From IMG/VR virus record IMGVR_UViG_3300021957_000291, positions 1-24,596 of that record: 24,596 nt of DNA; one strand, 5' to 3'. Within the stretch, counting starts at the first letter, position 1, and the number at the start of each line of letters is the position of its first letter. The notes under the pieces are model-generated. The model made no database searches. It had not been told where the DNA came from and saw only the letters and a program-made list of their open reading frames with translations. Of this stretch, positions 1 to 24,596 are shown one piece after another. The position numbers were made by a program, and so were the translations under genes. This DNA comes from a virus.

Positions 1-163
1 AAAAGTAAGAGCAGATATGTTTGAGCCAGAATCTTATGAGTATGCAGACCCGCATGGCGGATGGTTATATGCAGACTTTAAAGCTGACAAACCAAGAAGG
101 TACAGTTATGACAAGAGTACCAAAGAATATATTGACAAAGGTCAATACGAGTTGAAAAACTAA
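1..163 (+). CDS. C-terminal fragment of an upstream head gene (unidentified)
   Basis: An open frame runs in from the left edge and stops at TAA 161-163, giving the last 53 residues of a protein. The piece is charged and aromatic (EPESYEYADPHGGW near its start, ending GQYELKN) and has no motif I recognise. Its TAA shares its last base with the ATG of the next gene (TAATG), so the two are translationally coupled. Because scaffold and capsid genes follow closely, it is probably a portal or a minor head (MuF-like) protein; this rests only on gene order. Confidence 0.55.
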   Translation, partial: KVRADMFEPESYEYADPHGGWLYADFKADKPRRYSYDKSTKEYIDKGQYELKN

Positions 164-585
164 TGATTATTTCGTGCTTAATAGGAATTGCGGCAATCAC
201 GCCGCAATTTTTATCTGACTATCAAGATTGTAAATGGTATCAAGAAGCAGCATATCACACACAAGAATATCATCACGCGTTTGAACTATATCTTAAAGAA
301 GAAGATTATTTATGGGCTATTGCAACAACCTTCTGCGAATCTTCTGGAAATCAATATGCAGTATCTTCTGCTAACGCTAAAGGAATCTGGCAATATCTTA
401 AAAAAACTGAAAAATGGATTGAATCAAAAGTTGGAGAAAATCTAAATCCATTTAATCCTTACGATGCAACCTATATGACTTCATGGTTATTACGTAATGA
501 CAAAAATCCTAAAAGACATTGGAACGAATCCAAACATTGTTGGAATAAAAACATACCCAAAAACTCATATACTTTACACTATTAG
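163..585 (+). CDS. Lysozyme/lytic transglycosylase-like protein
   Basis: 140 aa. The first ~12 residues are hydrophobic (MIISCLIGIAAI), possibly a weak export or membrane signal, though without the usual positive N-terminus. Residues ~50-80 carry the signature of the SLT lysozyme-like fold: AIATTFCESSG, with E59 as probable catalytic acid, then AKGIWQY in the place of the usual G-(L/I)-x-Q segment. The C-terminus has HWNESKHCW. The role would be cleavage of peptidoglycan, either locally during DNA entry or as a lysis helper. It overlaps the upstream stop codon and lies just before the scaffold gene, so it is expressed with head genes rather than with the endolysin at 17069. At 140 aa it is close to a bare catalytic domain. 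The assignment is from motif pattern only. Confidence 0.6.
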   Translation: MIISCLIGIAAITPQFLSDYQDCKWYQEAAYHTQEYHHAFELYLKEEDYLWAIATTFCESSGNQYAVSSANAKGIWQYLKKTEKWIESKVGENLNPFNPYDATYMTSWLLRNDKNPKRHWNESKHCWNKNIPKNSYTLHY

Positions 586-608
586 GTCTAATATATAGCA
601 GTAAGCAC

Positions 609-629
609 TACATCGACAGGTTCGATGTA
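609..629 (+). promoter_or_regulatory. Perfect 8-bp hairpin in the leader of the scaffold gene
   Basis: TACATCGA (609-616), loop CAGGT, TCGATGTA (622-629) form a perfect inverted repeat in the 71-nt gap before the scaffold start. No T-run follows, so it is not a standard terminator. It could be an mRNA processing or stability element, or an operator. Confidence 0.45.
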
Positions 630-656
630 TTTAGACAACTAACAGGAGTAGTGATA

Positions 657-1331
657 ATGTCAGAAAATGAGCAAGCTGAACAAGTGCAAGAAGATACCCA
701 AGTAGATAGCGCAGCTGAAAACGTAGATGTTGAAGTTGCAGTTACATCTGATGAAGCGGTAGTCGATGGCGACAATTCTTCTAATGATGAACTTGATAAG
801 CGAATACAGAGGGCGAACAAAGAAGCTGCAAAGTTTAGAGTTGAGAAAAAAGAAACTGAAGAGAAGTATGACTCTTTAATTCAGAATCTTGGTAAAGCTT
901 TAGGTTTTGTAGAAGAAGATAATGCTAACAACGCAGAAGCTTTAGCGGAAAAAGTGGAGAAGCTGCAAAGTGAAAACACTAGCTTAAAGTTAATGCAAGC
1001 ATTTGGCAACGTTGTTAAGACTGAAGGCGCAGATGAAGAGCTAACATGGTCTTACTTGATGGCTAAAGGTCAGTTAACAGAACTAGATGTAGATGATACA
1101 GAACTTAGTTCTAAATTAGCTGAACTTGTAAAAGTAGCAGTTGAGAGTAAACCAGCATTAGCAGCATCTGAAGCTTCCACTTCAGTTGCAAAGAGTGGTT
1201 CGGATATGAGTACAAGTTCTCAACCACTTGATACAGAATCAAGGATTAGACAACTTGAAGCTGATAAGAAAATGAAGGAAGCAAGGGCATTAAAAACCCA
1301 AAGACTTTTAGAGCTTACAAAAGAGCAATAA
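657..1331 (+). CDS. Capsid scaffolding protein
   Basis: 224 aa, very acidic N-terminus (first ~45 residues rich in E, D, V), then a long helical coiled-coil stretch (about 45-115, many K/E with heptad leucines), and a more basic C-terminus ending LLELTKEQ. This composition, together with a position directly before the major capsid gene, is typical of scaffolding proteins, which direct procapsid assembly and then leave or are degraded. I place the start at ATG 657 rather than GTG 651: the AGGAG at 644-648 is 8 nt from 657 but only 2 nt from 651. No separate maturation protease is visible in this window; it may lie upstream. Confidence 0.82.
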   Translation: MSENEQAEQVQEDTQVDSAAENVDVEVAVTSDEAVVDGDNSSNDELDKRIQRANKEAAKFRVEKKETEEKYDSLIQNLGKALGFVEEDNANNAEALAEKVEKLQSENTSLKLMQAFGNVVKTEGADEELTWSYLMAKGQLTELDVDDTELSSKLAELVKVAVESKPALAASEASTSVAKSGSDMSTSSQPLDTESRIRQLEADKKMKEARALKTQRLLELTKEQ

Positions 1332-1378
1332 AAGATAAGTATTAATTTAACAAGTTGATTAGAAGGAGATAACCAGAA

Positions 1379-2347
1379 ATGGCAGGAATCACAGGACAAG
1401 GTACAACTTTTAACCTTCCAAATTACGTGGGAGATTTATTTGAGTTGACACCTTCCGACACACCATTTTTGTCGCTAATCGGTGGATTAAGTGGTGGCGA
1501 AAGCACTACTTCTCCAACCTTCCAATGGCAAGCTTATGATTTGAGAAGCGCAGGGCAAAACGTAGCACTTGAAGGCGCATCAGCACCAACTGCTGAAGCA
1601 AGAGTAAGAGCTAACTATTTTAACATCTGCCAAATTCATCAAGAAGTGATTGAAGTAAGTTATTCAAAACTTGCAGCTATTGGCGCATTTAGTGGCGAAA
1701 ATATACAAGGAGATAATCCAGTAACAAACGAAATGGATTTTCAAGTAGAGCAAATGCTAAAGCAAATCGCAAGAGATGCAGAGTATTCATTCTTACAAGG
1801 AACATTTGTAGACCCAGCAGACAATACATCTGAAAGAAAAACCAGAGGTATTTTAGAAGCTGCTGGAAACATCGTTTATAACGATGATGCAGGAGATGGT
1901 ACTGGTACAGACCAAGCATTAACCGAAGATGGAGTCTTAGACTTAATGCAAGCAATATGGGAAGATGGCGGAATCGCAGTTTCAGAAACCGCAACACTCA
2001 TGGCTAACGCTAACGTAAAAAGACAATTAACAGATATTTTTGTTACTGACAAAAACTATCGTGAAGAGTCAAGAAACGTTGCAGGAGTAAACGTAACAAC
2101 AATAGAAACTGATTTTGGTAAAGTTAACGTTCTTTTGAACAGACACATGCCAACAACCGAATTAATGGTAGTTTCTGCTGAACTATGTTCTCCAGTATTC
2201 ATGAACGTTCCAGATAAGGGATTCTTATTTGTTGAGCCACTTGCAAAAGATGGCGCTTCAGAGAAGTTCCAAATCTATGGAGAAATTGGATTGAAATATG
2301 GAAATCCAAACGCACATGGAAAAATTACAGATATTGCTGCGGTCTAA
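1379..2347 (+). CDS. Major capsid protein (HK97-fold)
   Basis: 322 aa, preceded by a strong ribosome binding site (AAGGAGAT, ~1363-1370). The N-terminus has NLPNYVGDLFELTPSDTPFL, a pattern seen in phage major capsid proteins of the type grouped with the SU10/DUF5309 capsids; a TPFLSLIG stretch and a moderately acidic sequence without N-terminal coiled coil follow. It forms the icosahedral shell after assembly on the upstream scaffold. The C-terminus (YGEIGLKYGNPNAHGKI) resembles the final strand region of such proteins. It is followed at once by a terminator (2369), as expected for the most abundantly made protein. The specific subfamily is from memory of sequence patterns. Confidence 0.85.
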   Translation: MAGITGQGTTFNLPNYVGDLFELTPSDTPFLSLIGGLSGGESTTSPTFQWQAYDLRSAGQNVALEGASAPTAEARVRANYFNICQIHQEVIEVSYSKLAAIGAFSGENIQGDNPVTNEMDFQVEQMLKQIARDAEYSFLQGTFVDPADNTSERKTRGILEAAGNIVYNDDAGDGTGTDQALTEDGVLDLMQAIWEDGGIAVSETATLMANANVKRQLTDIFVTDKNYREESRNVAGVNVTTIETDFGKVNVLLNRHMPTTELMVVSAELCSPVFMNVPDKGFLFVEPLAKDGASEKFQIYGEIGLKYGNPNAHGKITDIAAV

Positions 2348-2368
2348 GTAGTAATACATTTTAAGTTA

Positions 2369-2404
2369 AGACCATCCATTAAATTGGGTGGTCTTTTCTT
2401 TTTA
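2369..2404 (+). terminator. Rho-independent terminator after the capsid gene
   Basis: AGACCATCC (2369-2377) pairs with GGGTGGTCT (2386-2394), 9 bp including one G-T pair, 8-nt loop, followed by TTTCTTTTTA. It lies 22 nt after the capsid stop codon and probably sets the capsid mRNA apart from the connector genes. Confidence 0.8.
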
Positions 2405-2409
2405 TGGGT

Positions 2410-2415
2410 TATAAT
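2410..2415 (+). promoter_or_regulatory. -10 box of a leaderless promoter
   Basis: TATAAT at 2410-2415 is followed by 6 nt (CACAAC) and then ATG 2422. No ribosome binding site lies between, so transcription would start at or next to the ATG. No convincing -35 box is seen. It restarts transcription right after the capsid terminator. Confidence 0.55.
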
Positions 2416-2421
2416 CACAAC

Positions 2422-2562
2422 ATGGATTTTATAGATGATAAAGGTATCATTCATAAAGGTTTTAATGTTAAACAAGCTTTAAAGTTTGGATGGAAACCAG
2501 TAAGTGATGCTGACAAAATAGAAGTTAAAGAAGAAGTTTCAGTTAAAGCAGAAGAAGAATGA
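2422..2562 (+). CDS. Small unknown protein after the capsid gene
   Basis: 46 aa, starting MDFIDDKGIIHKGFNV and ending in an acidic EEVSVKAEEE tail. Not recognised. The start lies 6 nt downstream of a TATAAT box and lacks a ribosome binding site, so it appears leaderless. Its TGA overlaps the ATG of the next gene (ATGA, 2559-2562), which argues that it is really translated. Position between capsid and connectors suggests a minor head or head-completion role, but nothing in the sequence shows it. Confidence 0.6.
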   Translation: MDFIDDKGIIHKGFNVKQALKFGWKPVSDADKIEVKEEVSVKAEEE

Positions 2563-2741
2563 GCTGGTACATGCTTAATGGCGAAGCCATTTTTTTTGAG
2601 GATGATTCTTTAATACCTAAGCACATGCGTAAAAAGATTGAATCTATCGAAGCACCAGATAAAGCTGGCGGGGCATGGAAAACTAAAACTGGAAAAAGAA
2701 GAGCTGCACCACAAAAGTTAAAGAGTATAGAGGAAGAGTAG
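2559..2741 (+). CDS. Small unknown head-module protein
   Basis: 60 aa: an N-terminal SWYMLNGEAIFFEDD stretch, then a basic and alanine-rich C-terminal half (KTKTGKRRAAPQK). Not recognised. ATGA coupling with the gene before it and a 1-nt gap to the next gene place it firmly in the connector operon. The basic tail could bind DNA or the acidic tail of its neighbour; this is inference. Confidence 0.6.
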   Translation: MSWYMLNGEAIFFEDDSLIPKHMRKKIESIEAPDKAGGAWKTKTGKRRAAPQKLKSIEEE

Positions 2742-2742
2742 T

Positions 2743-3189
2743 ATGCCAAATAAAGTTTATTTAAGACCAAGTTACTGCACAGTTGCGGAATATGAAAGTA
2801 TTACTGGTGGTAACGCTACACAAGAAACAGTAACATTAGCAAAGCTTCAAATTGCATCAGATATATTAGATTTTCACATTAATGTTGCATTTAAAATTGA
2901 TACTGAAGGCAACCCAACTAATACAGATGTTCACGATATTTTAAGAGATGCAACTGCATTTCAGATGCAATATATGGTCGAGTTAGGTATTGATGATTTC
3001 GATATGTTAGAACTTCATGGAAAAATATCTTTAGGTTCACTTCAATTAGATAAAGCACCAGATGATTTAGCACCAAGAGCAAAAAGAATTTTAGTTAATC
3101 ATGGCTTCTATGGCTATAGGTCAGCAATCTTTTACAACTATGATGACAGTTTACCTAAAGCGATTACCGATGACCAAGTGTATGAATAA
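2743..3189 (+). CDS. Head-tail connector (adaptor) protein
   Basis: 148 aa. The N-terminal CTVAEYESITGG motif and the following helices (VTLAKLQIASDILDFHI, DILRDATAFQMQYM) match the pattern of the gp6/gp15-like head-tail adaptor family, in which an all-helical protein docks under the portal ring. Length is normal for the family. A GAGGAAGAG ribosome binding site precedes it, and its stop overlaps the next start (TAATG). It is the first of four connector/completion genes in the order usual for siphoviruses: adaptor, stopper, gp10-like, tail terminator. Confidence 0.7.
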   Translation: MPNKVYLRPSYCTVAEYESITGGNATQETVTLAKLQIASDILDFHINVAFKIDTEGNPTNTDVHDILRDATAFQMQYMVELGIDDFDMLELHGKISLGSLQLDKAPDDLAPRAKRILVNHGFYGYRSAIFYNYDDSLPKAITDDQVYE

Positions 3190-3536
3190 TGGTACAGTAT
3201 CACAATATAATTTCGCCATTATTAACAATGAAGGTGTCAAGATATTCTAAACAAGGTTCTTCTGCTTATGGAGAAGTTTACGAAACCGCAGAAGATGAGT
3301 TTAGATGTCGAATAGAACCATCTAAAAAAAGAATCAGTACAGATACAGGCGATGAAAGAATTACAAGCGCTAGATTATTTTGTAAAGGTACACAAGACAT
3401 AAACGTTGGCGATAAAATTGTTTGGTCAGATGGAGATGAAGGTTCTATAACTTATTACGTATTAGGTGTAGATACCATAATGGGTTTTACCCACATATCA
3501 CACAAAGAAGTAGATTTAGGATTAGATTCTAACTAA
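3189..3536 (+). CDS. Head-tail stopper (head closure) protein
   Basis: 115 aa, beta-rich, with a conserved-looking core CRIEPSKKRISTDTGDE and a G-D-K-I turn (INVGDKIVW) typical of the small beta-barrel head-closure proteins. It would plug the connector until the tail binds. Coupled at both ends by TAATG. An internal ATG at 3228 exists, but the start/stop overlap favours 3189. The call depends largely on gene order and size. Confidence 0.6.
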   Translation: MVQYHNIISPLLTMKVSRYSKQGSSAYGEVYETAEDEFRCRIEPSKKRISTDTGDERITSARLFCKGTQDINVGDKIVWSDGDEGSITYYVLGVDTIMGFTHISHKEVDLGLDSN

Positions 3537-3892
3537 TGGCTAAGTATTACAACGTTAAGTGGTTCGGAGATGATGTCCGCAAAAAGGTTCTTACTGCGCA
3601 AGAAAAAGCAGTTACTTTAGGTTTAGAATTTATTAAGCAAGAATCTATAAAAGTAGTTCCAAAAGATACTGGTATGTTAGAGAAATCTGCTGGAGTAAAA
3701 CTTGTTAATCAAGATAACAAAACAACTGGTTATGTTTATTACGACACACCCTACGCAATTAAACAACACGAAGAGTTAGGGTACAGACACGCAGAAGGTC
3801 GTATAGCTAAATACTTAGAGCTTCCTTTACAACAAAACTCCAAAAATGCGTTAGAGATTATGAAGAGAGTTATGAAGGGGGATATTAAATAA
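3536..3892 (+). CDS. HK97 gp10-like head-tail joining protein
   Basis: 118 aa. Contains the recognisable sequence of the HK97-gp10/minor-capsid family: VVPKDTGMLEKSAGV near residue 40-54, then VYYDTPYAIKQHEE (about 67-80) and GRIAKYLELP. The family sits at the head-tail junction and helps complete tails. Length is normal. TAATG overlaps on both sides couple it to the stopper and the tail terminator. Confidence 0.78.
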   Translation: MAKYYNVKWFGDDVRKKVLTAQEKAVTLGLEFIKQESIKVVPKDTGMLEKSAGVKLVNQDNKTTGYVYYDTPYAIKQHEELGYRHAEGRIAKYLELPLQQNSKNALEIMKRVMKGDIK

Positions 3893-4314
3893 TGTTAGCT
3901 TCAGAAGTAGCAGAGTGGATAGGCGACAATATAACATCATGTAGTTTTGATACTACTGGAGTTAGTGGTAATGTTTTTATTTCAGTTATGCCAGATAGTC
4001 CAGATACAGTAGTTATGGTAAGCGAGTATGGCGGTACTGGAGATGACTTGAATCCATTTAGCGATATAAATGTTCAATGTAGAGTTCGTGGTACTAAAGA
4101 CCCAAGAGTAAGTTATAACATAGCAAAAGAAATCTATGATGAATTGTTAGGACTTACAAATACTACGCTAATATTTAGTGGTAGTCGTGTTATAAAAGTT
4201 ATTGCGCAAAACACGCCAATAGACATTGGTCGTGATGACAATGGCAGGCACGAATGGACAGTCAATTTTCAAATTGAAGTCTATGATGAAGGAAGTAACA
4301 GAAGTTACAATTAG
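3892..4314 (+). CDS. Tail terminator protein
   Basis: 140 aa. Pattern of the tail-terminator/minor-capsid family: an N-terminal helix (ASEVAEWIGDNI), a central VQCRVRGTKDPRVSYNIAKEIYDELLGL segment in several short conserved blocks, and the C-terminal IDIGRDDNGRHEWTVNFQI block. These proteins form a hexamer that caps the tail tube and fixes its attachment to the head. It is coupled to the gp10-like gene and followed by the tail tube gene, the usual order. Confidence 0.75.
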   Translation: MLASEVAEWIGDNITSCSFDTTGVSGNVFISVMPDSPDTVVMVSEYGGTGDDLNPFSDINVQCRVRGTKDPRVSYNIAKEIYDELLGLTNTTLIFSGSRVIKVIAQNTPIDIGRDDNGRHEWTVNFQIEVYDEGSNRSYN

Positions 4315-4331
4315 TTAATAGGAGAGAATAG

Positions 4332-4760
4332 ATGGCAAATGCAAAAGTAGCAGCTAAAACTGCTTCATGGGAAGCATCCACAGATGGTGGGGGAACTTAT
4401 ACCAGTATTAATGGTATAACTGACTTCTCAATGTCTAACAGTCCAACTGATGCTGATGTAACTGATTTTGGTAGCGGAACTGCAACCGAGCATAAAGTAA
4501 TTAGAAGAGCTATTGAGTTTTCACTCAATGGATTCTGGCTAGAAGATGATAGCACAGGCGCTATAGATGCTGGTCAAGAAGTTCTTTATGATAATGGTAA
4601 AGCAGATGCTGCAATCAATTTCAAGTTAACAACAGATGGTGGTTCAACTATTGAATTTTCTGGCACATGTGTATTCACACTTGCTGGAGATGTCAATAAC
4701 GTTATGACATGGAGTGCTACTATCAGAGCAACAGGCGCAGTAACATATACTGACGTTTAG
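4332..4760 (+). CDS. Major tail (tube) protein
   Basis: 142 aa, beta-rich and short, a single tube domain without an added immunoglobulin-like domain. Features: a start MANAKVAAKTASWE, GITDFSMSNSPTDADVTDF, then a GFWLEDDSTG loop and a C-terminal MTWSATIRATGAVTY strand pair, all in keeping with siphovirus tube proteins. A strong ribosome binding site (AGGAGAG) precedes it, fitting high expression. The position between tail terminator and tail chaperones supports the call. Confidence 0.82.
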   Translation: MANAKVAAKTASWEASTDGGGTYTSINGITDFSMSNSPTDADVTDFGSGTATEHKVIRRAIEFSLNGFWLEDDSTGAIDAGQEVLYDNGKADAAINFKLTTDGGSTIEFSGTCVFTLAGDVNNVMTWSATIRATGAVTYTDV

Positions 4761-4776
4761 TAGTTAGGTAGTAAAT

Positions 4777-5142
4777 ATGAGTGGCGAGTTTAAAGACTTC
4801 GATGCTGCATGGGCAGAGAAGCAAGAAGAACCCATTAAATACAAAATATTTGATGTAACTTATGAAGTACCAGCGACTATTTCTGCTGCGTTCATGTTGG
4901 AAATTACAAAAATTTCAGCAGGCAAAGGCGCAGATGAGCAACTTGGGGCTAATGATATAGGCGGATTATTAAACGCTTTATTTGGCAAACAAGTAATAGA
5001 TGACTGGCTTAACAAAGGGATGACCCTACCACAATTAAATGATGTCTTACAAGATATACTTGAAAGATATGGATTAGTAGGCGGTGGTGTTGACCCAAAA
5101 GTGAAAGCGCAGCAGAAAAACAAATCCGACAAGGACAAGTAA
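4777..5142 (+). CDS. Tail assembly chaperone (G-type)
   Basis: 121 aa, the shorter product of a chaperone pair that coats the tape measure protein before tube polymerisation. It starts MSGEFKDFDAAWAEK, has a helical middle (DDWLNKGMTLPQLNDVLQDI) and a lysine-rich end. It carries a -1 slippery site at codons 107-108 (5094-5100), so a fraction of ribosomes should make a 204-aa fusion with the next frame. Its position between tube and tape measure genes is the standard one. Only a weak ribosome binding site is visible. Confidence 0.8.
   Translation: MSGEFKDFDAAWAEKQEEPIKYKIFDVTYEVPATISAAFMLEITKISAGKGADEQLGANDIGGLLNALFGKQVIDDWLNKGMTLPQLNDVLQDILERYGLVGGGVDPKVKAQQKNKSDKDK
5094..5100 (+). promoter_or_regulatory. 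-1 ribosomal frameshift site CCCAAAA
   Basis: The heptamer C CCA AAA is in the correct phase (gaC CCA AAA) for simultaneous -1 slippage of two tRNAs. The -1 frame has a TGA at 5091-5093, immediately upstream, and is then open to 5390. Slippage at this place therefore joins the two frames with no room to spare. Confidence 0.8.
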
Positions 5143-5390
5143 AGAAGTTCTTCCAAAATTGGACTTCTATTGAAGCTGATTTTCAAAGAGAGTATCGAAT
5201 AGATTTAATGTCAGAATTAAAGTCTGGCATGTCGTGGCGCAGGTTCATTTTGTTATATAATTGTTTAAGCAGCGCAAGCGTAACTGTAGAGTTACATAAG
5301 TATGAACAACAGAAAGTACAAAGTGGACAAAGTGAAATTACATCAAGTAAGCAACTGGATAAATTTCTTAAACAACAGTTTGGAGATTAG
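5100..5390 (+). CDS. Frameshift extension of the tail assembly chaperone (T-type)
   Basis: This frame is reached by -1 slippage at 5094-5100 and adds 96 residues (from SESAAEKQ to KQQFGD) to 108 residues of the G-type protein, for a fusion of about 204 aa. The extension contains REYRIDLMSELKSGMSWRRF, the same kind of IDL...L..SWRR.. block I know from chaperones of actinobacterial phages. There is an internal ATG at 5208 that could give a 60-aa product, but no ribosome binding site precedes it and the block upstream of it (from 5100) looks conserved, so expression by frameshift is the better reading. Confidence 0.78.
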   Translation, partial: SESAAEKQIRQGQVKKFFQNWTSIEADFQREYRIDLMSELKSGMSWRRFILLYNCLSSASVTVELHKYEQQKVQSGQSEITSSKQLDKFLKQQFGD

Positions 5391-5393
5391 CTA

Positions 5394-8288
5394 GTGGCTT
5401 TAACAGTTGGCGAACTTAACGCAATACTTACAGTCGATGATAGAAATTTTGAGTCTGCATTAAAAGAAGCTAAAAAGAATTTAGAGAAAGCTGCTGCATC
5501 CGCAGATGACTTTGGAGATGAAGCAAAACAATCTTTTGATAAAGCAACTAAAGCAATCGATAAAACTGGCGATGAAGCCAAAAGAACAAAAAAAGATTTA
5601 GATAAAGGCACAAATTCAGTTTCTAATTTTGGTAAGACTATTGGTCGTGCTTTTAAAGTAGCAGCAGTTATTGCAGTAGGTAAAGCAGTAGCTGATGTAA
5701 CAATGGAGATGGCTAACCTTGCATTGGAAGCGCAAGAGTCCGCAGCTGCGTTTGAAATTACTTTTGGTGGCGCAACACAAGAAGTTACACGTTATGTAAA
5801 TCAGATGGCACATGCTTTTGGTATGACAAAAGCAGAGATGCAACAACAGATGGCGGTAACTGGTTCTATTATTCAAGGTATGGGCTTTACTTCAGATGCT
5901 GCTGCTAATATGTCCACAAACATTTTAAGTTTATCTGGCGACCTTGCTGCATTTATGAATATTCAAGAAGGCGCAGTAGTTCCAGCACAGGCAATAACCA
6001 AAGCTTTAACAGGAGAGCGTGAGATGCTTAAATCAATGGGTATCGTACTTCGACAAACTGAAATCGAACAAAAAGCAATGAACCTAACTGGTAAAGCTTC
6101 AGTAGGATTACTAACAGACCAAGAAAAAGCTTCCGCATCTTTACTTCTTATTGAAGAGAAGATGGGTCATATAAAAGGTCAGTTAGGTCGAGAAGCTGCT
6201 GGCGCTGCAAACCAGATGCGTATGTTACGTGCAGAGTTTAAAGAAGCTAAGACAGAAGTTGGCGCTAACTTACTTCCATTATTTTCAGAATTAATACCAA
6301 CAGTAAGAGCTTTAATGCCAGCATTTAAAACAGTAATGACTTCACTTGCTGATTTAGTATCAGTAATTTTGCAGGCAGTTATGCCAGCGGTCAGACCACT
6401 CAATGATATTATTGAAGCACTTGCACCTATAGTTCAATTACTGGCTGGCGTGTTTGCTGGCGTATTATCTGGCGCATTAAAAGGCGTAATAGTTATTTTA
6501 GATGTAACACTTATACCACTATTAGAAGCATTATCACAAGCAGCAGAATTTGTTATGAACGCATTTGGTCTTTTGACTGCTGGACAAGAAGATTATTTAC
6601 GTTCTGCTAAAAGTGCTGAAGGCATACTTTTTAGATTAAATGAAGCAATCGCAGCTGGAGTTCCACCACAAGAAGCTTACAACATAGCTTTACAAGAAGG
6701 TAAAGATATAGGAATCGACCAACAAAAAGTTTACGATGATATGACACAAGCAGCTTTTGGATTTAGTAGAGCTAGACAAGATGAGATAAGAGAAACTATT
6801 GCTGCTAAAAAAGCACAGTTAGAAAACTTAGAAGCACAAAAAGCAGCAAGTTATCAAACATGGCAATTAGAAAGTGGTATATCAAGAGTTACTGATGAAA
6901 TTTCTGCTTTAGAAGGAGAACTTACTTCAAATATTTATAAAATGTATTCTTATGAAAACGCAACTGGCGCTGCTACTGGTAGTACAGATGGATTTACAGA
7001 ATCTACAGAAGAAAACTCCGATGCTTTACAAAAGAACTCAATAGAGTTAGATAAAAACACACAAAAACTTTTAAACCAAAATGCAATAGCTAATGAAAGT
7101 ATTGCTGCGATGATAGGTTTAACAAGTGCAATACAAAACGTTATGACAATAGAAGGCAGGCAAGCTGCTGAACAAGAAAAGCTAAATAAATTATATGCAA
7201 AACGTGCTGAACTACAAAAGATTATTAACGAAGAAGCTGGTAAAGGCGAAGTTCAGACTGCATTAGAACTAGCGCAAATCTCTAAACTACAAAAACAAGA
7301 AGAAGGTTTATTAAAACAACAACAAAATGGTTTAGACCTTAAATTAGAAATTGCTTCTGCTGAATTAGATTTAGCTGATGCAATTATGCAAAGAGATGAA
7401 AAAGGCGAAGAAGCTGATGCAAGAGATGAATTAGGTATTAAACAACAACAAGTAAGACTTACTGAACTTAAAAACAGACAAGCAACTTCTAAAGATGTAA
7501 CAATAGAACTTGCTAACGTACAACAGAATTTAGCAGATGCAATAAGTAACTCCACTATGTCCACACGTGCTTACATGCAAGCATCAGAACAAATGAAAAA
7601 ATTAAATACAGAAATATCAACACAAACAGTTGCAAGAAATGAAGCTGCTATAGATACAGATGCAGAGAGATTAGAATTAACTGAAGCTAGATTAAACATG
7701 CAAGCTGCATTATTAACCGCACAAGACAGAGGGGTTATGGATGAAGCAAGAAAAACTCTTAAATCAGTAATGGGCTTGAATAATCAAGAAATTAACGCTT
7801 TATTCAGTTCTTTAGGATTAGACTTATCTGCTTTTGACAGATTAGGTTCATACAGTCAGTCAGATGCTTTTAAATCACAGTTGTTAAATGAAGATAGAGA
7901 ACATTTTGACAATAACGATGATTCTGATGATTCTTCAAGCGGTAATGATGATTCTTCTGGCGCTAATAAAACAAAAACACCAGAAGTTATATTAGGTGGC
8001 GGTAATGGTGGCGCATCAATAGGTATGGGTATGGCAAATGTCAATGGTGTTACATTAACTGCATTAGAAAATGCAGCTTTATCTAATGCCGCAAAGAACA
8101 TATTACCTAGATTAGATTTAGCAGACCAAGCAAGTTTAAGAACTTCTGCGGTAACTCAATTCCTTGCACCAACAGTAGAAAATAAAATATACATAGACCC
8201 ATCGTTAGATGCACAGGCAAGAGCAGATAAAAACATGGAAGAAATTAACGATAGATTACAACTTAATAATCGTTTTAGAGTAATTTAA
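5394..8288 (+). CDS. Tape measure protein
   Basis: 964 aa, the longest gene of the window, directly after the chaperone pair. The start is GTG 5394 with GGAG 11 nt upstream. It is helical and rich in A, K, E and Q; residues ~80-125 and ~300-390 are hydrophobic stretches that may insert in the host membrane at DNA ejection. Residues ~460-780 are heptad-like coiled coil, and an acidic serine-rich linker (DDSDDSSSGNDDSSG) lies near 840. At about 1.5 angstrom per residue it predicts a tail near 145 nm. No peptidase or lysozyme domain is obvious. Stop and next start overlap (TAATG). Confidence 0.9.
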   Translation: MALTVGELNAILTVDDRNFESALKEAKKNLEKAAASADDFGDEAKQSFDKATKAIDKTGDEAKRTKKDLDKGTNSVSNFGKTIGRAFKVAAVIAVGKAVADVTMEMANLALEAQESAAAFEITFGGATQEVTRYVNQMAHAFGMTKAEMQQQMAVTGSIIQGMGFTSDAAANMSTNILSLSGDLAAFMNIQEGAVVPAQAITKALTGEREMLKSMGIVLRQTEIEQKAMNLTGKASVGLLTDQEKASASLLLIEEKMGHIKGQLGREAAGAANQMRMLRAEFKEAKTEVGANLLPLFSELIPTVRALMPAFKTVMTSLADLVSVILQAVMPAVRPLNDIIEALAPIVQLLAGVFAGVLSGALKGVIVILDVTLIPLLEALSQAAEFVMNAFGLLTAGQEDYLRSAKSAEGILFRLNEAIAAGVPPQEAYNIALQEGKDIGIDQQKVYDDMTQAAFGFSRARQDEIRETIAAKKAQLENLEAQKAASYQTWQLESGISRVTDEISALEGELTSNIYKMYSYENATGAATGSTDGFTESTEENSDALQKNSIELDKNTQKLLNQNAIANESIAAMIGLTSAIQNVMTIEGRQAAEQEKLNKLYAKRAELQKIINEEAGKGEVQTALELAQISKLQKQEEGLLKQQQNGLDLKLEIASAELDLADAIMQRDEKGEEADARDELGIKQQQVRLTELKNRQATSKDVTIELANVQQNLADAISNSTMSTRAYMQASEQMKKLNTEISTQTVARNEAAIDTDAERLELTEARLNMQAALLTAQDRGVMDEARKTLKSVMGLNNQEINALFSSLGLDLSAFDRLGSYSQSDAFKSQLLNEDREHFDNNDDSDDSSSGNDDSSGANKTKTPEVILGGGNGGASIGMGMANVNGVTLTALENAALSNAAKNILPRLDLADQASLRTSAVTQFLAPTVENKIYIDPSLDAQARADKNMEEINDRLQLNNRFRVI

Positions 8289-9754
8289 TGAGTGTTGTAG
8301 TTAATATCGGTGGCGCAAATTATAATGCGTTAGAAAATAAATTAATAATTGATGATAACGCAGAGCGTAGGTCAAGTGCAATCATTCATATATTTGATGA
8401 CAAAGCTGGCGGTTCTTTCTTTAGTTTTGAGCCATTTCAATCAGTACAAGTTACCGATACTAATGGAGATATAGCATTTAAGGGCGTAATTATTAAACCA
8501 GTAGCACAATTAATAAGTCCTACACAAAGAATCTGGAAGTTACAATGTGCTGACAATCACTTTTTTGTAGATAAAAGAATAGTTGCACGTGGGTATACAA
8601 ACTCAACTGCTGGAGATATAGTCAGAGATTTAATTAGTAACGTTTTTAGTGCAGAAGGTGTAACTGCGGGCAACATAGATGATTTAGCTTTTGTTGACCA
8701 AATGGTTTTTAACTATGTCAATGGAGATAGAGCTATGAGAACATTATCAGAATACACAAATGCAGTTTGGTATGTTGATGAAAATAAAGCGCTTAATTTT
8801 TATGAACGTACTTCTAATGATGCACCCTTCTCAGTTCGTGATGCAGATGTTCTTACAAATCCAATGCCATTTTTTGACAAGGCAAACTTTAAATACAGGA
8901 ATAGCCAGTTCGTAACAAATGTTAAAAACGTTACAGATACACAAGAAGAGTTTTTTACAGGAGATGGTACAAGACAAACTTTTAACGTTGGTTATCCATT
9001 TAACGAGATACCAACAGTAGAAATTAATACTGGTTCTGGATATGTAGCACAAGATGTAGGTATTCGTGGTATAGATACTGGTAAGCATTGGTATATGTCG
9101 TTAGGTTCAACAGAGTTAGTACAAGAGTTTACAGATACTGCAATAGGAAGTTCTGATTCTTTACGAATAACATATAAAGGTCAATATCAATTAGTAGCAT
9201 TAGCAAGAGATGATGCAGAAGTAGATAGAATCGCTACGTTAGAAGGTGGAAGCACAACTGGTTATGTTGATGCTGCAACTACACAATCTGGTATTAAAGG
9301 TTCAGAAGCTGCTATTGATGTAGCTGCTAGTTACCTAGATAGATTTGCACAAACAAGTACATTACTTAGTTTTACTACTACTAAAAACAGTCCAGAAAGA
9401 TTAAGAGCTGGACAAGTTTTAGATTTTCAATTATTTGACCAAGATATATCTGGCATATTTCTTATTGACCATATACGAATAAGATTTAGAAATGGTATTA
9501 CATTTTATGATGTTAAGTGCGTTGCTTCTCCACCAGAATATACTTTTGAATCATTTATTAGAGATATAGATGACAAGATTTCTGATGCGTTTATTGAAAT
9601 ATCAGAAAACATAGACACAGAAGAAGTGTTAGTTGTTAGAGCTGATGGCGGCACAGAAACTGCTAGTATATCTGAAGTAGATGTTGAAACAGTATTGGCA
9701 TGTCCATTACCTAGTGGTTCAACTTATGTAGATGGGAGTTTAGTAGTATGTTAA
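8288..9754 (+). CDS. Tail hub/baseplate protein
   Basis: 488 aa. The N-terminal half has features of the gp27-like tail hub family: small beta domains, WKLQCADNHFFVDKRIVARGY (in two blocks, residues ~80-103), AGDIVRDLI, and a YVDENKALNFYER segment near 165. The C-terminal half contains a TGDGTRQTFNVGYPF insertion like those in carbohydrate- or receptor-facing domains and ends with an acidic helix. It would close the tail tip and anchor the fibres. It follows the tape measure directly, where a distal tail or hub protein is expected; a separate distal tail protein is not visible, so this protein may cover both roles. Confidence 0.6.
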   Translation: MSVVVNIGGANYNALENKLIIDDNAERRSSAIIHIFDDKAGGSFFSFEPFQSVQVTDTNGDIAFKGVIIKPVAQLISPTQRIWKLQCADNHFFVDKRIVARGYTNSTAGDIVRDLISNVFSAEGVTAGNIDDLAFVDQMVFNYVNGDRAMRTLSEYTNAVWYVDENKALNFYERTSNDAPFSVRDADVLTNPMPFFDKANFKYRNSQFVTNVKNVTDTQEEFFTGDGTRQTFNVGYPFNEIPTVEINTGSGYVAQDVGIRGIDTGKHWYMSLGSTELVQEFTDTAIGSSDSLRITYKGQYQLVALARDDAEVDRIATLEGGSTTGYVDAATTQSGIKGSEAAIDVAASYLDRFAQTSTLLSFTTTKNSPERLRAGQVLDFQLFDQDISGIFLIDHIRIRFRNGITFYDVKCVASPPEYTFESFIRDIDDKISDAFIEISENIDTEEVLVVRADGGTETASISEVDVETVLACPLPSGSTYVDGSLVVC

Positions 9755-10197
9755 ATTGGCAAGGAACTTTAAAAATAAAAGCTTTTGATAAAGATGGTAA
9801 TTTAGTTGATGAACAAAATTTAAAAAATTTAATTACATCTGCTGGAAAAAACTTATTAGCTGAAGCTTTAAGAAATAATGTTATTGACTGCGAAATTAAA
9901 TATATCGGTATAGGTTCTGATAATACTGCACCTTCTACTGCTGATACTACATTAGGTAATGAAACTTTTAGAAAAGCAGTTACATCACAAATAGCTGGTG
10001 GTACTGGAATTACAATTACTAATCTTTATGTAGCACCAGAAGAAGCAGTAGGCACAATAGAAGAAATAGGTTTTTTTAGTGGAAGCAGCGCATCAGCAAC
10101 TACAGATTCTGGAATTATGTTTGCAAGAGTTTTATACAGTCGTACAAAAACTGCGGTAGAATCGATACAGATAGAGAGGACAGATACCATTGGCTAA
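9748..10197 (+). CDS. Tail tip/fibre-associated protein
   Basis: 149 aa, starting MLNWQGTLKIKAFDKDG. The block EIKYIGIGSDNTAPSTADTT followed by LGNETFRKAV is a recurring sequence in phage tail fibre and baseplate-periphery proteins. Beta-rich with an IEEIGFFSG strand. It overlaps the hub gene by 7 nt, and its stop overlaps the next start region, so the three are coupled. Probably a structural link between hub and fibres. Confidence 0.55.
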   Translation: MLNWQGTLKIKAFDKDGNLVDEQNLKNLITSAGKNLLAEALRNNVIDCEIKYIGIGSDNTAPSTADTTLGNETFRKAVTSQIAGGTGITITNLYVAPEEAVGTIEEIGFFSGSSASATTDSGIMFARVLYSRTKTAVESIQIERTDTIG

Positions 10198-10441
10198 TAT
10201 TGAAGCTAATTATACTCAACAAACTTGGCAAGCTGGTGTAACACCACTTAGTGAAGCTGCATTAAATAATATTGATGCGGGTATAGAAGATGTTAAGAAG
10301 TATGGTTTTTTCAAAAATGGAACTACTATAAATAGCAACATAACCTTACCAAATGATGGTTATAATTATTCGGTAGTAGGAGATGTTGATATAGCGGACA
10401 CTAACACTTTAGCAGTAGAAGGAAAATGTAAAATATTATGA
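10190..10441 (+). CDS. Small fibre-attachment protein
   Basis: 83 aa with a TTG start at 10190 preceded by GAGAGGA. The N-terminal WQAGVTPLSEAALNNIDAGI block is a common N-terminal piece of phage fibres and baseplate accessories that forms a short helix for trimer assembly. The rest is a short beta segment. It overlaps both neighbours (8 nt upstream, ATGA with the next gene). It may be the N-terminal part of a fibre that is split into several genes. Confidence 0.55.
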   Translation: MANIEANYTQQTWQAGVTPLSEAALNNIDAGIEDVKKYGFFKNGTTINSNITLPNDGYNYSVVGDVDIADTNTLAVEGKCKIL

Positions 10442-11307
10442 GTGAATTACAAGTTGACCAAATAGCAGGTTCGACAGGTACTACAGTTACCATAAAAACT
10501 GGACACACACTTACCTTAGTGGAAGATTTAAACGCAGGTTCTGCAAAGATTACAAACTTAGCTGAACCAACTGCAAGCGGAGATGCTGCAACAAAAAATT
10601 ATGTTGACACACAATTATTAACCTTAGATACCATATCAGAATTAACAGATGTAACAATTACTTCAGTAGCAGACAATGAAGTTTTAGCTTACGATTCAAC
10701 AAGTTCAGAATGGATTAACCAAACTGCAAGCGAAGCAGGTTTAGCAACTTCTGGAGATTTAACTTCTCATACTTCAGATACTTCTAACCCACATAGCGTG
10801 ACCGCGACACAACTTGGCGCAATAGAAAGTTCTAGCATACAAGATGATGACACTTTTTCATCTGCTAGTGCAACAGATATAGCTTCATCTGAAAGTATAA
10901 AAGCTTATGTAGATACACAAGTTGCAACAAAGGATGATTTATCAGAATTATCTGGAACAACAGATGATATTACACAAGGTTCTACGAATCTTTATTACTC
11001 TTCATCTTTATTTGATACAGATTTAGGTACTAAGACAACAGATAACTTAACAGAGGGTTCTACAAATCTTTATTATGCAGATTCGTTAGTAGAATCATAC
11101 TTATCTGGTGGCAATGGTATTTCTTACAGTTCTGGCGCTATCGAAGTTGACATTAATGGCGCAACAGATGGTACTTCAATCACAGTTGATGTAGCTGCTG
11201 ATGAATTGTTAGTTTATGATACCGATGCAACCGCAGTTAAAAGAGTAAAGGTAAGTCAAGTATCAGTACCAGCAGACATACATCCATTTTTATTAATTGG
11301 CGCATAA
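10438..11307 (+). CDS. Tail fibre protein
   Basis: 289 aa, low complexity, rich in S, T, D and A. Visible fibre motifs: DAATKNYVDTQ (about 50-58, echoed later as IKAYVDTQ), HTSDTSNPHSVTATQLGA (about 109-126, the widespread NPH-x-VT-x-x-Q-x-G collar repeat), and two copies of GSTNLYY (from DNA near 10978 and 11057) with almost identical DNA. These repeats form trimeric beta-helical shafts. It is coupled by ATGA to the small protein before it. It ends IHPFLLIGA, probably an interface with the next protein. Likely a receptor-binding fibre shaft. Confidence 0.75.
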   Translation: MSELQVDQIAGSTGTTVTIKTGHTLTLVEDLNAGSAKITNLAEPTASGDAATKNYVDTQLLTLDTISELTDVTITSVADNEVLAYDSTSSEWINQTASEAGLATSGDLTSHTSDTSNPHSVTATQLGAIESSSIQDDDTFSSASATDIASSESIKAYVDTQVATKDDLSELSGTTDDITQGSTNLYYSSSLFDTDLGTKTTDNLTEGSTNLYYADSLVESYLSGGNGISYSSGAIEVDINGATDGTSITVDVAADELLVYDTDATAVKRVKVSQVSVPADIHPFLLIGA

Positions 11308-11324
11308 AGGAATAGGAGAAATAA

Positions 11325-11654
11325 ATGGCAAACGTTTATAAGGTGTTAGGACAAGTAGGAGATGCTTCAGCAAATGATGTATCTTTATATGCAGTTCCAT
11401 CAAGCACAGAAGCAGTCATATCTACTATCGTTATTTGTAACAGAGAAGCTGCGGCTAATACGTTTAGAATCGCAGTAAAACCAGATAACGCAACATTAGC
11501 AGATTCACATTATCTAGCTTATGACAGTAGCATTGGCGCAAACGATACTATAACTCTTACATTGGGTATCACATTAGGAGATACAGATGTAGTGAGTGTT
11601 GGGGCTTCTGATGCAAACGTTACTTTTTCAGCTTTTGGTTCAGAGATAAGTTAG
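11325..11654 (+). CDS. Fibre/virion beta protein
   Basis: 109 aa with a clear ribosome binding site (AGGAGAA). The pattern STIVICNREAAANTFRIAVKP in the middle and TLTLGITLGDTDVV towards the end form a small beta sandwich of a type I have seen in marine phage genomes among fibre genes, of unknown role. Position within the fibre cluster suggests a decoration or fibre-tip domain. No catalytic motif. Confidence 0.55.
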   Translation: MANVYKVLGQVGDASANDVSLYAVPSSTEAVISTIVICNREAAANTFRIAVKPDNATLADSHYLAYDSSIGANDTITLTLGITLGDTDVVSVGASDANVTFSAFGSEIS

Positions 11655-11662
11655 GAGTAAGA

Positions 11663-12595
11663 ATGGGTATTAAGTCTATCAGTAATGGTGGTTTATCAGG
11701 GTATAAATCTTCTAATGTGTCAAAAACCCAAGAAGTGCCTGCAAATATATACGAATTAGATTATATAGTTCTTGCAGGTGGCGGCGGCGGTGGTGGCGGT
11801 AAAAACCATCCCGGTTGGGGGGGTCACGCAGGCGCAGGTGGTGGTTCAGGTGGACTTATTAAAGGATTTGGCGAAATATTTGTTTTAGGCACAAACTATG
11901 CTGTTTCAATTGGTGGTGGTGGTAATGGTGGCGGCGCAGGTGGCGGCGCACAAGCTAATAATGGCGCTTCAGGTACAAACACAACTTTAGTCTACAAAGA
12001 TGGCACACACACTGCTATAGGTGGTGGATATGGTTCTTCAGGTTCATATAACTATGAGGGCAATTCTGCTAATGGTGGTAATGGTGGTTCAGGTGGTGGT
12101 GGTGGGTCACGATTTAACACTTACTACAATTACAATGCAGCTGGCGCAGGTGGTTCAGGAACAGCAGGTCAAGGTCAAGATGGCGCTTATGGTGTACAAA
12201 GACAAGCCGCAAATGGTGGTGGGGGTGGTGGTTTTACTAACGCAGGTAAAACTAATTATTCGCCAAATACCACACCAAGTGCGTCAGGTCAGGGTCACGC
12301 AGGTGGAACAGGTTTAGATTGGTCTAACCACCCACAATTTGAATATGCTTTTGGTGGTGCGGCGGGGGGTGCAACAGCAGGCAGTGCAAACACAGGTCAA
12401 GCAGGTCGAGGTGGTAATGCAAATGGCGCAGGTGGCGCAGGTGGTTCAGGATTAGTTTATTTAAGGTTTAGAAATGAATTAACTATTACTGTCGGTGCAG
12501 GTTTATCAGCAAGTACCTTTATAAACACTGACAATGGTTGGACAGAAGTTTACATAACAGCAGGCAGTGATGACATATCATTTGCTTTAACGTAG
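11663..12595 (+). CDS. Glycine-rich adhesin-like tail protein
   Basis: 310 aa, roughly 35-40% glycine by eye between residues 38 and 265. Gly runs (an unbroken run of eight at ~39-46) alternate with short loops such as KNHPGW, GSYNYEG, RFNTYYNYN and TNYSPNTTP. The N-terminus (first 37 residues, with ELDYIVLAGG) and the C-terminus (LVYLRFRNELTITVGAG onward) are ordinary beta sequence. Glycine-rich bundles (polyglycine type II) with variable aromatic loops form the receptor-binding tips of some phage adhesins; the same reading fits here. The gene is preceded by AGGAG and follows the fibre genes. Confidence 0.65.
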   Translation: MGIKSISNGGLSGYKSSNVSKTQEVPANIYELDYIVLAGGGGGGGGKNHPGWGGHAGAGGGSGGLIKGFGEIFVLGTNYAVSIGGGGNGGGAGGGAQANNGASGTNTTLVYKDGTHTAIGGGYGSSGSYNYEGNSANGGNGGSGGGGGSRFNTYYNYNAAGAGGSGTAGQGQDGAYGVQRQAANGGGGGGFTNAGKTNYSPNTTPSASGQGHAGGTGLDWSNHPQFEYAFGGAAGGATAGSANTGQAGRGGNANGAGGAGGSGLVYLRFRNELTITVGAGLSASTFINTDNGWTEVYITAGSDDISFALT

Positions 12596-12604
12596 GTATA
12601 AATT

Positions 12605-13000
12605 ATGGCACATTACGCAATATTAAACGAACAGAACGAAGTAATAGAAGTTATTGTTGGTAAAGATGAAACTGATACAGAAACTTTACCTGATAATTTT
12701 AATAATTGGGAAGAATATTATTCAAATATAAAAAATAAAACTGTTAAAAGAACTTCATACAATACTAGAAATAACGAACATCTTAATGGTGGTACTGCAT
12801 TTAGAGGAAATTATGCACAAATAGGTGGTTCTTATGATAGTGAAAGTGATATATTTTACCCACCAAAACCATTTAGCAGTTTTGTAAAAGATGCAACTAT
12901 TGCTGATTGGGTAGGTTCAGTAGAAAAACCTGATGGCGATTATTGGTGGAATGAAGAAACAGAAGCATGGGAAGAATATCCTGCACCACCGACAGAATAA
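12605..13000 (+). CDS. Conserved marine-phage accessory virion protein
   Basis: 131 aa. The layout is one I associate with proteins common in marine phages: a start MAHYAILNEQNEVIEVIV, then KRTSYNTRNNEHLNGGTAFR, GNYAQIGGSYD, and FYPPKPFSSFV, ending with YWWNEETEAWEEYP. Its exact role is not known to me; proteins of this type usually lie among fibre and structural genes. It marks the end of the fibre cluster. No ribosome binding site better than GTAGG is visible. Confidence 0.6.
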   Translation: MAHYAILNEQNEVIEVIVGKDETDTETLPDNFNNWEEYYSNIKNKTVKRTSYNTRNNEHLNGGTAFRGNYAQIGGSYDSESDIFYPPKPFSSFVKDATIADWVGSVEKPDGDYWWNEETEAWEEYPAPPTE

Positions 13001-13023
13001 ATATTAACTGTTAAGATTAAGGA

Positions 13024-13764
13024 ATGAACATAACAGTCATTCCAAAAAATAAAAAATACGAAAAACTTTTAGAATTATATCCACCTGTATTATCTAATCA
13101 ATTATTACCTAAGTGGTATAAAAACTTCCCTAAATCAAATGAACTTAACACATTAATTAATTCAGTCACTAGCGTAGATAACTCTTTTGGCGCAAAACAA
13201 TGCCCTGCTATTCAAGACACTTTAGTAAGTGGGATAATTATACCAATGTGGTCTGATTTTGCTTTTAAAACTATTTATGAAAATAATATTGCTGTACAAC
13301 AAGTTTGGAAGTACAGTCTTGCAGAAGCTTTAGACGATAAGATTACAGAACATATAGGTCAACACAACATACCACAAACTTATGGTATGGATATTAAAAG
13401 AACTTTAAATAATTTAACATTAAAGTTTCATTACCCTTTTAAAATAATTGCACCTAATGGTTATAGTATATTTTTTACTGACCCTTTTTACCACTTTAGA
13501 GATGACATAAGGTGTTTGAATGGCATTGTTGAAATAGATAAACATGGTGTATTTGAGTTCCCATTTTCAATAGAAAAAGAAGAATTTTTAATTAAGGCAG
13601 GAACGCCTTTAATACATGGTTTAATTTACAAAAGGTCAGATAATATACAAATTAAAACAAGAATTGGCACACAAAAAGAGTATCAACAAATTAATGACGA
13701 TATTTTCATAAACAATTTGATGAATATTAGTTATAAAAAAAGATGGGATTTGTTTAATGAGTAA
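13024..13764 (+). CDS. Paralogue A1 of a four-gene unknown family
   Basis: 246 aa. Blocks in order: YPPVLSNQLLPKWYKNFP (19-36), CPAIQD (60-65), SGIIIPMWSDF (69-79), TYGMD (119-123), FTDPFYHFRDDIRCLNGIVE (151-170) and IKAGTPLIHGLIYKR (190-204). The last blocks (TP-GY..., then I-K-x-G-T-P-...-Y-K-R) recall the ending of the DUF6065-type family, predicted beta-rich; I cannot give a function. It is most like the third gene of the set (14460). Preceded by TAAGGA, and overlapping the next gene by 8 nt. Proline is mostly CCT (8 of 13 by my count), unlike the tape measure gene (2 of 14). Confidence 0.7.
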   Translation: MNITVIPKNKKYEKLLELYPPVLSNQLLPKWYKNFPKSNELNTLINSVTSVDNSFGAKQCPAIQDTLVSGIIIPMWSDFAFKTIYENNIAVQQVWKYSLAEALDDKITEHIGQHNIPQTYGMDIKRTLNNLTLKFHYPFKIIAPNGYSIFFTDPFYHFRDDIRCLNGIVEIDKHGVFEFPFSIEKEEFLIKAGTPLIHGLIYKRSDNIQIKTRIGTQKEYQQINDDIFINNLMNISYKKRWDLFNE

Positions 13765-14470
13765 CATAGTTTTTGGAACTTACAACGATATTCTATTTAA
13801 CGAAAAAAGTTTAATGCCACAACCTTTAAAAAATTTTATACCTGATTGGTACAAAAACATTACATTTGAAGAAGATAACAATAGTAATTTTAATTATATA
13901 AAATATTTAAAAAATGTTAAAAGTTGCCCAAGTTTTATTGATATTTTTAAATTCGGATATGTTATTCCTGCACCTGTTGATTACTTAATAAAAGTTAATA
14001 GTGACAATACTTACGAATGGAATACACCAATGGTTTTTGAAACTGAACATGGTTTACCTGCTATTCAAGACCATAATGATTTGCAATTAATTAAACATTT
14101 ACCAAATAATGAATTTAAAATGGTACTAAAGATTAATTTGCCTTTAAAAGTATTTACACCAAAAGGTTATTCCTGTTATCAATTACCAACACCTTATACT
14201 TATAACGAATATTGGGAAAGTGCTTTTGGTATGTTAAGAACAGACAAGTTACACCCTGTTAATATACAAATATTAATAAAAAATTATGGCGAATTTATAA
14301 TTAAACAAGGAACACCTTTAGCTGTTTATTTGCCTTACAAAAGAGATAATTTAAAATTAAAATATGTAAACTTAAAAGAAAACAAAAAATTTAGAATATT
14401 AGATAGAAGTAAATATTTAAAACAATATGGCACATTTAAAAATGGAATAAAAAATTATTATGAAGATTAA
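13757..14470 (+). CDS. Paralogue B1 of the four-gene unknown family
   Basis: 237 aa. Shares the family frame with its neighbours: IPDWYKN (28-34), CPSFIDIFKFGYVIPAPVDY (57-76), TPKGYSCYQLPTP (134-146) and IKQGTPLAVYLPYKRDN (182-198). It lacks the TDP-YHFR block of the A type and has PTPYTYNEYW in its place, and it has the HGLPAIQD segment in the middle. It is closest to the fourth gene (15172). Overlaps both neighbours (8 and 11 nt), so it is probably made in fixed ratio with them. Function unknown; virion, assembly or host-modifying roles are all open. Confidence 0.68.
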   Translation: MSNIVFGTYNDILFNEKSLMPQPLKNFIPDWYKNITFEEDNNSNFNYIKYLKNVKSCPSFIDIFKFGYVIPAPVDYLIKVNSDNTYEWNTPMVFETEHGLPAIQDHNDLQLIKHLPNNEFKMVLKINLPLKVFTPKGYSCYQLPTPYTYNEYWESAFGMLRTDKLHPVNIQILIKNYGEFIIKQGTPLAVYLPYKRDNLKLKYVNLKENKKFRILDRSKYLKQYGTFKNGIKNYYED

Positions 14471-15185
14471 AGTTAGACCTTTAAGAAAAGAATATGAAAA
14501 ATTTTTAGAATTATATCCACCTATTGTTGCTAACAAAGCACTACCTGAATGGTATAAAAAAATGAAAATAGGCACTCATTATGGTTCGTTTTCAGGTGAA
14601 AGTATATTAACTGCTAAAAATTGTCCTGCTATTCAAGATATTGTTACAACAGGGTTTATTATACCAATTTGGGCAAACTTTTATTTTCAAACTGAATATA
14701 CAGAAGATGGCACAAAAATATTACAAAAATGGGATATAACATCAAGAATACAAGAAAATGACGCAGTTACAGAGTTTGTAAATAAACATGGTATTGAACA
14801 GACTTATGGAATGGATTTAGGTAAAAACGTTAATAATGATGTTTTAAAAATGAAATTGCCTTATTATTTTGACATACCTGATGGGTATAACATACTTTAT
14901 ACCGACCCTTACTACCATTTTAGAAAAGATATTAGATGTTTAAGTGGAATTGTTGAGGGTGACAAATGGGGTTACATTCAATTAGTGTTTGAAGTATTAA
15001 AAGATAATTTTGAAATTAAAGCAGGCATGCCTTTAGTACACGCTTTAATTTATAAAAGAGAAGATGAAAAATTAATATTAGATATACAAAAAGGCACAGA
15101 AGAAGAATATAATAAAGTAAGAGATGATTTTGTAGAATTATTTACAACTAGAAAAACATATAAAACTAAAAATGAAAAAAATTAA
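14460..15185 (+). CDS. Paralogue A2 of the four-gene unknown family
   Basis: 241 aa, plainly a duplicate of the 13024 gene: ELYPPIVANKALPEWYKKM (17-35) matches its start, CPAIQD (55-60), GFIIPIWANF (65-74), TYGMD (115-119), YTDPYYHFRKDIRCLSGIVE (147-166) and IKAGMPLVHALIYKR (186-200). The invariant YHFR-DIRCL core suggests a conserved active or binding surface with H153, R155 and C160. Start overlaps the preceding gene by 11 nt, and the end overlaps the next gene by 14 nt. 8 of 10 proline codons are CCT. Confidence 0.7.
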   Translation: MKIKVRPLRKEYEKFLELYPPIVANKALPEWYKKMKIGTHYGSFSGESILTAKNCPAIQDIVTTGFIIPIWANFYFQTEYTEDGTKILQKWDITSRIQENDAVTEFVNKHGIEQTYGMDLGKNVNNDVLKMKLPYYFDIPDGYNILYTDPYYHFRKDIRCLSGIVEGDKWGYIQLVFEVLKDNFEIKAGMPLVHALIYKREDEKLILDIQKGTEEEYNKVRDDFVELFTTRKTYKTKNEKN

Positions 15186-15876
15186 ATTTAACGCTATAGG
15201 TAAATACGCTTTTAAAATACAAGATAAACCTGTATCTGCAAAAGATAAATTACCTGAATGGTTTAAAAAATCACCTATGTTTTATCCTGAAAAAAATTTG
15301 AAAATAGGTAATGGTGCTTTAACTAATCAAACTTTTAGAAAATGTGTACCTATGTTAGATGCTTTTAGTATTGGTTATGTTGTAGAACTTGAAGCAGATA
15401 TAAACGTTGAAGAAATGAACGAAAAAGAATTTAATTTAACTTGGAAAATGGATAATGATTTATTTGAATTACATGGTAACACTACTCATTTAATGGAAAC
15501 ACCAAGTGGTTATTATGAACAAGTAATTAAATATAATTGGTTAGTTGTTCCTGAAACACCAAAAGGTTACTCTTTATTAGTTATACCTGCTTTAGCTTAT
15601 CCTGACAACGTTTTTCAAGCTGTACCTGCTGTTATTGATAGTGACGAATATTTATTTAATTTTTCATTACCTGTATGGTTAAAAAAAGGTTTCACAGGCA
15701 TAGTAGAAAAAGGAACACCTATAGCGCAGATAATACCTTTTAAAAGAGATAATTGGGAAAGTAGTTATAACATGATAGATGATTACGAATACAAATTACA
15801 TCAACAAAAATCACACAATACAACAATAGTAAATAATTATTTTAAATATTTTTGGAAACGTAAGAAGTTTAAATAA
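15172..15876 (+). CDS. Paralogue B2 of the four-gene unknown family
   Basis: 234 aa, the most diverged copy. Blocks: KLPEWFKKSP (26-35), CVPMLDAFSIGYVVELEADI (58-77), YNWLVVPETPKGYSLLVIPA (121-140), VIDSDEYLFNFSLPVW (154-169) and IVEKGTPIAQIIPFKRDNW (177-195). This gene shows best the W...TP-GYSLLV...D-D...F...I-x-K-G-T-P-I-x-Q-x-(I/V)-P-x-x-R pattern that I link with DUF6065-like proteins. The KGTPIAQ piece also echoes the dUTPase KGDRIAQ strand, but the other dUTPase motifs are missing. 12 of 14 proline codons are CCT. Last gene of the set; a new promoter follows. Confidence 0.68.
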   Translation: MKKIKFNAIGKYAFKIQDKPVSAKDKLPEWFKKSPMFYPEKNLKIGNGALTNQTFRKCVPMLDAFSIGYVVELEADINVEEMNEKEFNLTWKMDNDLFELHGNTTHLMETPSGYYEQVIKYNWLVVPETPKGYSLLVIPALAYPDNVFQAVPAVIDSDEYLFNFSLPVWLKKGFTGIVEKGTPIAQIIPFKRDNWESSYNMIDDYEYKLHQQKSHNTTIVNNYFKYFWKRKKFK

Positions 15877-15878
15877 CA

Positions 15879-15887
15879 TGATATAAT
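15879..15887 (+). promoter_or_regulatory. Extended -10 of a leaderless promoter
   Basis: TGATATAAT (TGn plus a perfect TATAAT at 15882-15887) is followed by 7 nt (CTCCAAC) and ATG 15895 without a ribosome binding site. It would drive the microprotein chain at 15895-16701. Confidence 0.65.
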
Positions 15888-15894
15888 CTCCAAC

Positions 15895-16068
15895 ATGGAT
15901 TATTTGATTGGGTTTTTATTAGGTTATTTTTTTAAAGAAGCTTATCAACTTATTAAAAGAATAAGCGATTACGATTGGGAAAATCGTAATTATTATAGTA
16001 AAGCTTATAACTGGTCGGATTACGACTATATTGATTTAGAGAATTTAAAAGAAGATGATTTACCATGA
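15895..16068 (+). CDS. Small membrane-anchored protein
   Basis: 57 aa. Residues 3-20 (YLIGFLLGYFFKEAYQLI) form one hydrophobic, aromatic helix; the rest is soluble, rich in D, N, Y and E (SDYDWENRNYY, DYDYIDLENLKEDDLP). A single N-terminal membrane anchor with an acidic tail is the likely topology. Not recognised. The start lies 7 nt after TATAAT and looks leaderless. Its TGA overlaps the ATG of the next small gene (ATGA), which supports translation of both. Confidence 0.6.
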   Translation: MDYLIGFLLGYFFKEAYQLIKRISDYDWENRNYYSKAYNWSDYDYIDLENLKEDDLP

Positions 16069-16127
16069 TATGCGGATTATGTACAGGAATGTGTAGCACA
16101 TGTCCATTAGGCGGCGGTAAAAACTAA
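16065..16127 (+). CDS. Cysteine-rich 20-aa microprotein (two CxxC)
   Basis: 20 residues, MICGLCTGMCSTCPLGGGKN. Four cysteines in two CxxC pairs (C3/C6 and C10/C13) could hold one zinc ion or an iron-sulphur centre. It overlaps the preceding stop by ATGA and the following start by TAATG, and a purine-rich AAGAAGATGA lies upstream. That coupling is the main reason to believe in such a short gene. No known family; a role cannot be stated. Confidence 0.5.
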   Translation: MICGLCTGMCSTCPLGGGKN

Positions 16128-16216
16128 TGTGCTTTAGTGATGTAAAAGAAGATGGTTCAACTGTCCAGATTTGCAACTGCAAACATGGAAGTGGAAATTG
16201 TAACGACAATGAATAA
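16127..16216 (+). CDS. Cysteine-rich 29-aa microprotein
   Basis: 29 residues starting MCFSDVKEDGS, with ICNCKHGSGNC near the end (C16, C18, H20 and C25, plus C2). The grouping of cysteine and histidine suggests metal binding. The start overlaps the preceding stop (TAATG at 16125-16129), and the end overlaps the next gene by 8 nt. No independent ribosome binding site, so reinitiation from the upstream gene is likely. Not recognised. Confidence 0.5.
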   Translation: MCFSDVKEDGSTVQICNCKHGSGNCNDNE

Positions 16217-16397
16217 TTCAGACCAAAATTACACACAAAAAGAAATGACTGCAAAGATTATGATGGACATAGAAAAAATTTTTAATAAATTAGATGAGCT
16301 TCAAAAAGATATAAATACAAGACCTACTAGAGCGGAGATATATGGATGGATAATCGCGGGAATATCCATCGCAACACTTGTAAACGTTTTGATGTAG
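16209..16397 (+). CDS. Small protein with coiled coil and C-terminal membrane helix
   Basis: 62 aa from ATG 16209. A polar N-terminus, a short coiled coil (about 16-36, MMDIEKIFNKLDELQKDI), then TRPTRAEIYG and a C-terminal membrane helix (46-61, WIIAGISIATLVNVLM). This build resembles XhlA/haemolysin-like phage lysis accessories. A longer frame begins at ATG 16152, but 16209 overlaps the stop of the preceding microprotein as all other genes of this chain do, so I take 16209. Followed 9 nt later by another small membrane protein of mirrored layout. Confidence 0.6.
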   Translation: MNNSDQNYTQKEMTAKIMMDIEKIFNKLDELQKDINTRPTRAEIYGWIIAGISIATLVNVLM

Positions 16398-16406
16398 GAG
16401 AACAAA

Positions 16407-16610
16407 TTGGCAACGCTAAAGATAGACACCAAGACTTTAGCACCTATTATTTTTTCGGCGATGATAGGCGCTTTTGGATGGGTCTTTAATTCAATAGAAG
16501 AAATTAAATCACACCAAAGGGCATGTGATGCTATGGTCATAGAAATGAATAGCGAACTAGACATGTTAGAGAGTAACTTTACTGAATTGTTATTTAAGTT
16601 AAATGGATGA
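16407..16610 (+). CDS. Small protein with N-terminal membrane helix and coiled coil
   Basis: 67 aa from TTG 16407, with TAGGAG eight bases ahead. One membrane helix (about 11-27, LAPIIFSAMIGAFGWVF), then an amphipathic helix with a heptad-like pattern (SELDMLESNFTELLFKL). It mirrors the previous gene, which has the coiled coil first and the membrane helix last. A holin or lysis-accessory role is plausible given the endolysin downstream, but the sequence alone does not prove it. Confidence 0.6.
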   Translation: MATLKIDTKTLAPIIFSAMIGAFGWVFNSIEEIKSHQRACDAMVIEMNSELDMLESNFTELLFKLNG

Positions 16611-16701
16611 AATATTTACTAAGTATTGTGAAAACTGCTTAGAACCATTCTGGGATGACATAGATTCAGATATATGTCACAAATGTTTGGACTTTACTTA
16701 A
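16603..16701 (+). CDS. Zinc-ribbon-like 32-aa microprotein
   Basis: 32 residues starting MDEIFTKYCENCLEPF, with CENC (9-12) and CHKC (25-28) separated by 12 mostly acidic residues: a complete CxxC-x12-CxxC zinc-ribbon pattern in a minimal protein. It overlaps the preceding gene by 8 nt. Such ribbons bind nucleic acid or proteins; the net acidic charge favours a protein partner. No ribosome binding site of its own beyond coupling. Confidence 0.55.
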   Translation: MDEIFTKYCENCLEPFWDDIDSDICHKCLDFT

Positions 16702-16703
16702 CA

Positions 16704-16709
16704 TATATT
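16704..16709 (+). promoter_or_regulatory. Possible -10 box before the basic protein gene
   Basis: TATATT at 16704-16709 lies 11 nt before ATG 16721, which has no ribosome binding site. It could be one more near-leaderless start; no -35 box at good distance. Weak. Confidence 0.3.
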
Positions 16710-16720
16710 AAACTTGTAAC

Positions 16721-17011
16721 ATGGCAACACCAGACCGCGTAAAAGCACAAATGAAAAAAAATAACCTTAAAGGTGTTAATAAACCCAAAAGAACACCTAA
16801 TCATAAAACTAAATCACATGTTGTTATGGCTAAAGAAGGTAGCAAATATAAATTAATTAGATATGGTCAACAAGGTGTAAAAGGCGCTGGTAAAAACCCT
16901 TCTAGTAAATCACAAAAAGCACGTAAAGCTTCTTTTAAAAAAAGGCATGCTAAGAATATAGCTAAAGGCAAAATGTCTGCTGCTTGGTGGGCAAATGAAA
17001 CTAAGTGGTAA
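16721..17011 (+). CDS. Small basic protein common in marine phages
   Basis: 96 aa, about a quarter K/R. Order: a basic N-terminus (MATPDRVKAQMKKNN), KLIRYGQQGVKGAGKNPSSK in the middle (44-63), and an ending ARKASFKKRHAKNIAKGK followed by SAAWWANETKW. The K-x-x-SF-x-x-RH-x-x-NIAKGK-x-SAA-x-W segment is one I recognise as a repeatedly seen phage protein of unknown role. The charge suggests DNA or RNA binding, perhaps a packaged protein. No ribosome binding site precedes the ATG. Confidence 0.6.
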   Translation: MATPDRVKAQMKKNNLKGVNKPKRTPNHKTKSHVVMAKEGSKYKLIRYGQQGVKGAGKNPSSKSQKARKASFKKRHAKNIAKGKMSAAWWANETKW

Positions 17012-17051
17012 TACAATATTTAGTAGATAAACTAGAATCCTACACTACATC

Positions 17052-17060
17052 TGGTATCAT
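17052..17060 (+). promoter_or_regulatory. Extended -10 before the endolysin gene
   Basis: TGGTATCAT (TGn plus TATCAT 17055-17060) ends 8 nt before ATG 17069; the overlapping CATAAT (17058-17063) is an alternative, 5 nt before it. No ribosome binding site is present. This suggests a leaderless endolysin transcript. Confidence 0.45.
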
Positions 17061-17068
17061 AATGATTA

Positions 17069-17635
17069 ATGTATGACATCATTAGTAGAGAACGTGCAGG
17101 TCTTTTAGACCCTAAAAAAAGCACATCAATTAATGAGTCGTATGTTAAAGGACTAACAGTCCACTATACAGGCGCTGCGGTAAGTCCATCTATGAAAGAC
17201 ATAGATGATGTATTTAATTACCTTAAAGCAATTCAAAAAGACCACATGGGTAGAAACAAATGGGATGATATAGGTTATTCTTTTGCTATATCTAATGTAT
17301 CTGATGAAATTATCGAACTAAGGGGTTTTGGTAAATATTCAGCACATAGCGGTAGAACACAAATAAATAAAACATTTGTAAGTGTTGTATGGCTAGGTGG
17401 AATAGCAGATTACCCAAACGCTAATGCTAAAAAAGCATTAGAACGTTTAGTAGATATTATGGAAGAACGCTATAACAAAAAGATTATGGTAACTGGACAT
17501 AAAGACCACAAACCAACACAATGTTGCGGAACTCCGATGTATGAGTGGATTCATAGTGATAAACCAAAATGGAAGCAACCGAAAAAGGCGGTAAAAAAAT
17601 GGTCGAAGGTCAGAAAGAAATACAAAATTCTTTAG
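17069..17635 (+). CDS. Endolysin, N-acetylmuramoyl-L-alanine amidase (PGRP/Amidase_2 type)
   Basis: 188 aa. The zinc amidase fold is readable: TVHYTG with H32 as first zinc ligand, WDDIGYSF (65-72) with the conserved tyrosine Y70, AHSGRTQINKTFVSVV (92-107), then VTGHKDHKPTQCCG with H144 and C152 as the other ligands and T150 beside them. It cuts the bond between N-acetylmuramic acid and the stem peptide. The basic C-terminal tail (KKAVKKWSKVRKKYKIL) may bind the wall or its polymers. No signal peptide, so it needs a holin; the best holin candidate is at 18901. Last ~37 nt overlap the next gene. Confidence 0.85.
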   Translation: MYDIISRERAGLLDPKKSTSINESYVKGLTVHYTGAAVSPSMKDIDDVFNYLKAIQKDHMGRNKWDDIGYSFAISNVSDEIIELRGFGKYSAHSGRTQINKTFVSVVWLGGIADYPNANAKKALERLVDIMEERYNKKIMVTGHKDHKPTQCCGTPMYEWIHSDKPKWKQPKKAVKKWSKVRKKYKIL

Positions 17636-17850
17636 ATGATTTTGTTAAAGCTAAAGAATCTGAAGTAATCTGGAAAACTCCAGAAGGCGCGAAACAACTA
17701 CAAGCAGTTGTTGATTATAAAAAAGCAAATCCTAATGTTTCAATAAGAACATTATGCGAGTATCTTAAAAAAGAAAAAGGGTGGACATATTCACAAAGAT
17801 ATATATTTGACTTAATTGTCGAAAGATTAGAAGGTCAAAATGTCGCTTGA
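17599..17850 (+). CDS. Small unknown protein upstream of the phosphoesterase
   Basis: 83 aa from ATG 17599. A longer frame starts at 17569, but only 17599 is preceded by a leader of the type used by other genes here (AAGGCGGTAAAAAAATG). The N-terminus carries NSLDDFV, and the next protein starts MSLDDFV, which is unusual for neighbours. The C-terminal half, VVDYKKANPNVSIRTLCEYL then TYSQRYIFDLI, may form a small helix-turn-helix-like bundle. Function unknown. It overlaps the endolysin gene by 37 nt and the phosphoesterase gene by 11 nt. Confidence 0.6.
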   Translation: MVEGQKEIQNSLDDFVKAKESEVIWKTPEGAKQLQAVVDYKKANPNVSIRTLCEYLKKEKGWTYSQRYIFDLIVERLEGQNVA

Positions 17851-18901
17851 TGATTTCGTAGTAGAAGCTGAACAAAATTTAAAGGTCGAAGAACTAAAAA
17901 AAACTATATCACGATTGCATCAACAACTTGATAAAGAAAGAGATAAGACCGCAACTTTAGAACTTGCAGTTACTAATGCAGTTAAAGATGCAATAGCTGA
18001 TATTGATATACCTAAAGTAAAAGCACCTAAAAAAGACACCAGAAAAAAAGGCGAGGAAGTTGCAGTAGCAGTTTTGTCGGACTGGCAGTTAGGTAAAATT
18101 ACTAAAAGTTACAATACAGAAATAGCAGCTGGTCGTGTAGCAGAGTTTGCAGAAAAAGTTGTAGAACTTACAAACATACAAAGAGCTTCACACCCAGTAA
18201 AGAAAATACATATCTGGGCTTTAGGCGACATCATAGAAGGTACAGATATATTTGCTGGTCAACAATGGCTAGTTGATTCTGGATTGTATAGACAAATATT
18301 TAAAAATGGCGCGACTATGATGGCAGACTTTTTAAGAGTTATGTTAGCTAATTTTGAAGAAGTACATTTTGTCGGTGTTATTGGTAATCATGGTAGATTA
18401 GGAAAATTCGGTCAACATCATCACGAAGATAATGGAGATAGATTTCTTTACGAAACAGTAAGACTAATACTTGCAGATGAAAAAAGAATTACTTGGGATA
18501 TACCCGAAGGCACAGATGGCGACAGAGGGTGGTTCGCAGTAGATAGAATCGGCAACTACAGTTCTTTACTAATACATGGCGACCAGATTCGAGGTTCTTT
18601 AGGAATACCATTTTATGGAGTGCGTAAAAAGGTATTGGGATGGAAGGCAGCGGCAATGGATGGACAGATGCCAGACTTTAAAGATGTAGCTTTTGGTCAT
18701 TGGCATCAGATTTATCAACAAGAATATAATGGTATAACAGTACGTTGTAGCGGCAGTACAGAGAGTTCAAACCATTATGCGTTAGAAAATCTAGCGGCAC
18801 AAGGTAAACCGACCCAGCGATTAATGTTTGTGCATCCAGAAAAGGGATGGACAACAGTAGAATATCCAGCGGTCAGATTAGGACTAAAGGAGAAGAAGTA
18901 A
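17840..18901 (+). CDS. Metallophosphoesterase (calcineurin-like)
   Basis: 353 aa. Residues 10-55 form a coiled coil; 60-72 are a basic linker; the rest is a phosphoesterase domain with all metal sites visible: D81 (LSDWQLGK, in place of D-x-H), GD 129-130 (ALGDIIEG), GNHG 182-185, H246 (LLIHGDQ) and GHWH 286-289. It hydrolyses a phosphate ester or nucleic acid; related phage genes are often labelled DNA repair exonuclease (Mre11/SbcD-like), but no capping domain or SbcC partner is present. The first metal site has Q83 where the family normally has H. Placement between endolysin and holin is odd for a DNA enzyme. Confidence 0.82.
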   Translation: MSLDDFVVEAEQNLKVEELKKTISRLHQQLDKERDKTATLELAVTNAVKDAIADIDIPKVKAPKKDTRKKGEEVAVAVLSDWQLGKITKSYNTEIAAGRVAEFAEKVVELTNIQRASHPVKKIHIWALGDIIEGTDIFAGQQWLVDSGLYRQIFKNGATMMADFLRVMLANFEEVHFVGVIGNHGRLGKFGQHHHEDNGDRFLYETVRLILADEKRITWDIPEGTDGDRGWFAVDRIGNYSSLLIHGDQIRGSLGIPFYGVRKKVLGWKAAAMDGQMPDFKDVAFGHWHQIYQQEYNGITVRCSGSTESSNHYALENLAAQGKPTQRLMFVHPEKGWTTVEYPAVRLGLKEKK

Positions 18902-19110
18902 TGTCATATTGGAAAAATGCAGCTATTAGAGCAGCTAGAACTTTTGTACAAGGGTTCTTAGGTGGACTTGCTGGTAACTTAATGTTAGGTAGTGAATCAG
19001 AGATTCTTTACGCAGCAGTTATTGGTGGTTTATCTGCTGCAATATCGTTTTTACAGAACGCTATTGAAGATGCACCTAATAGTTGGGGTAACAACATACC
19101 TAAAGGATAG
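18901..19110 (+). CDS. Holin (r1t-like)
   Basis: 69 aa. MSYWKNAAIRAARTFVQG at the N-terminus, a first membrane helix at about 14-30 (TFVQGFLGGLAGNLM), a second at about 36-53 (LYAAVIGGLSAAISFLQN), then a short polar tail EDAPNSWGNNIPKG. The ARTFVQ-FL-G start and two helices match the r1t holin family common in phages of Gram-positive hosts. It forms membrane lesions that release the endolysin (17069). Start follows the phosphoesterase stop directly (TAATG), with GGAGAAGAAG upstream. Confidence 0.78.
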   Translation: MSYWKNAAIRAARTFVQGFLGGLAGNLMLGSESEILYAAVIGGLSAAISFLQNAIEDAPNSWGNNIPKG

Positions 19111-19275
19111 ATGTCGTTGTATGCACGTAGGCGTGGAGTAAAAGGTCGAAAACCTAAAAAAAATTACGATGAGCGGTTTTGCGCTTACGAAGCATGCACA
19201 ACTAAACTATCAATTTACAATAAAAAAAAATTTTGTTATACTCATACTAAGCCAGTAAAGCGCTGGTCGAAATAA
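19111..19275 (+). CDS. Zinc-finger microprotein
   Basis: 54 aa. A basic N-terminus (MSLYARRRGVKGRKPKKN) followed by a C-x4-C-x12-C-x2-H finger: C24, C29, C42 and H45 (FCAYEACT and FCYTHTK). This finger type is frequent in small phage proteins and at the ends of HNH proteins. It starts directly after the holin stop, with AAAGGA close upstream. Probably a nucleic acid binder. Last gene of the rightward late operon; a weak terminator follows. Confidence 0.6.
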   Translation: MSLYARRRGVKGRKPKKNYDERFCAYEACTTKLSIYNKKKFCYTHTKPVKRWSK

Positions 19276-19279
19276 TAAA

Positions 19280-19310
19280 AGAAAGTAAAACTTTCTATCT
19301 TTATTTTGGT
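19280..19310 (+). terminator. Weak terminator at the end of the late operon
   Basis: AGAAAGT (19280-19286), loop AAA, ACTTTCT (19290-19296), followed by ATCTTTATTTT. An AT-rich stem 5 nt after the last late gene. Confidence 0.5.
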
Positions 19311-19365
19311 ACTAAACGAGTGTTACGAAAGTAATAGATTGTGAAGGACACGCATACGTGAAATC

Positions 19366-19385
19366 ATATTGTAGGGGTACAATAT
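19366..19385. repeat. Perfect inverted repeat ATATTGTA-GGGG-TACAATAT
   Basis: Eight-bp arms (19366-19373 and 19378-19385) around GGGG. The TATTGTA/TACAATA half-sites are those of the palindrome at the 22217 promoter, so it may be an operator; or it may be a hairpin in the RNA. The surrounding gene-free stretch 19276-19498 (223 nt) also holds two terminators and a longer hairpin, and no reading frame I can support. Confidence 0.5.
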
Positions 19386-19390
19386 AAAAA

Positions 19391-19417
19391 GAAAAACCGC
19401 CTTTATGGCGGTCTTTC
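19391..19417. terminator. Bidirectional terminator between converging operons
   Basis: GAAA-A-ACCGCC, loop TTTAT, GGCGGT-C-TTTC: a 6-bp GC-rich stem extended by four A-T/G-C pairs past one mismatch. Read on the minus strand it is followed by TTTTTCTTTTT, a strong U-tract, so it ends the minus-strand transcript; the + side has a shorter T-run. Confidence 0.8.
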
Positions 19418-19447
19418 TTATTGTTGAGCTATTGCTAGTCCAACTGA

Positions 19448-19491
19448 TTGTTAGGTGTCTAAGGATGGTAGTCTTTAGGAAAACCTAACAA
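19448..19491 (-). ncRNA. Two-stem hairpin in the 3' region of the minus-strand mRNA
   Basis: Outer stem TTGTTAGGT/ACCTAACAA (9 bp, perfect), small internal loop, inner stem 19459-19466 with 19471-19478 (8 bp, two wobble) and a 4-nt loop. It begins 7 nt after the stop of the minus-strand gene and ends before the U-rich terminator at 19391, so a 3'-UTR RNA of about 110 nt would contain it. On the minus strand the inner arm and loop read TACCATCCTTAG, the complement of CTAAGGATGGTA found in early-gene leaders. That it acts as an RNA is inferred. Confidence 0.4.
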
Positions 19492-19498
19492 CGACTGT

Positions 19499-20173
19499 TT
19501 ATGCAGTATAACTTATTTCTTTACGCATAAGTATTTCATTTAATTCAGCAACATCTGCATCTGTTAGATTGTTAATTGACTCTTTTGCGCTTGCAAGAGT
19601 CTTAACTGGGTTTAAATAAGCTTCAGCTAAGGCATCATTAAGTAATCTAAGTAAGTCAGTTCCACTAACGTGCTTCTGAATTTTCTGCAAGGTTTTGACT
19701 GCATTATTATCTGCACCTTCCTTGTTGGTACTCAACATGTCATTAGTACGTATATCAACGAAAGGATTTGTTGAATTTGTTGAGTCAGCTTCTTCAGAAG
19801 CATTGTTAGTGCTGCTGCTTGCTTGCGTGTTAGTCTTTAAATCTGCTTCTGGTACATCTTGCATTTCTTCATAGGTTACTTCTGAACCTAAAAGAACTCT
19901 AAGACAACGACCACGAGATTTCTGTTCGCATTTTTCAAACCAACTATTATGGTCATCTTTATTTTGTCTAGCGTGTCCAGTACATTTAATTATGTTTGTT
20001 TCTGCATTCTCATAAAATTCAGTTTTAAAAATAACATAGTCGCTTGATACATCAACTATTTGTGATACTAAACGACCTTCTGGATATTTTTCATTCATTT
20101 GTTTTATAAGGTCATCAACCTTAACGTAGTTATCTAAAAAACTACTCTTCTTCTGATATTGTTTTTGATTCAT
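19499..20173 (-). CDS. Probable single-strand DNA annealing/Erf-like recombination protein
   Basis: 224 aa from the ATG at 20173. The N-terminal ~105 residues (FLDNYVKVDDLIKQMNEKYP, EGRLV, then ETNIIKCTGHARQ and SRGRCLRVLLG) follow the layout of a protein family in actinobacterial phages whose signature is F-x-x-YV-V...YPEG...T-GRA-...S-GRA; I place it with ssDNA-annealing proteins on that likeness, not firmly. Residues ~115-150 are a Ser/Thr/Asn linker (ASSSTNNASEEADSTNSTN), and the end is helical. The frame extends 3 codons upstream to 20182, but the leader GAGGATGGTAAAG ahead of 20173 is the conserved early-gene ribosome site, so its ATG is not the start. Confidence 0.5.
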   Translation of the reverse strand: MNQKQYQKKSSFLDNYVKVDDLIKQMNEKYPEGRLVSQIVDVSSDYVIFKTEFYENAETNIIKCTGHARQNKDDHNSWFEKCEQKSRGRCLRVLLGSEVTYEEMQDVPEADLKTNTQASSSTNNASEEADSTNSTNPFVDIRTNDMLSTNKEGADNNAVKTLQKIQKHVSGTDLLRLLNDALAEAYLNPVKTLASAKESINNLTDADVAELNEILMRKEISYTA

Positions 20174-20333
20174 CTTTACCATCCTCTTTTTTAATTAATT
20201 CATCCATCATTAAAACAAGAGTGCTAGCGATTGTTAATAATAAAACTACGCTGCTATCTACTTGTTTTTTTGGATTCTCCATCATGCTATTAGCAATAGC
20301 ATTTAGATTCTTTTTTATATCTTCTAATGTCAT
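20142..20333 (-). CDS. Small membrane protein, first gene of the minus-strand unit
   Basis: 63 aa from ATG 20333: a polar helix (MTLEDIKKNLNAIANSM), one membrane helix (about 28-45, SSVVLLLTIASTLVLMMD), and a charged C-terminus (KKEDGKDESKTISEEE). The frame extends to ATG 20351, but 20333 lies 7 nt after a TATAAT with a TTGCAT -35 box at 16-nt spacing, so the transcript probably starts at that ATG and the upstream ATG is in the promoter. It overlaps the following gene by 32 nt. Not recognised. Confidence 0.6.
   Translation of the reverse strand: MTLEDIKKNLNAIANSMMENPKKQVDSSVVLLLTIASTLVLMMDELIKKEDGKDESKTISEEE
20171..20186 (-). promoter_or_regulatory. Conserved early-gene ribosome site (minus strand copy)
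   Basis: GAGGATGGTAAAGATG on the minus strand, nearly the same as the + strand leaders at 20604, 23765 and 24477. It fixes the start of the annealing-type gene at 20173. Confidence 0.6.
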
Positions 20334-20340
20334 GTAATAA

Positions 20341-20368
20341 ATTATAGACAATGTAGCATTATATGCAA
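20341..20368 (-). promoter_or_regulatory. Promoter of the minus-strand operon (leaderless)
   Basis: On the minus strand: TTGCAT (20368-20363), 16 nt, TATAAT (20346-20341), 7 nt, ATG 20333. Both boxes are close to consensus. Confidence 0.7.
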
Positions 20369-20381
20369 CACTTGTTATAAT
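20354..20381 (+). promoter_or_regulatory. Promoter of the rightward early operon
   Basis: TGTTATAAT at 20373-20381 is an extended -10 (TGn plus TATAAT 20376-20381); TAGCAT at 20354-20359 is a poor -35 at 16 nt. It interlocks with the minus-strand promoter. The leader carries AAAGGCGGTGGTAAATT ahead of ATG 20414. Confidence 0.6.
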
Positions 20382-20413
20382 AAAAATAATCCAATGAAAG
20401 GCGGTGGTAAATT

Positions 20414-20605
20414 ATGGATTTCTTAACGTGTAAAGATATTGCAGACATATTCAATGTTAAATTAAGAACAGTTTATGTTTGGATTCAAAGAACAAAGAAT
20501 GGTAATGGATTCTTACCAGAACCAGATTACGTTTTAGGTAACAAACCATTATGGAAAAAAGAAACTATAATCAACACAGATAAATATAAAACTATAAACA
20601 ACTAA
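20414..20605 (+). CDS. Helix-turn-helix DNA-binding protein (MerR/excisionase-like)
   Basis: 63 aa. DFLTCKDIADIFNVKLRTVY then VWIQR at residues 2-26 is a winged helix-turn-helix of the type found in AlpA/excisionase and MerR-like proteins: T-x-K-D-I-A-x-x-x-x-V-x-x-x-T-V-x-x-W. The remainder, GFLPEPDYVLGNKPLWKKETI, is the wing typically seen after it. As the first gene of the rightward early operon, next to a divergent promoter, it may regulate that promoter. No integrase is present, so an excisionase role is not supported. Confidence 0.7.
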   Translation: MDFLTCKDIADIFNVKLRTVYVWIQRTKNGNGFLPEPDYVLGNKPLWKKETIINTDKYKTINN

Positions 20606-20620
20606 GGATGGTAAAAAATG
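20604..20620 (+). promoter_or_regulatory. Conserved early leader AAGGATGGTAAAAAATG
   Basis: Identical over 17 nt to the leader at 23765; the CTAAGGATGGTA at 20602-20613 is complementary over 12 nt to the minus-strand hairpin at 19459-19470. Confidence 0.65.
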
Positions 20621-20902
20621 ATAACATTTCGTGGACAAATAGTGCCGACATCTTCGGCTTATAAGAAGGTCAGTCAACTAGACCAAGTTAAATGGGCTTT
20701 AGATACTTTTAAAGAAGTTACTGGAGATGAGTTCACTTATGATTTAAGAATCAAAAGATATGGCGCGTTAATTTATAATCTAAGAGATGATGGGTGGGAT
20801 ATAGAAACAATAGAACCTAAGAATCATCCAAACAAAAAATGGTCTTTTAGATTAATAAGTAAACCAGTAGAAAATGGAGAGCAGAAGGCGTTGGCTATAT
20901 GA
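20618..20902 (+). CDS. Small winged-helix-like protein
   Basis: 94 aa. LDQVKWALDTFKEVTGDEFT (about 21-40) followed by IKRYGALIYNLRDDGWDIET (44-64) looks like a winged-helix unit: a helix, an exposed -EFTYD- turn, a recognition helix with YGALIYNLR, then the GWDI strand, a pattern common in small phage regulators. The N-terminus is a beta strand and the C-terminus (KWSFRLISKP) completes the wing. The start overlaps the conserved leader ATG; the end overlaps the next gene by ATGA. Confidence 0.55.
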   Translation: MITFRGQIVPTSSAYKKVSQLDQVKWALDTFKEVTGDEFTYDLRIKRYGALIYNLRDDGWDIETIEPKNHPNKKWSFRLISKPVENGEQKALAI

Positions 20903-21699
20903 AAAAGCGTATCGAAGCTTCAGAGTATTTTGCAATACTTCCAGAATCAATATTGTTTGCACCAGTAAGTGCTAACGCTATAAGATTGTATTGCATATTA
21001 AGAAGGCGAGCTGATGAGAAAACTAACGCATGTTATCCATCACAAAATTATCTAGCTAAGAATATGTACTGTAGCGTTAGGACAGTTCAGCGTGCATTAG
21101 AAGAGCTGGTCGAGATAGGCGCAGTAACAGTTGAGCATAGATACCTAGAAGATACAGATGCTTATACATCTAATATGTACTACCTACATGCCACTATTGC
21201 GCAAGGTAGCGCATATATGCGTAAGGGTATGGCGGATATGTCGCAAGGGTCACGCGCTGATGTCGTACAAAACAAAGCCATTAAACATAGCCAAGAAACA
21301 ATAGTGAAAAAGAAACCACGTAAACGTGATTTACTTTTTGAGGAAATGTGTAAGGGTTTAGGGTATAACTGGGAAGATGACAGTATGACCGATACAGAAA
21401 AAGGTAGAGTTAATAAAGCATGCGGATTACTTCGTAAAGTTAATGCAACACCAGAAGAAGTTGCAGCTGCGATAAAGCACTACAAAAAAAACTGGAAGGG
21501 CGCAAGGATAAGTCCAACTGCTATATCTGGTAACTGGACAACTCTTAAAAATGAGATAAAAGAAAAAGCACCAGTCAACACACACGACTGTAAAAAAGAT
21601 GGTCATGTTTGGATTGACACAAATTATAGTGGCGAATACAAATTGTATATATGCCAATTTTGTAGAAAGGAAAAAAAAGATGACACTAAAAACATTTGA
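20899..21699 (+). CDS. Replication initiator/organiser-like protein with HTH and zinc motif
   Basis: 266 aa. N-terminal winged helix of the HTH_36 type: FAPVSANAIRLYCILRRRAD (20-39), CYPSQNYLAKNM (45-56) and SVRTVQRALEELVEIGAV (59-76). A basic linker (about 134-143) leads to a helical region ending in RISPTAISGNWTTL (203-216), a feature of phage replisome organisers. The C-terminus has a probable zinc site, C231, H236, C252 and C255 (DCKKDGHVW and YICQFCRK). It would bind the origin and load the helicase or primase. It follows the first two regulators in one operon. The assignment is by architecture. Confidence 0.62.
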   Translation: MKKRIEASEYFAILPESILFAPVSANAIRLYCILRRRADEKTNACYPSQNYLAKNMYCSVRTVQRALEELVEIGAVTVEHRYLEDTDAYTSNMYYLHATIAQGSAYMRKGMADMSQGSRADVVQNKAIKHSQETIVKKKPRKRDLLFEEMCKGLGYNWEDDSMTDTEKGRVNKACGLLRKVNATPEEVAAAIKHYKKNWKGARISPTAISGNWTTLKNEIKEKAPVNTHDCKKDGHVWIDTNYSGEYKLYICQFCRKEKKDDTKNI

Positions 21700-21871
21700 T
21701 GTTTATTTAGCTGGCAGAATATCTGCTAAAGCAAACAACAAAGAAGAAGCAGCAAAGATGGTAGAAAAAAAATTAAACTTGATACATCCTATGTTTAACA
21801 TTCAGATAGTTGTTACTAAAGAAGATTATTTAGATGCTGGACAAGACTATAAACCAGAAGGCACAGATTGA
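21680..21871 (+). CDS. Small unknown protein
   Basis: 63 aa from ATG 21680, preceded by AAGGAAAAAAAAG and overlapping the end of the initiator gene by 20 nt. A longer frame begins at 21599, but without a ribosome site and inside the previous gene's zinc region. The sequence KTFDVYLAGRISAKANNKEE then AAKMVEKKLN suggests a small alpha/beta protein with a beta strand and a helix; I do not recognise a family. The stop overlaps the next TTG start. Confidence 0.55.
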   Translation: MTLKTFDVYLAGRISAKANNKEEAAKMVEKKLNLIHPMFNIQIVVTKEDYLDAGQDYKPEGTD

Positions 21872-22188
21872 CCGAGTCCACATATCCTTATGGTGGAGTG
21901 CCGCCAAAAGATAGAGCAACACGTAGAAAACTTTTAAGAGAAGCAGTTGTTTTAGAATCTAAAGGGATATGTGAATGGGCAGAGTGTACAAGTCGTGGTA
22001 CTGACATGGCACACATCAAAGCAGCTGGCATGGGTGGCGCAATATCTAATGACACCTTAGACAACGTTGCGTTCCTATGTCATTTTCATCACGATGTATT
22101 AGATTTTAGAATGTCAATGAAGCAGAGAAGTTTTGCATTGCAGCAATTAGTAAGAGCATACGTTTTAGGTAATAGAAAAAAAATCTAA
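21868..22188 (+). CDS. HNH endonuclease-type protein
   Basis: 106 aa from TTG 21868 (coupled with the previous stop, TTGA; AGAAGG lies upstream). HNH features: C35 and C40 (ICEWAEC), DMAHI with catalytic H49, a GMGG turn (54-57), N61/N66 (SNDTLDN), then C71 and H74-H75 (CHFHHD). These give the beta-beta-metal fold with a structural zinc. HNH enzymes often nick DNA and sometimes help the terminase, but here the gene lies by the replication genes, not by the terminase. A restriction or homing role is open. Confidence 0.72.
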   Translation: MTESTYPYGGVPPKDRATRRKLLREAVVLESKGICEWAECTSRGTDMAHIKAAGMGGAISNDTLDNVAFLCHFHHDVLDFRMSMKQRSFALQQLVRAYVLGNRKKI

Positions 22189-22192
22189 AAAC

Positions 22193-22222
22193 TTTACACA
22201 TTGTATTACAAAGTGCTACAAT
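22193..22222 (+). promoter_or_regulatory. Promoter of the 22231 gene (leaderless)
   Basis: TTTACA (22193-22198), 18 nt, TGCTACAAT (extended -10, TACAAT 22217-22222), 8 nt, ATG 22231. No ribosome binding site. Confidence 0.65.
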
Positions 22223-22231
22223 AATATTGTA
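22217..22231. promoter_or_regulatory. Palindrome TACAATA-A-TATTGTA over the -10 and start
   Basis: Perfect 7-bp arms with one central base, covering the -10 box and the predicted transcription start. A repressor bound here would block this promoter. The same position at the 24459 promoter has TACAATA-A-TAATGTA, one base different. Confidence 0.5.
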
Positions 22232-23109
22232 TGAAAAAAGAAAAATCAGCTTTCAGAAGAAATGAGGTTTTAGAAAAATACGAACTTACAAAGTTCGAGT
22301 ACAACGACCTTATGACTCATAAGTACATGTACGATACAGAATATTCGGGTACTAACTGTTTCTTCTGCGGTAGTTTTATTATGTACCCAGTAGTTTTCAA
22401 TTATCCTAACGAAAAACGTAAGTTTAACGCAGGTACAGATTGTGCAGAAATGGTACATCAAGGTTCTAACTATGAAGCACTAAGACTTCAAGCAGCTAAA
22501 GCAAGAGAACGTGCAAAAATACAACAAGCTTATTTAGATTCTGTAGAAGAATTTAAAACAGATTATCCGCAGTTATCACAAGCAGCAGAATACTTCAGTC
22601 GAGAAAACTTATTGATTAGCGATGTATATGACAAAGCTAAGTTCGGTTTAACAGAAAAGCAAATAGCATTCTTAGAAAAATTATGTTTAGAGGACTGGCA
22701 ACAAGAAGTTGATGCGTTTGCAAAACTTATTAACAAAGCAAATGTACCAGCTTTAGAAGTTGGCGAGATTACTACAGAAGTTACAATCAGTAAATACTAT
22801 TACAAAGAACAAGCATTTTATGGTCAAGAAAAAGCAATTATAGAAACCAAAGAAGGTCAGACATTGTTTACTGGTAAAACCAAAGCATTAGTTAAATTCT
22901 TAAATACAGATGAGTATTACCCAGAAGATATTACAGAGTTTTGGGCGCAAGATAAAAAAGCAAGAAAAAGTGATTTGACTTGGAACAAAGAATATTACAA
23001 AGAAGGTACTAAAGGTATTGCAACACTAGAAGTTACTTATGTTGTTGAAGAAGATAATACAAAAGGTACTGCAAAAATCAAAAACTTTTACCCTATAGAG
23101 GAAGTATGA
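22231..23109 (+). CDS. Unknown early protein with N-terminal zinc-type motif
   Basis: 292 aa. The N-terminal part has NCFFCGSFI (C43, C46) followed by VVFNYPNEKRKFNAGTDCAE (C71), a layout (CxxCG...GxDC) often seen in phage proteins of unknown function. The middle (about 80-170) is helical, with LRLQAAKARERAKIQQAY. The C-terminal part is beta-rich with TTEVTISKYYYKEQAFYG and ATLEVTYVVEEDNTKG. Leaderless start 8 nt after a TACAAT box. It overlaps the next gene by 4 nt (ATGA). Possibly a nucleic-acid-modifying or inhibitor protein; no catalytic motif is clear. Confidence 0.6.
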   Translation: MKKEKSAFRRNEVLEKYELTKFEYNDLMTHKYMYDTEYSGTNCFFCGSFIMYPVVFNYPNEKRKFNAGTDCAEMVHQGSNYEALRLQAAKARERAKIQQAYLDSVEEFKTDYPQLSQAAEYFSRENLLISDVYDKAKFGLTEKQIAFLEKLCLEDWQQEVDAFAKLINKANVPALEVGEITTEVTISKYYYKEQAFYGQEKAIIETKEGQTLFTGKTKALVKFLNTDEYYPEDITEFWAQDKKARKSDLTWNKEYYKEGTKGIATLEVTYVVEEDNTKGTAKIKNFYPIEEV

Positions 23110-23501
23110 TAACTGATTTACAAGGCATATACGCAGAAGATTTAGATGGCTACCCGCCAATACCACAATCAGATAACTATTTATCTCCAGAGTTAAAGTA
23201 CATTGGGCTAGCAGCTGCTAATGAAGCTAGAGCAGAAATTATGAACATGAACATTGGTTCAGAAGTTACAGAAGGTTTAGAAATATTTGACCTTGCAGCT
23301 TACGATGAAGAATTAAAAAAAGATGCAATAGCTAGTTATGCTTTAGCAGGTCAGTATCAATATATAGCTACGCACCAATATAAAGATAACTGCGAATGTA
23401 GAGATTGTGTGACTGACAGATTAATAGATTATGGTTTACCAGTTAAAGAAGCATTTGAACTTAGTTACTTACAAAAAACTTATAACAAAAAAGCTGCTTA
23501 A
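23106..23501 (+). CDS. Unknown early protein with CxxC pair
   Basis: 131 aa. Mostly helical, with YLSPELKYIGLAAANEARAE (26-45) and a CECRDC motif (98-103). It ends ELSYLQKTYNKKAA. The ATG overlaps the previous stop (ATGA), and GAGGAAG lies upstream. Acidic. No family recognised. The cysteine motif may bind metal. Confidence 0.55.
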   Translation: MITDLQGIYAEDLDGYPPIPQSDNYLSPELKYIGLAAANEARAEIMNMNIGSEVTEGLEIFDLAAYDEELKKDAIASYALAGQYQYIATHQYKDNCECRDCVTDRLIDYGLPVKEAFELSYLQKTYNKKAA

Positions 23502-23511
23502 TCGCAGATTG

Positions 23512-23520
23512 TGATACAAT
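23512..23520 (+). promoter_or_regulatory. Extended -10 TGATACAAT
   Basis: TGn plus TACAAT (23515-23520), 9 nt before ATG 23530. The same GTGATACAAT block recurs at 24455-24464. No good -35 box. Confidence 0.5.
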
Positions 23521-23529
23521 AAAGGTACT

Positions 23530-23694
23530 ATGACAACACAAAACGTGTATGTAGTTAGAGCAGTAGAGCTTACTGGTCGTGTATGGAACTATGAATTTAG
23601 TTCTGAATCAGAAGCTTTACGTAAAGTCAGAGAGTTTAAAGATTCTGGCGGCTTCATTATCCAACAAACTACTTATCAAAAAGAACTCGTATAA
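23530..23694 (+). CDS. Small unknown early protein
   Basis: 54 aa: MTTQNVYVVRAVELTGRVWN then a helix SESEALRKVREFKDSGGF. A strand-strand-helix-strand layout, similar in size to other small early genes (24085). Start lies 9 nt after a TACAAT box; AAAGG between them may serve as a weak ribosome site. Not recognised. Confidence 0.55.
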   Translation: MTTQNVYVVRAVELTGRVWNYEFSSESEALRKVREFKDSGGFIIQQTTYQKELV

Positions 23695-23718
23695 CAAAAT
23701 AATTTTCTTCTAATTGTG

Positions 23719-23746
23719 TTGCACAATGTGATACAGTTACTATAAT
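23719..23746 (+). promoter_or_regulatory. Promoter of the 23779 gene
   Basis: TTGCAC (23719-23724), 16 nt, TATAAT (23741-23746). The start would be near 23753, leaving a ~25-nt leader with the conserved AAGGATGGTA motif. Confidence 0.65.
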
Positions 23747-23764
23747 CTATTATGTAAGTTAAAA

Positions 23765-23781
23765 AAGGATGGTAAAAAATG
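23765..23781 (+). promoter_or_regulatory. Conserved early leader AAGGATGGTAAAAAATG
   Basis: Same 17 nt as at 20604. The internal ATG of AAGGATGG is out of frame with the gene start. Confidence 0.65.
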
Positions 23782-24072
23782 GCGTTTCAAGAATGGTTAA
23801 AAACGTTTGTTGATGAAACAGACAAAATTAACATTAATGATGAGTTTGCAGTTGAATATAATGTTGCTGGTCAAAAAGGTGTTATGGAATACAAGATGGA
23901 TGAAATCATGGATTTCTTATTCGTTGCTGATGAAAAAATACAAGAGCGTGTAAAAAGCGATGTTGTGAAGATGGATTTTTACAATGTGCCAGCTAAGGAT
24001 TTTAAATTCTACTTTACACAAGTTGCAAAAGCAATGGCGAATGTTTATCAAGTAAGTTACGTAGTTAGTTAG
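23779..24072 (+). CDS. Unknown early protein
   Basis: 97 aa, acidic: MAFQEWLKTFVDETDKI, DEFAVEYNVAGQKGVMEYKM (about 22-41) and a helical end with FKFYFTQVAKAMANVYQVSY. It has its own promoter and the conserved leader, and is followed 12 nt later by another small gene. Acidic small early proteins of phages often bind host enzymes, but no specific likeness is seen. Confidence 0.6.
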   Translation: MAFQEWLKTFVDETDKININDEFAVEYNVAGQKGVMEYKMDEIMDFLFVADEKIQERVKSDVVKMDFYNVPAKDFKFYFTQVAKAMANVYQVSYVVS

Positions 24073-24084
24073 AAGGGAGAAATA

Positions 24085-24231
24085 ATGGATGAAAAATACA
24101 GAGTAGTTTTTTGGGAAGAAGGAACTATTAAAGTTACCGCACCAACTCATTATTCAGATGCGTATGATACTGCTAAAGCTTGGCAAGGAGAGCTTTACAA
24201 AGAAGTTGCTTCATTTAAGGAAGGAGAATAA
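24085..24231 (+). CDS. Small unknown early protein
   Basis: 48 aa, MDEKYRVVFWEEGTIKVTAP, then SDAYDTAKAWQGELYKE. Good ribosome site (AGAAGGGAG). A strand-strand-helix plan like the 54-aa protein at 23530. The stop overlaps the next ATG by one base (TAAATG context, A at 24231 precedes ATG 24232). Not recognised. Confidence 0.55.
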   Translation: MDEKYRVVFWEEGTIKVTAPTHYSDAYDTAKAWQGELYKEVASFKEGE

Positions 24232-24423
24232 ATGGCAACTGCATTAATACTATCAAAGCTGAAGTTTAAAAACGCAGCTGAATTAAATCAAATTAAAAAC
24301 GCAATAGATACTCTAATTGCGTATAACTTGCACCAAGATGTGCTATCTATAACTAAAAAGTTTGTAGATAAAGAGTTAGCTTATCGACTAGCAAAACAAA
24401 TAAAAGAGTTAGAAAACAAATAA
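24232..24423 (+). CDS. Small helical early protein
   Basis: 63 aa, all-helical: ALILSKLKFKNAAELNQIKN, then IDTLIAYNLHQDVLSITKKF and DKELAYRLAKQIKEL. Two or three amphipathic helices with leucines spaced for a bundle. Strong ribosome site (AAGGAAGGAG). Possibly a dimeric regulator or host-enzyme inhibitor; no evidence beyond shape. Confidence 0.6.
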   Translation: MATALILSKLKFKNAAELNQIKNAIDTLIAYNLHQDVLSITKKFVDKELAYRLAKQIKELENK

Positions 24424-24434
24424 TTATAGTCATT

Positions 24435-24464
24435 TTGACTATTAATATCACAATGTGATACAAT
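24435..24464 (+). promoter_or_regulatory. Promoter of the last gene
   Basis: TTGACT (24435-24440), 18 nt, TGATACAAT (extended -10, TACAAT 24459-24464). The near-palindrome TACAATA-A-TAATGTA (24459-24473) overlaps it. Confidence 0.7.
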
Positions 24465-24476
24465 AATAATGTAAGG

Positions 24477-24493
24477 AAGGATGGTAAAAGATG
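24477..24493 (+). promoter_or_regulatory. Conserved early leader AAGGATGGTAAAAGATG
   Basis: Differs in one base from the leaders at 20604 and 23765; fixes the start at ATG 24491. Confidence 0.65.
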
Positions 24494-24596
24494 GATAAAA
24501 AAGTAACAATACTTTTTAAGAAATCTAAAGCGTTTCAACAATTCGCTAACTTCTTAACAGAAAATGGATATACCTACAAAGTCGTAGGTTCTATGG
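24491..24596 (+). CDS. N-terminal part of an unknown early protein
   Basis: The frame opens MDKKVTILFKKSKAFQQFAN and runs off the right edge after 35 codons. Preceded by a promoter and the conserved leader, as are other early genes. Too short for a family call. Confidence 0.55.
   Translation, partial: MDKKVTILFKKSKAFQQFANFLTENGYTYKVVGSM

Follow-up and report, generated by a model that had tools for sequence, protein, structure and literature searches.

The four-gene array and its setting

How did four similar genes come to stand in tandem in this phage, and what might their products do together? The window, by which we mean the whole stretch of 24,596 nucleotides analysed, is part of a siphophage-like contig, and a second IMG/VR record, IMGVR_UViG_3300021958_000009 (38,217 bases), spans it at a DNA identity of 98.9-100%. 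Its gene order runs from head and connectors through tail tube, tape measure, tail genes and a tail-fibre-like gene to a phrog_1276 protein, a glycine-rich protein and a phrog_7759 protein. The array (genes 1 to 4) comes next, directly behind this tail adhesin module, and is followed by an amidase, with replication genes further on. The features that matter here are:

10438..11307, plus strand, tail-fibre-like protein (weak PHROG tail fibre matches)
11663..12595, plus strand, glycine-rich protein, adhesin-like (PF21722)
12605..13000, plus strand, phrog_7759 protein, the conserved immediate upstream neighbour of the array
13024..13764, plus strand, gene 1, 246 aa, divergent phrog_7084 paralogue, nearest to gene 3
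13757..14470, plus strand, gene 2, 237 aa, divergent phrog_7084 paralogue
14460..15185, plus strand, gene 3, 241 aa, divergent phrog_7084 paralogue
15172..15876, plus strand, gene 4, 234 aa, canonical DUF6065-like phrog_7084 member

Within the array the reading frames overlap by 8, 11 and 14 nt, in that order, which suggests translational coupling of genes 1 to 4. In this phage group the phrog_7759 protein is a fixed neighbour between the glycine-rich adhesin-like gene and the DUF6065-like array.

The four genes belong to one widespread family

All-against-all BLASTP placed genes 1 and 3 closest (45% identity, E ~2e-71), followed by genes 1 and 2 (30%, E 1e-14), 2 and 4 (25%, E 1e-14), 2 and 3 (26%, E 2e-9), 1 and 4 (19%, E 5e-7) and 3 and 4 (20%, E 3e-6). 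Since all six pairs reached significance and each of the four proteins matched phrog_7084 (PHROGs v4) near full length (E 6e-40, 2e-48, 1.3e-40 and 7.6e-36 for genes 1 to 4), their homology is far above chance and they are true paralogues, as had been proposed from their shared motifs. The motifs listed in that proposal are present, with small departures such as IPDWYK in gene 2 and GIIIP in gene 1. The matched family itself has no described function in PHROGs v4.

The original prediction had also pointed to a resemblance to DUF6065, which proved a good lead. Gene 4 aligns across 218 aa with the DUF6065 protein WP_121593567.1 of Agrobacterium tumefaciens at 29% identity, with identical conserved residues, and reaches bacterial DUF6065 proteins by tblastn at E 4e-22. 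A profile built from six bacterial DUF6065 proteins likewise matched gene 4 (E 4e-29) and genes 1-3 (E 2e-10 to 3e-13). In Pfam, PF19541 (DUF6065) scored 16.4 bits for gene 1, 18.5 for gene 3 and 20.9 for gene 4, with no match for gene 2; because these scores lie under the gathering threshold of 26.6 bits, the window genes are DUF6065-like and not DUF6065 members by Pfam's rule. Across the wider family, PF19541 was matched by 47 of 123 members (best E 1.3e-55). A match of three relatives to EutQ was judged to be noise or a remote beta-barrel similarity, NCBIfam gave no match, and the literature searched held nothing on DUF6065 or phrog_7084.

Scans of viral contigs returned about 240 family hits at about 100 loci, many of them the same records repeated; removal of near-identical copies left 124 proteins at 62 loci, the window included. 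The longest tandem run was one copy at 28 of these loci, two at 25, three at seven and four, the maximum, at two, so that 34 of 62 carry tandem copies. Runs of four occur in the window and in relatives represented by L022, whose array has about 70% DNA identity to that of the window. Haloarchaeal tailed viruses and T4-like cyanophages also carry a family copy, and DUF6065 genes occur on chromosomes or plasmids of Rhizobiales and other bacteria without surrounding phage genes; a scan of genome contigs with gene 4 found no relative. DUF6065/phrog_7084 is a widespread, uncharacterised family of marine phages, haloarchaeal viruses and Alphaproteobacteria. A distant sister subfamily (six rows, 100% support; L031, L032, L036, L041, L062 and L086) lacks W30, carries the signature YCPIGF/PPR and lies close to ordinary members within the same phages.

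The array did not arise from a single pair duplication

Trees were built from 124 rows and, more carefully, from 45. In both, each window gene pairs with its counterpart in L022, which makes the array older than the split between the two phages and agrees with the earlier claim that the array is maintained. Divergence between the window and L022 amounted to dN 0.21-0.29 and dS 1.3-2.0, the latter near saturation; the array genes are under purifying selection.

The alternating order of the genes had been explained by duplication of an A-B pair to give A-B-A'-B', both types being kept as partners in a complex. The close relationship of genes 1 and 3 fits this account, since the AU test did not reject a clade of the two with their L022 counterparts (p = 0.30; L044 perhaps branches between them), as does conservation of the array in L022. 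The corresponding clade of genes 2 and 4, however, was rejected (AU p = 1.8e-5). Genes 1, 2 and 3 all lie inside one divergent clade of 15 rows (support 99/99), where gene 2 is joined to genes 1 and 3 and to copies from L030 and L038, whereas gene 4 lies inside a separate clade of 13 rows (support 100/100); the four do not split into A and B clades, a pattern that the original prediction had itself named as contrary to it. Nor do the motifs TPKGYS and PFKRDN mark genes 2 and 4, as had been thought: TPKGYS and P(Y/F)KRDN occur as consensus throughout the family and are hence ancestral, providing no evidence for a "B" type. Related phages have other layouts as well, and we regard duplication of an A-B pair as very improbable.

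These layouts include a canonical gene-4-type copy standing alone within the stretch examined (L033, L042), a gene-4 type followed by an A type (L034, L044) and two divergent copies followed by a gene-4 type (L030, L038). A canonical copy accompanies the divergent copies at six of the seven loci of the divergent clade; at the seventh, L004, three divergent copies were found and a canonical copy was not seen in the stretch examined. To judge from the tree, the varied layouts and the family-wide consensus motifs, the array appears to have grown by several rounds of duplication and divergence centred on a canonical gene, and its order would be better written A1-C-A2-B, with genes 1-3 from one divergent clade and gene 4 from another. 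The products of the four genes are possible partners in one complex.

A predicted dUTPase-like fold with a reshaped site

AlphaFold2 models, made from alignments of the window proteins and those of the fetched loci, reached a pLDDT of 95.6 for gene 4 and 88.5 for gene 3. Searched with Foldseek against the PDB, both models had dUTPases or dCTP deaminases as all of their top 50 matches (best E 3e-4 and 1e-3), at modest TM-scores (0.24-0.41 query-normalised, up to 0.69 target-normalised); those of gene 4 include two chains of 6h4c, a dUTPase-type complex entry. A library of viral structures returned uncharacterised phage proteins of the same family first and dUTPases next. Sequence profiles gave independent but weak agreement. 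Six of eight weak hits of the family profile to PDB sequences were dUTPases (E 0.2-2.5), the best five among them (E 0.2-0.4), and a profile-profile comparison with 18 dUTPases gave E 4e-4, against 0.11 for the reversed control, over motifs II-IV. The two sequence comparisons agree in placing the segment GIVDTD...GTPxxQ on dUTPase motifs III-IV. Given the uniform top 50 PDB matches, a dUTPase-like (beta-clip) fold is well supported as the predicted fold of the phrog_7084/DUF6065-like family, with genes 1 and 2 assigned by homology.

The family also differs from trimeric dUTPases (PF00692) and dCTP deaminases. It has an added N-terminal segment, LPxWYK...KxCxPxxD; the R-S of motif II is absent in the profile-profile alignment, and the C-terminal motif V (Gly-rich, GFGS) is absent from the sequences of genes 1-4. 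In the Pfam scan PF00692 matched none of the four window proteins and one of 123 relatives (E 0.0063). Together, motifs and Pfam rule out an ordinary dUTPase. In what is a remote alignment, the motif III catalytic residue Asp90 of E. coli dUTPase corresponds to Asp156 of gene 4; at the aligned position genes 1 and 3 both have Glu, and gene 2 has Arg.

Residue conservation was counted over a set of 138 sequences, drawn from phages, haloarchaeal viruses and bacteria, with the numbering of gene 4. Cys58 and Gly68 are invariant (138/138), and Lys56, Asp63, Ser134, Asp158, Gln186, Lys191 and Arg192 are each present in 84-93%. Gene 4 retains Cys58, Asp63, Ser134, Asp156, Asp158, Gln186, Lys191 and Arg192, whereas position 186 is His in gene 1 and Val in gene 2. 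Asp156 and Gln186 occur together in none of the 15 rows of the divergent clade of genes 1-3 but in 103 of 123 elsewhere, and Pro60 in none of the 15 against 114 of 123. As the 15 rows form a single clade, these losses amount to a single evolutionary change, with drift thereafter. By sequence, the family appears to carry an incomplete dUTPase-like catalytic set. In the literature searched we found neither the assignment of the family to a dUTPase-like fold, nor its residue signature, nor the layout of one canonical plus divergent copies; together they supply concrete residues and partners for experiments.

A role in nucleotide metabolism or sensing, as relatives of dUTPase and dCTP deaminase, would fit the predicted fold; copies in haloviruses and S-RIM4 adjoin ribonucleotide reductase or thymidylate synthase, and the S-CREM1 copy is annotated as a triphosphate nucleotidohydrolase. 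We consider it improbable for the array, as motif V is missing, motif II lacks a conserved RS, the residue aligned with the catalytic Asp of motif III is Glu, Arg and Glu in genes 1-3, HF2 has a separate Dcd and most relatives sit among tail or modification genes. The degenerate catalytic positions of genes 1-3 would be in keeping with regulators or anti-host proteins on a dUTPase-like trimer scaffold, comparable to staphylococcal phage dUTPases with the Stl repressor; two reports describe such moonlighting for trimeric phage dUTPases (PMC5593958, PMC4914113). That role too is unlikely, with the array in the tail-to-lysis region rather than in an early or regulatory block and no partner gene seen.

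Family members recur beside fibre and modification genes

The Pfam families met most often upstream of family members were Gly_rich_2 (PF21722, the most frequent), tail collar, carbamoyltransferase, 2OG-Fe(II) oxygenase and collagen, and a PHROGs scan of the upstream set gave many tail fibre and collar families. Downstream, 2OG-Fe(II) oxygenases, GlcNAc glycosyltransferases and other glycosyltransferases were commonest. Compared with 374 of 797 ORFs overall, the genes lying less than 2 kb from a family member were 31 of 40 for 2OG-Fe(II) oxygenases, 9 of 13 for GlcNAc transferases, 5 of 5 for Trp halogenases, 9 of 10 for phrog_7759 copies and 21 of 24 for one further neighbour cluster, all as raw counts uncorrected for relatedness among the phages. 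Within the window, no oxygenase, halogenase or glycosyltransferase lies near the array.

In four cyanophages a family copy directly follows Trp halogenases and shortly precedes runs of 2OG oxygenases; in three of the four the halogenases themselves come after tail-fibre-assembly genes. Kyanoviridae copies (for example Syn9 gp43 and S-CREM1 gp70) are homologous to the window genes, and those beside Trp halogenases keep Cys58, Gly68, Asp156 and Gln186; they differ in being single, in adjoining Trp halogenases and 2OG oxygenases, and in not keeping Asp158 or Trp30. In cyanophages L110, L113, L114 and L115, islands near tail genes combine a phrog_7084-like protein with several 2OG-Fe(II) oxygenases and one or two Trp halogenases, and have the look of loci dedicated to modifying proteins or fibres; that of S-CREM1 also has a collagen-like protein. 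That hydroxylases, halogenases and glycosyltransferases recur in the company of fibre genes suggests that phages modify their own tail fibres, an activity for which few enzymes have been characterised.

The tail link is not universal, given the halovirus and S-RIM4 contexts and the bacterial DUF6065 genes, which unlike the window genes stood outside tail contexts in the regions viewed. Automatic clustering of bacterial neighbourhoods was spoiled by spurious ORFs in GC-rich DNA. A repeated DUF6065 layout occurs on Agrobacterium, Rhizobium and Shinella plasmids (L117, L118, L119, L121, L122): a divergent S8 serine peptidase, an RNA polymerase sigma factor, a hypothetical protein and then DUF6065, in five of six regions viewed. 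Beyond this layout the bacterial context was heterogeneous, and it gave no functional lead.

A tentative role in serving the tail adhesin

Unlike its family and fold, the function of the array has to be inferred. We tentatively favour a reading in which dUTPase-fold trimers serve the tail adhesin, with gene 4 as the competent subunit and genes 1-3 as its divergent partners. dUTPases are trimers with ligand sites at subunit contacts; by analogy of fold class, the array proteins would form trimers with sites at the same contacts, and the conserved residues may line the ligand site. Gene 4, which keeps Cys58, Asp63, Ser134, Asp156-x-Asp158, Gln186 and Lys191-Arg192, would be competent, while genes 1-3, having lost Asp156 and/or Gln186 together with Pro60, may serve as partners of a pseudo-enzyme kind or as specificity subunits, their synthesis matched through translational coupling of the overlapping genes. 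The substrate or ligand would most probably be a part of the tail fibre or adhesin, or its chemical decoration; this is proposed because members in unrelated phages follow fibre or adhesin genes amid modification genes (2OG-Fe(II) oxygenases, glycosyltransferases, carbamoyltransferases and Trp halogenases).

The main rival to this reading makes the proteins purely structural, at the tail tip: they would be virion components, such as trimeric beta-clip caps, tips or tail-fibre decoration proteins, multiplied and diversified to vary host recognition. The array directly follows the glycine-rich adhesin-like and phrog_7759 genes and precedes the lysis genes, copy number varies from one to four at this same spot among related phages, and a trimeric fold class would suit trimeric fibres. 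We hold a virion role to be almost as probable as the reading favoured above. Against it, Rhizobiales and other bacteria carry the gene without surrounding phage genes, and an invariant Cys and a set of polar residues, conserved from bacteria to archaeal viruses and phages, resemble a site rather than a fast-evolving adhesin. The HF2 homologue, moreover, is not among the virion proteins named in the HF2 record, where VP1 is a different gene; HF2 virions show four major bands, VP1-VP4, with which a minor virion protein is still compatible (PMC7230728). Virion proteomics of cyanophages has been published (PMC3037559; PMC9964418).

A more specific version of the adhesin-serving role can be envisaged, which we put forward as a speculation with rather little chance of holding in full: a complex whose core is a dUTPase-like trimer with a reshaped catalytic site, combining one competent subunit with three of pseudo-enzyme type, would chemically modify or finish the tail adhesin, and the same family would supply the tail-fibre modification islands of marine phages and another reaction in bacteria.

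Further features of the phage

At the left end of the window, positions 163-585 and the corresponding segment of the 38-kb contig (L230:8122-8544) encode small lytic-transglycosylase-like proteins that are clearly unlike, while the rest of the window is 99-100% identical to that contig, which suggests local recombination or strain variation at this gene. Beyond the window the contig carries, in the same phage, a 97-aa SET-domain protein (L230:9272-9562, minus strand; PF00856, E 1.3e-11); SET domains belong to the beta-clip class. It also encodes a minor capsid protein (PF06152) of 1298 aa (L230:13311-17204, minus strand), which has a long C-terminal part and a Zeta-toxin-like stretch (PF06414, E 2.3e-13), possibly a virion-carried effector domain.
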